A stretch of 64,000 nt of DNA from an uncultured Afifella sp. (lineage in GTDB: Bacteria; Pseudomonadota; Alphaproteobacteria; Rhizobiales; Afifellaceae). The position numbers and the translations under genes are program-made. Below, in pieces: positions 1 through 64,000 of the stretch (within the stretch, counting starts at the first letter, position 1; every line of letters starts with the position of its first letter). The stretch is taken from the NCBI GenBank assembly GCA_947259045.1, contig CAMYKZ010000027.1, positions 1 to 64,000 of the forward strand, written 5' to 3'. A model generated the notes under the pieces. That model made no database searches. It saw nothing but the letters and a program-made list of their open reading frames with translations, and had not been told where the DNA came from.

Positions 1-234
1 ATCAATCAGGTCACGGGCAAGAATGTCTCGCAATATGTCAATGATTTCCGGATCGGAGAAGCCTGCCGGCTTCTGGGTTCATCCGGCCAGCCGGTGACGG
101 AGATCATGTTTGAAGCCGGATTTCAGACAAAGTCCAATTTCAATCGGGAATTTCGCCGTGTCACCGGCACCAGCCCGAAAGACTGGCGGTCAGCCTATCC
201 GGATGTCGGTTATCGGCTCGGAGAAACCTCATAG
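1..234 (+). CDS. AraC-family transcriptional regulator, C-terminal part only
   Basis: The frame is open from base 1 and stops at 232-234, giving the last 77 residues of a protein that begins outside the window. It reads as the second half of an AraC/XylS DNA-binding domain: a segment resembling helix-turn-helix 2 (VTEIMFEAGFQTKSNFNREF) followed by the usual tail around TGTSPKDWR. The sensing domain is missing, so the effector cannot be inferred. The next gene is on the other strand and its stop lies only 6 bases beyond this stop, so the two are tail to tail. Confidence 0.85.
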   Translation: MNQVTGKNVSQYVNDFRIGEACRLLGSSGQPVTEIMFEAGFQTKSNFNREFRRVTGTSPKDWRSAYPDVGYRLGETS

Positions 235-240
235 CTTTTT

Positions 241-1143
241 CTATCGAGACCGTGCCGGCGCATTGATTGCGGCAACACCGAGGATCGCCGCCACAAGGCC
301 CAGGCCGACCAGCCAGGTAATCTGTTCGCCGAGCAGAACCATGCCCAGCACCACGCTGAGGCCGGCACGCAGATAGGCCTGGCTGGCGACGCCCATGGAA
401 CCAAGTGTCCTGAGCAGGCGGAAATAGATCAGCAATGCGCCGGCGGTGCAGAATATCGCCAGAGCGGCGGCCGCCAGAAGCGACTGCCATGACGGCGACA
501 GGGTCCAGGGCCGGTCGATGACGAGGCTCAGCGGCAGCAGGCACAAAGCGGCGCAGATCATCGTGCCGGACGCCGTCACGGTTGGCGGCAGGCGAGAGAA
601 ATTCTTGCCGTAAATTGCCGCGCATGCATAGAGCAGGGCGCCGAGCAGGATGGCAAGCTGGGCGGCGACCTGCTGCCCCAGACCCTGGAGCACATCGACT
701 CCGACGATCAGCACGACGCCGGTCAGGCCGAGCAGGGCGCCGGCAAATTTACGGCCGCTCAATGTTTCATGCCGGGTCAGGATCAGGGTGATGAACAACA
801 CAAAAATCGGCGACGTCGAGTTCAGCACGCCGGCAAGGCCGCTATCGACATATTGCTGTCCCCAGGCAAGCACGGTCCAGGCGCCTGTCGCGTTGAAAAA
901 TGCCTGAACCATGAGTTTCCTCCAGGTCGCCGGATCGCGGGGGAGTTTTTCGCCGTGCCAGGCCATGACAGTGACCAACAAAGCGGCGGCGATGCTGACG
1001 CGCATGGCGATCAGGGTGAAGGGCGGGATTGTTTCGACCGCAACCTTGATGAACAGGTAGGATGAGCCCCAAAGCACAGCGAGACCCGCGAGCAGGGCGA
1101 GTTCCAGCCTCAGATCCGGTTGTTTCGCAGCCCGTACGGTCAC
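241..1143 (-). CDS. EamA/DMT-family transporter
   Basis: This is a hydrophobic protein of about 300 residues with two EamA repeats, as expected for a 10-TM drug/metabolite transporter of the inner membrane (RhaT/YdcZ superfamily). Typical segments are LAVLWGSSYLFIKVAVE near the N-terminus and LLGLTGVVLIVG in the middle. I chose the GTG at 1143, which gives family length and puts the first helix near the start. An ATG at 1302 would add about 53 soluble residues that do not look like this family. The gene is divergent from the DapA-family gene at 1329. Substrate is unknown. Confidence 0.85.
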   Translation of the reverse strand: MTVRAAKQPDLRLELALLAGLAVLWGSSYLFIKVAVETIPPFTLIAMRVSIAAALLVTVMAWHGEKLPRDPATWRKLMVQAFFNATGAWTVLAWGQQYVDSGLAGVLNSTSPIFVLFITLILTRHETLSGRKFAGALLGLTGVVLIVGVDVLQGLGQQVAAQLAILLGALLYACAAIYGKNFSRLPPTVTASGTMICAALCLLPLSLVIDRPWTLSPSWQSLLAAAALAIFCTAGALLIYFRLLRTLGSMGVASQAYLRAGLSVVLGMVLLGEQITWLVGLGLVAAILGVAAINAPARSR

Positions 1144-1328
1144 GTCTGGTTCTTTCTCTATGATGCTCTCGAAGAAGCACCAGGCGTGCGCATCTGTCCA
1201 CAGCAAACAATTCGAATTTGCTCGAAGCGTGACCAATCCCCGAGTTGGTTGCATCGTTCCGTTTGACTGAACGGCGGATGAGGACGTAAACAAATCCATC
1301 ACCTGCCAGCATCAAGAGAGCCAAGCCC

Positions 1329-2288
1329 ATGGATATGCCCGTTCACGATAAAACCACGACATCGTCCAACGCCCTGAAGGGCATCATCGCGCCGGTTCTG
1401 ACGCCGTTCAACGACGATCTGTCGGTGGCCGAGGATCTCTATCTGGCGCATGCGAAACGGCTGCTTGCCGATGGCGATCTTGGCGGCTGCGTCGGGCTGG
1501 CGCCCTTCGGTACGACGGGTGAAGCGCTGTCGGTGGGGATCCAGGAGCGCATGGCGCTCCTGGAAATGCTGGTGAAGGCCGGTATCGATCCGGCCAGGCT
1601 CATTCCGGGCACCGGGCTGACCAACCTGCCGGACACGGTCAAACTGACGCGCCATGCGGTTGATCTGGGCTGTGCCGGGGCGATGATCCTGCCGCCGTTC
1701 TATTTCAAGAATGTCGCCGATGACGGACTTTACACCTATTTCGCCAAACTGATCGAGATGATCGACAGGGATGCGCTGCGCATCTATCTCTATCACATTC
1801 CGCAGGTCGCCGGCGTCGGCATTCCGGTTGATGTCGTGCGCCGTCTGCGGACGGATTTTCCGCAGCAGATTGTCGGCATCAAGGACAGTTCCGGTGTTTG
1901 GGAGAATACCGAGGCGCTGCTTGGCATTGAAGGACTTACGGTCTATCCCGGCGCCGAACTGCCGTTGATTGAAGCGCTCGATCTGGGTGCGCCGGGCTGC
2001 ATCTCTGCGACGGCAAACCTCAATGCCAGCGCAATTGCCGAAGTGATCCGCACCTATCACGGCGGTGACCGCGACAAGGCGGTGGCGTTGCATGAAGCGG
2101 TGAAGAAATTCCGCCTGACGATGCAGGATTATGCGCCGATCCCGGCGCAGAAGCGGTTGCTTGCCGGCTGGCTCGACCCGCGTTGGGCCAATGTGCGGCC
2201 ACCGTTCCTGGCGATGAGCGAGGCGGACGGACAGGCGCTGGCGGCGCAGCTCAAAGACCAGTTCGGCTTTGTGGGGCCGCGGGGGTAG
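1329..2288 (+). CDS. DapA/NanA-family class I aldolase (dihydrodipicolinate synthase-like)
   Basis: The 319-residue protein fits the DHDPS/N-acetylneuraminate lyase family of cytoplasmic TIM-barrel enzymes, which form a Schiff base with a 2-oxo acid. Visible motifs are GTTGE at 61-65, the conserved Tyr155 in LYHIP and the Schiff-base Lys185 in GIKDSSG. True DapA proteins are usually about 290 residues. The short N-terminal extension, the sequence LPPFYFKN and the neighbours (exporter and PaaK-like ligase rather than lysine genes) favour a catabolic family member such as a keto-deoxy-sugar or hydroxyproline-type lyase. The reaction itself is not known. Confidence 0.85.
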   Translation: MDMPVHDKTTTSSNALKGIIAPVLTPFNDDLSVAEDLYLAHAKRLLADGDLGGCVGLAPFGTTGEALSVGIQERMALLEMLVKAGIDPARLIPGTGLTNLPDTVKLTRHAVDLGCAGAMILPPFYFKNVADDGLYTYFAKLIEMIDRDALRIYLYHIPQVAGVGIPVDVVRRLRTDFPQQIVGIKDSSGVWENTEALLGIEGLTVYPGAELPLIEALDLGAPGCISATANLNASAIAEVIRTYHGGDRDKAVALHEAVKKFRLTMQDYAPIPAQKRLLAGWLDPRWANVRPPFLAMSEADGQALAAQLKDQFGFVGPRG

Positions 2289-2440
2289 GGCGCGCCAGCG
2301 CCCTCCTGAATTATCGAAGAGATCGAAGGCCAACAAGAGCGTACGCTCCCCTTCGGGTCGGCAGGACGGTCAATCACAGCCTCGGCGTTCAAAACGTCGT
2401 TCAGCTGAGCAGAACTTTGCATCGATCATGCCACCCTGAA

Positions 2441-2483
2441 TCCTCATCCTGAGGAGCGGGCGGAGCGCACCTCGAAGGGCTGG
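2441..2483. repeat. Imperfect inverted repeat of the CTCATCCTGAGG / CCTCGAAGG type
   Basis: This lies between the DapA-family gene and the next gene. The left arm contains TCCTCATCCTGAGGAGCG and the right arm GCGCACCTCGAAGGGCTGG, so the two arms partly pair into a hairpin. Short intergenic elements with this wording are very common across alphaproteobacterial genomes. Calling it such an element rests on recall of that pattern. The rest of 2289-2585 shows no gene. Confidence 0.5.
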
Positions 2484-2585
2484 ATCGCGCCTGCCGCCGA
2501 CGCGGGCGCGCGCACGGTTTCACCGGTTCAATCGCGCGGCAAAACCGATTAAACAGGACAGGGAAACAAGTCAGGAAACCGCTTC

Positions 2586-3833
2586 ATGCCCGACATTGCC
2601 GCCTACGACGCGCTGGAGACCCGCGATCCTGATGATCGCGAGCGTGATTTTTTCGCCCGCTTCGCACCGTTTCTGGAAAACGCACTCGCCGCCGCGCCCG
2701 GCTTGGCGAAACATCTCGGCGCAATCGATCCGTCAACAGTCGATTCGCGCACGGCGCTCGCCGCCTTGCCGGTGCTGCGCAAGGCGCGACTGATGGAATT
2801 GCAGGCGGAAGACCCGCCGTTCGGCGGTTTTGTGCCGGCCCCCGCTATCGCCCATGGCCGCGTGTTCATGTCGCCCGGGCCGATCTGGGAGCCGCAGGGC
2901 GCAGGACCTGACCCGTGGGGCGGCGCACGCTCGCTGCACGCGGCAGGCTTTTCCAGCGGCGATGTGGTGATCAATTGTTTCGGCTATCACATGACACCGG
3001 GCGGATTCATTCTCGACGAAGCGGCGCGGGCGCTTGGTTGTCTGGTCTATCCGGCCGGTCCCGGTAATTCGGAGGCCCATGCTGCGGCCATCGCCGCGCT
3101 GAAAATCTCCGCCTATGTCGGCACGCCGGATTTCCTCAAGGTCATCCTCGACAATGCCGACGAGACCGGCGCCGACATCTCCTCGCTCACCAGGGCGCTG
3201 GTTTCCGGCGGGGCGTTGTTTCCGGCCATGCGCGATGCCTATCGCGGACGCGGCATCTCGGTGGTGCAATCCTATGCCACCGCCGATGTCGGCGTCATCG
3301 CCTTTGAGACCATGACCGGCGGTAATCCAAATCCCGGCATGGTGGTCAATGAGGATATTCTGGTGGAAATCGTCCGCCCCGGCACCGACGACCCGGTGCC
3401 CGACGGCGAAGTCGGCGAGGTCGTCGTCACCACGTTGAACACCTCCTATCCGCTGGTCCGGTTCGGCACCGGCGATCTCTCCGCCGTGCTTGCGGACTCG
3501 TCGCCGTGCGGGCGCACGAATATGCGGCTGAAGGGCTGGATGGGCCGCGCCGATCAGCGCACCAAGGTCAAGGGCATGTTCGTCGATCCGGTGCAGATTG
3601 ACCGTATCGTCAAGGCCCATACCGGTCTCGTCCGCGCCCGTCTGGTCGTCAGCCGCGCCGGCAATCAGGATGCCATGATCCTGCAGGTCGAAGCGGCTGC
3701 CGGGGCGACGCTCGATGAAGCGGCGATTGCCGCCAGCCTGCAGGCGGAAACGAAACTCAAGGGCACGGTCGAAGCGGTGACGGAACTTGCCAATGACGGC
3801 AAGGTTATCGATGACCAGCGCGAATATGACTGA
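2586..3833 (+). CDS. Phenylacetate-CoA ligase-like (PaaK family) adenylate-forming enzyme
   Basis: The 415 residues have the layout of the PaaK branch of the ANL superfamily. An N-terminal domain carries a structural core around GDVVINCFGYHMTPGG. The ATP/acid-binding region includes ALVSGGALFP and VQSYATADVGVIAFE. The hinge-like FGTGDLS is followed by a short C-terminal domain with GRADQRTKVKGMFVDP. It should activate a carboxylic acid to an acyl-adenylate and then a CoA thioester in the cytoplasm. It is preceded by a 297-base gap and followed by a reductase-like gene on the same strand. The substrate cannot be read from sequence. Confidence 0.85.
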   Translation: MPDIAAYDALETRDPDDRERDFFARFAPFLENALAAAPGLAKHLGAIDPSTVDSRTALAALPVLRKARLMELQAEDPPFGGFVPAPAIAHGRVFMSPGPIWEPQGAGPDPWGGARSLHAAGFSSGDVVINCFGYHMTPGGFILDEAARALGCLVYPAGPGNSEAHAAAIAALKISAYVGTPDFLKVILDNADETGADISSLTRALVSGGALFPAMRDAYRGRGISVVQSYATADVGVIAFETMTGGNPNPGMVVNEDILVEIVRPGTDDPVPDGEVGEVVVTTLNTSYPLVRFGTGDLSAVLADSSPCGRTNMRLKGWMGRADQRTKVKGMFVDPVQIDRIVKAHTGLVRARLVVSRAGNQDAMILQVEAAAGATLDEAAIAASLQAETKLKGTVEAVTELANDGKVIDDQREYD

Positions 3834-3964
3834 AAATCGATATATTTACCGCACTGCAGCGTGACATTCGGTTCCCGTTGGATACATTTGCAGATCTTGG
3901 CGTGGGCGGGTCGCCCGCGCGGAATGGCGGCCGTTGAGCCGCATTGAACGCGGGGGTCTGAACT

Positions 3965-5041
3965 TTGGACAAGAGCTACAACATACTGATTCTGGGCGCA
4001 TCGTACGGCTCGCTGCTGGGGACGAAGCTGGCGCTGGCCGGACACAATGTCACCTTGGTATGTCTTCCGGCGGAAGCCGATCTGATCAATGCCGAAGGCG
4101 CTATTGTCCGCCTTCCGGTACGCGGCCGCGACGGCCCTGTCGAAGTCAATTCCAAAGACCTGCCCGGCAAACTTTCCGCACTCGGTCCGGCCGATGTCAA
4201 TCTGGCCGATTACGATCTGGTGGCGCTGGCCATGCAGGAACCGCAATACCGTTCAGACGGCGTGCGTGAACTGCTATCCGCAGTGGCGCAAAGCCGGCTG
4301 CCGTGCATGTCGATCATGAACATGCCGCCGTTGCCCTATGTCAAACGCATTCCCGGCGTCGACGCCGAAGCGTGCCGCGATTGTTACACCGACCCGACCG
4401 TCTGGGACGGTTTTGACCCGGCCCTCGTCACCCTGTGCAGCCCCGATCCGCAGGGGTTCCGGCCACCGGACGAGCCGGTCAACGTTCTTCAGGTGCGGCT
4501 GCCGACAAACTTCAAGTCGGCCCGCTTTGAAAGCGACGAGCACACGGCCATCCTGCGCCGCCTGCAGACCGATATCGAGGCTGCACGGTATAATTCTCCT
4601 GACGGATCCGGGCCGATCGAATTGCCGGTCAAGCTGAAAGTGCACGATTCCGTCTTCGTGCCGCTGGCCAAATGGGCAATGCTGCTGGCCGGCAATTACC
4701 GCTGCGTCCAGGCCGACGACATGCGTTCCATCCGCGACGCTGTGCACACTGATCCGGCGGAGACAAAAGCCGTCTATGAATGGGTTGTCGATCTGTGCGT
4801 TTCGCTGGGCGCCGACCGGGGCGATCTGGTGCCGTTTGAAAAATATGCAGCAGCGGCGGAATCTCTGATCAGCCCGTCCTCGGCGGCGCGGGCGCTGGCT
4901 GCCGGCGCCCCCAACATTGAGCGTGTCGACAGGCTGGTGCAGACCATTGCCGCGTCGCACGGCCGGCAGCTCGACGCGGTCGATGCCGGCGTGGCGCTGG
5001 TCGATGGCTGGCTGGAGCGCAACCGTGCAGCGGCGGGGTAG
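3965..5041 (+). CDS. Ketopantoate reductase-like NAD(P)-binding oxidoreductase
   Basis: The 358-residue protein opens with a Rossmann dinucleotide-binding segment (NILILGASYGSLLGTKLAL) and has the helical second half of the ApbA/PanE type. It is longer than typical PanE (about 300). Residues after the first domain carry an unusual MSIMNMPPLPYVKRIPG stretch, so pantothenate synthesis is unlikely to be its role. The start is TTG at 3965, preceded by a GGGGGT run about ten bases upstream. No ATG gives the complete nucleotide-binding motif. It follows the PaaK-like ligase by 131 bases and may belong to the same catabolic or biosynthetic unit. Confidence 0.75.
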   Translation: MDKSYNILILGASYGSLLGTKLALAGHNVTLVCLPAEADLINAEGAIVRLPVRGRDGPVEVNSKDLPGKLSALGPADVNLADYDLVALAMQEPQYRSDGVRELLSAVAQSRLPCMSIMNMPPLPYVKRIPGVDAEACRDCYTDPTVWDGFDPALVTLCSPDPQGFRPPDEPVNVLQVRLPTNFKSARFESDEHTAILRRLQTDIEAARYNSPDGSGPIELPVKLKVHDSVFVPLAKWAMLLAGNYRCVQADDMRSIRDAVHTDPAETKAVYEWVVDLCVSLGADRGDLVPFEKYAAAAESLISPSSAARALAAGAPNIERVDRLVQTIAASHGRQLDAVDAGVALVDGWLERNRAAAG

Positions 5042-5269
5042 GGGCGACTGTTCAGCCGGTAAATCTGATCGCTGACGATCTTCAGAGATCAACTGCAGGC
5101 AAATAGGGATCTGATCCGGGATTCGGGCCTGCGGTAGGGACGGCTTGTCATTTTCCGGTGGGTGCTAAGATTATCGAACAGCTGCAGCTATCCAGCATGA
5201 CTGGACAGGCGCGGCAGCCAGTGGGTCGAAGTCCTCCGCCAGAATGGTTCACCATCAACGGACACCACG

Positions 5270-5494
5270 CTAATATTCCATTTCGCCGACCTTGCGGATG
5301 CCAACGACCAGAATGGCGCCGTTGATAAGGATACCAAGGACGAAGCGAAACGGGTAGCGGCCGAAACTTATCGGCAGGTCCGGCGTTACGCCAAGGCCGA
5401 CGATGCCGCCCATGTCATTTGTGAAGATGCCGGACAGTAACCACCATCCTCCTGCAATGATCAGCAGCCATCCAAAAACCTTGTTGCGGTCCAT
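5270..5494 (-). CDS. Small two-helix membrane protein, unknown function
   Basis: This 74-residue protein has two hydrophobic segments, roughly residues 7-25 (GWLLIIAGGWWLLSGIF) and 50-66 (FVLGILINGAILVVGI), separated by a Gly/Pro-rich loop. A good ribosome-binding sequence (GGGAAGGA) lies about eight bases before the ATG, which supports a real gene. It is transcribed in the same direction as the upstream 5'-nucleotidase gene but sits beyond that gene's terminator-like hairpin. I do not recognise a family. Confidence 0.6.
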   Translation of the reverse strand: MDRNKVFGWLLIIAGGWWLLSGIFTNDMGGIVGLGVTPDLPISFGRYPFRFVLGILINGAILVVGIRKVGEMEY

Positions 5495-5540
5495 CGCAGT
5501 ATCCTTCCCATGCCGGTCTCCAGCCGGATTCGCGGGACTG

Positions 5541-5570
5541 GAAACGGGCGCCCGGTGATTGCGGACGCCC
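5541..5570 (-). terminator. Hairpin after the 5'-nucleotidase gene
   Basis: Nine-base arms at 5546-5554 and 5562-5570, with one G-U pair and a seven-base loop, lie about 12 bases beyond the stop at 5582. On the minus strand only a short T run follows, so termination may be partial. Confidence 0.5.
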
Positions 5571-5581
5571 CTTGTCAGCTA

Positions 5582-7087
5582 TCAGCCGCCGATCTTCATC
5601 CGGCCGTCGACCCTGGGGGCGATTTCGCCCATGGCGCGGATATAGACCATCACGTCATTGGCCATCAGCTTGGCGTCCAGTTCGCTGAACACACGCTCTG
5701 TGCCGCTTAGCATCGTGTAACCGTCACCGCCGCCGGCCATGTAATCATTGGTGGCAAAGGTGTAGGTTTTGGCCAGATCGAGCGGTGCGCCGCCGATCGT
5801 CACTGATTTGACGCGGCTGCCTGCCGGTTGGTTCAAATCCGCCGTCACCATCATCCCGGAGACATGGGGGAAGCGGCCGGCGGAATTTTCCACTTCGCTG
5901 AGGCCGTTTTCCAGCGCCTCCAGAATGGTTTCGCCTTTCAGCGAATGTTTGACCGTATTGTTGCCGAACGGCAGTTCGCTGTGGATTGTGCGGCGGGTCA
6001 GTTCGGAGCCCGGCGCATATTCGGTGTTGCCGCGGATGCCGCCGCCATTGGTCAGCGCCACGTCGGCATCGACCGCCTTGCGCATGGCGTCGGCAATCAG
6101 GTTGCCGATCGCCGTCTCGCCGGAACGCACCGAGGCCTTGCGGCTGTCGAGCGCCGTTGCAGTCGTGCCGATCTTGATGTCGAGCTCCTTCGACAGTTCG
6201 CCCTCATAGCTTTCCACCTTGGCCTGGACGTCCGGGTCGGGATCGACGCCCGCCGTATCGATCAGCCGGAAGGCCGGCCACCATTTGACGCGCCGCCGGC
6301 CATCGTCTTCGCTGACATCGACCGTGACGTCGATCGCGGTGACGAATTCCGCCTCTTCCTTGGATTCCACCATCACCGTGCGGCCATCGTAGAACAGCAT
6401 CAGGTCATGGTCGTCGCCGGTCAGGATGATGTCGAAGGCGCGGGTTTCAAACAAAGCCCGGTCTTCCGCCCTGTTGGCGTGGACGACAGCGACTACCAGA
6501 TCGGCGCCGGCTTCCTTCAGAGCCTTGGCCTGGGCGACGCCGGTTTGTGTCGTGTCGGAAATTTTCAGATCGCCCGGGCTCGATTTGACCGGGGAATCGT
6601 CTGCCGTCAGGCCGACAATGCCGATCTTGAGACCGCCGAATTCGACCATTTTGGTATCTTCGATACCGGCCAGTTTTGCGCCTGCCGCGTCACGCAGGTT
6701 GGCGGCAAGGACAGGGAACTGCGCTTCCGCCATGCGGGTGCGGAAAACATCCGGGCCGAAATCGAATTCATGATTGCCGGGCGCGAAAATGTCGGGCGGT
6801 TGAATGTTCAGGAGCGCGATAATGTGAGCTCCCTGATCGAAGCCGGAAAGCAGTGAGGGTGAAATCGTGTCGCCGGCATGAGCGTAGATCACGTTGCCGC
6901 CTTTGGCGCGCTCCGCCTTGACGACGGCGGCCAGCCGGGCAAAGCCGCCGCGCTCCTTGCCGCCGGACATTTTGTAGATGTCGTTGGTCAAGAGGAACGT
7001 GACATTGACAGTTTCAGCCAGTGCTGCACCGGCAAGAAAGACGAGGGCGGTGATACCTGCGATCAGCCGCGAAACCGTATATTTCAT
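5582..7087 (-). CDS. Periplasmic 5'-nucleotidase / 2',3'-cyclic phosphodiesterase family metallophosphatase
   Basis: A signal peptide (first about 24 residues, ending in AALA) is followed by a calcineurin-like metallophosphatase domain and a C-terminal 5'-nucleotidase domain; 501 residues is usual. Metal-site motifs include AGDT, GNHEFDFG and the TGDDHD stretch. The C-terminal domain shows TNGGGIRG and the FATNDYMAGGGDGY substrate-stacking region. The first motif reads TNDIY instead of the common TNDxH, so the usual first His is a Tyr; I believe a subgroup of the family shares this. It probably releases phosphate from nucleotides in the periplasm. It is divergent from the metal exporter gene. 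Confidence 0.9.
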   Translation of the reverse strand: MKYTVSRLIAGITALVFLAGAALAETVNVTFLLTNDIYKMSGGKERGGFARLAAVVKAERAKGGNVIYAHAGDTISPSLLSGFDQGAHIIALLNIQPPDIFAPGNHEFDFGPDVFRTRMAEAQFPVLAANLRDAAGAKLAGIEDTKMVEFGGLKIGIVGLTADDSPVKSSPGDLKISDTTQTGVAQAKALKEAGADLVVAVVHANRAEDRALFETRAFDIILTGDDHDLMLFYDGRTVMVESKEEAEFVTAIDVTVDVSEDDGRRRVKWWPAFRLIDTAGVDPDPDVQAKVESYEGELSKELDIKIGTTATALDSRKASVRSGETAIGNLIADAMRKAVDADVALTNGGGIRGNTEYAPGSELTRRTIHSELPFGNNTVKHSLKGETILEALENGLSEVENSAGRFPHVSGMMVTADLNQPAGSRVKSVTIGGAPLDLAKTYTFATNDYMAGGGDGYTMLSGTERVFSELDAKLMANDVMVYIRAMGEIAPRVDGRMKIGG

Positions 7088-7212
7088 GGAGGACTCCCGT
7101 TTGTTCCGAAACGCTGCCCGTCAGGGTTGTGATCGGGCCGCATTGGCAGAAGTTTAACCTGAAATTTCACGGCGGCGGAAGCCGAATCGGTCCGGTCTGG
7201 AGCGAATCATAC

Positions 7213-7245
7213 TTGACTTGTTGCAAATCGTTCTTAATATCATTC
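7213..7245 (+). promoter_or_regulatory. Sigma-70 type promoter with overlapping Fur/Mur-like box
   Basis: TTGACT (7213-7218) and TAATAT (7235-7240) are separated by 16 bases and match a housekeeping promoter well. Inside and over the -10 lies TTGCAAATCGTTCTTAATAT (7221-7240), which resembles one half of the alphaproteobacterial Fur/Mur operator (TGCAAAT followed by TTC). The second half is degenerate. The promoter would start transcription near 7247, a short distance before the metal-exporter ATG at 7273. Confidence 0.5.
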
Positions 7246-7272
7246 CAGTAAGTGTTGGAGTGAAACGATCAA

Positions 7273-8442
7273 ATGACGGAACTTGCCATCCGATCCGGGC
7301 AGACGCTGCTGGCCTTCTGGGCCGGGCGGGTTGCACCAAACGGCCGCAAGCTCCTGCTTTTGATGGTTCTGGCGCTGCTGCTGATGTCTTCCGCCGAAAT
7401 GGCCGAAGTGGTGATGCAGGCCATGTCCGACGCTTATCTTGCCGTTACCGTGTTTGTTGCCGCGACTTTGGCGCTGTTTTATTCCGCCGAAAAGCTGTTC
7501 AAGGTCGATCTCGGCGAAGTCATGGCCCGCTCCACCCACTGGCAGCCGGCGATTGCCGCTTTTCTCGGCGCGCTGCCGGGCTGCGGCGGGGCGATCATCG
7601 TCGTCACGCAATATACCCGCGGTTACGCCAGTTTCGGCGCCTTCGTCTCCGTTCTGGTCGCCACAATGGGTGATGCTGCGTTTCTGCTGATTGCCAGGGA
7701 GCCGATGACCGGGCTGCTGGTGATGGCGGTCGGCTTGGGCGCCGGCACCTTGTCGGGCATGATCATTGACCGGCTGCATGGGGTTGATTTCCTGCGTGCC
7801 AAACCGGCCGATCCGGCGGATGCCATCGATCTGGACACCGGTTCCGGATTTATCCCGCCCTGGGCCAAATCGCTCTGGCTGGTGCTGCTTGTTCCCGGCC
7901 TGGTGATGGGCGCGTCGATGGCGTTCCTGGTCGATGTGGATGCGGTGACCGGCATAGACGGGTTGACCATCTGGTTCGGTTTTGCCGGAGCTGCCTTTGC
8001 TCTGCTCCTGTGGGCGCTTTCGGGTAACGGCAATTCGCACATCCTGTGCCCGGCCGATACGACGGGCGTCGGCGAGCGTGTGGTCATCGACACCAATTTT
8101 GTCACCGCCTGGGTGGTGATGGCGTTCCTGGCTTATGAGATATCCGTCTACGCGTTCGGCGCTGATGTGTCAGTGCTGTTCGGCGCCTGGGCGCCGGTGA
8201 TGCCGCTGGTCGGTATCCTGGTCGGCTTTGTGCCCGGCTGCGGACCGCAGATCGTCGTGACCTCGCTCTATCTTGCCGGTGCAATCCCGCTTTCGGCGCA
8301 GTTTGCCAATGCGATCGCCAATGATGGTGATGCGCTTTTCCCGGCCCTGGCACTGGCCCCGCGGGCGGCTTTTGTCGCGACAATCTATTCCGCCGTTCCG
8401 GCGCTGATCATCGGTTACGGCTGGTTTTTCCTGTTCGAATGA
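7273..8442 (+). CDS. Predicted 10-TM heavy-metal (manganese-type) exporter, ArsP_2-like
   Basis: This very hydrophobic 389-residue inner-membrane protein has two related halves. Each half carries a Cys-containing signature: LPGCGGAIIVVTQY near residue 100 and VPGCGPQIVVTSLY near residue 320. This internal repeat and length match the family annotated as putative 10-TM heavy-metal exporters or putative manganese transporters. Acidic residues next to the signatures (GDAAF, NDGDALF) may bind the ion. The Fur-like box overlapping its promoter and the ferrochelatase gene 126 bases downstream support a metal-homeostasis role. The transported ion is inferred, not shown. Confidence 0.75.
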   Translation: MTELAIRSGQTLLAFWAGRVAPNGRKLLLLMVLALLLMSSAEMAEVVMQAMSDAYLAVTVFVAATLALFYSAEKLFKVDLGEVMARSTHWQPAIAAFLGALPGCGGAIIVVTQYTRGYASFGAFVSVLVATMGDAAFLLIAREPMTGLLVMAVGLGAGTLSGMIIDRLHGVDFLRAKPADPADAIDLDTGSGFIPPWAKSLWLVLLVPGLVMGASMAFLVDVDAVTGIDGLTIWFGFAGAAFALLLWALSGNGNSHILCPADTTGVGERVVIDTNFVTAWVVMAFLAYEISVYAFGADVSVLFGAWAPVMPLVGILVGFVPGCGPQIVVTSLYLAGAIPLSAQFANAIANDGDALFPALALAPRAAFVATIYSAVPALIIGYGWFFLFE

Positions 8443-8568
8443 GTTTTGCGCTGCACCGGCCGGCGCTGTTTCCTCTGGACCTTGCGCCTGAGCGCGCTAA
8501 ACCTCTGTGAACAGGCAGGTTCGGCGGTCCCGGACCCGATTGCGCGGAATTCGCCAGGAGGAACACAA

Positions 8569-9648
8569 TTGCTGAAGACGCCGGAAGATCACGTCGTGAC
8601 GGATGAACGCCGCGAGGTTATGAAACAGCTTGTGCTGCCGGCCGATCATCCGCCGGTCAGGGCCGGCAAGATCGGCGTGTTGCTGGTTAATCTGGGAACC
8701 CCGGACGGCACCGGATACTGGCCGATGCGCCGCTATCTGAAGGAATTTCTCTCCGACCGCAGGGTGATCGAGGTGCCTCGCATCAAATGGTGGCTTGTCC
8801 TTAACCTTATTGTATTGACGTTCAGGCCGAAGAAGAGCGGCGCGGCCTATGATCAGATCTGGAACCGGGACAAGAATGAATCGCCGCTGCGCACCTTTAC
8901 CCGGTCGCAGGGCGAAAAACTCGCCGCCGGGATGGCGGGGCACGATAACATCATCGTCGACTGGGCGATGCGTTACGGCAATCCGCCGATCGCCGAACGG
9001 CTCGAAGGCTTGCAGAAACAGGGCTGCGAGCGAATCCTGATCTTTCCGCTCTATCCGCAATACAGCGCCTCGACGACGGCCACCGTCAACGACAAGACGT
9101 TCGACGCGCTGAAGACCATGCGTTGGCAGCCGGCGTTGCGCACGGTGCCGCCCTATCATGACGACCCGGTCTATATCGACGCGCTGGCGAACAGCATCGA
9201 AGCCCATCTTGAGACATTGGAATTCGAGCCCGAAAAGGTGCTGGCCTCGTTTCACGGCGTGCCGCAATCCTACCTGGCCAAGGGCGATCCCTATCATTGC
9301 CATTGTCAGAAGACGGCGCGCCTGCTGGACGAGCGCCTCGGCTGGCCGAAGGGTCGGCTGATGCTGACATTCCAGTCGCGTTTCGGGCCGGAGGAATGGC
9401 TGCAGCCCTACACCGACAAGACGGTGGAACAATTGGCCAGGGACGGCGTCAGAAAACTGGCCATCGTCAATCCGGGGTTTGTATCGGATTGCCTGGAAAC
9501 ACTGGAAGAGATTGCCGGTGAGGCCGGTGAGATCTTCCACGAACATGGCGGTGAGCATTTTGCGCACATCCCGTGCCTCAATGACGGGCCGTTGGGAATG
9601 AAGGTGATCCACAATATTGTGATGCGGGAGTTGCAGGGCTGGGTGTAG
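8569..9648 (+). CDS. hemH: Ferrochelatase
   Basis: This is protoporphyrin ferrochelatase, the last step of haem synthesis, inserting Fe2+ into protoporphyrin IX at the inner membrane. It has 359 residues, normal for alphaproteobacteria. Landmarks are GVLLVNLGTPD, FPLYPQYSASTTATV, the catalytic His region SFHGVPQSY, YHCHCQKTA, TFQSRFG and NPGFVSDCLETLEEI. The start is TTG at 8569: an AGGAGGA sequence ends seven bases upstream and no ATG fits the family start. A rare start codon behind a perfect ribosome site may set a modest synthesis rate. It follows the metal exporter on the same strand. Confidence 0.95.
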   Translation: MLKTPEDHVVTDERREVMKQLVLPADHPPVRAGKIGVLLVNLGTPDGTGYWPMRRYLKEFLSDRRVIEVPRIKWWLVLNLIVLTFRPKKSGAAYDQIWNRDKNESPLRTFTRSQGEKLAAGMAGHDNIIVDWAMRYGNPPIAERLEGLQKQGCERILIFPLYPQYSASTTATVNDKTFDALKTMRWQPALRTVPPYHDDPVYIDALANSIEAHLETLEFEPEKVLASFHGVPQSYLAKGDPYHCHCQKTARLLDERLGWPKGRLMLTFQSRFGPEEWLQPYTDKTVEQLARDGVRKLAIVNPGFVSDCLETLEEIAGEAGEIFHEHGGEHFAHIPCLNDGPLGMKVIHNIVMRELQGWV

Positions 9649-9670
9649 GATAGGTCCGGAGGGCTGGGTG

Positions 9671-10315
9671 ATGAACATGACAGGCCATGGTTTCCGCGCA
9701 GACCGCAATATCGGCTGGCTGATCGTCCCGATTGCCGCCATGCTCCTGCTGATGCCCTTTGTTGGTCCGGCGGCAGCCGCCACGAAAACGGCGACACCGC
9801 TGTCGGTCGCCGATAGACCGGACGCTGCCGAAAAGGCGGCCCGGCTGGACGCACTGTTCTCCAGGCTGCGGCGCGCTGGCGACTATCATTCTGCCCTGCA
9901 GTTCGAACAGCAGATCTGGAGCGAATGGCTGATCTATGACGGTGCGGACATCGACCGTCAGATGACCGATGCACGCACTGCCATGAGTGCCGGCGACCCG
10001 CTGACCGCGCTGAACATTCTCGACAGGATCGTTGTGCAGGCGCCCGATTATGCCGAAGGCTGGAACAAGCGTGCGACGGTGCTCTACATGGTCGGCCGGC
10101 ATGATGAATCGCTGCAGGATATCGACAAGGTGCTGGCTCTCGAACCACGTCATTTCGGCGCCATATCGGGCATTGCGCTGATCATGCTCGCCAAGGGCGA
10201 TAACGAAGCCGTGCTGGAGGCCGTGGATCGGGCGTTGAGCATTCATCCCAATCTTCCCGGTGCGGCACAATTGATTGAACGCGCCGGCGGATCCGGAAAC
10301 GGTCAGCCGATCTAG
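9671..10315 (+). CDS. Exported TPR-repeat protein
   Basis: The 214-residue protein has an N-terminal hydrophobic segment (about residues 14-37, ending in PAAAA) that looks like a signal peptide. After a linker come tetratricopeptide-like repeats: DPLTALNILDRIVVQAPDYA, a clear one reading EGWNKRATVLYMVGRHDESL, and HFGAISGIALIMLAKGDNEA. I chose the ATG at 9671, seven bases after GGAGGG, over the GTG just before it. It lies 22 bases after hemH and is probably co-transcribed. It is likely a periplasmic scaffold; partners are unknown. Confidence 0.75.
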   Translation: MNMTGHGFRADRNIGWLIVPIAAMLLLMPFVGPAAAATKTATPLSVADRPDAAEKAARLDALFSRLRRAGDYHSALQFEQQIWSEWLIYDGADIDRQMTDARTAMSAGDPLTALNILDRIVVQAPDYAEGWNKRATVLYMVGRHDESLQDIDKVLALEPRHFGAISGIALIMLAKGDNEAVLEAVDRALSIHPNLPGAAQLIERAGGSGNGQPI

Positions 10316-10432
10316 AGTCTGCTTGTTCGCCGGCGCTGCACGGCGAACTGCCGGTGCACGCCCCGGGTCATGTTCGGGCCTTTTGCCTTCATGAAGTTTT
10401 TGTGTCGAATTTGATCTTTGCGGAAAGCTGGA

Positions 10433-10972
10433 ATGAAAGACAATTCTGCTATCCGTTTCGATGTCATGAGCATTGATTTTCATTCAGGCCGTCTGTCGTT
10501 GGGCGAACTCAGGTTAAGTGCCCGGCACGGCGGAATCGCTGCCGCCCTGGCTGTGTTGGTGTTTGTCTGCTGGGTGGCGGCCTATGCGACCGGTCTCTTC
10601 CCCTGGATCGGCCGGGAATCCGTTACAGTGAGCAGTTTCGGCGCCGGAAAGATCAGTATCATCGGTAACCAGAAACGCTCCAATTCGATTGGGTTCAAGC
10701 AGTTCTATTACTGGCAGGGCCAGCAGGTCATGCTGAGTTATAGTGCTGACATCGAGGCCGGCGGCCTCAGAGCCTACCTGGTTCGCGGCGCCGGGCTGGA
10801 TGTGGATCCATCCGATATCGTGACGATCAGCGAGAGCGGCGTCGGCGAACTGGTTCGCACAATTCCTCAATCAGGCTTCTACAGATGGTCGATCGGGCCG
10901 ACTGTCACGCGCGGCTCGAAGGGTTACGACCTGTCATACACAGCCGCCTGGGGCGCCCGGCCCGCCCGCTGA
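10433..10972 (+). CDS. Single-TM protein of unknown function
   Basis: The protein has about 179 residues from the ATG at 10433, which has GGAAAG just upstream. One hydrophobic helix lies near residues 35-57 (ALAVLVFVCWVAAYATGLF). The rest would sit outside the membrane and reads as a beta-rich domain (QQVMLSYSADIEAGGLRAYL, TIPQSGFYRWSIGP), like small jelly-roll or Ig-like folds. I do not recognise a family. It is tail to tail with the peptide transporter operon, whose last gene ends at 10984. Confidence 0.6.
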   Translation: MKDNSAIRFDVMSIDFHSGRLSLGELRLSARHGGIAAALAVLVFVCWVAAYATGLFPWIGRESVTVSSFGAGKISIIGNQKRSNSIGFKQFYYWQGQQVMLSYSADIEAGGLRAYLVRGAGLDVDPSDIVTISESGVGELVRTIPQSGFYRWSIGPTVTRGSKGYDLSYTAAWGARPAR

Positions 10973-10983
10973 CGTGGTAAGAT

Positions 10984-11751
10984 TCATCCGGCGATTTTGA
11001 CACGCTTGTAACCGATCGAACTCTCCAGCAGATGTTTGGTATAATCATGGGTCGGCCGCATGGCGCGCATATCCTCAACCGACATGATCTCGACGATTTC
11101 GCCTTCCTGCATCACGGCGATCCGCTGGCACATATGGCTGACGACGGCCAAATCGTGCGAGACCATCAGATAGGTGAGATTTCGTTCAGAACGCAGATCC
11201 GCCAGCAGGTTGAGAATTTCCGCCTGCACCGACACGTCCAATGCCGAGGTCGGTTCGTCGAGCAGCAGGATTTCCGGCTCCGGCGCCAGGGCCCGGGCAA
11301 TTGCCACACGCTGCCTTTGCCCGCCGGAAAGCTGGTGCGGGAAGCGAAAGCGGAACGATGGCCCCAGGCCGACATCATCAAGCAATGTCAGGATACGGGC
11401 ATCGATATCGCCGAAACCCTGGAGATAGAGCGTTTCACTCAGAACCTGGTCGACCGAGTGCCGCGGGTGAAGCGAGGCATACGGGTCCTGAAACACCATC
11501 TGCACCGTCTTGTGGAACCGGTTTGAGCGGCCTTTGCCCAGGGTCTCGCCTGCCGTTTCCATATGCCCGTTCCAGGTCGGGACCAGCCCGGTCAGCGCTC
11601 GCAGGATGGTCGATTTGCCGGACCCGCTTTCGCCGACAAGCCCGAAGGATTCCCCCTTCGCGACATGGAATGTCGCGTGCCTGACGGCGTCGACACGGTC
11701 CTGGCCATGGCCGAACCAGACATTGAGACTGTCGATGGCGATCCCGCTCAT
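10984..11751 (-). CDS. Peptide-type ABC transporter ATP-binding protein (DppF/OppF-like)
   Basis: This is a nucleotide-binding subunit of a peptide/nickel-type importer, 255 residues from the ATG at 11751. Visible motifs are Walker A GESGSGKST, Q-loop QMVFQDPYASL, ABC signature LSGGQRQR, Walker B ILLLDEPTSALD and switch His in VSHDLAVV. The ATG overlaps the stop of the upstream ATPase gene by an ATGA, which decides the start. A longer frame to 11784 adds only basic residues. It is the last gene of a five-gene operon reading right to left. Confidence 0.9.
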   Translation of the reverse strand: MSGIAIDSLNVWFGHGQDRVDAVRHATFHVAKGESFGLVGESGSGKSTILRALTGLVPTWNGHMETAGETLGKGRSNRFHKTVQMVFQDPYASLHPRHSVDQVLSETLYLQGFGDIDARILTLLDDVGLGPSFRFRFPHQLSGGQRQRVAIARALAPEPEILLLDEPTSALDVSVQAEILNLLADLRSERNLTYLMVSHDLAVVSHMCQRIAVMQEGEIVEIMSVEDMRAMRPTHDYTKHLLESSIGYKRVKIAG

Positions 11752-12602
11752 GCATCGCCCCTGACGCTTGGCGCGTCGCGCCACGCCGGATCGCGCTGCA
11801 GGACCTCAAGCCGGTCGCGCGGCTGTTCGATGCGCGGCAGGGAATTGAGCAGGCCCCTGGTATAGGGATGTTGCGCTTCGTGCAGCCTGTCGGCGGCGCA
11901 GGTCTCCACGATGCGCCCGGCATACATGATCAGGACGCGGTCGCAAAACGCCGACACAAGGTTCAGGTCGTGGCTGATGAAGATCAGCCCCATGCCGCGC
12001 TCCAGCACCAGCCGGTCCATGATCGACAGAACCTGCGTCTGCACCGAAACGTCGAGCGCCGAGGTCGGTTCGTCGGCAATCAGGATCTTCGGATCGGGGA
12101 TCAGCATCATGGCGATCATGATGCGCTGGCCCATGCCGCCGGACATTTCATGCGGGTAGGCGCGGAAGACCCGTTCCGGATCGCGGATCGAGACCGCTTC
12201 AAGCATCTCCAGGGCCTTTTGCCTTGTCTCCGCCCTGGTGGCGCTGGCGTGAAGCGAATAGGCTTCCATGATCTGTTCGCCTACCGACATGACCGGGTTC
12301 AGCGAAAATTTCGGATCCTGCATCACCATCGATATGCGCTGCCCGCGGACGGAGCGCATCTCCCGTTCGCTCATCGCCAGGATGTCATCGCCTTCAACGG
12401 CGATGCGGTCGGCGGTGACCTCGCCCGGTTTGCGGATCAGCCGCAGAATGGCCCGGCCGGTCATCGACTTGCCGGAGCCGGATTCGCCGACGATGCCGAG
12501 ACGTTCCTGGCCAAGCGAAAACGAAATGCCGCGCACCGCTTCGAACCGTCCGGTGCGGGTCGGAAACGTTACCTGGAGATTTTCGACGTCGAGAAAGTTC
12601 AC
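11748..12602 (-). CDS. Peptide-type ABC transporter ATP-binding protein (DppD/OppD-like)
   Basis: This is the second ATPase of the importer, 284 residues. It shows Walker A GESGSGKSM, ABC signature MSGGMGQR, Walker B ILIADEPTSALD and switch His in ISHDLNL. The C-terminal part, with PYTRGLLNSLPRIEQPRDRL, is the usual oligopeptide-transporter C-terminal domain, but it lacks the Cys-rich iron-sulfur cluster motif found in some DppD proteins. The start overlaps the end of the permease gene by four bases, indicating translational coupling. Confidence 0.9.
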   Translation of the reverse strand: MNFLDVENLQVTFPTRTGRFEAVRGISFSLGQERLGIVGESGSGKSMTGRAILRLIRKPGEVTADRIAVEGDDILAMSEREMRSVRGQRISMVMQDPKFSLNPVMSVGEQIMEAYSLHASATRAETRQKALEMLEAVSIRDPERVFRAYPHEMSGGMGQRIMIAMMLIPDPKILIADEPTSALDVSVQTQVLSIMDRLVLERGMGLIFISHDLNLVSAFCDRVLIMYAGRIVETCAADRLHEAQHPYTRGLLNSLPRIEQPRDRLEVLQRDPAWRDAPSVRGDA

Positions 12603-13570
12603 TGGCCGCCATCCTTGGGATCAAGCACGTCACGCAAGCCGTCGCCGAGCAGGTTGAACGCCAGGCTGACGGTGAAGATCGCCAGACCGGGCACAGTGGC
12701 GACCCACCAGTGATCGAGAATGAATTTGCGGCCCTCCGAAATCATCGCGCCCCATTCCGGCGATGGCGGCTGAGCGCCAAGGCCGAGGAAACCGAGACCG
12801 GCGGCGGCCAGGATAATGCCCGCCATGTCGAGCGTGACGCGGACGATGAGCGAGGAAATACACAGCGGCCATATATGCTTGGTGATGATGCGCAACGGTC
12901 GGGCGCCCTGCAGTTTCACGGCACTGATATAATCCGATCTTCGGATGGTCAGTGTCTCGGCGCGGGCAATGCGGGCATAGGGCGGCCAGGCGGTCAGTGA
13001 AATGGCGATGATGGCGTTCTCGATGCCGGCGCCCAGTGCGGCGACAAAAGCCAGCGCCAGAACCAGACGCGGGAAAGCGAGGAAAATATCCGTAATCCGC
13101 ATCAGGATCGTATCCGCCCAGCCGCCGACATATCCGGCGACCGTGCCGACGAACAGGCCGACAATGGGCGCAAGCAGCGCAACGAGCGTGACGATATAAA
13201 GGGTTATGCGCGAACCGTAGATTATCCGGCTGAGAAGATCGCGGCCAAGCGAATCCGTGCCGAGCAGATGGCCTTCGGCACCAAGCGGCTGCAGCCGGTT
13301 GCCAAGATCCTGGGCGAACGGGTCGTGCGGGGCGAGCAACGGTGCAAATATCGCCACCAGAACGAGAAAGACCAAAATATAGAGACCGAACATCGCCATC
13401 GGGTTGGCCCGGAAGGACAGCCAGCCGTGATAGAGCGACGCGATGCGGGCATGGCGGCGCGAGGTCGGCGTATCGGTCGTCAGCCAGGCGCGCCAGCTTT
13501 GTGCAGCCGTTGCCGGGGCAGGCGCAGGGGCAGGTTCCGGGCCATGTCCCGGGGTGACGGTTTCGGTCAT
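12599..13570 (-). CDS. Peptide-type ABC transporter permease (DppC/OppC-like)
   Basis: This 323-residue inner-membrane permease has the N-terminal soluble tail and first helix typical of DppC (FRANPMAMFGLYILVFLVLVA). The signature HPLGTDSLGRD-like region reads HLLGTDSLGRDLLSR, and the EAA loop lies near ARAETLTIRRSDYISAVKLQGA. The first 40 residues are Pro/Ala-rich. It overlaps the preceding permease by four bases and pairs with it to form the channel. Confidence 0.9.
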   Translation of the reverse strand: MTETVTPGHGPEPAPAPAPATAAQSWRAWLTTDTPTSRRHARIASLYHGWLSFRANPMAMFGLYILVFLVLVAIFAPLLAPHDPFAQDLGNRLQPLGAEGHLLGTDSLGRDLLSRIIYGSRITLYIVTLVALLAPIVGLFVGTVAGYVGGWADTILMRITDIFLAFPRLVLALAFVAALGAGIENAIIAISLTAWPPYARIARAETLTIRRSDYISAVKLQGARPLRIITKHIWPLCISSLIVRVTLDMAGIILAAAGLGFLGLGAQPPSPEWGAMISEGRKFILDHWWVATVPGLAIFTVSLAFNLLGDGLRDVLDPKDGGQ

Positions 13571-14625
13571 TTTGCCCTCGGATCGAAGAATTTGTAGAGC
13601 AGGTCGGAAAAGATGTTGAGGCAGACAAACACCAGGCCGACGACGACCGTGCCGCCCATCACCGCATTCATGTCAGCCGACAGCAGTGCCGTGGTGATGT
13701 AGGAGCCGATGCCCGGCCAGGAAAAGATGATCTCTGTCAGAACGGAACCTTCCAGCAGCCCGGCATAGGAGAGCGCGATGACCGTGATCAGCTGGACCTT
13801 GATGTTGCCAAAGGCGTGGCGCCAGATGACAGCGCGTTCCGACAGGCCCTTGACGCGTGCCGTGGTGATATATTCGGCGCTCAATTGTTCCAGCATGAAC
13901 GAGCGCGTCATGCGGCTGATATAGGCCAGGCTGTAATAGCCGAGCAGCGAGGCCGGCAGGATGATGTGGCTGACAGCATTCCAGAAGACATCCCAGTTTC
14001 CATCGAGAATGCTGTCGACGAGGATCAGGCCCGTGACCGTTGGAACGATGTCGACATAGAAAATGCCGACCCGGCCCGGCCCGCCGACCCAGCCGAGAAT
14101 ACCGTAAAACACCAGCAACCCGACAAGACCGAGCCAGAAAATTGGCATCGAATAACCGACAAGCGCCAGGACACGGGCAATCTGGTCAATGATGCTGCCG
14201 CGGTTGACGGCGGCGACGATGCCGAGCGGGACGCCGATGACGACGCCGATCAAAGTGCCGAGCGTGGCCAGCTCAAGCGTTGCCGGAAAGACCCGGACAA
14301 TATCCTGGGAGACCGGCCTGCCGTTCAGCAGCGACATTCCGAAATCGCCGCGGATCACATCCCAGATATAATAGAGAAACTGCACGACGATCGGCTTGTC
14401 GAGCCCCATCGCAATGTAGGTCGCGTCATAACTTTCCTTCGTCGCCCGTTCGCCGAGCACTGCAATCACAGGGTCGATCGGCATGACCCGTCCGATCAGG
14501 AACGTGACGAAGAGAAGCCCGAGCATGGTGACTGCGATGGTGCCCAAGGTCCGGGCAGTCTTGATCGCAACGGCAAGAAAGGGCGGCCGCTGCCGCCCTT
14601 TCCCATTGTCGAATGTCACGGCCAT
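13567..14625 (-). CDS. Peptide-type ABC transporter permease (DppB/OppB-like)
   Basis: The 352-residue permease starts with a basic segment followed by a first helix (TLGTIAVTMLGLLFVTFLIGR). It has the DppB wording GDFGMSLLNGRPV and the EAA-type loop YITTARVKGLSERAVIWRHA. It begins 12 bases after the substrate-binding-protein gene. Its first 15 codons contain a strong hairpin, listed separately. The substrate may be a peptide, opine or nickel complex, and cannot be decided from the permease. Confidence 0.9.
   Translation of the reverse strand: MAVTFDNGKGRQRPPFLAVAIKTARTLGTIAVTMLGLLFVTFLIGRVMPIDPVIAVLGERATKESYDATYIAMGLDKPIVVQFLYYIWDVIRGDFGMSLLNGRPVSQDIVRVFPATLELATLGTLIGVVIGVPLGIVAAVNRGSIIDQIARVLALVGYSMPIFWLGLVGLLVFYGILGWVGGPGRVGIFYVDIVPTVTGLILVDSILDGNWDVFWNAVSHIILPASLLGYYSLAYISRMTRSFMLEQLSAEYITTARVKGLSERAVIWRHAFGNIKVQLITVIALSYAGLLEGSVLTEIIFSWPGIGSYITTALLSADMNAVMGGTVVVGLVFVCLNIFSDLLYKFFDPRAK
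14577..14602 (-). promoter_or_regulatory. Strong hairpin at the start of the dppB-like gene
   Basis: Two 11-base arms (14577-14587 and 14592-14602, GAAAGGGCGGC and its complement) with a four-base loop lie within the first codons of the permease, just after the end of the solute-binding-protein gene. No T run follows, so it is not a simple terminator. Such hairpins often stabilise the upstream mRNA segment so that the binding protein is made in excess; that role is inference here. Confidence 0.5.
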
Positions 14626-14637
14626 CTGAACGGCCGC

Positions 14638-16239
14638 TTACTTCGTGACGGGCCAGTACGCCACTGCTGTGATGGCGCCGCCCAGGTTCAGGTTCTTGAC
14701 GTTCTCCCTGAGGCCGATCTGTTCGATCTTCTGGAACATGATCGCGAAGGGCGCCCTCATCTGGAACTCGCGCTGAATGTCCTCATACATCTTCTTGCGC
14801 ACGTCCCGGTCGCCCTCAACTACGGCCGCCAGCGTTTTCTCCGTCAGATCGCCCGGATCCCAGGCATTGCGGTAGGCGAGCAGGCCGGTTGCCTTGGCTT
14901 CGTCGGAATTGTCCGGGTTGTAGGCAAAGGTGCCGGCGTTGGTCTGCGGATCGGGATAATCCGGACCCCATGCGCCGACATACATGTCAAGCTCGCGGGC
15001 CCGGTAGCGGGTGAGGATCTGCTTGCCGGTGCCGATGGTGATGTTGAGCGTGACGCCGGCCTGGGCAAAGGTGTTCTGCAGCGATTGGGCGATTTCAATG
15101 CGCTCCTGCGCTTCGCGCACACCAGCCTCGATTTCCAGGTTCTCAACGCCGGCTTCCTTCAGCAGCGCCTTGGCCTTTTCGATATTCAGGCTGAACGGCT
15201 TGTCGTCGATCGCTCCCAGATAGGTTCTGGGAAGAAACGCCTGATGGATTGTCCACTGGCCTTTCAGGAAACTGTTCTGCATGCCTTCGTAGTCGATCAG
15301 GTATTTCAGCGCTTCCACGACTTTCGGCTTCGACAGCTGAGGATGTTTCTGGTTGAACGAAATATACATCAGCCGGCCGCGCAATTCGCTGCCGATCGCG
15401 ACATTGTCCACCTTGGAAACACCGGCAACATCTTCCGGGTTCAGGTTGCGGGCAACGTCAACATCGCCTTTTTCCAGCAGCAATCGCTGAGTGGCGCTTT
15501 CCTGAATGTGGCGCACGATGACGCGCTTCATCGCCGGCTCACCCTTGTAAAAATCCGGGTTCGCTTCCAGCGTCACCGATTCAACCGGCTTCCAGCTGAC
15601 GACCTTGTAGGCTCCGGAGCCGGCTGAATTCGTTTTCAGCCAGAGATTGCCCAGATCGCCGTCGGCCTCGTTCGCCATGACCGTCTTCTTGTCGACGATG
15701 CCGCCGATTGTCGATGTGAGGCAGTTGAGCACGAAGGACGTGGCGTATTTCTTGTCCGTGGTTATTTTCAGCGTGTTGCCTTCGGCGACAATCGTTTCGC
15801 CGACATTGTCGGCAGTAAATCCGAATTGGGTGAGGATAAAGGACGGCGTCTTGTTGAGGATCACCGCCCGGCGCAGGGAAAATTCGGCATCTTCGGCAGT
15901 CACTGGATTACCGGAATGGAATTTCACGCCTTCGCGCATGGTAAAGGTGATTGTCTTGCCGTCTTCGGAGACGTCCCAGCTTGCCGCCAGATCCGGCTCG
16001 TAACCGGCGTCGAGATTAAGCGGATCGAAATTGGCCAGCCTGCCATAAACGTTGCGGCTGACGTCGCTGCCGGCGAATTCAAACGATTCCGCCGGATCGA
16101 GGGTTGTTATATCGTCAATCCGGTTGGCAATCACCAGCATGTTGGCCGGCGTTTCGGCGATTGCCGGCATCACCGGCATGGCAACCGCTGCCGCCAGGGT
16201 CAGCATCGCCCCGGTCATCAAATGTCTCATTGGCTTCAT
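14638..16239 (-). CDS. Peptide-type ABC transporter substrate-binding protein (family 5)
   Basis: The 533-residue periplasmic protein has a signal peptide of about 28 residues ending in MPAIA. The family-5 extracellular solute-binding fold is seen in DDITTLDPAESFEFAGSDV, the region TFTMREGVKFHSGNPVTAED and the C-terminal GAWGPDYPDPQTNAGTFAYN. This last motif is typical of peptide- and glycoside-binding members. It is the first gene of the operon, so the promoter must lie in 16240-16808. The ligand is unknown. Confidence 0.9.
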   Translation of the reverse strand: MKPMRHLMTGAMLTLAAAVAMPVMPAIAETPANMLVIANRIDDITTLDPAESFEFAGSDVSRNVYGRLANFDPLNLDAGYEPDLAASWDVSEDGKTITFTMREGVKFHSGNPVTAEDAEFSLRRAVILNKTPSFILTQFGFTADNVGETIVAEGNTLKITTDKKYATSFVLNCLTSTIGGIVDKKTVMANEADGDLGNLWLKTNSAGSGAYKVVSWKPVESVTLEANPDFYKGEPAMKRVIVRHIQESATQRLLLEKGDVDVARNLNPEDVAGVSKVDNVAIGSELRGRLMYISFNQKHPQLSKPKVVEALKYLIDYEGMQNSFLKGQWTIHQAFLPRTYLGAIDDKPFSLNIEKAKALLKEAGVENLEIEAGVREAQERIEIAQSLQNTFAQAGVTLNITIGTGKQILTRYRARELDMYVGAWGPDYPDPQTNAGTFAYNPDNSDEAKATGLLAYRNAWDPGDLTEKTLAAVVEGDRDVRKKMYEDIQREFQMRAPFAIMFQKIEQIGLRENVKNLNLGGAITAVAYWPVTK

Positions 16240-16808
16240 GTCGTCTACTCCTACCTGTTTATCTACAGATCCCGATTTGTGAGCCGCGCATAACGGCTTG
16301 CGCCTGCTTCATAATTCGCCGGAAATGTCCGTGCCGGCACAGGAAAAATGCTGCCACAAACGGGACCGCGTGCGACTGCCGGATAAAAAACATCAGGAAT
16401 CTTTTCAACCACCCCTGAAACCATACCCGTCAAATCCCGATCGAAAGCCTACGCGATGTTCTGCCGCAATAGCAATGAGGCATGGACGGCTGCGATCTGT
16501 GAAATTCGCGGTGAGGGCAGCGCAAGAACCGGCTGTTAAATGATTTGCAATTTGCGCCTGATAACCCGACGACAGGCGGGAGTTTTGCGGGGGCTCATCC
16601 CATAGCGCATACGAACCACGGGAATGCGGGCGAAACGGGCCGGTTTGATGTATGATACGCGCAGTGATTCTCCGTTTGCCATCCGTTTTCATGTCAATTT
16701 CGTGTCAATCGCCTTTAGATTCGTTAAGCTTATCGTATCGATTGTTCTTGTATATCGATCAAAAGATCACCACATATCACATTGTACATCAGTTTTAGGG
16801 GGTTATTC
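16240..16808. other. Divergent intergenic region, no gene seen
   Basis: These 569 bases separate the peptide-transporter operon (minus) from the SPFH gene (plus). I see no convincing reading frame. The last 120 bases are clearly AT-rich compared with the surroundings and contain two close TGTCAAT-type direct repeats near 16691 and 16703, so promoters for the plus-strand gene probably lie there. AGGGGG at 16797-16802 is the ribosome-binding site of the next gene. Confidence 0.6.
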
Positions 16809-17792
16809 ATGGCCGAGTTAGGAATAGTTGGAATAATATTTGCGGTTCTTGCTGTGATTGTTGTGTTTTCAGCAGTCAAGACAATTCCGCAGGGTTACAA
16901 TTATACAATCGAACGCTTTGGGCGCTATACGAGAACCTTGGCTCCCGGGCTTCAATTCATCTACCCGTTCATTGACCGCGTCGGCGCCAAAATGAACATG
17001 ATGGAGACGGTCCTTGATGTGCCGAGCCAGGAAGTCATCACCCGCGACAACGCGACGGTGACCGCCAATGGCGTCACATTTTACCAGGTACTCGATGCAG
17101 CTCGGGCGGCCTATGAGGTCAATTTTCTGGAAAACGCTATTCTCAATCTGACCATGACCAATATCCGCTCCGTCATGGGCTCCATGGATCTCGATCAGTT
17201 GCTGTCGAACCGCGACGAGATCAACGACAAGCTGTTGCGTGTCGTCGATGCTGCCGCCTCGCCGTGGGGCGTCAAGATCACCCGCATCGAGATCAAGGAT
17301 ATCGACCCGCCACGCAACCTGATCGATTCCATGGCCCGGCAGATGATGGCGGAACGTGAAAAGCGCGCCAACATTCTCGAAGCCCAGGGGCATCGGGAAT
17401 CGGCCATTCTCAAGGCTGAGGGCGAAAAGCAGTCGCAGATCCTGGAAGCGGAAGGCCGCCGCGAGGCGGCATTCCGTGACGCCGAAGCGCGCGAACGCGA
17501 AGCCGAGGCGGAAGCCAAGGCCACCGCATCCGTCAGTGCCGCGATTGCGGAAGGCGATGTCCAGGCGATCAACTATTTTGTCGCTCAGGAATATGTCGGT
17601 GCACTGAAGGCCTTTGCCACTTCGCCAAACCAGAAAACCTTCCTGATGCCTGTCGAGGCGACCGGTGTTCTTGGTGCGCTCGGCGGCATCGGTGAAATTG
17701 CCCGCGAGGCGTTCGGCAAAGATGGCGGATCGACGCAGGGACGTAGCAGTTCCGGCCGCGTTCCGGTGACCGGCCCGGGTAACGGAGAATGA
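16809..17792 (+). CDS. SPFH/Band 7 membrane protein (QmcA/stomatin-like)
   Basis: The 327-residue protein has one N-terminal membrane helix (about residues 4-24), an SPFH domain beginning IPQGYNYTIERFGRYTRTL, and a long Ala/Glu-rich coiled coil around residues 175-250 (repeats of KAEGEKQSQILEAEGRREA). This is the architecture of QmcA/YbbK and slipin proteins, which oligomerise at the membrane and organise microdomains. The Gly/Ser-rich tail is probably disordered. It forms a pair with the NfeD-type gene that follows directly, the common bacterial arrangement. Confidence 0.9.
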   Translation: MAELGIVGIIFAVLAVIVVFSAVKTIPQGYNYTIERFGRYTRTLAPGLQFIYPFIDRVGAKMNMMETVLDVPSQEVITRDNATVTANGVTFYQVLDAARAAYEVNFLENAILNLTMTNIRSVMGSMDLDQLLSNRDEINDKLLRVVDAAASPWGVKITRIEIKDIDPPRNLIDSMARQMMAEREKRANILEAQGHRESAILKAEGEKQSQILEAEGRREAAFRDAEAREREAEAEAKATASVSAAIAEGDVQAINYFVAQEYVGALKAFATSPNQKTFLMPVEATGVLGALGGIGEIAREAFGKDGGSTQGRSSSGRVPVTGPGNGE

Positions 17793-17794
17793 TG

Positions 17795-18247
17795 ATGATG
17801 GAATTTGTCGCGTCACTGGGCAGTTGGAACTGGTTCATCGTCGGTTTCGTCCTGCTCGGGGTTGAAATTCTGGCGCCGGGCTTTTTCTTCCTCTGGCTTG
17901 GAATCGCGGCGCTGACCGTCGGCCTGAGCACACTGGTGATTGCCTGGCCCTGGCAATTCCAGATTATCAGTTTTGCGATATTGTCGGTTGTCTCAGCTTT
18001 TGCGGGCAAGAAGGTGTTCGGTTACGCCGACGATAGCGAGCCGAGCGACGACCCGCATCTGAACAAGCGCGGATCGCGGTTGGAAGGCCGTACACTGGTG
18101 CTTGTGGAGGCGCTTGAAAACGGTTCCGGCCGCGTCAAGGTCGACGATTCCACCTGGCGGGTGACAGGTCCGGATGCGCCGGTCGGCGCCCGGGTCAAGG
18201 TGACCGGTGTTGATGGCGCCGTTTTGACCGTGGTGCCGGAAGCATAA
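17795..18247 (+). CDS. NfeD-family membrane protein (SPFH partner)
   Basis: The protein has about 150 residues: two or three membrane helices in the first 75 residues (NWFIVGFVLLGVEILAPGFFFLWLG and following), then a soluble OB-fold domain (residues about 90-150) with SRLEGRTLVLVEALENGSGRVKVDDSTWRV. This is the short NfeD1b/YbbK-partner type without a protease domain. Four ATG-type codons follow one another at the start. The GGAG at 17784-17787 is best spaced for 17795 or 17798; starting at 17789 would overlap the SPFH stop. The two genes should work together in membrane quality control or microdomains. Confidence 0.85.
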   Translation: MMEFVASLGSWNWFIVGFVLLGVEILAPGFFFLWLGIAALTVGLSTLVIAWPWQFQIISFAILSVVSAFAGKKVFGYADDSEPSDDPHLNKRGSRLEGRTLVLVEALENGSGRVKVDDSTWRVTGPDAPVGARVKVTGVDGAVLTVVPEA

Positions 18248-18276
18248 TTCAAGACCGGCGCCGGCTGAGACAGGTT

Positions 18277-19290
18277 TCAGGCGGCGCCAACCCGCAGCAG
18301 GTCATGCAGGTGTACGATACCTGCAGGTTTGCCGTTCTCAACCACCATCAGAGCCGTGATCGATGAACTGTTGAGGTGTTCCAGTGCGGACGGCAGCAAG
18401 GTTTCCGGCTGAACTGTTTTCGGATTTGCCGTCATGACCTGGTCGACTGTCTTAGCCATCAGGTTATCGCCCAGGCGGCGGCGTATGTCACCGTCGGTGA
18501 TGATGCCGATCAACTGGCCGCCATCGTCGATAATCCCGACGCAGCCAAAATTCTTCTGACTGATTTCATCGACCGCCGCTTGCATTGGCGAACCGCTGGC
18601 GACCAGTGGAATTTCGCCTTCCGTATGCATGATCTCGCTGACACGCATCAGGCTGGCGCCAAGGCTGCCGCCGGGATGAAAGGCGCGAAAATCGTCGGCT
18701 GAGAACCCGCGGCTTTCAAGCAGCGCGATCGCCAGCGCGTCGCCGAGCGCCAGCTGGACGATGGACGATGTTGTCGGCGCCAGCCCGTGCGGACAGGCTT
18801 CGTCGATCTTCGGCAGGACCAGCGCGATATCGGCTGCATTGGCCAGTGTCGAGCCGGACCTTGATGTCATGGCGATCATCGGAACACGGAAGCGGCGGGA
18901 ATAAAAAACCGTGCTTTTCAGTTCCGCTGTCTCCCCCGACCAGGATAGCGCCAGGATGACATCGTCAGGCGTCACCATGCCAAGGTCGCCGTGGCTGGCT
19001 TCGGCCGGGTGGACAAAAAATGCCGGTGTGCCGGTGGATGCCAGTGTCGCCGCGATCTTGTTGCCGATATGGCCGCTCTTTCCCATGCCGGTCACGACCA
19101 CGCGGCCGCTGGCGCCGGCGATCAGGTCATGGGCCTCGCGAAAGCTTTGCCCCAGCGGCCCGGACATGGCTTCGGTCAGCGCCTTCAGGCCGTTGCGTTC
19201 GGTTGACAGCGTCTTGAGCGCCGAACCCAAAGCCAGGGATGGCGTGTCAGATAATTGTGCTGCAGCCTGATCCGACTTCGCATTGGCCAT
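18277..19290 (-). CDS. kdsD: D-arabinose 5-phosphate isomerase (KdsD/KpsF)
   Basis: This enzyme converts ribulose 5-phosphate to arabinose 5-phosphate, the first step to Kdo of lipopolysaccharide. It has 337 residues. The N-terminal SIS domain includes VVTGMGKSGHIGNKIAATLAS and HPAEASHGDLGM, followed by the LSWSGETAEL phosphosugar loop and HPGGSLG. The C-terminal half is a CBS pair (about residues 205-330). It lies next to galU on the same strand with 35 bases between, so both serve surface polysaccharide precursors. Confidence 0.92.
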   Translation of the reverse strand: MANAKSDQAAAQLSDTPSLALGSALKTLSTERNGLKALTEAMSGPLGQSFREAHDLIAGASGRVVVTGMGKSGHIGNKIAATLASTGTPAFFVHPAEASHGDLGMVTPDDVILALSWSGETAELKSTVFYSRRFRVPMIAMTSRSGSTLANAADIALVLPKIDEACPHGLAPTTSSIVQLALGDALAIALLESRGFSADDFRAFHPGGSLGASLMRVSEIMHTEGEIPLVASGSPMQAAVDEISQKNFGCVGIIDDGGQLIGIITDGDIRRRLGDNLMAKTVDQVMTANPKTVQPETLLPSALEHLNSSSITALMVVENGKPAGIVHLHDLLRVGAA

Positions 19291-19325
19291 GAATAATCCC
19301 TTCGCCAGTCTATTATGCCAGTCTG

Positions 19326-20246
19326 CTATGCTGCCGGACCGCCGCCTTTTTCCGCCGGCTGGCGGGCCTTGGCGTCCTTGGACATGATATCGGTCAATGC
19401 AGCATGAAATTCATCGGCAATATCGTTCCTGGACAGCGCAAAGGCAACATTGGCGGCGAGAAATCCAACCTTGGATCCGCAGTCGAATGTCCGGCCGTCG
19501 AACCGGACGCCTGAAAAGCGCTGCTGTTTGGCCAGCGAAATCATCGCGTCGGTGATCTGGATTTCGCCACCGGCGCCGGTCGCCTGGTTTTCCAGCAGGT
19601 CAAAAATTTCCGGCTGAAGGATATAGCGCCCGGAGATGATCATGTTGGACGGCGCATCCTCGGGCCTGGGTTTTTCCACCATCTGATCGATGTGAAATCC
19701 GGTTTCATCTTCCTCGCCGACGCCGACAATGCCGTATTTGTGAACATTTTCCGGTTCCGTCTCCTCAACGGCGATGACATTGCCGCCATGCTTGCCGTAG
19801 GCGGCCAGCATTTGCGACAGGCATCCGGGTTCCCCCTGCATTACCATGTCCGGCAAAAGCAGCGCGAAGGGTTCTTGGCCGACAATGTTGCGCGCGCACC
19901 AGACGGCGTGGCCGAGGCCGAGCGGGGCCTGCTGGCGGGTGAAACTGGTCGCGCCCGGCGGCGGCAGATCGGCCTGCAGGATTTCCATTTCCTGGGTTTT
20001 GCCGCGTTCTTTCAGCGTCAATTCCAGTTCGACCTGGATATCGAAATGATCCTCAATGACCGATTTGTTGCGCCCGGTTACGAAAACGAAATGCTCGATA
20101 CCCGCTTCGCGGGCCTCGTCAACGACATATTGAATGACCGGTTTGTCGACGATCGTCAGCATTTCCTTCGGCATGGCCTTGGTGGCCGGCAAAAAACGCG
20201 TTCCTAGCCCGGCGACCGGGAATATTGCCTTGCGGATCGGGGACAT
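19326..20246 (-). CDS. galU: UTP-glucose-1-phosphate uridylyltransferase
   Basis: It makes UDP-glucose from UTP and glucose 1-phosphate in the cytoplasm. The nucleotidyltransferase signature [19 protein letters not shown] is present near the N-terminus, followed by [12 protein letters not shown]. The substrate-binding segments GLGHAVWCA and [12 protein letters not shown] also fit GalU. I prefer the ATG at 20246, with AAAGGA well spaced upstream, over the ATG at 20255, whose ribosome site would touch the start codon. The protein has about 306 residues and is followed by kdsD. Confidence 0.92.
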
Positions 20247-20463
20247 GAAGCCCATCCTTTGTCTGGTTGGTCCGAACAGCCCTTACCGGCTGGGACGGTT
20301 TGCGTCCAGCGCCGGCAGGATTCCAGTTATTGTATAGCTGATAGAGGTGTCGATAGCGTTACGGCGCGGGTTTGATCGAATTTCGTCAGATCAGGCTATT
20401 GCGGTTTTAAAGCGGACGAAAATGGCTATTGTCGGACCAAGTGATTCGCCGACACGGGAGCGT

Positions 20464-21684
20464 ATGATGCTTCGAGTTCTTGTAATCAGAATTTCTCTTT
20501 CAACCATAATGCTTTATGCCGGAACGGGTGTATCCTTTGCGGATGCCGGTTTCAATCGGTGGGTGCAGGATTTCTGGCCAAAGGCGCAAGCTGCCGGCAT
20601 TACGGCCGACACTTATAATCGTGCGTTTCGCAGCGTGACGCCCGATCCCGAGGTGATCAAAAAAGCTGAATATCAGCCTGAATTCGTCAGGCCGATGGCA
20701 AAATATGTCAGCGGAGCGGTATCGGACAAGCGGCTTGAGGACGGTCGCCGCGAACTGCGCGAAAACGCTCACCTGCTTGACGCCATCGAGAAGGCCTATG
20801 GTGTCGACCGGCATATTGTCGTGGCAGTCTGGGGCATGGAATCCTCTTATGGCGCCGTGCTCGACAATCCGAAAATCGTCCGCAACGTGATCCGCTCGCT
20901 GGCGACACTTGCCTATTACGACAAGCGCCGTGCCGGGTTCGCCCGCAAGCAGCTTCTGGCGTCCTTGAAAATTCTCCAGCGCGGGGATGTTTCGGTAGAA
21001 GGCCTGACCGGCTCCTGGGCCGGCGCGATGGGGCACACCCAGTTCATTCCAACGACGTTCGAAGCCTATGCGGTGGACTTTGACGGCGACGGCCGGCGCA
21101 ATGTCTGGAGTGAGGTCGATGCACTGGCGTCGACGGCAGCCTATCTGAACAAGGCCGGCTGGCGAAGCGGCAAGACCTGGGGGTATGAAGTGATTCTGCC
21201 GCGGGGCTTCAATTTCACCCTGGCCGACGGTGACGATGCGCAGCCAATCGGCGAATGGACGAAACGGGGTATCCGGCGGGTCGGGGGGCGTGATTTTCCG
21301 AGACCGGGAGACCGGGCCATCCTGGTGCTGCCCTCCGGTGCCAATGGTCCGGCATTCCTGATGTTGCGCAATCATTACGTCATCAAACGCTACAATAACG
21401 CCACCGCCTACGCTATTGCCGTCGGCCATCTGGCAGATCGCCTGCGCGGCGGATCATCCTTTGCCAGCCCATGGTCGCAGGACGAACGCTCGCTGATAAA
21501 AACCGAACGCCAGGAGCTGCAGCAGCATCTTGGCCGCCATGGCTTTTATAATGGCCCGATTGACGGTAAGATCGGCCCGAAGTCGCGTACGGCGATCCGG
21601 GCTTATCAAAACCGGGCCGGTCTGGTTCCCGACGGTTTCGCCGGATCGTCGCTGTTGATGATGATGCGGCAGGGCTCTTCCTGA
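20464..21684 (+). CDS. MltB-type lytic murein transglycosylase with peptidoglycan-binding domain
   Basis: This periplasmic enzyme cleaves the MurNAc-GlcNAc bond of peptidoglycan to give 1,6-anhydroMurNAc. A signal peptide (about residues 1-27) is followed by an SLT_2 domain with catalytic Glu in VWGMESSYGA, and SWAGAMGHTQFIPTTFEAYA. The last 60 residues form a PG_binding_1 domain (GFYNGPIDGKIGPKSRTAIR). I chose the ATG at 20464 (GGAG five to eight bases before it, or before the ATG at 20467), because the longer frame from 20347 adds a non-signal stretch before the hydrophobic leader. It is followed closely by a DUF459 gene, a pairing common in this order. Confidence 0.9.
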   Translation: MMLRVLVIRISLSTIMLYAGTGVSFADAGFNRWVQDFWPKAQAAGITADTYNRAFRSVTPDPEVIKKAEYQPEFVRPMAKYVSGAVSDKRLEDGRRELRENAHLLDAIEKAYGVDRHIVVAVWGMESSYGAVLDNPKIVRNVIRSLATLAYYDKRRAGFARKQLLASLKILQRGDVSVEGLTGSWAGAMGHTQFIPTTFEAYAVDFDGDGRRNVWSEVDALASTAAYLNKAGWRSGKTWGYEVILPRGFNFTLADGDDAQPIGEWTKRGIRRVGGRDFPRPGDRAILVLPSGANGPAFLMLRNHYVIKRYNNATAYAIAVGHLADRLRGGSSFASPWSQDERSLIKTERQELQQHLGRHGFYNGPIDGKIGPKSRTAIRAYQNRAGLVPDGFAGSSLLMMMRQGSS

Positions 21685-21746
21685 TCCCGGCTCCGCTGGT
21701 CGGCATCGACGTTATGCGCACGGCAGGATTTTGACAAACGTTACCA

Positions 21747-22997
21747 ATGGGTTCGACGATGTTGCGTTTCTGGTCTCTGACATGTGTCTGTCTGCTGTTT
21801 GCGGCAGGCGAAGTTCTGCCGGTCGAGGCTCGGGATCAGTATCAAGACCAGATCCCGGCCCGGACCGGGAATGAAACCGCGAGAATGCCGGCCGACGCCA
21901 TTGTCCTGGCGCAATCCGATGGCGGCCTGTTCCGCTCGCTGTTCGGCAAACGCAAGAAGGTCAAACGCGGCGGCGATGTTCGCCGCAATGTCCAGCCGCA
22001 GAAACAGCGCACAAGCACGAAACGGCGCAAGACGACGCGATCTACCGCGGGTTCGAGCCAGAGCCGTGCGCCCGTTGTTGCCTCAACCGCAAAATCGGCT
22101 GATGCCAAACGCGTTCTGGTGATCGGCGATTTCATGGCCAATGCGCTGGCCAAGGGGCTGGACGAAGCCTTCGCCGCCGACCCGGATATCGTTGTCATCA
22201 ATGCCAGCAATGGCGCCTCCGGGCTTGTTCGCGACGATTATTACGATTGGAACGCCAAGACGCCGGAACTGGTTGCGGGCAATCAGGCGAACATGCTGGT
22301 GGTGATGGTCGGCGGCAATGACCGGCAGACAATCCGCAGCACCGGCGGCCAGATCCAGGTCAACACCGATGCCTGGCGCACAGCCTATGATGCGAAGGTG
22401 GCAGCATTCGCCGAAATGCTGTCGGCCCAGGGCGTCCCGGTTGTGTGGCTCTCGCTGGTGCCGGTCAGTTCCGGGTCGCTGTCGCGCGATTACAGCAGTT
22501 TCAATTCGCTTTACCGCCAGAAGGCGGAGCTGAAGGGGTTGACCTTCGCCGATGTCTGGAACGGTTTTGCCGACGACAAGGGCGTTTATGTATCCTCCGG
22601 CCCGGATATCAACGGTCAGACGCGACAGCTCAGGGCCGGCGACGGGCTGAACTTCGTTCGCGCCGGGCGGCGCAAACTGGCGTTTTTCGTCGAGCGTGAT
22701 ATTGCCCGCATCCTCAGCGAAGGCCAGGCGCCGATCTTTGCCGGGCTGGGGGAAGCGGGGACGAATGCGTCCGGTACAGACGCGGCGCCGAGCCTGCCGG
22801 CGATCAGCCCGATGATCCCGATCGGCATGATCAGCGTGCGGCCGGGCAGCGGGCTTTCAACCGCGCCGGAGCCGGAAGCCGGCGGCAGTGAGGAAGGGCC
22901 AACGGAGATTGCCGCCAAGGCGGAGGGCAAAATCAAACCGATCGTGCCGCCGCCGACGGGCCGGGCCGACGATTTCAGCTGGCCAGCGCCGGAATAG
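21747..22997 (+). CDS. DUF459/SGNH-like exported protein
   Basis: The 416-residue protein has a signal peptide or anchor in the first 28 residues, then a very basic, Lys/Arg-rich stretch (residues about 70-110). The SGNH-hydrolase-like domain starts at VLVIGDFMANALAKGL and includes MVGGNDRQ and a late DGLNF. The usual block I GDS reads GDF, so the standard nucleophile is absent; I recall GDF as common in DUF459. The tail is Pro/Ala-rich. The basic stretch could bind the cell wall or nucleic acids. The neighbour is a murein transglycosylase, hinting at an envelope role. Confidence 0.75.
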   Translation: MGSTMLRFWSLTCVCLLFAAGEVLPVEARDQYQDQIPARTGNETARMPADAIVLAQSDGGLFRSLFGKRKKVKRGGDVRRNVQPQKQRTSTKRRKTTRSTAGSSQSRAPVVASTAKSADAKRVLVIGDFMANALAKGLDEAFAADPDIVVINASNGASGLVRDDYYDWNAKTPELVAGNQANMLVVMVGGNDRQTIRSTGGQIQVNTDAWRTAYDAKVAAFAEMLSAQGVPVVWLSLVPVSSGSLSRDYSSFNSLYRQKAELKGLTFADVWNGFADDKGVYVSSGPDINGQTRQLRAGDGLNFVRAGRRKLAFFVERDIARILSEGQAPIFAGLGEAGTNASGTDAAPSLPAISPMIPIGMISVRPGSGLSTAPEPEAGGSEEGPTEIAAKAEGKIKPIVPPPTGRADDFSWPAPE

Positions 22998-23449
22998 GCT
23001 TGGCTACTGGGTTGAACGTTGAGAGACGAGCGGCGGGTTATCAGTAAAGCTCGATACAGGTTCGCATTTCAAGCCGCCGAAATAGCCCGTTCTTACACCA
23101 TCTCAATTTTTGATCGTTGCATTTCTGCGAGGCCACCCTGTTTAAGCCAGGCCTCATAGTTCCGTTTGAGACAGGCGCGGAAAGACATGTCGATTTCCGG
23201 TGCTGCCAAGGCGATGCACCTGAGCGCGTGGAATGATCTCCGATCGGGTACATGTTGATCTCCATTGATAATTTTGGAAGGCGGTCAGTCTGTCAGAGAC
23301 GTCCGCGCTGATGTTCGAAAGTGAGCAAATCTCGAAGCGGACGTTCGTTCGTCGATGCTGAGTTGAACGATGTGCGGACAAAGTGAGCTTTCGCTGCTTT
23401 CGAGCCAATGTCGGCTTCAAAGCTGGAGGCAAATGCACGACAGGACATC
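22998..23449. other. Intergenic region at the edge of the metal-resistance islet
   Basis: I see no supportable gene in these 452 bases. Short open frames occur on the minus strand (23041-23265 and 23154-23438), but they overlap each other and lack ribosome sites and family features. Wording such as GAAGCGGACGTTCGTTCGTC (23335 onward) reminds me of decayed non-coding tracts common in alphaproteobacterial accessory DNA. It marks the left border of a likely acquired segment that runs to about 25.3 kb. Confidence 0.5.
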
Positions 23450-24790
23450 CTAGCCATAGTGATTTTCGGGTTCGTTCAACCGAGGCCAGTGCGGGTGATA
23501 GTCGTCAATGACAATCGGGTGGCTGTGGGAGCGCCCATCCTGCATATGAGGGTGATCGGCGGGCAAATCGTCGTGGGTGTGTTCAAGAGCCTCATCGTCA
23601 GTGCGCGACCAGAGGATCATGCCTCCTGCCATTCCGGCTGCGGCCAGCAGAGCCAATGCTGCAAGCGCCGTAGCAGGCCCGAATTCGGTGATGAGCCAAC
23701 CGGCCAGGGGGTAGGCCACGAGCCAGCAAGCATGAGACAGGGCAAACTGCGCTGCATAGACGGCGGGTCTGTCTTCGGCATGTGCCGAGCGTTTGAGCAG
23801 TCGTCCGGAGGGTGTCAGCACGGTTGAATAGCCCAGCCCGATCACGAACCATCCTGCCAAAAGCGGATACCATTCAACGCCGTTGATCACCGTCAGCGCG
23901 GCGAGGCCAAGGAGGGTGACGACCAGCACGACGGCACCGAGGATCATTACGGGTCGATCCGGTCGGTTGTCCAGCAGGCGTGGCAGTAGGAGAGCCGCAA
24001 GCATGGAGCCGCCTCCGAATGCACCAAGGGTTATGGCGACCTGTGTCTCGCCCAACCCCAGATCGGAGCGCACCAGCACGACGGTGTTGACCAGCACCAT
24101 CGCTCCAGCCGCTGCTGCGGCGAGGTTCAGCGACAGCAGCCCGCGCAAGCGTGGTGTGGCGAGGTAAATGCGCAATCCCCGCGTCGTGCGGTCGTAAATC
24201 CCGCGCCGCGCGGTTTCCTGCGGGCTGGGCAGCAACACGGAAACCACCAGCAGAGCCGAACCGACAAAGCCTATCACCGTTCCGAAGAACAACGCCTGAT
24301 AGCTGACAAAGACCAGCAGGACCGCCGCCAGCGTCGGGCTGATGATATTTTCCAGATCATAGGCCAGCCGTGATAGCGACAGGGCGCGGGTGTAGCGCTC
24401 TTCCTCCGGCAGGATGTCGGGGATCGTCGCCTGGAATGTCGGCGTGAAGGCGGCAGAGGCGGATTGCAGCACGAAGATCAGGACGTAGACCTGCCAGACT
24501 TCACTGACGAAGGGAAGGCAGAGCGCCACAGCGGCGCGGATCAGATCGAGGCTCACAAGCATCCTGCGGCGCGGCCAGCGGTTGGCAAAAGCTCCCGAGA
24601 TTGGGGCGATGCCCACGTAAGCCACCATCTTGATCGTGAAGACCGTGCCCAGAACCAGACCGGCCCGCTCGCCTGATAGATCATAGGCCAAAAGCCCGAG
24701 CGCGATGCCCGCAAGCCCCGTGCCAAGCAGCGCCACAACCTGCGCCAGAAACAGGTGGCGGTAGGTGCGATCAGCGAGGACAGAGAGCAT
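23450..24790 (-). CDS. MFS metal efflux pump with His-rich C-terminal tail (nickel/cobalt-type)
   Basis: The 446-residue major-facilitator protein has 12 predicted helices. After the last helix a cytoplasmic tail of about 50 residues is rich in His, Asp and Pro (short motifs HTHDD, HPHMQD, HSHP, YHPHWP), as in nickel-resistance permeases of the NreB/NrsD type. It starts nine bases after the DmeR-like repressor gene, so both share one transcript from the operator at 25.09 kb. Proton-driven export of Ni2+ or Co2+ is therefore the best guess. A multidrug role is possible, but the metal-sensing repressor and His tail argue against it. Confidence 0.8.
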   Translation of the reverse strand: MLSVLADRTYRHLFLAQVVALLGTGLAGIALGLLAYDLSGERAGLVLGTVFTIKMVAYVGIAPISGAFANRWPRRRMLVSLDLIRAAVALCLPFVSEVWQVYVLIFVLQSASAAFTPTFQATIPDILPEEERYTRALSLSRLAYDLENIISPTLAAVLLVFVSYQALFFGTVIGFVGSALLVVSVLLPSPQETARRGIYDRTTRGLRIYLATPRLRGLLSLNLAAAAAGAMVLVNTVVLVRSDLGLGETQVAITLGAFGGGSMLAALLLPRLLDNRPDRPVMILGAVVLVVTLLGLAALTVINGVEWYPLLAGWFVIGLGYSTVLTPSGRLLKRSAHAEDRPAVYAAQFALSHACWLVAYPLAGWLITEFGPATALAALALLAAAGMAGGMILWSRTDDEALEHTHDDLPADHPHMQDGRSHSHPIVIDDYHPHWPRLNEPENHYG

Positions 24791-24799
24791 GGGGAAACC

Positions 24800-25078
24800 T
24801 CAGAGATATTTGGTGATGGCCTTGAACTGCGCCGTTGCAGGCGTTCCTTCACCGTCCGCGCCAGCCATGGCCGCATCAAGGCAACGGTCGATGTGATCCT
24901 GAATCAGGGTGCGCTTGGCTTGGGTGATGGCCTTTTCGACGGCATGGAGCTGCTGGGCGATGTCGGTGCAAGGGCGCTGCGCCTCGATCATCTCGATCAC
25001 GCTCAGAAGATGCCCGTTGGCGCGTTTCAGCCGCTTGACGATATCGGGGTGGGTTGCATGGTGGGCGTGTTTTGTCAT
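24800..25078 (-). CDS. Metal-sensing repressor of the CsoR/RcnR/FrmR family, DmeR-like
   Basis: The 92-residue all-helical DNA-binding protein begins MTKHAHHATHPDIVKRLKRANGH; the N-terminal His cluster, Cys in RPCTDIAQQL and His in IQDHIDRC match the four-residue metal site of Ni/Co sensors of this family. I recall the core RLKRA.GHL, QQL.AVEKA, QAK.TLIQDHID as typical of DmeR of Rhizobium and Agrobacterium. When bound to metal it should release the operator and allow expression of itself and the MFS pump. I used the ATG at 25078; a GTG six bases earlier lies inside the -10 sequence. Confidence 0.88.
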   Translation of the reverse strand: MTKHAHHATHPDIVKRLKRANGHLLSVIEMIEAQRPCTDIAQQLHAVEKAITQAKRTLIQDHIDRCLDAAMAGADGEGTPATAQFKAITKYL

Positions 25079-25084
25079 AAACAC

Positions 25085-25113
25085 AAAGTATCCCCCCTAG
25101 GGGGATAGAGCAA
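25085..25113 (-). promoter_or_regulatory. Promoter with embedded RcnR/DmeR-type operator
   Basis: On the minus strand TTGCTC (25108-25113) and TACTTT (25085-25090) are spaced by exactly 17 bases. The spacer is almost entirely the near-palindrome TATCCCCCTAGGGGGGATA (25089-25107): runs of C and G flanked by AT, the hallmark of RcnR/DmeR operators. Repressor bound here would block RNA polymerase. Transcription would start close to 25078, that is, at the ATG itself, suggesting a leaderless or nearly leaderless mRNA. Confidence 0.75.
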
Positions 25114-25118
25114 TCGGG

Positions 25119-25265
25119 CCAAGACCTGCGGAAACGGGAGGCGAGGGCGTGCTGACAGCCGCTTTCACCGGCAATCATGGCTGGTTCTGGCGTAACCGCG
25201 ACGGCCAGGATGTGACGGTCACGCTGCTTGTGCGTGGTGACTATAGTGAGATGAAACTGCCGTAA
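25119..25265 (+). pseudogene. 3' remnant of a metal-islet membrane-anchored protein gene
   Basis: An open plus frame running to the stop at 25263-25265 encodes GVLTAAFTGNHGWFWRNR followed by a beta-rich end (VTVTLLVRGDYSEMKLP). From memory this is the C-terminal end of proteins annotated as transmembrane anchor proteins, which in alphaproteobacteria sit beside metal-sensing repressors and cation exporters. The N-terminal membrane part is absent: the homologous frame begins right after the repressor operator, with no start codon or ribosome site. A good terminator follows directly. It is best read as a truncated relic. Confidence 0.6.
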
Positions 25266-25271
25266 GAACCC

Positions 25272-25307
25272 AATGGCCTCTGCCGCATGGCAGGGGCCAT
25301 TTTCTTT
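25272..25307 (+). terminator. Rho-independent terminator after the remnant gene
   Basis: AATGGCCTCTGCC and GGCAGGGGCCATT pair across a four-base GCAT loop with a G-U or mismatch in the middle, followed by TTTCTTT. It lies seven bases after the remnant's stop codon, supporting a former full-length plus-strand gene. The following bases up to 25524 show no gene. Confidence 0.8.
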
Positions 25308-25524
25308 GAAGCGGACATTAGCCGCGTCGCGGAAAACCTGCACTTTGGGCTCGAAGCCGTCAGTCGCTGCGAAATGAACCAAGGTCCGCTTTGATAAGAC
25401 GGCGGCGCTTGTGCCGCTATCGTTTGGCGTCAAACCTTACTATGTTCGACCCTGCCAGACCGGATCGGAATAACGGCCACATCACGGGAGACTGAGGGAC
25501 TGCGGCGAAAGACCGCTCTGTTAT

Positions 25525-26943
25525 TTACCGCGGCAGCACTGTCTCGCCCATCAGGTATTCATCCACAGAACTCGCCGCCTGGCGGCCCTCGCGGATCGCC
25601 CAGACAACCAGCGACTGGCCGCGGCGCATGTCGCCGGCGCTGAACACCTTCTCCATCGACGATTTGTAGGCGATGGTATCGGCCAGCACATTGCCGCGCG
25701 GGTCCTTTTCAAGGCCCAGTTCGTCGATCATGCCGTCGTGCACGGGATGGACAAACCCCATGGCGAGAAGGACCAGGTCGGCCTTCAGAACAAATTCGCT
25801 ACCCTCGACCGGCTGGAATTTTTCATCGGCACGGATGCAGTGCAATTCTTCCACCTTGCCGTCGCGGCCGGAAAATTTCTGCGTCATGACGGAGAATTCC
25901 CGTTCCGCCCCTTCTTCCTGACTGGAGGACGTGCGCAGGCGCAGCGGCCAGTCGGGCCACGTCAGCGCCTTGTCGGGATGAAGCGGCGGTTCCGGCATGA
26001 TCTCAAGCTGGGTAACGGAGAGGGCGCCCTGGCGTAAAGATGTGCCGATACAGTCGGAACCGGTATCGCCGCCACCGATGACAACGACATGTTTGCCGCT
26101 GGCCAGGATCGGCTCGTCATCGGAGGGCGCTTCGTTGCCGACCCGGCGGTTCTGCTGTGGCAGGAACTGCATGGCAAAATGGATGCCGGCCAGATCGCGG
26201 CCTTCGATCGGCAGATCGCGGCCCTGTTCCGCGCCGCCGGTCAGAACGACGGCATCGTGCCCGTCGACAAGCTCTTTTGCGGTCACCGTATGGCCGACAT
26301 GAACATTGTAGTGAAACGTCACGCCTTCGGCTTCCATCTGGGTAATCCGGCGGTCGATATGGGTCTTTTCCATCTTGAAATCGGGGATGCCATAGCGCAT
26401 CAGGCCGCCGGCCTTGGGGTTCTTCTCATAGACATGCACATCGTGGCCGGCGCGCGCCAGTTGCTGGGCGCAGGCCAGACCGGCCGGGCCTGAGCCGACG
26501 ATGGCGGCTGACTTGCCGGTCTTCTTTTCGGCGATTTCCGGATGGATCCAGCCTTCAGTCCAGGCCCGGTCGACGATGGCGCATTCGATCGTCTTGATCG
26601 TTACCGGCGTGTCGATAATGTTCAGCGTGCAGGCCTCCTCGCACGGTGCGGGGCAGATACGGCCGGTAAACTCCGGAAAATTGTTGGTGGAGTGCAGATT
26701 GCGGCTCGCTTCCGCCCAGTCGCCGGCATAAACCAGATCGTTCCAGTCGGGGATCTGGTTGTTGACCGGACAGCCGGTATGGCAATAGGGGATGCCGCAA
26801 TCCATGCAGCGGGCTGCCTGGTTCTTTGTGCCGTCTTCCGACAGCGGGATGACGAATTCCCTGTAATTGCGAATCCGGTCGCCCGCCGGGCGGTAGCGCC
26901 GTTCCTGCCGGTCGATCTCCAGGAAACCTGTAACTTTACCCAT
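25525..26943 (-). CDS. gltD: Glutamate synthase (NADPH) small subunit
   Basis: The 472-residue FAD- and NADPH-binding beta subunit passes electrons to GltB for conversion of glutamine plus 2-oxoglutarate to two glutamates. The N-terminal cysteine clusters for 4Fe-4S centres are seen in [17 protein letters not shown] and in [14 protein letters not shown]. The FAD site is [21 protein letters not shown] and the NADPH site [13 protein letters not shown]. It starts 19 bases after gltB and is the second gene of that operon. Confidence 0.95.
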
Positions 26944-26962
26944 TGTCTGCTCCTGTCCGGTC

Positions 26963-29900
26963 CTATTCCGCCGCTGCCGCTTGCGTCCGCGCCTGTTCCA
27001 TTTCCATCAACGCCCGGCGGTATTCCACCGGCATGATCTTGACGAATTTCGGCCGGAAGGTTTCCCAATTGTCGAGAATGTGCTGCGCCCGCGCCGAGCC
27101 GGTATAATGATGATGATTGGAAATCAGCTGATAAAGCCGTTCCTCGTCATGTCCGGTCATGTCGGATGTGACGTCGACGCGGCCGTGATGCTCGATATCG
27201 CCACCGTGATGGTGCAGCGATTCCAGCAGATCGTCTTCTTCGGGAACCGGTTCCAGATCGACCATGGCCAGATTGCAGCGGGCGGCAAAATCGCCGGCTT
27301 CATCAAGCACATAGGCGATCCCGCCCGACATGCCGGCTGCGAAATTACGCCCGGTCTGGCCGATGACGACAACAACGCCGCCGGTCATATATTCGCAGCC
27401 ATGGTCGCCGACACCTTCGACAACCGCGACCGCGCCTGAATTGCGGACGCCGAACCGTTCACCGGCGACGCCGCCGAAATAGCATTCGCCGTCGGTGGCG
27501 CCATAAAGCACGGTATTGCCGACAATGATCGATTCGTCCGGCTTGATCTGTTTTGCGTTTTTCGACGGATAGATGACGATCCGGCCGCCGGAGAGCCCCT
27601 TGCCGACATAATCGTTGGCGTCGCCTTCAAGCTCCATCGTGACGCCCTTGGCAAGCCAGGCGCCGAAGCTCTGGCCGGCGGTGCCGGTCAGTTTGATGTG
27701 CACGGCATCGTCGGGCAGGCCGTCCTGGCCGTGATGTCTGGCGATTTCGCCCGAAAGCATGGCGCCCGCCGTTCTGTCGGTGTTGCCGATGTCGATCGCG
27801 ATTTGCACAGCCTTGCCGTCGTGGATGGCGGGCGCGGCCTGCTCGATCAGCTTGCGGTCGAGAATATCGTCGATCTGATGTTTCTGGACTTCGGAATTGT
27901 AGATTGCTTTCGGGTCATCGCAATCTGGCTTGTAGAACAGGCGGGTAAAGTCGAGGCCGTTTGCCTTCCAGTGCCGGATTGCAGCATTGCGGTCGAGCAT
28001 GTGGATCTGGCCGACCATTTCGGCGACCGTGCGGAAGCCCATTTCGGCCATCAAAGCGCGGACTTCTTCCGCCACGAAGAAGAAATAGTTGATCACATGT
28101 TCTGGCGTGCCGGTAAAACGCTTGCGCAGAACCGGGTCCTGGGTGGCGATGCCGACCGGGCAGGTGTTGAGATGGCACTTGCGCATCATGATACAGCCTG
28201 CGGCGATCAAAGGCGCGGTGGCGAAACCGAATTCGTCGGCGCCGAGCAGCAGGCCGACAACAACGTCGCGCCCGGTGCGCACGCCGCCATCCACCTGGAC
28301 GGCGATGCGCGAGCGCAGGCCGTTTTCCACCAGGGTCTGATGCGTCTCCGCAAGACCGATTTCCCACGGGCTGCCGGCATGTTTGATGGAGGTGAGGGGG
28401 CTTGCGCCGGTACCGCCCTCAAAGCCCGCAATCGTGACATGATCGGCGCGCGCCTTCGAAACGCCGGCGGCGACGGTGCCGACGCCCACTTCCGATCCGA
28501 GTTTGACGGAAATATCGGCCTGCGGGTTGACGTTTTTCAGGTCGAAAATCAGCTGCGCCAGATCCTCGATGGAATAGATGTCATGGTGGGGCGGCGGCGA
28601 AATCAGTCCGACGCCGGGCGTCGAATGGCGTACCTTGGCAATCACCGCGTCGACCTTGTGGCCGGGCAGCTGTCCGCCTTCGCCGGGCTTGGCGCCCTGC
28701 ACCATCTTGATCTGGATCATGTCGGAATTGACGAGATATTCCGCCGTCACGCCGAACCGCCCGGAGGCGACCTGCTTGATGGCGGAACGCATGGAATCGC
28801 CGTTCGGCATCGGCACGAACCGGTCGGATTCCTCACCGCCTTCGCCGGTGTTCGACTTGCCGCCGATCCGGTTCATGGCAATCGCCAGCGTGGTGTGCGC
28901 TTCGCGGCTGATGGAGCCGTAAGACATGGCCCCGGTGGAGAACCGCCGGACAATGTCGGCTGCCGGTTCGACCTCGTCGAGCGGCACCGGCTTGCGTCCG
29001 TCATCTTCCGCGTTCTTGATGTTGAACAGGCCGCGCAATGTGAGCAGCTGCTCGTTCTGCTCGTTGATGGCGGATGCGAATTCCCTGTATTTGTCGGGCA
29101 GATTGCCGCGCACCGCGTGTTGCAGCGACGCAACCACCGGCGCCGTCCAGGCATGGGCCTCGCCGCGTATGCGCTGGGCATATTCGCCGCCAATGTCGAG
29201 CGAACGACGCAAAACCGGCGAATCGCCGAAAGCATCCTTGTGCCGCTGTACGGTTTCTTCTGCAATTTCAGACAGCCCGACACCCTCGATCATCGTTGCC
29301 GTGCCGAAGAAGAATTCCTTGACGAAGCCGCTCGACAGGCCGACCGCATCGAAAATCTGCGCGCCGCAATAGGATTGATATGTCGAGATGCCCATCTTCG
29401 ACATGACTTTCAAAAGGCCCTTGCCGATCGACTTGATAAAGCGCTGAACGATTTCGGTTTCGTCGACCACATCCGGGAACGCGCCGGCGGCATGCTGGTC
29501 GAGCAGCGTCTCGAACGCCAGATAGGGGTTGATCGCTTCCGCGCCATAACCTGCCAGCACGCAGAAATGGTGCACTTCACGGGCCTCGCCGGTTTCCACG
29601 ACAATGCCGACGGAAGTCCTCAGGCCCTTGCGTATGAGGTGATGATGCACGGCGGCGGTCGCCAGAAGGGCCGGGATGGCGATCCGGTTGCCGCTGACCA
29701 GCCGGTCGGACAGGATGATGATATTGTAGCCGTCAAGGACAGCCTTTTCCGCCCGTTCGCAGAGGCGGTGAATGGCGAATTCCATGCCTTCAGTGCCCTT
29801 GTCGAAGCTGTAGGTGATGTCCAGCGTCTGGGTCTGGAAGGCATTGTCGGCGATATCGCCGATCGCCCTGATCTTCTCAAGATCCGTATTGGTCAGGATC

Positions 29901-31672
29901 GGCTGGCGTACTTCCAGCCGCTTGCTTTCCGACAGGCCGCCAACGTCGAAAAGGTTCGGGCGCGGACCGATGAACGACACCAGGCTCATGACGATCTCTT
30001 CGCGGATCGGATCGATCGGCGGGTTGGTCACCTGGGCGAAGTTCTGCTTGAAATAGGTATAGAGCAGCTTGGATTTGTCGGACAATACAGAGACCGGCGT
30101 ATCGGTTCCCATGGAACCGATGGCTTCCTGGCCGGTGGTCGCCATCGGCGACATCAGCAGTTTCAGATCTTCCAGCGTGTAGCCGAAGGCCTGCTGACGG
30201 TCGAGCAGGGAGGCGTTTGTCGCCGGCGCGCTTGCGCCTACGGCCGGCAGGTCTTCCAGTACGATCTGCGTCCTGGCCAGCCAGCGGCCGTAAGGGTTGG
30301 CTCCCGACAGGCGGGCCTTGAGCTCCGTATCGTCAATGATCCGGCCTTCATCCATGTCAATCAGCAGCATCTTGCCGGGCTGCAGCCGCCATTTCTTGAT
30401 GATCCGATCCTCAGCAACCGGCAAAACGCCGGCTTCCGATGCCATGATGACATGGTCGTCATCGGTGACGATATAACGGGCCGGGCGCAAGCCGTTGCGG
30501 TCGAGCGTCGCGCCGATCTGCCGGCCGTCGGTAAAGGCGACGGCGGCGGGGCCGTCCCACGGTTCCATCAGGGCGGCGTGATATTCGTAAAACGCCTTGC
30601 GATCGGAATCCATCAGCGGATTGCCGGCCCAGGCTTCCGGCACCAGCGTCATCGCCGCGTGGGCAAGCTCGTACTCATAGGAGATCGGCCACAATTTCTC
30701 GATATCGTCACCGAACAGGGGCGAGGATACGGACGCCTGGCGCGCCGCCATCCAGTTGACATTGCCGCGCAGCGTATTGATTTCGCCGTTATGGGCGACC
30801 ATCCGGTAGGGGTGGGCCAGTTTCCAGGACGGGAACGTGTTGGTGGAAAACCGCTGATGCACCAGCGCCATCGCGGAGACGAACTCCGGGTCATGCAGAT
30901 CGTGGTAATATTCCGCCAGCTGGTGGGCCAGGAACATACCCTTGTAGACGATGGTCCGCGACGACATGGAAACGATGTAAAACCCGTTGTCGTCGCCGTC
31001 GGTTTCCTTATGGACAATGTTGGAAATCACCTTGCGCAGGATGAACAGCTTGCGTTCGAAGGCGTTGTCATCTGTCGCGCCGCCAAGATCACCGCCGGCA
31101 ATAAAGGCCTGACGATGCACGGGTTCCGCGGCGATGACCGTTTTCGACTGGGCGCTGTTGTCGACCGGAACCGTGCGCCAGCCGAGCAGTTTCTGACCTT
31201 CGGCTTCAACCGCCTGTTCAACCAGTTCCTCACAATGGCGCCGCAACGCCTCGTCCTGCGGCATGAAGAACCAGCCGACGCCATAGCTGCCGGCCGGAGG
31301 CAGGTCAAAACCGTCGTTCTTGCATTCGCGGGCGAAGAATTCGTGCGGGATCTGCAACAGCATCCCGGCGCCGTCACCCATCAGCGGATCGGCGCCTGTG
31401 GCGCCGCGATGGGTCAGGTTTTCAAGGATCTGCAGGCCGCTTTCAACAATGTAACGCGAACGGCCGTCTTTCAGGTTGGCGATGAAACCAACGCCACAGG
31501 CATCATGGTCATTGCGCCGGTCATACAGGCCAGGGACCGGACCGGTGACGGCAATTGCAGACGCGCCGGATCTGGTCTGCCGGGCTGTACGCTCCAGCGC
31601 TGAACGGGCTGCGGCTTTGCGGCTGTTGCGCCGCGGATTGGCATTGGCCTGTCTGTTCATGTCCACCCTCAT
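26963..31672 (-). CDS. gltB: Glutamate synthase (NADPH) large subunit
   Basis: The protein of about 1,570 residues has the class II glutaminase domain, whose catalytic Cys (residue 59 in DACGVGF) becomes N-terminal after removal of a propeptide. It then has the central domain, the FMN-binding synthase domain with GEGGE and the 3Fe-4S cluster [13 protein letters not shown], and the C-terminal beta-helix ([21 protein letters not shown]). A basic stretch precedes the catalytic Cys. An ATG four codons later (31660) is equally possible as start. Together with GltD it assimilates ammonia via glutamine. Confidence 0.96.
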
Positions 31673-32521
31673 TCATCCGTCACAAACCGGCGTCAGCCGA
31701 TCAGATTTCCTGGCGGCTGTCGCCGCAATCAACCGGCCGGAATTCGGGACACCTGTCCCGAGGCCGGGTCGCATCCTTGATGCGGCTCGAGCGACGGTGC
31801 GAAAACACCTCAGCTCTGTTAGCGGAGGCCAGAAGTGCCTGGCTGAATCCGACTGGCATGGTCGATCATGCCGGTTGGTTTCAAATCTCGAAATCGCCGT
31901 GATGACTTTAGCGCATCGGCCAGTCGCGGTCAGCGGCAAACTTCGAAACGAAATTATAGGACAGGATGACTGTCCTTTATCGCCGCGAGATTTACAAATT
32001 TTTCGCTAATGAGCAAGCGGCAAACGTGCAAATCGCGAAACAAACCGCCGCAAACCGTTGCGCTACTGCGACAAATTAACGATTTCCGGAGGCCGCAGAC
32101 TGTGCGCCGATCAGTCATCGATCACTGACCGGTCACCGGCTGCTCACTGTTCTGTGATTCGTCATTCCAGTCGGGAATTCCCATCTTAATGGTCTGGCAA
32201 ACCCGCTCCGTGTTGCGGGGTTGCGTCAAAGATCCGCTCGCCTGATGCCTGTCGCCCCCATGTGCAGGGCGGGCGGATCACCTTTCAGACCCCCGAGAAC
32301 AGGCGTCCGAGAACCGCCCCCTGCAATCAAGTTCTGCGCTCACTGGAATCCGGCGGAGATTGCGTCCGGCACCGCGATCACGCAAACGTTACACCTGCGT
32401 CAATCTTTGGTCGCAGATATGTCATTTCCATTTGAAGCGCCGAATTGCATTTATCTCGTCGTGGCGCGGCGGGGTCGCCGTGTCAGTTTAACCGAACGAA
32501 TTAAACAAGAGGATTCATTCA
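31673..32521. other. Long intergenic region upstream of gltB and of the bufferin operon
   Basis: In 849 bases between two divergent operons I find no convincing gene. It must hold both promoters. One notable element is CGGGACACCTGTCCCG at 31745-31760, with perfect seven-base arms, placed about 75-90 bases before gltB; it could be an operator. A GC-rich imperfect hairpin (AACCCGC...GCGGGGTT) lies near 32199-32221. GAGGA at 32511-32515 is the ribosome site of the precursor gene. A small RNA here cannot be excluded. Confidence 0.5.
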
Positions 32522-32824
32522 ATGTCCACAACGACCAAATCGATGACCGCTCTCGCACTTGCAGGTGCGGTTGCCACTGCACTGAGCGCAGTTTCCATTT
32601 CCGGCTCTGCCGAAGCTGCCGAGAACGAAAAATGTTACGGCGTTGCAATGGCCGGTCAGAATGACTGCAAGGCCGGTGCCGGCACGACATGTGCAGGTAC
32701 GTCGACAGTTGATTATCAGGGCAATGCCTGGAAGGCTGTTGCCGAGGGCACCTGCACGACAATGGAACTGCCTGATGGCCGCATGGGTTCGCTGGAAGAG
32801 CTCGATCGCGACCTTCCGTCCTGA
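32522..32824 (+). CDS. bufA1: Bufferin precursor peptide (DUF2282, BufA1/GigP-like)
   Basis: The 100-residue exported peptide has a signal peptide of about 33 residues (ending SGSAEAA) and a core with four cysteines, at 38, 49, 57 and 78, in the family motifs [24 protein letters not shown] and GTC. DUF2282 proteins are precursors of bufferins: ribosomal peptides whose cysteines are partly turned into thiooxazole groups by the adjacent DUF692 enzyme so that they bind copper in the periplasm. The gene leads a four-gene operon and has a GAGGA ribosome site. The function is taken from the family; no metal data exist for this copy. Confidence 0.9.
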
Positions 32825-32858
32825 CAACCGATCTCCAACAACGAGACCTTATCGGACC

Positions 32859-33824
32859 ATGAAGACAAAAACGCCTCCCAAGCTGCCGTCTCGCCTGTCA
32901 TCTGGCCCATCTTCCGGCCTGACTTCTGGCCTGACTTCTGGGCTGGCCGGCAATCATGGTTCGGATATTCTGCCGGTCCCCGCTCGCGCGGGGGTCGGTC
33001 TGAAGGCGGATCATTATCGCGATATTCTCGATACCAGCCCCGATATCGGCTGGTTCGAAGTTCATCCGGAAAATTATATGGGCGCCGGCGGTCCGCCGCA
33101 TCGTTATCTCGGTGAGATCCGCGAAAAATACCCGTTGTCGTTACATGGCGTCGGCCTGTCGATCGGCGCCGACCGGGCGCTGGATACCGACCATGTCGCC
33201 AGGCTGAGAGACCTGGTTGACCGCTACCGGCCGGCGCTCGTATCTGAGCATCTGGCCTGGTCGACCCACGAGACCTCGTTCCTGAATGATCTGCTGCCGG
33301 TTCCCTATACCGAAGAAGCGCTTGGGCGGGTTGCCGACCATGTCGCACAGGTGCAGGACGCGCTTGGACGGCAGATCCTGATTGAAAATCCCTCGACTTA
33401 CGTGGTGTTTGAATCCAGCACGATGAGCGAGACCGATTTTCTCAACGCGATTGTCGAGCGCAGCGGCTGCGGCCTGCTGCTCGATGTCAACAATGTCTTT
33501 GTTTCCGCGACCAATCACGGTTTCAGCCCGGAATTCTATATCGATACGTTTCCAGTGGAACATGTCGGCGAGATCCACCTTGGCGGTCACGCCGAAGACG
33601 AAGACGAAGCCGGATATCCGCTGCTGATCGATGCCCATGACAGGGCCGTCGTCGATCCGGTTTGGGCGCTTTACCGGCGCACAATCGGCCGCTGCGGCCC
33701 GACCGCCACGCTGATTGAGTGGGACAATGATATTCCCGCCTGGCCTGAGCTTCTTGCCGAAGCCCAATGTGCCGATGCAATCATCTCCGAAGCCGCACAA
33801 GGAGCCTGCCATGCCGCTGCATGA
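32859..33824 (+). CDS. bufB: Multinuclear non-haem iron oxidase, DUF692 (BufB/GigA-like)
   Basis: This TIM-barrel enzyme (MNIO family) modifies cysteines of the precursor peptide in the cytoplasm before export. Candidate iron ligands are visible: His96 in SLHGVG, Glu130-His131 in SEHLAW, Glu176 in IENPST, Asp209 and Asn211 in LDVNN, His220, His240 and His244 in EIHLGGH, Asp258-His260, and Glu287 in IEWDN. The protein has 321 residues; the ATG at 32859 is the only good start, leaving a 40-residue Ser/Gly/Leu-rich extension before the barrel that is unusual for the family. It starts 34 bases after bufA1 and overlaps bufC by 14. Confidence 0.92.
32895..32942 (+). repeat. Four 12-base tandem repeats in the 5' end of bufB
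   Basis: Four units of 12 bases (CTGTCATCTGGC, CCATCTTCCGGC, CTGACTTCTGGC, CTGACTTCTGGG) encode [12 protein letters not shown] and LTSG. The last two copies differ by one base. The reading frame is kept for any copy number, so the linker length can vary without breaking the enzyme. Confidence 0.9.
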
Positions 33825-34569
33825 CAGCCAGGCGGTCTTCGCCAAAGCATTGCTCGACCCCGACGCCGAAATGCCCGATGACATTCGCGGCCGCGACGGG
33901 CAGAAATCGGAAAAACGGTTCTCCGTCTACCGCAACAATGTCACGGTGTCGCTGGTGGAGGCGCTGGTCGCGACATTCCCGGCAACCGTGCGCATCGTCG
34001 GGGAAGAATTTTTCCGCGCCGCGGCTTCGATTTATGTACGCCAGGATCCGCCGAAGAGCCCGGTACTGATTTCCTATGGCACTGGTTTCCCGGATTTCCT
34101 GCAAACGTTCGAGCCGGCCCGGGGCCTGCCCTATCTGCCCGATGTCGCGCGCATCGAAATGGCCTGGGTGGAAGCCTATCACGCAGCCGACAGGCCGATC
34201 CTGCAGGCCGATGCGATCGCCGCCATTGCACCTGAAGCACTTGGCGATATCCGTTTTAAGGTCCATTCTTCGACCCACATTATCCGCTCGTCATATCCGA
34301 TTGTCACAATCTGGACCATGAACCGCAGCGGCGAGCCGCGCCCGGTCGATATGAGCATTTCAGAATCGGCTCTGGTGACCCGTCCGGCCATGGATGTCGA
34401 AGTTCGAAATCTGCCGCAGGGCGGCGGCACGTTCCTGCATGAACTGGCAAACGGCGCCACACTTGGCGAGGCCGCTGAACGGGCAGCAGCCAGCCATCCG
34501 CAATTCGATCTTGCCGGGAATATTTCCGGTCTTCTGGAAGCCGGCGTTTTCAGCCGGATCCTGTCCTGA
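33811..34569 (+). CDS. bufC: DUF2063 partner protein (BufC/GigB-like)
   Basis: The 252-residue cytoplasmic protein has the DUF2063 N-terminal domain (labelled putative DNA-binding in Pfam) with the typical [22 protein letters not shown] near residue 37 and the segment [20 protein letters not shown]. In bufferin and related MNIO systems this protein binds the enzyme and the precursor, acting as a recognition partner rather than a regulator. The ATG at 33811 has AAGGAG seven bases before it and lies inside the end of bufB, indicating coupled translation. Confidence 0.9.
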
Positions 34570-34601
34570 AATCAATTTATCGCCGAGAGGGAGGGTGAAC
34601 A

Positions 34602-35105
34602 ATGTCCGATGCGGCACATACTGAAATGTCCGAGGCATCCGGCGGGATTGCCGGGTTGGTCAGATGGGCAAACAATCTGCTCGCATCGGTTCCCCCGTCA
34701 CTGTCGCTGCTTGCGCTCCGAATTGCCCTGGCGGTACCGTTCCTGAAATCAGGATGGCTCAAGTGGGACGGGTTTCTGACACTGTCTGCGGGCGCGGAAT
34801 ATGTATTCCAGGATGAATTCAAGCTGCACATATTCGGTGCGCAATATCCCTATCCGTTTCCGCTGACATTCGCGTTCATGGCCGGAATTGCGGAAATCTG
34901 CCTGCCAATCCTGCTGATTCTCGGGCTCGGCACCCGGTTTGCCGCCTTCGGCCTGTTGATCATGACCGGTGTCATCCAGCTGACCGTGCCGGAAGGCTGG
35001 GCGAATTTTCATCTGCCCTGGGCCGCGATGGCATTGGCGCTGGTCGTCTATGGCAGTGGTAAATTTGCGGTTGATCCGGTCATTGGCCTGGAATCGAAAC
35101 GCTGA
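34602..35105 (+). CDS. DoxX-family membrane protein of the bufferin operon (GigT-like)
   Basis: The 167-residue inner-membrane protein has four predicted helices: around residues 32-50 (SLSLLALRIALAVPFLKSG), 85-105, 110-127 and 135-152. The DoxX wording FMAGIAEICLPILLILGLGTRFAA is present. GAGAGGGAGGG sits just before the ATG. DoxX proteins close many bufferin operons, where a redox role linked to the quinone pool or to peptide maturation has been proposed. It starts 32 bases after bufC. Confidence 0.85.
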   Translation: MSDAAHTEMSEASGGIAGLVRWANNLLASVPPSLSLLALRIALAVPFLKSGWLKWDGFLTLSAGAEYVFQDEFKLHIFGAQYPYPFPLTFAFMAGIAEICLPILLILGLGTRFAAFGLLIMTGVIQLTVPEGWANFHLPWAAMALALVVYGSGKFAVDPVIGLESKR

Positions 35106-35222
35106 ATAATCTTCAGGCCGGATATTGTTCAGGCTGCCCGCGGCGTTCGTGCGCCAGCCTGTTTTATTCGCGCCGCGACTCTTTGCTTGCCTTGCCGGTC
35201 GGGACGCGGCTAATCCTCAGCA

Positions 35223-36269
35223 ATGTACTTTGCCAGCGACAATTGGGCCGGCGCGGCCCCGCAGATCGTCGAAGCCATTGCGCGTGAGGCGCAATGTTTC
35301 GGCAGCGCCTATGGAACCAGCGATCTCGACAGATCCGTCGAGGCATCGTTCAACGACCTATTCGAACGCGAGGTGGCGGTTTTTTTCGTCGCCACGGGGA
35401 CGGCGGCGAACTCGCTGGCGCTGGCTTCGCTGAACAGGCCCGGCGGCGCGGTGTTCTGCCATTGCGACAGCCATATCGAAGTGGATGAGTGCGGTGCTGT
35501 CGGTTTCCAGACCAGCGGTGCGCGGCTGATCCCGCTGCCAGGCAGTCTGGGCAAGTTCGGTGCGGGCGATCTTGAGCGCGCGATAGAACCATTTTCGCCC
35601 GATTTCGTTCATGGCGGCCAGCCGATGGCGGTCAGCCTGACCCAGGCGACCGAAGTCGGCACCACCTATTCCATTGATGAAATCAGCGCCATCTCGGAGA
35701 TCGCAAAAGCTCATCAGCTGCCGTTGCATATGGACGGCGCGCGATTTGCCAATGCGCTGATCGATCTCGATGTCTCGCCGGCGGACATGAGCTGGCGCGC
35801 CGGTGTTGATATCCTGTCGTTCGGCGCCACCAAGAATGGCTGCGTCGCTGCCGAAGCGATTGTTGTCTTCGATCCGCACAAGGCGCAGCAGATCCCGTTC
35901 CTGCGCATGCGCGCGGGGCACCTGTTTTCCAAAATGCGGTTCGTATCGGCGCAGTTCGAGGCCTATCTGAAAGACGGGCTTTGGCTTGATATGGCAGGCC
36001 ACGCCAACCGGATGGCGGATCGGCTGCGCGAGGTGATCGGATCTTCCAACAGGGCGCGTCTGGCATGGCCGACGCGGGCGAACGAGGTATTCGTCGCGAT
36101 GCCGGGGCCGTTGGCGGAACAATTGCGCGCCAACGGGGCGCAGTTTCACGATTGGTCGCACGCTGATGGATTCCAGCCCTCAGACGATGAGGTACAGGTC
36201 CGGCTGGTGACGAGCTTTGCAACCCAAGCCGACCATATCGAAACATTTGCGAAGCATCTCGATCACTGA
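35223..36269 (+). CDS. ltaE: Low-specificity L-threonine aldolase (PLP enzyme)
   Basis: The 348-residue fold-type I PLP enzyme cleaves threonine or allo-threonine to glycine and acetaldehyde. Visible are FASDNWAGAAP at the start, the substrate loop AYGTSDLDRSVE, cofactor-binding ATGTAANSLAL, HMDGARFANAL with the PLP-binding Asp, and the Schiff-base Lys in LSFGATKNG. It is a single gene between the bufferin operon and the heat-shock gene, with a strong hairpin after it. Confidence 0.9.
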   Translation: MYFASDNWAGAAPQIVEAIAREAQCFGSAYGTSDLDRSVEASFNDLFEREVAVFFVATGTAANSLALASLNRPGGAVFCHCDSHIEVDECGAVGFQTSGARLIPLPGSLGKFGAGDLERAIEPFSPDFVHGGQPMAVSLTQATEVGTTYSIDEISAISEIAKAHQLPLHMDGARFANALIDLDVSPADMSWRAGVDILSFGATKNGCVAAEAIVVFDPHKAQQIPFLRMRAGHLFSKMRFVSAQFEAYLKDGLWLDMAGHANRMADRLREVIGSSNRARLAWPTRANEVFVAMPGPLAEQLRANGAQFHDWSHADGFQPSDDEVQVRLVTSFATQADHIETFAKHLDH

Positions 36270-36292
36270 GCCTGTTCCAGGCCCGTGACAAA

Positions 36293-36322
36293 ACTGAAAA
36301 GCGCCCGGGTTTCCCCGGGCGC
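36293..36322 (-). terminator. Terminator of hsp20, possibly used from both sides
   Basis: GCGCCCGGG (36301-36309) pairs perfectly with CCCGGGCGC (36314-36322) across a four-base loop. On the minus strand TTTTCAGTTTTG follows, a good T run for the hsp20 transcript. On the plus strand the T run is weak, but the stem may also stop the aldolase transcript. Confidence 0.85.
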
Positions 36323-36354
36323 CCTTAATGGTCAGAACGTTGGCATCAGGCAGA

Positions 36355-36816
36355 TTAAGCCGCTTTGGCTTCAATCTGTTTGGCGCCTGTTGCCGAAATG
36401 GCAATCTTGCGCGGTTTCATGGCTTCCGGAATCTCGCGTACGAGATCGATATGGAGCAGGCCGTTCTCAAGGCTCGCGCCTTCCACCTCGACATGATCCG
36501 CCAACTGGAAGCGGCGCTCGAAAGAGCGGGCGGCAATGCCGCGGTGAAGGACTTCCCGGCCTTCGCCGTCTTCCTGTTCTGCTTTCTGAGCCTTGATGGT
36601 CAGAACGCTTTCCTTCGTTTCAATGTCGATGTCCTGATCGCCAAAACCGGCAACCGCCATGGTGATACGGTAGGTGTCATCACCCGTTCGCTCGATATTA
36701 TAGGGCGGATAACCCGGTGTGCCCGCTTCGCCATTTGGCAATGCATCAAGCATTGAGAAAAGCCGGTCAAAGCCGACGGTGGAACGATAAAGGGGGCTCA
36801 AATCATAGTGACGCAT
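36355..36816 (-). CDS. ibpA: Small heat-shock protein (Hsp20/IbpA family)
   Basis: The 153-residue alpha-crystallin-type holdase binds unfolding proteins in the cytoplasm. It starts MRHYDLSPLYRSTVGFDRLF, typical of IbpA, with the alpha-crystallin domain from about residue 38 to 130 (YRITMAVAGFGDQDIDIE ... RSFERRFQLADHVEV, SLENGLLHIDL) and the IPEAMKPRKI tail that carries the oligomerisation motif. The ATG at 36816 is preceded by AAGGAG. A frame to 36879 is open, but its extra residues lie in the thermometer leader. A heat-shock promoter and a ROSE-like leader sit directly upstream. Confidence 0.93.
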   Translation of the reverse strand: MRHYDLSPLYRSTVGFDRLFSMLDALPNGEAGTPGYPPYNIERTGDDTYRITMAVAGFGDQDIDIETKESVLTIKAQKAEQEDGEGREVLHRGIAARSFERRFQLADHVEVEGASLENGLLHIDLVREIPEAMKPRKIAISATGAKQIEAKAA

Positions 36817-36930
36817 AGTTCTGTTCTCCTTGGTGAGCAACATATTGCGGATCGATGGCCGGTTCACCTCCGCTGACACGGATTATCGGCTGAACAAACC
36901 ATCCTCTTCAGGCCCGTTTTTGGCGCCTGC
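36817..36930 (-). ncRNA. ROSE-type RNA thermometer in the hsp20 leader
   Basis: Just before the ATG the RNA reads GUUGCUC-ACCAAG-GAGAAC: GUU pairs with AAC and CUC with GAG, leaving one bulged G, while the ribosome site AAGGAG lies in the loop and stem. This UUGCU motif with a bulged G opposite the Shine-Dalgarno is the signature of ROSE elements that control small heat-shock genes in rhizobia. The 5' edge is set by the predicted start of transcription; inner helices of the upstream part were not folded in full. Confidence 0.75.
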
Positions 36931-36937
36931 AATAGCT

Positions 36938-36966
36938 AAATGGTGATGCTTTTCAGGCGGTTCAAG
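36938..36966 (-). promoter_or_regulatory. RpoH (sigma-32) type promoter for hsp20
   Basis: CTTGAA (36961-36966) followed after 15 bases by CACCATTT (36938-36945) fits the heat-shock consensus CTTGAA / CCCCATnT with one mismatch. It would start the mRNA near 36930 and give a leader of about 110 bases, the usual size for a ROSE leader. The remaining bases to 37122 show no gene. Confidence 0.7.
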
Positions 36967-37122
36967 CCCTTATCCATGGCGACGAAAAACGAATTATCCG
37001 GATTTCTGAACCGAATATGAACAGCGCCTTCCGACAGCGTTCAGGTTGCCGCCGCTAATTTGCATCCAACGTGATCGGACACCGGGAACCGGGCCATCAC
37101 GAAAACATTGAGGAGAGACACC

Positions 37123-37518
37123 ATGTTATTCAAATCAACCCTTGCCGCTGGTATCGTCGCGCTGTCGGTGATTGCTGCATCCGCACCGGCACAGGCCCAT
37201 TCGCCCAGCCTCAGTGTTCATGGATCGGGCGGCGGCGTCAGTATTCAGTCCGGCGGCCATGGCCCTCGTCATGACCGGAGAGACTGGAGGCGAGACCGCG
37301 GCCAGCGCTATCACCTTTCAGTCTGGCAGGTTCGCCGCCAGCTTCGCCATCGCGGTTTCCGCGACATGTATTTCGTCGACCGCCGTGCACCGGTTTACAA
37401 GGTCCGGGCCATCGGCCCGCGTGGCCACCGGGTGTTGCTCGTCGTGAGTTCGCAGACGGGCCGGGTCATCAATCGCCAGCCCCTCCGGCGGCATTATCCA
37501 GCCCGGCGGCGCTACTGA
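37123..37518 (+). CDS. Exported basic protein of unknown function
   Basis: The 131-residue protein has a signal peptide of about 27 residues ending APAQA, a Gly/Ser-rich segment, then an Arg-rich domain with WQVRRQLRHRGFRDMYFVDR and a beta-hairpin-like KVRAIGPRGHRVLLVVSSQTG. The second half resembles PepSY-type or small periplasmic domains seen in many rhizobial proteins, but I cannot name a family. AGGAGAGA sits before the ATG at 37123. A strong terminator follows at 37578, so it is a single-gene unit. Confidence 0.75.
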   Translation: MLFKSTLAAGIVALSVIAASAPAQAHSPSLSVHGSGGGVSIQSGGHGPRHDRRDWRRDRGQRYHLSVWQVRRQLRHRGFRDMYFVDRRAPVYKVRAIGPRGHRVLLVVSSQTGRVINRQPLRRHYPARRRY

Positions 37519-37577
37519 TGGCCGAATAGTCGGCTGACAAATTCGGGTACTGCAACGCCCCCTCCGGTGCCCGGACT

Positions 37578-37609
37578 GAGCCGGCGGTCTATGACCGCCG
37601 GCTCTTCTT
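37578..37609 (+). terminator. Rho-independent terminator
   Basis: GAGCCGGCGGTC and GACCGCCGGCTC form a perfect 12-base stem with a three-base loop, followed by TTCTT. It ends the transcript of the exported basic protein at 37518. Confidence 0.85.
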
Positions 37610-37697
37610 ATACAGGATTAACCCGCAGCGCTTCTTGCCTTGTTGCGGCAGCTTGTTATGACAGCGGTGACCGTCTGTCATTCCGGCTGCACCAAAC

Positions 37698-38639
37698 ATG
37701 ACCGATTTGCCCCTTCTGGCTGATTTGCCTGCCAATCCGGTTCCGCGGGGAACCGTCAGTGGCGAAGTTATCACCAGCGACAGGGTGCGGATTCGATATG
37801 CCCGCTGGCCGGCGACGTCGCGGCGGAAACGCGGTACTGTGCTGTTGCTGCAGGGGCGGGCGGAGTTCATCGAGAAATATTTCGAGACGGCAAACGACCT
37901 TCGCCGGCGCGGTTTTGCCGTCGCGACTTTCGACTGGCGCGGACAGGGCGGTTCGCAACGGCTTCTGAGCGACCGCAACAAGGGCCATGTCGATGATTTC
38001 GACGATTACGGTCTGGATGTGGAAGCCGTCGTACAACAGGTGATGCTGGCGGACTGTCCGCCACCATATTACCTTCTCGCCCACTCAACCGGTGCTGCCG
38101 TTGCGCTTGATTATACCGCGCGGGCGCGCACCCAGTTTGAACGAATGGTGCTGATGGCGCCGCTGCTCGGGCTGGCTGGCAGGTCAACGCGTTTGCTGCG
38201 AATATTGTCGGGATTTCTGGGTATTTTCGGGCTTGCGGAAAGTTATGTTCCCGGCGGCGGCAAGACGCTGGTCCAGACTGAGCCGTTCGAAAAAAATCCG
38301 CTGACCAGCGACCGCGAACGTTACGCGCGTTATACATCGGTCATTGAAGCGCGGCCGGATTTGGGGCTTGGATCCCCGACAATCGGCTGGATCCGGTCTG
38401 TCACGCAGGTGGCGGAACATTTTGAAAGCCCTGAATTTCCGCCAACCGTTCCGATGCCGGTGCTGATGGTGATGGCGGGGCGGGAGACAATCGTTTCAAA
38501 CCCGGCTGTCGAGAGGTTGTCGAGCCGAATGAAAACCGGCGCCCACACGCTCATTCCCGGCGCCCGCCATGAACTGCTGAGCGAAAGCGACCGTTACCGG
38601 GATCAGTTCTGGGCCGCGTTTGACTCCTTTATCGGCTGA
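37698..38639 (+). CDS. Alpha/beta hydrolase, lysophospholipase/monoacylglycerol-lipase-like
   Basis: The 313-residue serine hydrolase of the PldB/Hydrolase_4 type has the oxyanion-side segment FDWRGQGGS, the nucleophile elbow LLAHSTGAAV (Ser in HSTG instead of the usual GHSxG or HSMG), a cap region (residues about 150-210), a late Asp/Glu region near VMAGRETIVS and catalytic His in PGARHELL. It probably cleaves fatty acyl esters; substrate is unknown. It lies tail to tail with hisN, 11 bases between the stops. Confidence 0.85.
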   Translation: MTDLPLLADLPANPVPRGTVSGEVITSDRVRIRYARWPATSRRKRGTVLLLQGRAEFIEKYFETANDLRRRGFAVATFDWRGQGGSQRLLSDRNKGHVDDFDDYGLDVEAVVQQVMLADCPPPYYLLAHSTGAAVALDYTARARTQFERMVLMAPLLGLAGRSTRLLRILSGFLGIFGLAESYVPGGGKTLVQTEPFEKNPLTSDRERYARYTSVIEARPDLGLGSPTIGWIRSVTQVAEHFESPEFPPTVPMPVLMVMAGRETIVSNPAVERLSSRMKTGAHTLIPGARHELLSESDRYRDQFWAAFDSFIG

Positions 38640-38650
38640 GCTGAATTGGT

Positions 38651-39445
38651 TTATTCACCGGCCAGCCGCCGCAGGACAGGGTCCAGAAGCCGTTTATCGC
38701 CGACGGCAACGGCCTGACCGCCGCCTTTTTTCCGGTTGCCGGACCAATCGGTCACACAGCCGCCGGCACCTTCAATGACCGGCACGATCGGCTCGATATC
38801 ATAAGGTTGCAGCCCGGATTCGATGACGCAATCGATAAATCCCATGGCAAGCATGGCATAGGCATAACAATCATAACCGTAGCGGACGAGCCTGGATTGC
38901 GCCTCGACCGCCCGGAAAGCCTGCAAATCATCCGGCGGGAACATGTCAGGACTTGTGGTGGAAAGGGTCATATCGGCGATCGCGGTACAATCGCGTGTGT
39001 GCATTGGCGCAGTTTCACCGCCGCGGCTCAAGAACGATCCGGAAGCATCGCCGTAAAACCGTTCGTCCATATAGGGCTGCGCGATCATTCCAACAGCCGG
39101 TTCGCCCTGATGCCGCAAGCCGATCAGGACGCCCCAGAGCGGCAGACCGCTGATGAAAGCCCGGGTTCCGTCAATCGGGTCGAGAACCCAGACATAGTCG
39201 GCATCGACATTCTCAGAGCCGAATTCTTCGCCCATGATTCCGTGTTCGGGAAAATTCTCGTGAATCAGCGCACGCATGGCCTGCTCGGCATCGCGATCTG
39301 CATTTGTTACCGGATCAAACCCCTCATCACCGGTCTGCGTCTTGGTATTGATCGTCATTTCAGAGCGAAAAATCGGCAGAATCACCTCACCGGCCCTCTC
39401 AGCCAGCTGGTGTAAAAACGGGAAACTGGATTGCGCCTTGTGCAT
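38651..39445 (-). CDS. hisN: Histidinol-phosphatase of the inositol monophosphatase family
   Basis: The 264-residue Mg2+-dependent phosphatase has the IMPase motifs EEFGSE, WVLDPIDGTRAFISG and the late GLQPYDIEPIVPVIEGAGG. The wording of the second motif (DPIDGTRAFI) and the GYDCYAYAMLA segment fit the HisN group that dephosphorylates histidinol phosphate. Genomes of this order lack a HisB-type phosphatase and use this enzyme. An inositol or other sugar phosphatase role cannot be excluded. The neighbouring sRNA gene is named suhB/mmgR after this kind of context. Confidence 0.85.
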   Translation of the reverse strand: MHKAQSSFPFLHQLAERAGEVILPIFRSEMTINTKTQTGDEGFDPVTNADRDAEQAMRALIHENFPEHGIMGEEFGSENVDADYVWVLDPIDGTRAFISGLPLWGVLIGLRHQGEPAVGMIAQPYMDERFYGDASGSFLSRGGETAPMHTRDCTAIADMTLSTTSPDMFPPDDLQAFRAVEAQSRLVRYGYDCYAYAMLAMGFIDCVIESGLQPYDIEPIVPVIEGAGGCVTDWSGNRKKGGGQAVAVGDKRLLDPVLRRLAGE

Positions 39446-39631
39446 GTCTTCTCAACTATCCTCGGAATATTGATCATCCGATAAACAAAAAAGTCTTTTT
39501 ATCCAATGGCTTAATTGGAAACGACAAGTGGTGCGAATTTACAACGGTTCAAGGAATTCGCAACAAAACGGTCAGTGTGTGTGCATTCGCACTTGATTTT
39601 TGTGCGCAGCACAATAAATTGTGCATTGCGG

Positions 39632-39706
39632 TACGTTGTATCGCATGCCCTCATTGGGCGTTTCCTCCCTAGACTTGGGTCGCACTTCGGTGCGACCCCT
39701 TTTTTT
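39632..39706 (+). ncRNA. mmgR: suhB/MmgR (alpha-r8 type) trans-acting small RNA
   Basis: There is an isolated plus-strand transcript unit between two minus-strand genes. It shows a short hairpin GCCC-TCATT-GGGC (39647-39659), an unpaired GTTTCCTCCCTAGACTT (anti-Shine-Dalgarno-like CCTCCC), then a perfect nine-base terminator stem GGGTCGCAC / GTGCGACCC (39677-39698) with UUCG loop and a seven-T run. This order, length of about 75 bases and position between an IMPase-family gene and an N-formylglutamate amidohydrolase gene fit MmgR of Sinorhizobium. There MmgR limits polyhydroxybutyrate storage. The 5' end is estimated. Confidence 0.8.
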
Positions 39707-39735
39707 GCCTGTATTCCGGAAATCTGTCCGCGCAG

Positions 39736-40623
39736 CTATTCCGCTGCGATCGGCACTGCCTGGGGTGGTGAACCTGCAAACCGGACCAGTGCGCCGATCA
39801 GGCACGATATGTCGCTCCTCAATCGTTCAAACCCGTCATGCAGTTCGAGATTCTGTTCGTCCATGTAAAGGGCGCGGTTAATTTCGATCTGCAGGGCTTG
39901 CAGGCCGCGTGACGGGCGGCCGTAATGCTCGGTGATAAATCCGCCGGCATAGGGCTTGTTGCGGCAAACCGTATAACCAAGATCGCGCAGACAATCGGCG
40001 GCCACATCCGTCAATTCGCTTTGGCAGGAAATCCCGAAGCGATCGCCCAGGACAAAATCCGGTCGGAGCCGGCTGTGTCCTGCGCGCATGGCCGACGGCA
40101 TGGAATGGCAGTCGATCAAGCAGGCCTGACCGAATTCGACATGGGTGCGGGCCAGCAATTGCCGCAGACAATCATGGTAGGGTTTGTAAATCGCATCAAT
40201 TCGCGCCAGCGCGGTCTCAACCGACATCGGCTCCCGGTAAATATCCTGGGCATCGCACACGATACGGGGAATCGTGCCCAGCCCTCCGGCAACCCTGAGA
40301 GATCTGATATTGGCAAACGGCGGCAACCGGTCGGTAAACATTTTCGGGTCGAGTTCGAACGGTTCGCGGTTGACATCCAGAAAGGCGCGGGGGTAGGTCG
40401 CCCGGATCAGGGGGGCACCAAGATCGACTGCATTAGCAAACAGCGCATCCACCATCAGATCCTCAGAACTGCGAATCATCCGGTGGTCGAGGCGGGACGC
40501 GTCGAGAAATGACGGCGGGTAAAACCGCCCGCTGTGCGGCGAGGAAAAAACAAACGGCACCATCTGCCTGTCTGGCGCCAGAATCTCAAAAGGCGGAGGC
40601 AATGTGGTCAGGTCTTCCGTCAA
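39736..40623 (-). CDS. N-formylglutamate amidohydrolase family protein
   Basis: The 295-residue metal-dependent hydrolase has the family motifs FSSPHSGRFYPPSFL near the start, RATYPRAFLDVNREPFELD, and ACLIDCHSMPS with likely zinc-binding His. It may cleave N-formylglutamate or similar N-acyl amino acids. No histidine-degradation genes are near, so a hut role is not supported by context. It faces the mmgR-like sRNA gene end to end, and cpdR lies divergently upstream. Confidence 0.9.
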   Translation of the reverse strand: MTEDLTTLPPPFEILAPDRQMVPFVFSSPHSGRFYPPSFLDASRLDHRMIRSSEDLMVDALFANAVDLGAPLIRATYPRAFLDVNREPFELDPKMFTDRLPPFANIRSLRVAGGLGTIPRIVCDAQDIYREPMSVETALARIDAIYKPYHDCLRQLLARTHVEFGQACLIDCHSMPSAMRAGHSRLRPDFVLGDRFGISCQSELTDVAADCLRDLGYTVCRNKPYAGGFITEHYGRPSRGLQALQIEINRALYMDEQNLELHDGFERLRSDISCLIGALVRFAGSPPQAVPIAAE

Positions 40624-40808
40624 TTAACCGTCCTATCCCCTGTTAATGGGCGCTTAGATCCCGTAAATGGCCATGATTGCCGCAATTTTGGCACGAATCT
40701 TCCTGATATGTTGCCGCTGGAATGCGTCTGTGTCCACATTAATGGTATTTTCGCCGTTGCCGTGCAGAAACTTACCCGATATTTACCCGAATGCATCAAG
40801 GTCGCCGA

Positions 40809-41204
40809 ATGACAATGAACAATATCACACCGGAGGGCCAATTGAAGGGCCGTATCCTGCTTGCAGAAGACGACGAAGATATGCGCCGGTTTCTGGCAAA
40901 AGCGCTGGAAAATGCGGGCTATCAGGTGGTCTCCTTCGATAATGGTCTGAGCGCATACGAACGTTTGCGCGAAGAGCCGTTCAACCTTCTTTTGACCGAT
41001 ATCGTGATGCCGCAGATGGATGGTATCGAACTGGCGCGAAAAGCGGCGGAACTCGATCCTGATCTGAAGATCATGTTCATTACCGGTTTTGCGGCTGTTG
41101 CGCTGAATGCCGATCTTGAAGCGCCGAAAGATGCCAAGATCCTGTCCAAGCCGTTTCATTTGCGCGATCTTGTCAGCGAAGTCAGCCGGCTGATCGCCGC
41201 TTAG
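40809..41204 (+). CDS. cpdR: Single-domain response regulator CpdR
   Basis: This receiver-only protein, in its unphosphorylated form, docks to ClpXP and helps degrade cell-cycle proteins such as CtrA; the CckA-ChpT phosphorelay turns it off. The receiver is complete: acidic pair LLAEDDEDMRRFL, phospho-Asp in LLLTDIVMPQMDGIE, Thr in FITGFAAVALN and Lys in LSKPFHLRDL. The ATG at 40809 gives 131 residues, about 10-12 more at the N-terminus than usual; no closer start lies in front of the domain, and AAGG precedes the codon. Confidence 0.92.
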   Translation: MTMNNITPEGQLKGRILLAEDDEDMRRFLAKALENAGYQVVSFDNGLSAYERLREEPFNLLLTDIVMPQMDGIELARKAAELDPDLKIMFITGFAAVALNADLEAPKDAKILSKPFHLRDLVSEVSRLIAA

Positions 41205-41360
41205 CCCCGTTTGAATTCCCTGATTTTCCGGACCGGCAGCGCAGGTCGCTCGCGCGCGCCGATTTTCATCAATTGCAGACTTGCAACAAGCCTGTTCCAG
41301 CGGTATATCCGCGAGGCTGTTTTGACGGACAAGGTTCGTTTTGGCGGCACTACCCTTTAA

Positions 41361-41435
41361 GGGCGCGTAGCTCAGCGGGAGAGCACTTCGGTGACATCGA
41401 AGGGGTCGTAGGTTCAATCCCTACCGCGCCCACCA
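41361..41435 (+). tRNA. tRNA-Val (anticodon GAC)
   Basis: All arms fold. The acceptor stem is GGGCGCG with CGCGCCC, the D arm GCTC...GAGC, the anticodon arm CTTCG-GTGACAT-CGAAG with GAC at positions 34-36, and the T arm GTAGG-TTCAATC-CCTAC. The discriminator is A and the CCA end is encoded (41433-41435). No repeat of its 3' end is seen nearby that would point to an integrated element. Confidence 0.97.
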
Positions 41436-41497
41436 TTCCTCACAGGCAGTTATGCCACTCCAGTTTCAACACAGCCGGTCGAAATCGATGATGCGGC

Positions 41498-42397
41498 GTG
41501 ATTGAGCCGGCGGGTGAGTCATCTTTCCCGAGGGCGCTGGCGATCGGCGCAACGGGCATTTTTCTGCTTTCCGCCATGGGCGCGATGATCAAATTTCTGG
41601 CGGCCTCCTATCCGCCTCAGGAACTGGCTTTCTTCCGCAATTTTTTTGGCGTCATCCCGAACCTGCTGATTCTGGCAACCTCGCGTGACTGGCATGAAAG
41701 CGGGCGGCCACTGCGGATGGCGCAATGGCGCCTCGGCATTTCGCGTGGCCTGATGGTCGTCGGGGCGCAGTTCTGCTTCTATCTGTCGCTTGTTCACATG
41801 GAACTGGCGACGGCATCGGTACTGGTCTTCACCACGCCATTGTTCGTAACCGCATTGTCGGTGCCGCTGCTGGGTGACAGAGTCGGCGTCTGGCGCTGGT
41901 CTGCAGTGATTGCCGGCTTCTGCGGTGTTCTGCTGGTGATGCAGCCGGGCAGCGATGTGTTTTCGCCCTATGCGCTATTGCCGCTCGGCGCCGGATTTGC
42001 CTATGCCTGCACGTCGGTCAGCGTGCGACTGGTCACCGAAAAGATTTCCAGCGCGACCATCAATCTTTATTCATTGATCGGATCGGTCAGCAGTTCATTC
42101 CTGTTGATGATGACCACCAGCGGCTATGTGCCTGTGATCTCGGCCGACCACTGGATCCTGATCGTTGCGATGGCGACAATCGGCGGCACCGGCGTGTTCT
42201 GCCTGGTAGTTGCCTACCGCATGACCAAGCCGTCCAATCTGGCGCCGTTCGATTATCTCGGTATCGTCTACGCCTTCATTTTCGGATGGCTGTTCTTTGC
42301 CGAAGCGCCGATTGACAGAATGTTTCCGGGTGTTCTGCTGATCATCGGCGCCGGGCTGCTGATCATCTGGCGGGAGCGCCGGCGCGTGTCAGTCTGA
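41498..42397 (+). CDS. EamA/DMT-family transporter
   Basis: The 299-residue inner-membrane protein has two EamA repeats and about ten helices: the first is LAIGATGIFLLSAMGAMIKFL, the repeat boundary lies near GSDVFSPYALLPLGAG, and the second repeat includes AYRMTKPSNLAPFDYLGIVYA. It resembles RarD/S-adenosylmethionine-type carriers. The GTG at 41498 gives normal length; I see no better ATG. Its stop is three bases from the end of the convergent cytochrome gene. Substrate is unknown and it is not closely similar to the DMT gene at 241. Confidence 0.85.
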   Translation: MIEPAGESSFPRALAIGATGIFLLSAMGAMIKFLAASYPPQELAFFRNFFGVIPNLLILATSRDWHESGRPLRMAQWRLGISRGLMVVGAQFCFYLSLVHMELATASVLVFTTPLFVTALSVPLLGDRVGVWRWSAVIAGFCGVLLVMQPGSDVFSPYALLPLGAGFAYACTSVSVRLVTEKISSATINLYSLIGSVSSSFLLMMTTSGYVPVISADHWILIVAMATIGGTGVFCLVVAYRMTKPSNLAPFDYLGIVYAFIFGWLFFAEAPIDRMFPGVLLIIGAGLLIIWRERRRVSV

Positions 42398-42400
42398 TGC

Positions 42401-43132
42401 TCAGGGAGAAAACTTCCGGCTTTTGATATAGGCGACGACCGCAATCCGCTCGTCCTTTGAATAGACCTCTTTCCAGGCGGGCATCTTGCGGAAACCGTTG
42501 GTCACGCGGTCGAAAACAAATTCCGGCTTGTATTTGCGCGGCTTCAGCTTCGGCGCCTTGCCCGGATAAGCGTTCTTGCCATGGCAATGACGGCACTGCG
42601 ACCCCCAGATTTCCGCCCCGCCGGCGATTATCACCGGATCCGTCAGGATCGCTTCGGTAAATTCAGGCGGCGTTTCCGGTTCGGCCTCCGCTTCTTTTTC
42701 GGCCATGACCGGTTTGTCGTCAGACGGCGCCGAGGACTGGGTTCCGTCGTCGGAGAATTGTTTCAGATAGGCCAGAAGATTTTCCAGATCGGCCTCTTTC
42801 CTGACGCCGGAATAGGCCATTTTGGTCTTGGGAACGTATTTTTTCGGTGCTTTCAGATAGTCCGACAGAGTTTCCTCAGACCAGACGAGACCTTCCTCGC
42901 CCTTGGCTTTCATCGCCTTGGAATATTTGTAGTCTTCTGCAGTCCCGGCTGTGCGGCCGAAAAGATTGTTCAACTGCGGCCCGACCTTGTTCTTGGCGCC
43001 TTCGCCGACTGCATGACAGGCCTTGCACTTCTTGAAGAACTTTTCGCCCTCGGCGACATCGCCTTCTGCCAGTGCAGCGTCAAAAACCGAAATTGAGACC
43101 AGGGCGACCAGCGCCGCAAGAATGCGTTTCAT
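42401..43132 (-). CDS. Diheme cytochrome c
   Basis: The 243-residue periplasmic protein has a signal peptide ending DAALA. Haem 1 is bound by CKACH (36-40) in a class I c2/c552-like domain with axial Met near 105 in PKTKMAYSG. After an acidic Glu/Pro linker (about 130-158) a second small cytochrome domain binds haem with CRHCH (180-184) and probably Met in FRKMPAW. It lies after the PQQ-type sugar dehydrogenase on the same strand but beyond a terminator, so it could be the electron acceptor of that enzyme while having its own promoter. Confidence 0.9.
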   Translation of the reverse strand: MKRILAALVALVSISVFDAALAEGDVAEGEKFFKKCKACHAVGEGAKNKVGPQLNNLFGRTAGTAEDYKYSKAMKAKGEEGLVWSEETLSDYLKAPKKYVPKTKMAYSGVRKEADLENLLAYLKQFSDDGTQSSAPSDDKPVMAEKEAEAEPETPPEFTEAILTDPVIIAGGAEIWGSQCRHCHGKNAYPGKAPKLKPRKYKPEFVFDRVTNGFRKMPAWKEVYSKDERIAVVAYIKSRKFSP

Positions 43133-43246
43133 TGTTAGTTGTTCCTGAGCAAATTCTGAAAACCGAAACCGTGATTATGTGAAATCAAAACGGGTTTTGT
43201 TGCGGCATCGTGGCGCATCTGCCCGTCGATTTCAATCAGCAGGAAA

Positions 43247-43273
43247 GCAAACGCCGCCGGTGTCCCGGCGGCG
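43247..43273 (-). terminator. Terminator after the sugar dehydrogenase gene
   Basis: CGCCGCCGG (43252-43260) and CCGGCGGCG (43265-43273) form a nine-base stem with a four-base loop. On the minus strand the stem is followed by TTTGCTTT. It lies 21 bases after the dehydrogenase stop. Confidence 0.75.
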
Positions 43274-43294
43274 TCGCATCGATATTGACGACCC

Positions 43295-44596
43295 TTATTC
43301 GGCCGGAACGATCTTGTAGATCGTGTCCAGAGTGCCGTTCGGACCGGTTGTGATCGACGTCAGCGCATAGACTTCGCCGTCATTGTCTTGCGCGAAAGCC
43401 AGGATATACGGATTGTTGCCGTCCATATTGGTCTCTGCCTTTTCCATCGTCCATTTGCCGTCGCTGCCTTCTGTACCGATGAAGATCTGGCCGTCCATCG
43501 CGCCGAACGACTTGCTCCAGTCGCCGAAGATGTACTTGCCGTCCCACGCTTCGTGCGCGCCGCGGTAGACATAACCGCCGGTGTTGGAAATGCCCAGGCA
43601 GCCGTCCGGCTGTGCGGTGCAGTTCTTGTACTCAAGGATCGGCATTGTCAGGCCGGCCTGATCGCAGGAATCAGGATGGTTGTCAGGCTTCTGATAATCG
43701 AAGCAGTGGTTTCCTTCCATCTTCCGCCAGCCGAGATTTTCGCCCTTTGCGATAAGGTCGATTTCTTCAAAGGAATTCTGCTGCACGTCGCCGCAGAACA
43801 GCCGGCCGTCGGCCATGTCGAATGAACAGCGCCAGGGATTACGCAGACCGTAGGCCCAGATTTCCGGATTGGCATTGCTGTCGCCGACAAACGGATTGTC
43901 AGCCGGAACGCCGTACGGCTTGCCGTCCGACATCGTGTTGACGTCGATGCGCAGGATCTTGCCGTGCATCACCGTCATGTCCTGGCCGTTGCCTTCGGTC
44001 ACATTGTGGCCGATGCCCCAGTCATTGGCATAACCGCCGTCACCGGTGGAAATGTAGAGCATGCCGTCAGGTCCAAAACCGATCCAGTGGCCGTTATGGT
44101 TGAACTGCGGCCAGTCGATGCTGGAGATGACGCGGCCCGAATTGGGGTCGGCGACATCAGGATCATCGGCGGAGACCGTATATTCGGCAACCGTATTGGT
44201 GTGATCCCACCAGAATTCCTTGCCCAGATCGCCCTGGAAATTCAAATGACCGCTGTAAGCGACGTAGAACTTGCCGTTCGAGGCAAAATCGGGGTGGAAC
44301 GCAAGGCCGAGAAGACCGCGTTCGTCAAAGTCTGCAAATTGCGTGACAATCAGATTTCGGATGTCGAGAAAGGGTTCCGATTCCAGTTCGCCGTCTGCAT
44401 TGATGATGCGGACACGGCCAAACTGCTCAATGACGAATTTGCGGTCATCACCTGCTGGCTGAACCATTGCCAGCGGCGTATTAATGCCTGTCACATACGG
44501 CTCAAGTTTTATTTTCACATCAGCGCTTGCAGCGCCGCTCACCGCCAGAAGTGCCACGCCTGCGGCACAGGCTGCCAAGGTTTTCGCCAATTTCAT
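43295..44596 (-). CDS. PQQ-dependent sugar dehydrogenase (soluble GDH / Yliil-like)
   Basis: The 433-residue periplasmic six-bladed beta-propeller has a signal peptide of about 25 residues (SGAASA). Family features include the entry MVQPAGDDRKFVIEQFGRV, DERGLLGLAFHPDFA with catalytic-type His, SIDWPQFNHNGHWIGFGPDG (PQQ-binding region), and GLRNPWRCSFD. Six Cys in the second half (CGDV, NHCFDYQK, DSCDQAG, KNCTAQPDGCLG) may form disulfides. It oxidises sugars or aldoses and passes electrons to a c-type cytochrome. Confidence 0.85.
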   Translation of the reverse strand: MKLAKTLAACAAGVALLAVSGAASADVKIKLEPYVTGINTPLAMVQPAGDDRKFVIEQFGRVRIINADGELESEPFLDIRNLIVTQFADFDERGLLGLAFHPDFASNGKFYVAYSGHLNFQGDLGKEFWWDHTNTVAEYTVSADDPDVADPNSGRVISSIDWPQFNHNGHWIGFGPDGMLYISTGDGGYANDWGIGHNVTEGNGQDMTVMHGKILRIDVNTMSDGKPYGVPADNPFVGDSNANPEIWAYGLRNPWRCSFDMADGRLFCGDVQQNSFEEIDLIAKGENLGWRKMEGNHCFDYQKPDNHPDSCDQAGLTMPILEYKNCTAQPDGCLGISNTGGYVYRGAHEAWDGKYIFGDWSKSFGAMDGQIFIGTEGSDGKWTMEKAETNMDGNNPYILAFAQDNDGEVYALTSITTGPNGTLDTIYKIVPAE

Positions 44597-44721
44597 AGCA
44601 TTCTTCTCCCATAGCTGATTAGCCCCATTCCCGACTTGGGCCTGAGGGCTGGATCATTTGTAATTCCAGCGGAGCAATTGATACTGACGTGGGGGTAACT
44701 TGTCCATAAGAAATCGACCGA

Positions 44722-45246
44722 TCATCGGATGAGGGCGTCAATCATTGGCCGATGGCGGGTCATGTAAATGCGGAACCATTGCGAGAATCGCGACGGTTCC
44801 GCGGCAAGCCATGCATCAATCTTATCCAGCGTCGCCCATTCCAGCGCTGCAACCTCATCGGGATCATATTTGTCAAGCGGCACGTCTGACGCGCGAGCAA
44901 AAAAACACGAGACGATTTCATTCTCAAACAGGCCGTTGCCGACATCGGCTGCATAGGTGATTTCGCCGAACCGGGTCAGCGGCGCGGTCCATCCGAGTTC
45001 CTCCTGCAATCTTCGCGGAGCGCACTCTTCAACCGTTTCATTCCACCGCGGATGGGAACAGCAGGTGTTCGCCCATAACAGGCCGGAATGATATTTGACG
45101 GCGGCGCGCTTTTGCAGCAGCAGGCGGTCGCCGTCGATAAGAAACACGGAAATGGCCAGATGCTGGACGTTGCGGATATGCGCATCCAGCTTCTCCACCG
45201 GCCGGAGGCCGCCATCTTCGCCGATTTCGGTAATCATTTCGGTCAT
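44722..45246 (-). CDS. idi: Isopentenyl-diphosphate delta-isomerase, type I
   Basis: The 174-residue Nudix-fold cytoplasmic enzyme interconverts IPP and DMAPP, giving the starter for prenyl chains. Catalytic Cys lies in NTCCSHPRW, the Nudix-like helix in ETVEECAPRRLQEELG, and the catalytic Glu region in ENEIVSCFFA. I set the start at the ATG 45246, directly before the conserved domain; a longer frame runs back into the upstream gene. It is the last gene of the run eboA-eboB-VTT-idi with a 22-base gap, so it is likely dedicated to the ebo pathway. Confidence 0.9.
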   Translation of the reverse strand: MTEMITEIGEDGGLRPVEKLDAHIRNVQHLAISVFLIDGDRLLLQKRAAVKYHSGLLWANTCCSHPRWNETVEECAPRRLQEELGWTAPLTRFGEITYAADVGNGLFENEIVSCFFARASDVPLDKYDPDEVAALEWATLDKIDAWLAAEPSRFSQWFRIYMTRHRPMIDALIR

Positions 45247-45268
45247 GTCGGTCTCGTTGCGTATGCCA

Positions 45269-45940
45269 TCACTGGGTCTTGTCCGGGCGGGTCCACGAGC
45301 GCAGCAGCGGCCGGCAGAGCAGCCAAAGCACGATTGGCAGCAGGGCTGCAATCCCCAGTGTGATGACCGGCCTGTCCTCGCCGATATGGCCAATTGCCGC
45401 AAAAACGAACCCCAGCGGGACCGAACCGCAGACAAGCGCCGTGAAAAACAGCAGAAACGGCATCCGGGCCATGCCTGCCATGAACGCCATCACCTCCGAC
45501 AGCACAGGCAGCCAGCGGGACAGGGCGATGATCCAGCCGCCGGCATTGGCGAACAGGCGTTCGCCGTCCTGGAGCGCCTGGGCTCCGGCCAGCCTGCGGG
45601 CGAGCGGGCGCCCGAAGGCGCGGCACAGGCCGTAGCCGGTCAGGCCGGCAACAATCGATCCGGCGGCTGAGATGATACCGCCGACAAACGGACCGTAGAT
45701 AATGCCGAGCGCACTCATGATGGCGGTCGTGGGGATCGGCATGGCAAGATCGCTCAGCAGGAGCAAAATCGCCACAGCCCATGCGAAGGCACCGTAATCG
45801 CTGAGCTGCGAAACGGCGCCGTGCCTGGTAAACAGCGATTCCAGCTGATCGCCCCAGACGAAAAACGGCAGACCCACCAGAACGGCGAGCGCCAGCACGG
45901 TCAGCAGGAGCCGGCCAGCCGATCTGGAGACCGCGGACAT
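45269..45940 (-). CDS. VTT-domain (TVP38/TMEM64, DedA superfamily) membrane protein
   Basis: The 223-residue inner-membrane protein has an N-terminal helix (residues 8-28) and the VTT/SNARE-associated domain with DLAMPIPTTAIMSALGIIYGPFVGG, the re-entrant Gly-rich hairpin GLTGYGLCRAFGRPL, and RWLPVLSEVMAFMAGMARMP. Members of the DedA superfamily move lipids, including undecaprenyl phosphate, between leaflets. Lying ten bases after eboB and 22 before idi, it may translocate a prenyl-linked intermediate; that is inference. Confidence 0.82.
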   Translation of the reverse strand: MSAVSRSAGRLLLTVLALAVLVGLPFFVWGDQLESLFTRHGAVSQLSDYGAFAWAVAILLLLSDLAMPIPTTAIMSALGIIYGPFVGGIISAAGSIVAGLTGYGLCRAFGRPLARRLAGAQALQDGERLFANAGGWIIALSRWLPVLSEVMAFMAGMARMPFLLFFTALVCGSVPLGFVFAAIGHIGEDRPVITLGIAALLPIVLWLLCRPLLRSWTRPDKTQ

Positions 45941-45950
45941 ACGCCCGGGC

Positions 45951-46877
45951 CTATTCGATGATCAACTCATCGGATCTGCGCGCCACTTTCTTGTCTTCCA
46001 CATGCGGATCGCGCCCGCCACGCAGGATCGAATTGCCTTCATAAAGCGTACGCTGATCGATCGCCGGCGGGTTCAGCCAGTCATCCTCTTTCATCTGGCC
46101 GCTCTGGCCATAGGCGTCGAGCGCATTGCGGTAACAGGCAAGCCGCACCTGGTCTTCCGGAATGCCGCGCTCCAGCGCCAGCCGCGCCGTCTTGGCAACG
46201 CCGAGCGGCTCCGAAATACCCCAGTCGCAGGCGGAATCGACAATGATCCGTTCAGCGCCGTAACGGCGCAGGATTTCCACCATCCGTTCATTGCCCATCT
46301 TGGTGCTCGGATAGATCGAGAACGCCGCCCAATAACCGCGGTCGAGCACTTCCTCGACCGTCTCTTCGTTATTGTGATCGACAACGACCATCGACGGGTC
46401 GAGACCATGTTCCTCGCAGACATCCATCGACCGGGTCGTGCCGCGTTTCTTGTCACGGTGCGGCGTGTGGATCATCACCGGCAGCGCAAGCTCCTTGGCC
46501 AGTTCCAGCTGTGCGCGGAAATATCTGTCTTCCAGTTCCGTCTGCTCGTCATAACCGATCTCGCCGATCGCCACGACGCCTTCCTTGAGTGCGAAGCGCG
46601 GCAGGATCTCCATCACCCCTTCGGCGAGTTCCTCGTTGTTGGCTTCCTTGGAATTGAGCCCGATGGTGCAATAATGGCGGATGCCGAACTGTCCGGCCCG
46701 AAAGCGCTCAAAACCCAGAATGGCGGACAGGTAATCGATATAGGTGCCGACATGGGTGCGCGGTTGGCCGATCCAGAAGGCCGGCTCGATGACGGCGACA
46801 ACGCCGGATGCGGCCATGGCCTCGTAATCATCCGTGGTGCGCGAAATCATGTGCGCATGGGGGTCGATGAACATCAT
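45951..46877 (-). CDS. eboB: TatD-family metal-dependent hydrolase, EboB-like
   Basis: The 308-residue TIM-barrel amidohydrolase-type protein has metal-binding FIDPHAHM at the N-terminus, AIGEIGYDEQ, PVMIHTPHRDK, VVVDHNNEET and DSACDWG near the C-terminus. It is longer than TatD nucleases (about 260), and neighbouring eboA plus the other ebo genes in this window mark it as EboB. Its reaction is unknown. GGGAG precedes the ATG at 46877. It is second in the operon after eboA (22-base gap). Confidence 0.88.
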   Translation of the reverse strand: MMFIDPHAHMISRTTDDYEAMAASGVVAVIEPAFWIGQPRTHVGTYIDYLSAILGFERFRAGQFGIRHYCTIGLNSKEANNEELAEGVMEILPRFALKEGVVAIGEIGYDEQTELEDRYFRAQLELAKELALPVMIHTPHRDKKRGTTRSMDVCEEHGLDPSMVVVDHNNEETVEEVLDRGYWAAFSIYPSTKMGNERMVEILRRYGAERIIVDSACDWGISEPLGVAKTARLALERGIPEDQVRLACYRNALDAYGQSGQMKEDDWLNPPAIDQRTLYEGNSILRGGRDPHVEDKKVARRSDELIIE

Positions 46878-46899
46878 GGGTTTGTCTCCCGCTGCCTGA

Positions 46900-47781
46900 T
46901 CAGGCAGGCCTTTGCATGTTTTCAGACACAGAATTCCATGTCAGCGTTCCGCTGGCAATTGCCTCTGTCAGCGCTGGGTTCATGGCCGACAATATCGTCG
47001 CGGCGTCTTCGGCCGGACTTGCCGAAAGAGCCAGCGCTGCTGCCTGCTGGTCGATCTCAAGCGGGCTTTCAGCAACGCGCTTCAGATCGGCGAGTGCTTC
47101 AGGACTGTCGGCGAAGGGGCCGACGCAACGCCAAAGTTCCGGCGTGACCGGCCGGCCGGCGGCCCAGCGTTCATGGGCATAATCGCGCATGATGCGAGCC
47201 AGTTCAGGGTTGGCGCGTTCATCAAGCCCCTGGATCGGCGCCAGTGTGCTGTCGATGAAAAGCGCTTTCAGAACCATGTGATTCCAACGGTTCTCGTCAA
47301 ACATTTCGCGCGGAAACGGATTGTTGTGCGCCACGGCTTCAAAGATGGCGCGCATATTCGTCCGCAGCCCTTCCCCGACCTGGTTTTCCAGCTTGTCCGG
47401 CGCGTCATAAAGCGGCAGGCCGCTATAGAGGGTTATGGCTTCGGCGACGTCCGCCGTCCGGCACAGGCTTGAAAACAGCGAGGCAAAATCGTCATTGCGG
47501 CCGGTGAGCGAGCACAGGATCAGAATCCGGGCCGCCTGATCGACGCTCCAGCTCCTCGGGTCCCAACCGGGCCGCGCGCTTTCGGCGGCGGCAAGATCGT
47601 CCGCTCCCAGGTTCAAATCGTCCTTGCCGAGTTTGCGCGGCACGAGCCCAAGGGTGATGTGCAAAGTCCGGTCGGACGGATCGGCCTGCAGGGCGGAACG
47701 CTGCTCGTTCAGCCAACTGCCGGTCTGTTCCGGCAATTGCCGGTGAAGCCATTGCTCAAGCAGTTCAACTGGCCTGGTCAT
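46900..47781 (-). CDS. eboA: EboA-domain protein
   Basis: The roughly 293-residue helical protein starts at the ATG 47781; the longer frame to 47859 enters the promoter area. The family signature is clear: NPFPREMFDENRWNHMVLKA, GLDERANPELARIMRDYAHE and RWAAGRPVTPELWRCVGPF. EboA has no known enzymatic activity; in cyanobacteria the ebo genes are needed to move a scytonemin precursor to the periplasm. The C-terminal SVSENMQRPA is ordinary. It is divergent from eboF with about 100 bases between. Confidence 0.88.
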   Translation of the reverse strand: MTRPVELLEQWLHRQLPEQTGSWLNEQRSALQADPSDRTLHITLGLVPRKLGKDDLNLGADDLAAAESARPGWDPRSWSVDQAARILILCSLTGRNDDFASLFSSLCRTADVAEAITLYSGLPLYDAPDKLENQVGEGLRTNMRAIFEAVAHNNPFPREMFDENRWNHMVLKALFIDSTLAPIQGLDERANPELARIMRDYAHERWAAGRPVTPELWRCVGPFADSPEALADLKRVAESPLEIDQQAAALALSASPAEDAATILSAMNPALTEAIASGTLTWNSVSENMQRPA

Positions 47782-47885
47782 GATACGCCGATACGCTCCC
47801 GGTCGATCGATGCGGTTCGCCCGCATGACATTCATCGCGCATTTGCATCTTGCATTCAACGCGTTTGCGACACTAGTGGTAGCCC

Positions 47886-49268
47886 ATGAAACAGACCCTT
47901 GTCATCCTTGTCGTTGGGCTGAGCCCGTCGCTGCTGGGCGCGCACACGCCGAACCTAAAAAAACTGGCTGGCCGTGGCGCCATGCGGCCGCTGAAGACGG
48001 TCACGCCGGCTGTCACCTGCAGTGCCCAATCGACCCTGGTTACCGGGCTGATGCCGTCCGGTCACGGCGCCGTCGCCAATGGCTGGTATTTCCGCGACCT
48101 TTCGGAAGTCTGGCTGTGGCGGCAATCCAACCGGCTGGTTTCAGGCGAGAAAATCTGGGATGCGGGCAAGGCGCGCGATCCGGACTTCACCTGCGCCAAA
48201 ATGTTCTGGTGGTACAATATGTATTCCACCGCCGACTGGAGCGCGACGCCGCGGCCGATGTATCCCGCCGACGGCCGCAAGATCCCTGACCATTACACTT
48301 ATCCCGCCGATCTGCATGACGAACTGGATGCAAAACTCGGCCAGTTCCCATTGTTCAAGTTCTGGGGCCCGGCAGCCGATATCACTTCCAGCGCCTGGAT
48401 TGCAAAATCGACCCTGCACATGATGGAGACCCGCGATCCGACACTGACGCTGACCTATCTGCCGCATCTGGATTACAACCTTCAGCGGCTTGGGCCGGAT
48501 CTGGAGCATCCGCGCATCATTGCGGATCTGAGGGAGATCGACGATCTTTGCGGTGAACTGATTGCGGCTGCGGACGCCGGGGGGCGGGACATCATTGTCG
48601 TCTCCGAATACGGTATTACGCCGGTCACCGACGCCGTTCACATCAATCGTGCGCTGCGCCAGGCCGGCCTGATCGGCGTGCGGGTGGAGCAGGGGCGTGA
48701 ACAGCTCGATCCCGGTGCATCGGCTGCCTTCGCGCTGGCCGATCACCAGATCGCCCATGTCTATGTTCAGGACCCGGCCCGTTTTGGCGAGGTCAAGGCG
48801 CTGGTTGAACAACTCGATGGTGTCGAACAGGTTCTGGACGAAGACGGCAAACGCGCTTTCGGGCTCGACCATGCCAATTCCGGAGAACTGGTAGCGATCT
48901 CCGATCCGGACCGCTGGTTCAGCTATTATTACTGGCTCGATGATGCGCGCGCGCCCGATTATGCCCGCACAGTCGATATCCACCGCAAGCCCGGCTACGA
49001 CCCGGTCGAATTGTTCGTCGACCCGGAAATCGGCTGGCCGATGGGCGCGATCGGCTGGCGGCTATTGAAACGCAAGCTGGGCATGCGCAACCTGCTCGAC
49101 GTGATCTCGCTGAAGGATACCAAACTGGTCAGGGGCTCGCACGGCCGATTGACCGACGATTCGGCTGACGGACCGCTGGTGATCAGTTCCCGGGCCGATC
49201 TGATGCCTGATGACATTGTCGAGGCCACCGCCTTCAAGCAATTGGTGCTGGATCACGTCTTTTCGTGA
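47886..49268 (+). CDS. eboF: Nucleotide pyrophosphatase/phosphodiesterase family protein, EboF-like
   Basis: The 460-residue protein is of the alkaline-phosphatase superfamily. The nucleophile Thr is in AVTCSAQSTLVTGLMPSGHG, followed by the group-specific NGWYFRDLSEVWLWRQSN and FWWYNMYSTADW. Metal sites appear as YLPHLDYNLQ, SEYGITPV and HGRLTDD. No signal peptide is seen: the hydrophobic start is the first strand of the fold (LVILVVGLSPSLLG), in which the usual metal-binding Asp is not present. It shares a short divergent promoter region with eboA, so the two halves are probably co-regulated. Confidence 0.88.
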   Translation: MKQTLVILVVGLSPSLLGAHTPNLKKLAGRGAMRPLKTVTPAVTCSAQSTLVTGLMPSGHGAVANGWYFRDLSEVWLWRQSNRLVSGEKIWDAGKARDPDFTCAKMFWWYNMYSTADWSATPRPMYPADGRKIPDHYTYPADLHDELDAKLGQFPLFKFWGPAADITSSAWIAKSTLHMMETRDPTLTLTYLPHLDYNLQRLGPDLEHPRIIADLREIDDLCGELIAAADAGGRDIIVVSEYGITPVTDAVHINRALRQAGLIGVRVEQGREQLDPGASAAFALADHQIAHVYVQDPARFGEVKALVEQLDGVEQVLDEDGKRAFGLDHANSGELVAISDPDRWFSYYYWLDDARAPDYARTVDIHRKPGYDPVELFVDPEIGWPMGAIGWRLLKRKLGMRNLLDVISLKDTKLVRGSHGRLTDDSADGPLVISSRADLMPDDIVEATAFKQLVLDHVFS

Positions 49269-49311
49269 GCGCGGACACGGCCCGCCGCCCGGGCCATGTC
49301 CAGTTCAATGT

Positions 49312-50361
49312 TCACCAGGGGTGGGCGCCCTGGGCGGCGGTGTAGATCGTATAGATTGACTGGCTGCCGCACATGAAAAGCCGGTTGCGGCGCTTGCCGA
49401 CAAAAGCGAGATTGGCGCAGCTTTCCGGCAACATGATCTGGCCGAGTTTGGTGCCGTCCGGCGCGTAGACATGGACGCCGTCGACGCCTTCGCCGCCAAA
49501 GGCGGTGGCCGCCCAGATATTGCCGTCGCGGTCGGCGCGAATGCCGTCATGGAACCCGGCCTCAAGCGTCGTGAACACCCGGCGGTTGCTCAGTGACCTG
49601 CCATTGTCGACGACGTCCCAGGCTATGACCTGGGCCGGTTCCGGGTGATGGGTGGCGGCTGTATCGGCGACGTACAGGGTCTGGTAATCGGCGGAAAAAC
49701 ACAGGCCGTTCGGCTTGAATATTTCGTCGGTCAGCCGGGTCAGCGCACCGCTTGCCGCATCGATATGATAGACGGCGGTCGGCAGTTCCAGTTCGCGGAC
49801 ATTGCCTTCGTACCACCAGTGGCTGCCGTAACCCGGATCGGTGAAGATCATGCCGCCGTCTTCGGGATGAACAACCACGTCATTGGGTGCATTCAGCGGT
49901 TTGCCGTCATAGCTTTCCGCAAGCACTTCCGCATCTCCCTCCCAGGAATAGCGCACCACGCGGGCAGTGGAATGTTCGCAGGAAATCTGCCGGCCCTGGA
50001 AATCGAAGGTGTTGCCGTTTGAGAAATTGGACGGCCGGCGCAATTCGGTGACGTGGCCGGTGACCTCGTCCCAGCGCAATTGCCGGTTATTGGGAATATC
50101 GGAGAACACCACGTAACGGCCAACGCCGTTCCAGGCGCAGCCTTCGGCCCAAAGCGAGCCGGTCCATTCACGAGACAATGGCGCATTGCCGATCATCAGT
50201 TTGCCGAAACGGTCGTCGAGTACTTTCCAGGCCTTGTCGGGATAACGGTCCGGTGCCCGTCCGCCGGCGCGGTGGCGGTGTCCGGCAAATGCCGGTCCAG
50301 CTGCAAGTGCTGCGGCCGTGGCCGCACTTGTGGTCAGAAAATGCCGTCGATCCATAACCAT
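49312..50361 (-). CDS. Tat-exported SMP-30/gluconolactonase-like beta-propeller protein
   Basis: About 349 residues from the ATG at 50361, with GGGAGG five bases upstream. The N-terminus DRRHFLTTSAATAAALAAGPAFA is a twin-arginine signal peptide, so the protein folds in the cytoplasm and is exported. The rest is a six-bladed propeller with SMP-30 features (LWAEGCAWNGVGRYVVFSD, APNDVVVHPEDGGMIFTDPGYG, FKPNGLCFSADYQTLYVADT). Metal ligands Glu, Asn and Asp fit a lactonase or sugar hydrolase. It is tail to tail with eboF. A link to the ebo metabolite is possible. Confidence 0.85.
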   Translation of the reverse strand: MVMDRRHFLTTSAATAAALAAGPAFAGHRHRAGGRAPDRYPDKAWKVLDDRFGKLMIGNAPLSREWTGSLWAEGCAWNGVGRYVVFSDIPNNRQLRWDEVTGHVTELRRPSNFSNGNTFDFQGRQISCEHSTARVVRYSWEGDAEVLAESYDGKPLNAPNDVVVHPEDGGMIFTDPGYGSHWWYEGNVRELELPTAVYHIDAASGALTRLTDEIFKPNGLCFSADYQTLYVADTAATHHPEPAQVIAWDVVDNGRSLSNRRVFTTLEAGFHDGIRADRDGNIWAATAFGGEGVDGVHVYAPDGTKLGQIMLPESCANLAFVGKRRNRLFMCGSQSIYTIYTAAQGAHPW

Positions 50362-50702
50362 TCTGTCCTCCCTTGATTGAGCGCGTCGTGAAATTCGGGC
50401 GCGCATTGAAACTTCAGGGTGAAAAACCGGCATAATTGGGGCGTCGACGGGTCGACGCTTCAGATTACAAGTCGATGATTTCGCCCGTTCGCCGATCCGG
50501 TCCTGCGATTGTTGATAAATATCAATCCGCTGGATGAGGTTCTCAATTGACTATGCGAACGAAATTTATTCTCTCTTGCCGCAGGAACCGCAGATAAACC
50601 TCTATCGGCATCGATCATTTGGCATTATGCGACGGGGACGACATCAATGGCATCAGCAAAGGCTGCGCGCACGTCTGCTACCAGTGACTGATCTGCCCGC
50701 AA
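50362..50702. other. Divergent intergenic region, no gene seen
   Basis: These 341 bases separate the SMP-30 gene (minus) from the methyltransferase gene (plus). A short GTCGACGGGTCGACG direct/inverted arrangement occurs at 50441-50456. No reading frame with a ribosome site is present. Promoters for both sides are expected here. Confidence 0.5.
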
Positions 50703-51572
50703 ATGGAATTCATGGCAAATTCGATGGACGATGAAGATGTACTCGCCCACGCCTATGACCGGGCACTCGGGCTTGAAAAATCCGGTGATCTCGACGCCGC
50801 CGCAGAGGCGTATCTGGATGTCCTGAAACTCGACCCGGCAGATCATTGCGGCGCCAGCGTCCGGCTTGCCGCTATGGGCCGCGGTGCGGCGCCGGCAAAA
50901 GCGCCGGATGCCTATGTCGCAACCCTGTTCGATCAGCATGCCGATATTTTCGACATGATGCTGGTCGACCAGCTTGGTTATTCGGTGCCGCTGCAATTGC
51001 GCCAGGTGATGATAGACATGGATCTGGGTCCGTTTGAACGCATGCTGGACCTTGGCTGCGGCACCGGCCTGTCCGGCGAGGCGCTGCGCGACCGGACCGT
51101 CCATGCGTCCGGCGTCGACGTCTCTGAAAACATGGTGGAAATCGCGCACGACAAGGAGGTCTACGAGGCGCTGTATGTCGGCGAAGCGATCCGGTTCCTG
51201 AACGATCATGCCGAAGAGCCCTGGGACCTGGTCGTGGCGACCGACGTGTTGCCTTATCTCGGCGCTGTGGAGGATCTGTTCGACGGTGTCGCTGCCCGCA
51301 TCACGGATGACGGACTGTTCTGCTTTTCGACCGAGACGCAGCCGGAGGCGATGCTGGACGGCCGTGATTTCATCGTCGGCCCAAAGCAGCGTTTTGCCCA
51401 TGCCGCGGACTATATCCGCAGCGCTCTCGTCGAGCGGGCTTTCGAGTGCCTGGTTTTTGCGCCGATCATCGTGCGCTACGACGAAGGCGAAGCAATTAAC
51501 GGTTTTCTGGTGCTGGCGCAGATGAAACGGGTGCAGGCGAAACGGGCGGATCAAGCCGGTCAGAATTCATAA
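50703..51572 (+). CDS. SAM-dependent methyltransferase with N-terminal TPR
   Basis: About 289 residues. The first 60 contain a TPR-like helix pair (GDLDAAAEAYLDVLKLDPAD). The class I methyltransferase core follows: motif I MLDLGCGTGLSGEAL, motif II VDVSENMVEIA, acidic DLVVATDVLPYLGAVE. The same layout occurs in proteins annotated as putative TPR methyltransferases. Alternative starts at 50712 and 50724 exist and no ribosome site is clear. Its last 13 bases overlap the end of the convergent beta-barrel gene. Substrate is unknown. Confidence 0.8.
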   Translation: MEFMANSMDDEDVLAHAYDRALGLEKSGDLDAAAEAYLDVLKLDPADHCGASVRLAAMGRGAAPAKAPDAYVATLFDQHADIFDMMLVDQLGYSVPLQLRQVMIDMDLGPFERMLDLGCGTGLSGEALRDRTVHASGVDVSENMVEIAHDKEVYEALYVGEAIRFLNDHAEEPWDLVVATDVLPYLGAVEDLFDGVAARITDDGLFCFSTETQPEAMLDGRDFIVGPKQRFAHAADYIRSALVERAFECLVFAPIIVRYDEGEAINGFLVLAQMKRVQAKRADQAGQNS

Positions 51573-52651
51573 CCGTATTTGACCCTGAGTCCGACGATAT
51601 GGCTGTCCAGGCCGGTTTCATGGACATATTTGTAGGCCGTGCCGATCTCCAGACCGTGCTCAAACTCATAACCCAAATGCAATGTTGCAAGCAGGTCTGC
51701 GGGTTCGGATGTGGATGTGGTCTTGCGCAGCGTGATGACAGGGGCGATGCGCCAGTTCCGCAGCTGCAATTCGCCGCCGGCGGTCAAATACAAATAATCG
51801 TCGCCGTCACCTTGAAAATGTCTCAGATGGGCGGCTTCCGCCAGCCATATCCATTCGACATCCGGCGCCATTGTTACGGTCCCTTCGAGCGCGAATGCCA
51901 GGCCGACCTCGTTGTGCCGTTCCGTTTGCCCGGCCGCGCGATAACTCAGGCTGGCCCGGTAATTGAGATCGAATTCGTCGGTAAAGCCGCCGCCTGTCGC
52001 CGCCAGGGCAAAGGACGAAATATCACCCGTGTTGCCGACCCCGCCATCGCTGCGGTCAAGCCGCCCTCTTTTGGTGAGCGCCGAATTGCTCAAAATCGTC
52101 GTATCGGCAAAAAATGCCGATGCCGTCACAATGTGCTCGCCGTAGGAGCCGCCGTTGAAGACGACCGAACCGGCAATTCCGATCTGTTCCTCGATTTCAT
52201 AATCACCGGCAAGATCAGTGCCGTATATACCCGGTGCCTCGTCCGGCGCAGTGCCGAATATCGGCGTGATTTTGCCCGCCGACAGGCTGAAACGGTCAGA
52301 CCGGTACCGGATGAACAATTCGTCCAGATGGAGGCCCTGACCTTCAAAGAACCGATCTTCGCCGGGGCCTGGATCAACAACCGGATCGAAAGCCACATTC
52401 GCATTTATGGAGACCGCGCTGGTCAGCCAGAGGGCGACGTCCATTTCCGCTGTTAATCCGGTGTCGGTCATCCGCATGGCCGGATCGTCAGACCGGACAG
52501 TGTGATCTGTCTGGATCTCAAATTCAGCAGTGCCGGAAATATAGGGTGCGCCCTGCATATCCTCGTCGGCAAACACCGGAACGGCGAGCGCGGTCAAACA
52601 GCAGGAGATGGCTATCGAGCGGAAAACTGATCCTCGGTCCTGACCTCTCAT
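51560..52651 (-). CDS. Predicted outer-membrane beta-barrel protein
   Basis: The 363-residue protein has a signal peptide (about 28 residues ending AVPVFA) and alternating beta strands throughout, e.g. LSAGKITPIFGTAPDEAPGI and LYLTAGGELQLRNWRIAPVI, ending in a C-terminal aromatic residue (YGYEF), the outer-membrane assembly signal. The LDELFIRYRSDRFSLSAGK portion resembles porin-like proteins of the phosphate-selective or DUF3573 type. It could be the outer-membrane exit or entry for the nearby pathway; this is inference. Confidence 0.7.
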   Translation of the reverse strand: MRGQDRGSVFRSIAISCCLTALAVPVFADEDMQGAPYISGTAEFEIQTDHTVRSDDPAMRMTDTGLTAEMDVALWLTSAVSINANVAFDPVVDPGPGEDRFFEGQGLHLDELFIRYRSDRFSLSAGKITPIFGTAPDEAPGIYGTDLAGDYEIEEQIGIAGSVVFNGGSYGEHIVTASAFFADTTILSNSALTKRGRLDRSDGGVGNTGDISSFALAATGGGFTDEFDLNYRASLSYRAAGQTERHNEVGLAFALEGTVTMAPDVEWIWLAEAAHLRHFQGDGDDYLYLTAGGELQLRNWRIAPVITLRKTTSTSEPADLLATLHLGYEFEHGLEIGTAYKYVHETGLDSHIVGLRVKYGYEF

Positions 52652-52878
52652 TGCGACTTTCCGACCCGTATTGTCCCGTTGGAGGGCTTCTGCACTTCAC
52701 CTTAGGATCGCGATCGGGGCGAAGGCAACATGTCTGCCCCACGTCCGCCATGTGGAACGCGGACGGCGTGGCGCGCTCACGCAGGCATCATTTTTCTCAT
52801 CCAGAAGTGGCCATGCAGCAGAAAGTCCGGTGATGCCGACCTCTTTTGCCTGTCAAAACCGCCGGGTCTTGTGTGCCA

Positions 52879-54333
52879 ATGCGTTCAGCAGTTCGACAAT
52901 CAGGTTTCCGCCTTGGGGATATCAGCACTGTTTTCTTCGGTGTTCTTCTGGTCATGGTCATTGTCAGGCTGTGGATTGCTTCGGATGTCGAACTGCATTT
53001 CGACGAGGCCTATTACTGGTACTGGTCGAAAAATCCGCAATTGTCCTATTTCGATCACCCGCCGATGGTCACGTGGCTCATTCGCGCCGGCACGGCGTTG
53101 TATGGCGATACCGAACTTGGCGTTCGGTTCCTTGGTCCGGTTTGCGGACTGATCGTGTCGTTGCTGGTTTTCGACGCAGCCGACAGAGCGTATGGGCGCC
53201 AGGCCGCCTGCCTTGCCGGGCTGGCTGTCCAGGCGACTTTGCTGGTCGGTGCCGGCAGCATATTGATGACGCCCGATATCCCGCTGCTGCTGTTTTCCAC
53301 AGCAACAATGTGGGCGCTGGTTCGCTATAATCTTTATCCGGATCCGCGCTGGTGGCTTGTTGCCGGCCTGTGCGGCGGCGCGGCGCTGCTCAGCAAATAT
53401 ACGGCATTGTTTTTGGCAATTTCTGTTGGCCTCTGGTTGCTGTTGACGCCGAATCGCCGACGATTGCTGACGACACCATGGCCCTGGGCCGGTCTGTCGA
53501 TCTCGTTGATCTGCTTTCTGCCGGTTCTGATCTGGAATGCACAGAATGGTTGGGTTTCGTTTGCCAGGCAGGGTGGCCGGCTGGCTCGCGATTATGCCAT
53601 TCGCCCAGATTATTTGATCGAGTTCATTGCAGGCCAGGCCGGACAGATCACGCCGGTTCTGTTCGCCGCACTGGTCTGGGCCGTGTGGATTGGCGCGAAA
53701 TCGGCAATCCGGACAAGGGAAGCGACCCTGACATTGTTGATCCTGATGGTTCTGGTGCCGGGAACGGTCTTCCTTGGCCTGTCATTTTTCATGCGCGTTC
53801 AGGGCAATTGGCCAGATGCCATCTGGCCGCCGGCAATTCTGGTGATGGCACGGTTCGCCTCAATGACAACAGACCGTTTCCGCAGGCTCGCCACCGCAGG
53901 CATCACGACTGGGTTCGTCATCGTCGGCATGGTCTGGATCTATGCGATCTCGCCTTTCGGCCCGTGTGTTGCGGGCGATCCGTTCGCTTTGCTGAATGGC
54001 CAGCGCCAGCTTTCCGCACGCGTCGGCGCCCTTGCGCAGGCAAACAATGCGGATCTGGTCGTGACACCGGATTATGCGACGGCAAGCATGCTCAGGTTCT
54101 ACGCGCCTGATGGCATCCAGATTGCGCATATCGCCGCGAAACAGAGGTATATCGGCTTCAATCAGGTATTGCCGCATCAAGGTCAGATGACGCTGATCGT
54201 ATCGCGCAAAATACAGTTGCCGGAGCGGATCAGGCCCCGGTTTGAATTTCTGGGTTCACCCGGCGAAATCCGGCGCAATCACAAAGGCTGTCGATACGAC
54301 AGTTATGCGGCCGTCCTGGCGAAGCGGATCTGA
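52879..54333 (+). CDS. GT-C (ArnT/PMT-type, GT83) glycosyltransferase
   Basis: The 484-residue polytopic inner-membrane enzyme has the first periplasmic loop motif HFDEAYYWYWSKNPQLSYFDHPP (Asp-Glu catalytic pair), about 11 helices and a short periplasmic C-terminal domain. Such enzymes move a sugar from polyprenyl phosphate onto lipid A, glycan or protein on the periplasmic face. I used the ATG at 52879; a TTG at 52846 would add 11 residues. It is the first of three genes in an operon; the second should make its polyprenyl-P-sugar donor. Confidence 0.85.
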   Translation: MRSAVRQSGFRLGDISTVFFGVLLVMVIVRLWIASDVELHFDEAYYWYWSKNPQLSYFDHPPMVTWLIRAGTALYGDTELGVRFLGPVCGLIVSLLVFDAADRAYGRQAACLAGLAVQATLLVGAGSILMTPDIPLLLFSTATMWALVRYNLYPDPRWWLVAGLCGGAALLSKYTALFLAISVGLWLLLTPNRRRLLTTPWPWAGLSISLICFLPVLIWNAQNGWVSFARQGGRLARDYAIRPDYLIEFIAGQAGQITPVLFAALVWAVWIGAKSAIRTREATLTLLILMVLVPGTVFLGLSFFMRVQGNWPDAIWPPAILVMARFASMTTDRFRRLATAGITTGFVIVGMVWIYAISPFGPCVAGDPFALLNGQRQLSARVGALAQANNADLVVTPDYATASMLRFYAPDGIQIAHIAAKQRYIGFNQVLPHQGQMTLIVSRKIQLPERIRPRFEFLGSPGEIRRNHKGCRYDSYAAVLAKRI

Positions 54334-54336
54334 GTG

Positions 54337-55482
54337 ATGAACAGACCGCTTTCCAATCCGTCCACCGAACCTGTCATATTGCCGCGCCGGTCAAGAGCCA
54401 GCACTGAGTTGTCCATTGTGGTTCCGACCTACAATGAATGCCGCAATATCGAATTGATCGTTCAATCGGTTGAAAGCGCGCTCGGCGAGACGGGTTGGGA
54501 GATCATCTTTGTCGATGACAACAGCCCGGACGGAACAAGCGGTGTTGCAAGGTCGGTTGCAGCTCGCGACGGCCGGGTTCGGTGCATTCGCCGGATCGGC
54601 CGGAAAGGCCTGTCGACAGCGGTCATTGAGGGCATGCTGTCATCGTCGGCTGCCTTTGTGGCTGTCATGGATGGTGATCTGCAGCACGACGAGACATTGC
54701 TGGCCCTGATGTTGAGCACTTTGAAGGCTGATGCCTGCGATATTGCAATTGCCAGCCGCTATGTCGGCGCCGGCAGTGCAAGCGGGCTGGACGGCACCGG
54801 GCGCCATGCCCGCAGCCAGCTGGGAAACTGGCTTGCGCGTTCCGTCCTGAAGGTTGACCTGTCCGATCCGATGAGCGGATTCTTCATGATGCGGCGTTTC
54901 CATTTCGATGGCTGTGCGGAGCGCCTGTCCGGCGAGGGGTTCAAAATTCTTCTCGACGTGATGACGAGCCTGGACACGGCTGTACGTGTCCGGGAATTGC
55001 CGATGACGTTCCGCTCGCGTGCCTTCGGCGAGAGCAAACTGGATCTTTCCGCTGAAATCGCTTTCCTGAATATGCTCTTCGACAAAACCGCCGGTCGAAT
55101 TGTGCCGCGCCGGTTCCTGATCTTTTCCGCCGTTGGTTCGACCGGCGTGGTCGTTCACCTTGCGGCCCTCAAACTGGCTCTTCTAGCCGGACTGGCATTT
55201 GACGGTGCGCAGGCATCAGCGGCCCTGACGGCGATGGCGTCGAACTTTTTCCTGAACAATGCCGTGACATTCCGCGATCAGCGCCTGCGCGGCAAGGCTC
55301 TGGTGACCGGCTTCCTGTCCTTCTGCGCGGTCTGCTCGTTCGGTTTTGTCGGCAATGTCGGGATCGCGCGAACCTTGTTTGAACAGGACAGCACCTGGTG
55401 GCTGGCCGGTCTGGTCGGTGCAATTGTCGGCGCTGTCTGGAATTACGGAATGACCTCCTTCTATACGTGGAAAAGCCGGTGA
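54337..55482 (+). CDS. Dolichol/polyprenyl-phosphate sugar synthase fused to GtrA domain
   Basis: The 381-residue protein has a GT2 domain (residues about 26-240) with LSIVVPTYNECRNI, VDDNSPDGT, AVMDGDLQHD (metal-binding) and the acceptor loop SGFFMMRR. A GtrA-like four-helix membrane domain follows (residues about 250-380, FLIFSAVGSTGVVVHLAALK). It should make a polyprenyl-phosphate hexose from a nucleotide sugar and flip it. The fusion joins synthase and flippase. The ATG at 54337 comes three bases after the upstream stop. Confidence 0.88.
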   Translation: MNRPLSNPSTEPVILPRRSRASTELSIVVPTYNECRNIELIVQSVESALGETGWEIIFVDDNSPDGTSGVARSVAARDGRVRCIRRIGRKGLSTAVIEGMLSSSAAFVAVMDGDLQHDETLLALMLSTLKADACDIAIASRYVGAGSASGLDGTGRHARSQLGNWLARSVLKVDLSDPMSGFFMMRRFHFDGCAERLSGEGFKILLDVMTSLDTAVRVRELPMTFRSRAFGESKLDLSAEIAFLNMLFDKTAGRIVPRRFLIFSAVGSTGVVVHLAALKLALLAGLAFDGAQASAALTAMASNFFLNNAVTFRDQRLRGKALVTGFLSFCAVCSFGFVGNVGIARTLFEQDSTWWLAGLVGAIVGAVWNYGMTSFYTWKSR

Positions 55483-57059
55483 CGGTCGGCACCGTTCCGG
55501 CGGCCGCGGCAATCGCGCCGCCTGATCCGGCGCGGGACCGGCTGATCAGTCTGTCCCCGGTCCGGATCGTTCTTCTCATCATCGCAATATCGCTGCTGTT
55601 GCGATTGACCGGTGCGGCATTGCTTGGACTGGGCGTCGATGAAAGTTATGCAATTGCGGTTTCGCGGGTGCCCAGTCTGAGTTTCTTCGATCATCCCCCG
55701 CTTGGTTTCCTGCTGGGCCGCTGGGCCGCTGATCTGTCAGGCAGTGAAGCAGGGCTCATTGTCAGGGCACCCTATCTGCTGCTCTCCAGCGGTTCGATCT
55801 GGCTGCTCTATGCATTAAGCGCGAAATTGTTCACGCCGCGCGCAGGAACGTGGGCGGCCGCCTGGTTTGCGGTTGCGCCGTTTTTCCTTGTCTCCGCTGG
55901 CAGTTGGATCGTACCGGACGGGCCGCTGACCTTCTTTCTTCTCATCGCCGCCTATCTTGTGTGCCGGATATTTTTTGATGAGAAACCGGCCCGCGTCTGG
56001 TCGATGTGGCTGGCGGCCGGGGCGGCATTCGGTCTTGCATTATTATCGAAATATCAGGCGACCCTTGTCGGTTTCGGTGCGCTTGTTTTCCTGCTGTCGA
56101 ACCGCCACGCCCGTGACTGGCTCTGTCATCCGGCACCCTATCTTGCCGGCCTGGTAGCAATCGGTTTTTTCATTCCGGTCATTGTCTGGAGTGCGCAACA
56201 TGACTGGCATTCCTTTTCATTCCAGATCGGCCGGGCGGTCGGCGGCGGAACATTTTCGCTTTCCGACAGAGGGTTCAATGTGGTTCGCATGGTTCTGGGC
56301 CAGATGGTTTATGCTGGTCCATTCGTGTTCATCCTGTCCGTCGGTGTGCTTTGGTCAGGGCTCAGAAATGGCCCCGCTGATGAGCGCAGATGGTTGTGCG
56401 CAATGCTGGCGTTGCCGACAATCCTTCTGTTCAACATGATAGCACCGTTTACCGGCCGTTCATTGCCGCACTGGCCGATGGCCGGATTCCTGTTCGTGTT
56501 TCCGCTGCTGGGCGACTGGATCGACAGGCGATCCGCTGACGGCATGCGGCTTGTCAGGCGTTGTTTCGCTGCCAGTTCTGCCGTGCTGCTGCTGTTGATC
56601 GGTTCAGGCCTGACACATGTGCGCCATGGCAATCTGACCTCAATCCTGACCGGTAAACCACCCGCCTGGGATAATTCGATCATGGCGTCCGATTGGCAGG
56701 AATTGCGCGTTGCCCTGGACAAAGACGGCTGGCTGGACAATGAGGACGTCGTTATCGGGGCCCGGAACTGGTGGCAGGCTGCGAAGATCGACTACGCGCT
56801 TGGCGGCAGGCTTCCGGTCTTTGTCTTTGGCCGGGACAAGCGCCATTTCACCTTTCTGCACAGTGATCATTCAGCATCGAAGGGCCGAGCGCTGATCCTC
56901 GAACTGGTCAAACCACGGCGCAGGGCACGAAAAGACAACGCCGTGTGGCAGCTTGCCGGAGTGCATTATTGCCGCCGCGACGATCATGCTCCGATTTCGC
57001 TTCGGCTTGGTCAGAAACATTATCGGTTTCTGTCGGTAACCGAAGCCTCTCGGTGCTGA
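55479..57059 (+). CDS. Second GT-C (ArnT/PMT-type) glycosyltransferase
   Basis: This 526-residue paralogue of the gene at 52879 has Asp-Glu in LGVDESYAIAVSRVPSLSFFDHPP and helices such as GLALLSKYQATLVGFGALVFLLSNR. I set the start at the GTG 55479, which overlaps the preceding stop as GTGA; an earlier ATG at 55398 would read 80 bases into the upstream gene. Two acceptor-side enzymes sharing one donor synthase suggest two sugars, or two acceptors, in the same glycan. Confidence 0.85.
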   Translation: MTVGTVPAAAAIAPPDPARDRLISLSPVRIVLLIIAISLLLRLTGAALLGLGVDESYAIAVSRVPSLSFFDHPPLGFLLGRWAADLSGSEAGLIVRAPYLLLSSGSIWLLYALSAKLFTPRAGTWAAAWFAVAPFFLVSAGSWIVPDGPLTFFLLIAAYLVCRIFFDEKPARVWSMWLAAGAAFGLALLSKYQATLVGFGALVFLLSNRHARDWLCHPAPYLAGLVAIGFFIPVIVWSAQHDWHSFSFQIGRAVGGGTFSLSDRGFNVVRMVLGQMVYAGPFVFILSVGVLWSGLRNGPADERRWLCAMLALPTILLFNMIAPFTGRSLPHWPMAGFLFVFPLLGDWIDRRSADGMRLVRRCFAASSAVLLLLIGSGLTHVRHGNLTSILTGKPPAWDNSIMASDWQELRVALDKDGWLDNEDVVIGARNWWQAAKIDYALGGRLPVFVFGRDKRHFTFLHSDHSASKGRALILELVKPRRRARKDNAVWQLAGVHYCRRDDHAPISLRLGQKHYRFLSVTEASRC

Positions 57060-57110
57060 ACAGGTGCAGGTGATCCCTTTAAGACGCCGGCCGCTCCGTC
57101 TATAAACGGC

Positions 57111-57896
57111 GTGATGACAAATGCATTTCCTCTTGATGATGCAACCGCGCTGATCTTCGGCGGCACTGCCGGTATCGGCCTGGCCTGTGCAAACGCTTAT
57201 GCCGCCGCCGGGGTTCCGCGCATCATGCTGGCTGCACGCAACGAAGGGCGCGGTGCAAACGCCGCCGCGGCGATCCGCGACCTGTGCCCGGATTGCGATG
57301 CCCGTTTCATCTCAGCCGACGCCACCCGGGCGCGGACGGCGCAGGCGGGCGTCGACGCCTGTGTCGATGCTTTTGGCGGCATCGATATCCTGCTGTCGAC
57401 GGCAGGCGCCTCCGCCATGCCGGCAATCTTCCACACGATTGCCATTGACGACATTGCGCCGGCTATTGATGGCCTGCTCTATGGCGCGATCTATCCCGCC
57501 CGCGCGGCTCTGCCGCATATGATGGAGCGTGGCCGCGGCGTCATCCTGACTGTGGCGTCGGACGCTGCAAAGGTCGCGACGCCGGGCGAAGTGGCGATCG
57601 GCGCCGCCATGGCCGCTATTGTGATGTTTTCCAGAACTCTGGCGATCGAGGCCAAACGATCCGGCATCCGGGTCAATTGCCTGACGCCGTCGATTGTCCG
57701 CGACACGCCGCTTTACGACCAGCTGATGGCTGATCCGTTTGCCGGCAGGCTGTTCGCCAAGGCGGAGAAACTGGCCGCTCTCGGCGTCACCGAGCCTGAT
57801 GATCTCGCGCAGATGGCAGTCTTCCTGGCAAGCCCCGCCGCTGCACGCCTGACGGGTCAGGCGATCAGCATCAATGGCGGGATATCAGCAGGTTAG
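57111..57896 (+). CDS. SDR-family protein with altered active site
   Basis: The 261-residue protein has the Rossmann start LIFGGTAGIGLACANAYA (residues 14-31; the usual TGxxxGIG reads GGTAGIG), STAGAS in place of NNAG, and the catalytic Ser at 150 (LTVASD). At the YxxxK motif the sequence is IGAAM (163-167), so both catalytic Tyr and Lys are missing. The C-terminal NGGIS end is standard. It may bind NAD(P) without normal dehydrogenase chemistry. It is tail to tail with eboC, ten bases apart. Confidence 0.85.
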   Translation: MMTNAFPLDDATALIFGGTAGIGLACANAYAAAGVPRIMLAARNEGRGANAAAAIRDLCPDCDARFISADATRARTAQAGVDACVDAFGGIDILLSTAGASAMPAIFHTIAIDDIAPAIDGLLYGAIYPARAALPHMMERGRGVILTVASDAAKVATPGEVAIGAAMAAIVMFSRTLAIEAKRSGIRVNCLTPSIVRDTPLYDQLMADPFAGRLFAKAEKLAALGVTEPDDLAQMAVFLASPAAARLTGQAISINGGISAG

Positions 57897-57905
57897 ATGC
57901 GAAGA

Positions 57906-58778
57906 TCAAGTTCCGGGAATAAACCGCTGGAACGCCAGCGTCAGCGCAAATCCGGCGACGCAGACGATGACGGTTTCCGTCTGCCCCATGGCCGCGATCA
58001 GAACGCCGTCAAGCAGGGCGATCCCGGCGATCATGCCGCCGACGGCGCGGGGAATATCGCCGGGCCCGCGGCGGGCGACCAGCCGAAGGCAGTAGCCGAT
58101 CCATCCGGCAAAGATCAGCCAGATCACCAGATTGGCCGGGTGATCGGTGACGAAGAACAGGCCCGCAAGGGCCGGAACCGCCAGGAAAAGCAATGGCCAG
58201 GCATTTTTGACATGGCCGATATTTTCCTGCTTGGCCGTGTAGGTGAGCCCGATCAGATAACACAGCAGCGCAAATGCGCCGAGCCAGACGGCCAGCGGCA
58301 CCGGGACCAGAAAGCAGAGCCCGGCTGTAATATAAACCAGCATCCGGCAGAGACCCATGATCAGCGGGCTGAGGGGATTGGCCTTGTGATGCCAGTCATA
58401 GGTGATGATGGCTGCAGCCAGCGCGATGCCGCCTGCCGCCGGCCACAGCCCGGTCGATGCGCCGAAGCCGGTGCCGACCCAGAGCAGGATCGCGAGGCCG
58501 GCAGCCAGCATCGCAAAACCTGAGACAAACACCGATTGCCGGCTGATCTGACCGGACGGGATCGGCCGTTCCGCCCGCTCTTCAGCGTCGATTTCCGCGT
58601 CGAAAGCATCGTTGAGATACATGCCGCCGACATAAAACAGCGACATTGCGAGGAGGATCGGAACCGTTCTGGCATCGTTTACCGCCATGCCGGTCAAAAC
58701 AATGCCGGCAAGGGTATTCGTCCAGACCGTCGGCAGGTTGGAGACCCGGCCCAGCCGCAGCGCAACGCCTAACTTCAT
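57906..58778 (-). CDS. eboC: UbiA-family prenyltransferase, EboC-like
   Basis: The 290-residue membrane enzyme has about nine helices. The first Asp-rich motif is NDAFDAEIDAEERAERPI (residues 56-72; NDxxDxxxD) and the second region reads YDWHHKANP near 125. It binds Mg2+-prenyl diphosphate and transfers the prenyl group to an acceptor. The start overlaps eboE's stop as ATGA. The prenyl donor could come from the idi-linked pathway; chain length and acceptor are unknown. Confidence 0.9.
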   Translation of the reverse strand: MKLGVALRLGRVSNLPTVWTNTLAGIVLTGMAVNDARTVPILLAMSLFYVGGMYLNDAFDAEIDAEERAERPIPSGQISRQSVFVSGFAMLAAGLAILLWVGTGFGASTGLWPAAGGIALAAAIITYDWHHKANPLSPLIMGLCRMLVYITAGLCFLVPVPLAVWLGAFALLCYLIGLTYTAKQENIGHVKNAWPLLFLAVPALAGLFFVTDHPANLVIWLIFAGWIGYCLRLVARRGPGDIPRAVGGMIAGIALLDGVLIAAMGQTETVIVCVAGFALTLAFQRFIPGT

Positions 58779-59965
58779 GAGGTCAGCTCAGCCTTCACCC
58801 AGTTGAGTTCCCGGGCGATCGCCTCGCTCATGCCGGCATTGCGGTATTGATCAGGCAGGACATCCCAGGTGTAGGTTTCCACTTCCAGATGGGCCGATAT
58901 CGGCGCCTGGCGGTGGATGGCCAGGATTTCGCGCAGAAAATCCTGGGTGGTTCCGAAGTCCTTCAGCCGGTCGAGAAAAACCGGCACATGAAAATGAATT
59001 CGCCATTCCTTGCCGAGCGATTGTTCTGCCTGATCAAGGGCTTCCGGCAGATCGCGGAAGTAGGTCAGACCGTCTTCATCGCGCTGGACAACCTGATGAA
59101 GATAGACCGGTTCGTCGAACGGCCGGAGCTGGTCAGGCGATTGTGGACCGACCTCTGTAATTCTTAGAGCGCTTGAAAGCTGGACCTTGCCGATCGGAAT
59201 TTCCGCCGCGTTCAACGCGGCAATGCTGGCGGCCGGATCTTCATATTCAACGGCGGCGTGGCAGACATCGTAACAGACGCCCATATGCCGGTGCAGCGCC
59301 GCTGATGCATCGTCGATGTCTATTCCCGTCAGGTTTGCAAGCCTTTGCTGGGCAGGGCCGCAGAACAGATGGTCATGGAAATAGTCAATCGTTTCGTCGA
59401 TCGTTTCCAGAAAACAACAGGGCTCCGGCTCCAGCGTCATCATGATGGTCCTGCCGGTTCGCGCCCGCAATTGAACCAGATGGGCCGCATGACGGATGAA
59501 CGTATCGGTGATGGCCTCGATGCGTGCGCCGTCTGCCCAGGGCTTGAATGTGCCCGGCACGGTACTGATCGTGCCGTCAAGACCATCCGGCAGCAACCGG
59601 GCCAGGAGATCGGCAAGCTGGTTGGAATAGGCAAGACGCTCCGGCGTACTCCAGTCCGGGCTGTAGACATCTTCTTTCACCCTGCGGCCGTGGAAGGCGC
59701 CATAGGGAAATCCGTTTATCGTGAAGACATAACAACCATTGTCTTCAAGCACGGCATTCAGATCGGCAAACGCAGCCGGATCCTGCAGGGCTTTGGCAGC
59801 CGAGGCCGCAAGCCGGAGGCCGACGCCGAAAGGCGCATCCGGTGACACGGACTGCTTGATATCAGGCAGATGGGCTTGCAGTCCGGCCAGCACGTCCGGC
59901 CAGTGCTCGGCGGCATGGATGTTGGTGCAATATGTCAGTTGCCCGAGAGGGCCAGGCAGGTACAT
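58775..59965 (-). CDS. eboE: EboE-like metabolite-traffic protein (TIM-barrel)
   Basis: The protein has 396 residues from the ATG at 59965, which overlaps the eboD stop by one base (TGATG); a longer frame would run into eboD. The xylose-isomerase-like TIM barrel is recognisable by LTYCTNIHAAEHW at the start, NGFPYGAFHG, TLEPEPCCFLET, MGVCYDVCHAAVEYED and FHVPVFLDRL. In other organisms this is the ebo protein named metabolite traffic protein EboE. The metal ligands (His, Glu, Asp) are in place, so an isomerase or epimerase reaction is likely. Confidence 0.9.
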   Translation of the reverse strand: MYLPGPLGQLTYCTNIHAAEHWPDVLAGLQAHLPDIKQSVSPDAPFGVGLRLAASAAKALQDPAAFADLNAVLEDNGCYVFTINGFPYGAFHGRRVKEDVYSPDWSTPERLAYSNQLADLLARLLPDGLDGTISTVPGTFKPWADGARIEAITDTFIRHAAHLVQLRARTGRTIMMTLEPEPCCFLETIDETIDYFHDHLFCGPAQQRLANLTGIDIDDASAALHRHMGVCYDVCHAAVEYEDPAASIAALNAAEIPIGKVQLSSALRITEVGPQSPDQLRPFDEPVYLHQVVQRDEDGLTYFRDLPEALDQAEQSLGKEWRIHFHVPVFLDRLKDFGTTQDFLREILAIHRQAPISAHLEVETYTWDVLPDQYRNAGMSEAIARELNWVKAELTS

Positions 59966-61161
59966 CAGTTTGCCTGGCGGTTCTTCAGCCAGGCAATGGC
60001 TTGAGCGACGCGTGTTTCGTCCATCTCGTGGACTTCGATGCCAACACCGATATCCGACAGAAGCGTGATTGTCAGTTCGCCGCCCAGATGTTCGCGGAAA
60101 TCGGTCAGCCCCCCGACGATTTCCAGATTGCCCCGCTGGTCGCGTTTCTCCAGTGCCGGATGCCACAGTTTGAAGCCGAGCGCCTCAAGCAGATAGCTGA
60201 TACGGTCGTCTTCGCCCGGCTCGAGCAATCCGGCCAGCACCGAATAATGCGCGTCAAGCGCGATGCCGATGGCGACTGCCTCGCCGTGCCGGACATGATA
60301 GCGGGTCATGCCCTCAAGCTTGTGGGCGGACCAGTGACCGTAGTCGAGAGGCCGGGCGCTGCCGCTCTCAAACGGATCGCCGCCCTTGCCGATCTGTTGC
60401 ATATGCAGATCGGCACAGCGCTGGATCATGGCCGCCATGACCGGCTGGTCGAAGATCGACAATGGATCGGCTTCCGATTCCAGCCATCGGAAGAAATCGC
60501 CGTCGCGGATCAGCGCCACTTTGACGGCTTCGGCCATGCCGGCGATCTTGTCGCGATCCGGCAGCACGGCGATGAAATCGAGATCGTTGAGAACGGCAAA
60601 CGGCGGCGCGAAAGTGCCGATATAGTTCTTCATTCCGAACAGGTTGACGCCGTTCTTCACACCAACGCCTGAATCGTTCTGCGACAGCACCGTCGTCGGG
60701 ATGCGGATATGGCGGACACCGCGATGGGCCGTGGCGGCCACAAGGCCCGCGGCATCGAGCACTGCGCCGCCGCCGACTGCGATGACGAAGGAATGCCTGT
60801 CGATATGATTGTCGAACAGAGCCTGATGCATCTGTTCGGTAAAATGCAGATCCGATTTGATTTTCTCGCCACCGGGAATCTTGATCGGGTCGGTAACCAG
60901 TTCGATGCAGGCTGAATGATGCGCTGCATAGGTTGCAATCTGGCCGCAAAGCGTTGGCATTGCATGGGTCAGCCCATCATCGACAAAGACAATGCAGCGG
61001 TGCTTTTTGTCGGTTTCCATGCGGCACAATGTGTTTCGCAAAACGGGATTGTCCGGCCGAAACAGACCATCGGTGAAATGAACGGGAAATTCATAGTCGA
61101 CAGAAAACTTCTGCACATGCACAGTCGACGTTCCGGTGTTTATGGCCTTGCTCATGACCAT
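59965..61161 (-). CDS. eboD: 3-dehydroquinate synthase-family protein, EboD-like
   Basis: The 398-residue sugar-phosphate cyclase-like protein has an NAD site with VIAVGGGAVLDAAGLVAA and metal-site motifs GMAEAVKVALI, DYGHWSAHKLE and RHGEAVAIGIALD. It differs from the aroB group in its N-terminus (VHVQKFSVDYEFPVHFT). It probably cyclises a sugar phosphate to a cyclitol-like precursor of the ebo metabolite. GGGAGG lies eight bases before the ATG at 61161. It leads the eboD-eboE-eboC operon. Confidence 0.9.
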   Translation of the reverse strand: MVMSKAINTGTSTVHVQKFSVDYEFPVHFTDGLFRPDNPVLRNTLCRMETDKKHRCIVFVDDGLTHAMPTLCGQIATYAAHHSACIELVTDPIKIPGGEKIKSDLHFTEQMHQALFDNHIDRHSFVIAVGGGAVLDAAGLVAATAHRGVRHIRIPTTVLSQNDSGVGVKNGVNLFGMKNYIGTFAPPFAVLNDLDFIAVLPDRDKIAGMAEAVKVALIRDGDFFRWLESEADPLSIFDQPVMAAMIQRCADLHMQQIGKGGDPFESGSARPLDYGHWSAHKLEGMTRYHVRHGEAVAIGIALDAHYSVLAGLLEPGEDDRISYLLEALGFKLWHPALEKRDQRGNLEIVGGLTDFREHLGGELTITLLSDIGVGIEVHEMDETRVAQAIAWLKNRQAN

Positions 61162-61283
61162 TCTTGCCTCCCGTTTCCCCGATATCGGTTTTGGATCTTT
61201 TTCGCCGGGTCCGATCTCAACATTGGCAATTTTCTCAGCGCATGTCTATTCTTGGCAGAACGAATGACGTTGGGGAATTCATA

Positions 61284-61658
61284 ATGCGGTACGTCAACAT
61301 GCTGTTTGCAGCGCTGATGGCGCTGTTTGCGTTTGTTCAGCTTAACGATCCGGATGGCTATGTCTGGTTTTTCATCTATCTGATACCCGGTATCATTGCG
61401 GCGCTTGCGGCCTTCCGGTTGCCGGTTCTGGCAACGGCAAAAGGCCTCGGCGCGGTCGTCGGCCTGACGGTGCTCAGCCTTGTGGGTGTCGTGGCCTATT
61501 GGCCGACGACGCCCGGGTTCTGGCATCAGGAAGTCTGGTGGGAAACGGAAACCGCGCGTGAAGGCATGGGCATGATGATTGTCGCAATCGTCATGATCGC
61601 GGTGCTTTGCACGGTCTGGTCGGCGCGGCGGCACGATAGCGCTGCCGACCACGCATGA
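61284..61658 (+). CDS. TMEM220-like small membrane protein
   Basis: The 124-residue protein has four predicted helices (residues about 3-18, 27-46, 53-71, 95-113). The segment FAFVQLNDPDGYVWFFIY near the start is the signature of the TMEM220 family. GGGGA precedes the ATG at 61284. The function is unknown. It is divergent from eboD across 122 bases, so it may belong to the ebo region. Confidence 0.8.
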   Translation: MRYVNMLFAALMALFAFVQLNDPDGYVWFFIYLIPGIIAALAAFRLPVLATAKGLGAVVGLTVLSLVGVVAYWPTTPGFWHQEVWWETETAREGMGMMIVAIVMIAVLCTVWSARRHDSAADHA

Positions 61659-61826
61659 ATGCGCAGGAGCGGGTGGAAAGATGTTTCGATAGCCAAGATG
61701 CAGCGCATTTTCTGCCGTTAGCCATCAGTGGAATTAAGACCTTGCGGCAAGGGGGTATTTTTTCATACGATGCGCCACCGCCAAATCAATAATTATAATA
61801 ACGCGGAAATTTTCAGGGAGAAAACA

Positions 61827-63059
61827 ATGAAACTGACAAAATATGCGATTGCCGGCATTGTGACCGCCGGTCTGACTGCCCCCGCGATTGCTGCAGAGTG
61901 CGAGACCATCAATCTTGGCTCGGCAATTTCGTTGACCGGCAAATATGCTACAAATGGCATTCACGCCAAAAACGGCTATGAGTTCGCAATCAAGAAGATC
62001 GCTGAAAATGGCGGCATCAAGGTTGGCGACAAGTGCTATAATTTCGCCGTTACCTATTACGATGATGAGTCCAAGGGTGACCGTGGTGCGACGCTGGCGG
62101 AGCGGTTGATCAGCCAGGACGGCATCCAGTATATGCTCGGGCCCTATTCGTCCGGTCTGACAAAGGCGATTGCGCCGGTAACGGAAAAATACCAGATCCC
62201 GATGGTTGAAGCGGAAGGCGCATCGCGCTCGCTGTTCAACAAGGGTGCGAAATATCTGTTCGCGGTGCTTTCGACATCTGAGCAATATCTCGCATCGGCT
62301 GTGACGCTGGCTGCGGAAATGGCTGAGAAGGAAGGCAAGGAAGCCTCTTCCGTAAAGGTGGCCATCGCGGTTGAGAACGATCCATTCTCACTCGATATTC
62401 GTGCTGGTGTGCTTGATGATGCTGCCAAGTTCAGCATGAACATCGTCATCGACGAAAAATTACCGCGCGACCTGTCGGACATGAGTGCGATCCTGACCAA
62501 GGTGAAACTTTTGAAGCCTGATTTGTTGATCGTCTCGGGCCATTCAAAGGGTGCTGCAACGGCAGTGCGCCAGATCGGTGAATTGAACATCGATGTACCG
62601 ATGATCGCCATCACCCATTGCGAAGCCGCCGATGTGACCGGCAAGTTCGGCGATGTGGCCAACGACATTCTGTGTTCGACCCAATGGGCTGAAACTCTGT
62701 CTTACGAAGATCCGATTTTCGGATCGGCAGCCAACTACGAACAGGAATTCAAGGCCGCATACACTGAATATGGCGACAAGAAGGTGCCCTATCAGACGGC
62801 CCAGGCTTCGGCTGCAGTTTATGTCTTCAAGGACGCCTTTGAACGTGCCGGTTCGCTGGACAAGGAAAAGGTCCGCGACGCTATCGCGGCAACTGATCTG
62901 ACGACGTTCTATGGCCAGATCAAGTTTGCGCCGGAAGGCAACAACATCGCCAAGCCGATGGTGCTGCGGCAGATTCAGAACGGTGAATATGTCGTTGTGG
63001 CGCCATCAGCATTTGCCTCCCACAAGCTGAACTGGCCGCGCAAGGCTGGCGGCTCATAA
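61827..63059 (+). CDS. Branched-chain amino acid-type ABC transporter substrate-binding protein
   Basis: The 410-residue periplasmic binding protein of the LivJ/LivK (peripla_BP_6) group has a signal peptide of about 22 residues (APAIA). The ligand-binding core shows LGSAISLTGKYATNG, VTYYDDESKGD and GPYSSGLTKAIAPV. AGGGAG precedes the ATG at 61827. It is followed by a hairpin and then the permease gene, so it is made in excess over the membrane parts. The substrate may be an amino acid, amide or urea. Confidence 0.9.
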   Translation: MKLTKYAIAGIVTAGLTAPAIAAECETINLGSAISLTGKYATNGIHAKNGYEFAIKKIAENGGIKVGDKCYNFAVTYYDDESKGDRGATLAERLISQDGIQYMLGPYSSGLTKAIAPVTEKYQIPMVEAEGASRSLFNKGAKYLFAVLSTSEQYLASAVTLAAEMAEKEGKEASSVKVAIAVENDPFSLDIRAGVLDDAAKFSMNIVIDEKLPRDLSDMSAILTKVKLLKPDLLIVSGHSKGAATAVRQIGELNIDVPMIAITHCEAADVTGKFGDVANDILCSTQWAETLSYEDPIFGSAANYEQEFKAAYTEYGDKKVPYQTAQASAAVYVFKDAFERAGSLDKEKVRDAIAATDLTTFYGQIKFAPEGNNIAKPMVLRQIQNGEYVVVAPSAFASHKLNWPRKAGGS

Positions 63060-63083
63060 GGCAATAGCCTGCTTGAGGTTAAT

Positions 63084-63114
63084 GGCCGGACACCTGAAAA
63101 AGGTGCCCGGCTTT
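63084..63114 (+). terminator. Partial terminator/attenuator after the substrate-binding gene
   Basis: GCCGGACACCT and AGGTGCCCGGC form a stem with a GAAAA loop and one mismatch, followed by TTTT. It lies 25 bases after the stop and 120 bases before the permease, and probably lowers expression of downstream transporter genes. Confidence 0.75.
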
Positions 63115-63235
63115 TCGATTTCTGATAGCGTTCAGGAATTGACGGCTGTGATCGCCGACGGGTAGATGCGGCACAATAAAAATGCGGCCTTCGGGTTGAA
63201 CAATGCCGAAGGCAGACGGGGAGGGGACCCGACTA

Positions 63236-64000
63236 ATGGATCAGATATTCGGGAATATTTCCCTGCTGTTTGAGTTTCCGGTCGTCAATATACAGATCTT
63301 GCTCGATGGTATCATGATCGGTGCGCTGTTTGCTGTTGCCGCTTATGGCCTGGCCCTGGTCTGGGGCGTGATGAATGTCAAAAATCTGGCCCAGGGTGAT
63401 TTTGTCATCACCGGGGGTTATGTCGCTTGGTGGTTGACCCAGAAGGGCCTGCCGCCGCTGATCGGGATTCCGATTGCCTTCGTCGTGCTTTGGGGCATCG
63501 GCTGGGTGATCTACAAACTGGTGATCACACGGGTTATCGGGCGGGACCTGTTCACCTCGCTGCTGGCGACGTTCGGTCTGGCCATCATGATGGCGCAGCT
63601 TCTTAATCTGGCATTCGGTTCCGACACCCAGAGCATCAAACTGGATTTTGCCACCTGGCGGTTTTTCGACGATTTCGTCAATGTACCGGTCGCCAAGATT
63701 ATCGGTGCCCTGATGGCGACAGGCCTCGCAATCGGCGTGGTCATATTCATGAAGACATCGCGCATGGGCCAGGCCATCCGTGCGACCTCGCAGGATGCCC
63801 GCGCAGCCCGGGTGATGGGGATTGATACGGAAAAAGTCTATGCCTTTACGTTTTCGCTGAACGCGGCAATCTGCGGCGCGGCCGGCGCGATCATCGTCAT
63901 GGTCTGGCTGATCCAGCCATTCTACGGCATCACCTATTCTATCCGCTCGTTCGTCATCGTCACTGCGGCCGGGCTCGGCAACCTGCCCGGCGTCATCGCG
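63236..64000 (+). CDS. Branched-chain amino acid-type ABC permease (LivH-like), truncated by window end
   Basis: The first 255 residues of a polytopic inner-membrane permease are present and open to the last base. LivH features are seen: QILLDGIMIGALFAVAAYGLALVWGVMNV, LAQGDFVITGGYVAW, and the EAA-like region GQAIRATSQDARAARVMGID. The ATG at 63236 follows GAGGGG by about 12 bases. It belongs with the binding protein at 61827; a second permease and two ATPases should follow outside the window. Confidence 0.92.
   Translation, partial: MDQIFGNISLLFEFPVVNIQILLDGIMIGALFAVAAYGLALVWGVMNVKNLAQGDFVITGGYVAWWLTQKGLPPLIGIPIAFVVLWGIGWVIYKLVITRVIGRDLFTSLLATFGLAIMMAQLLNLAFGSDTQSIKLDFATWRFFDDFVNVPVAKIIGALMATGLAIGVVIFMKTSRMGQAIRATSQDARAARVMGIDTEKVYAFTFSLNAAICGAAGAIIVMVWLIQPFYGITYSIRSFVIVTAAGLGNLPGVIA

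Follow-up and report, generated by a model that had tools for sequence, protein, structure and literature searches.

The window examined here, a 64,000-nt stretch of alphaproteobacterial DNA, encodes a complete Buf1 bufferin operon that is probably activated by an OmpR-family regulator, most likely CenR. The locus itself is an ordinary chromosomal operon of the Buf1 (gig) type with all its parts in place. Buf1 loci are known by the thousands (PMC12452194), and the operon itself is a further example of this large family. The new part is the regulatory prediction: an operator matching CenR would tie a copper-binding RiPP to a cell-envelope regulator. The four genes of the operon are as follows:

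32522..32824, + strand: bufA, Buf1 (DUF2282) bufferin precursor, 100 aa; PF10048, 86.5 bits, above the curated cut-off
32859..33824, + strand: bufB, multinuclear non-haem iron oxidase (MNIO) bufferin maturase, 321 aa; PF05114 (MbnB_TglH_ChrH), 363.7 bits, above the cut-off
33811..34569, + strand: bufC, DUF2063 partner (PME type 1), 252 aa; PF09836, 87 bits over residues 7-97, above the cut-off
34602..35105, + strand: doxX, DoxX-family membrane protein, 167 aa; PF07681, 61.6 bits, above the cut-off

The initial annotation had described a DUF2282-DUF692-DUF2063-DoxX set at 32522-35105 and assigned it to the bufferin/gig family. Both its coordinates and its families were borne out by Pfam and NCBIfam, and the locus displayed nearly every feature of that family that can be tested in sequence. 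BufB scored 397.5 bits against the NCBIfam model NF050167 MNIO_BufB (“MNIO family bufferin maturase”, cut-off 310), and the DoxX protein scored 56 bits against the HvfX family, below the cut-off of 80. The bufC gene overlaps bufB by 14 nt, and the length of its product lies within the 250-260 aa class; a profile search of the second half of BufC against solved structures, in which an RRE-type domain was sought, gave no match. BufA contains exactly the four family cysteines, counted in the translation at residues 38, 49, 57, and 78, precisely where they had been placed before. Its N-terminus, judged by eye, is signal-peptide-like, with cleavage probably near residue 32. The genome holds one DUF2282 gene and one MNIO gene, both in this operon, and no other was found.

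Across 86 BufB sequences, the MNIO metal-site residues H96, E130, H131, E176, D209, N211, H240, D258, and H260 are conserved. Via the 3BWW alignment, we read N211, D258, and H260 as the probable counterparts of N175, D242, and H244 in site 3 of HvfB. The start of the window's BufB (32859-32975) is a low-complexity N-terminus with a repeated protein motif, encoded by 12-nt tandem repeats. The aligned family part begins near residue 40, and many relatives' BufB proteins start nearer to that point.

The products resemble those of described systems closely. Buf1 bufferin clusters (PMC12452194) and captophorins (PMC12668002) contain the window's four genes in the usual order (precursor, MNIO, DUF2063 partner, DoxX), and their four conserved cysteines and signal-peptide-like N-terminus also occur in the window's BufA. 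We detected no difference from Buf1 clusters in the protein-coding part, and like many of them the locus is sigma-less. The ECF16 bufferin operons, governed by SigF in Caulobacter and RpoE7 in S. meliloti (PMC3511200, PMC6180224), share the biosynthetic genes with the window, which lacks their sigma/NrsF pair and their GTAAC-N16-CGAA-type promoter.

To place the locus among its relatives, we searched one genome per species (84,980 species) with BufB and retained the best 80 loci; a search of the window's GTDB family contributed five more, giving 85 related loci in total. The A-B-C order is kept in nearly all of these, and DoxX follows in most. Precursor cysteines are offset by 11, 8, and 21 residues, the spacing seen in the window, or by 11, 7, and 21 in a short form. 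In about 30 loci, gltB lies divergently upstream, as it does in the window, and a PLP aldolase is found downstream in many. We read the gltB-linked locus as an old chromosomal position, inherited vertically. An NrsF gene adjoins 13 other loci, none of them at gltB; a Pfam check of NrsF-linked examples confirmed NrsF in four, two of which also have an adjacent ECF-type sigma factor.

Some relatives vary in their precursors. In eight loci (L003, L046, L050, L051, L058, L059, L085, and L088) bufA is present twice, and in most of these loci one of the two copies is the short form, whose second and third cysteines are separated by one residue fewer; L063 carries a short-form bufA alone. A DUF2282 precursor in another locus (L044:4764-5099) has two additional cysteines near its C-terminus.

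The initial annotation had left control of the operon open. Our analysis of the upstream region predicts CenR-type boxes there and finds no SigF/RpoE7-type ECF promoter. Pfam scans of 24 flanking ORFs revealed no DNA-binding regulator near the operon; the one response regulator noticed in this neighborhood (40791-41204) is small and CpdR-like, with a receiver domain alone. A structured RNA leader was considered and rejected: there was no Rfam match near the operon, and the 5' region folded no better than shuffles (z -0.31). The predicted upstream elements are as follows:

32144..32158, + strand: second CenR-type inverted repeat TCACTGTTCTGTGAT, TCAC-N6-GTGA, starting at -378 from bufA; CenR score 11.1
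32378..32392, + strand: CenR-type box TCACGCAAACGTTAC, starting 144 nt before bufA; rank 1 of 127,972 positions in the 64 kb (CenR matrix)
32407..32440, + strand: 11-bp-period direct-repeat element, conserved in gltB-linked bufferin promoters
32411-32425: weaker CenR-type box TCGCAGATATGTCAT within the direct-repeat element, starting at -111; CenR score 9.1
32421-32438: core GTCATTTCCATTTGAAGC within the direct-repeat element

De novo motif discovery in the promoters of 29 gltB-linked loci recovered the pattern TTGATTTCC.ATTgAtCG with a log-likelihood of 255, compared with 55-69 in six shuffled sets. The TTGATTTCC element sits mostly 82-134 nt before bufA and was present in 24 of 30 gltB-linked loci versus none of the 12 NrsF-linked ones. 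In its extended form, it comprises repeats of 11-bp period (identity of 0.39 at lag 11, against 0.15-0.26 at the other lags of 8-14), and the TGA-N8-TGA spacing found within it is that of the CenR binding motif published for R. sphaeroides (PMC9275681). The window's own copy is a divergent one. When scored with a held-out matrix, from which the window and its family had been excluded, the copy ranked second of 127,934 positions in the 64 kb, in the expected place and on the expected strand; when the 220-nt upstream region was shuffled 4000 times, the score was reached in 15 cases. We also considered a wide regulon for this element and rejected it: a 28-nt pattern allowing up to three mismatches matched the bufferin site alone in six genomes, and the few extra matches of a 17-nt pattern were, by estimate, about as many as chance would give.

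The sharpest match to a known operator lies just upstream of this element. In S. meliloti, CenR binds the inverted repeat AGTCAC-N6-GTGACT at srlA, as demonstrated by gel shift and promoter mutation, and a related repeat is listed at chvI; the authors note that the two motifs align (PMC9561847). The half-sites of the box at 32378-32392 are identical to those of the chvI repeat. Within the 64 kb, TCAC-N6-GTKA is found twice, each time inside the gap between gltB and bufA. A slightly tighter pattern has 23 matches in 4.77 Mb, and two of these fall in this 850-bp gap, where about 0.004 would be expected. The boxes at -144 and -111 are 33 bp apart, that is, three turns of the 11-bp repeat. In both sequence and half-site spacing, the predicted box matches the published CenR operators of R. 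sphaeroides (PMC9275681) and S. meliloti (PMC9561847), whereas the published targets consulted include no bufferin operon and CenR binding at the window is a prediction.

We then scored promoters with a CenR matrix based on 31 published sites, all from R. sphaeroides, taking the median published site (10.85) as the threshold. Overall, 33 of 75 bufferin promoters scored at or above this median, compared with 2 of 217 control promoters and 0.7% of 18,595 tiles, with the limit that loci were thinned for near-identical upstream sequence only, so that relatedness inflates the enrichment p-values. By class, 14 of 29 gltB-linked, 5 of 12 NrsF-linked, and 14 of 34 other bufferin promoters reached the threshold; the gltB-linked enrichment is partly circular, because the repeat was already known when CenR was taken up as a candidate, and the circularity is smaller for the other two groups, though TCACG..CGTGA had already been seen there de novo. 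The box was absent at the three gammaproteobacterial loci. Together, what we observe looks like a similar CenR-like switch recurring before bufferin operons across the Alphaproteobacteria.

Several observations were counted against the CenR reading. Genome-wide scans, conducted by pattern only, revealed no overall excess of boxes (12-13 per strand versus 24 per strand for a control pattern), and these boxes lie mostly inside genes. A good box is also missing in some close relatives within the family, and no CenR orthologue was singled out among the genome's OmpR-type regulators. At tolQ, the intended positive control for CenR in this genome, the nearest box is inside the preceding gene, and the published R. 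sphaeroides table of CenR targets contains no bufferin gene. On other contigs of the same genome, intergenic TCAC-N5-YGTKA boxes precede genes with exported-looking products at four loci (L125, L128, L129, and L134), a placement expected of CenR targets; the box at L134 is the palindrome GATCACGCTTTTGTGATC.

Weighing these results, we consider it very likely that the upstream boxes are a real conserved operator, and we favor, with less assurance, CenR itself as the protein that reads them. The main alternative keeps the same bufferin operon and assigns the boxes to another OmpR-family regulator of similar specificity, for example a copper-sensing regulator of the CopR/CusR type or ChvI. Direct repeats with an 11-bp period suit the whole OmpR family (PMC9275681), and OmpR-type regulators are numerous in this genome, the best of them scoring 247.8 bits against the CopR/SilR model. 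However, none reaches that model's cut-off of 279.2 bits, and the box resembles published CenR sites from two genera. We regard another regulator of this family as possible but rather unlikely. Two specific candidates were rejected: a CopR/SilR-type regulator, whose matches fall below the family cut-off and of which none is adjacent to the operon, and UzcR, whose motif CATTAC-N6-TTAA does not fit the boxes.

With CenR as the favored regulator, the operon may work as follows. The response regulator of CenKR would activate transcription from the boxes at -144 and -111, and perhaps from that at -378. BufA would be made with its signal-peptide-like N-terminus, and BufB together with BufC would oxidize cysteines 49 and 57, the inner pair, to thiooxazoles that bind copper, while the outer pair, 38 and 78, would form a disulphide. 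Export of the mature product would place it in the periplasm, where it would buffer excess copper, with DoxX assisting at the membrane. These steps follow characterized systems, in which BufB with BufC converts the two central cysteines to thiooxazoles, a disulphide joins the outer two, and periplasmic copper is sequestered (PMC12452194; PMC12668002). Thiooxazole formation, export, and copper binding are thus predicted for the window's BufA on grounds that are well founded by homology.

A function directed mainly at another metal or at oxidative stress (gold, chromate, or cadmium), rather than copper buffering, appears improbable. Related Legionella operons are reported to respond to gold as well as copper (PMC5413113), and related Caulobacter operons respond to chromate and cadmium (PMC3511200). 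Nevertheless, in Caulobacter, where SigF controls the bufferin genes, its loss caused copper sensitivity and left the chromate/cadmium profile unchanged (PMC8224329), and bufferins sequester copper (PMC12452194).

The ECF16 (SigF/RpoE7)-NrsF switch very probably does not control this operon. The Caulobacter SigF promoter has the form GTAACC-N16-CGAA (PMC3511200), and a similar form is found at the operon controlled by RpoE7 in S. meliloti (PMC6180224). Such a promoter was detected in all 12 NrsF-linked loci tested and in none of 30 gltB-linked loci (chance rate, 2%). The region upstream of bufA contains no promoter of the GTAAC-N16-CGAA type, and an ECF promoter there was rejected. The earlier observation that no sigma or anti-sigma gene adjoins the operon was correct, and it extends further, since an NrsF gene was not found anywhere in the genome, whose 96% completeness makes a missed copy possible but unlikely. 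In Caulobacter, a single SigF governs a second, unlinked bufferin cluster (PMC3511200). A comparable arrangement here, with an ECF16 sigma factor and its NrsF-type anti-sigma encoded away from the operon, is highly improbable, given the missing promoter and NrsF gene.

The CenR-type box also accompanies the ECF promoter in other loci. Of the 12 ECF loci with such a box, 8 (L034, L041, L048, L053, L055, L057, L065, and L068) have it 10-11 bp ahead of the -35, with a TCACGAANTCGTGTT-like box preceding the GTAAC -35 element. This arrangement suggests dual control by an activator and a sigma factor. We consider the chances about even that alphaproteobacterial bufferin operons are direct CenKR targets, with CenKR acting alone where the sigma pair is lacking, as here, and jointly with an ECF sigma factor otherwise. 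CenKR is an envelope-stress system of alphaproteobacteria, and its regulator CenR is essential in several of them. If the CenKR reading is true, copper buffering would be part of general envelope maintenance rather than a dedicated copper-sensor response. In the literature searched, we found no proposal of a regulator for sigma-less bufferin loci and no report of CenKR control of bufferin operons, and none of the works listed there as mentioning DUF692, DUF2063, or bufferins also mentions CenR.

Two further features were observed downstream of the operon. The product encoded at 37108-37518 is small and basic, begins like a signal peptide, and matches no Pfam family; secreted ORFs are similarly placed in some gltB-linked relatives. 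Farther downstream, at 39640-39713, lies a small RNA of the mmgR/suhB family (Rfam RF00519), which adjoins an N-formylglutamate amidohydrolase gene, the gene for the CpdR-like receiver protein, and tRNA-Val.
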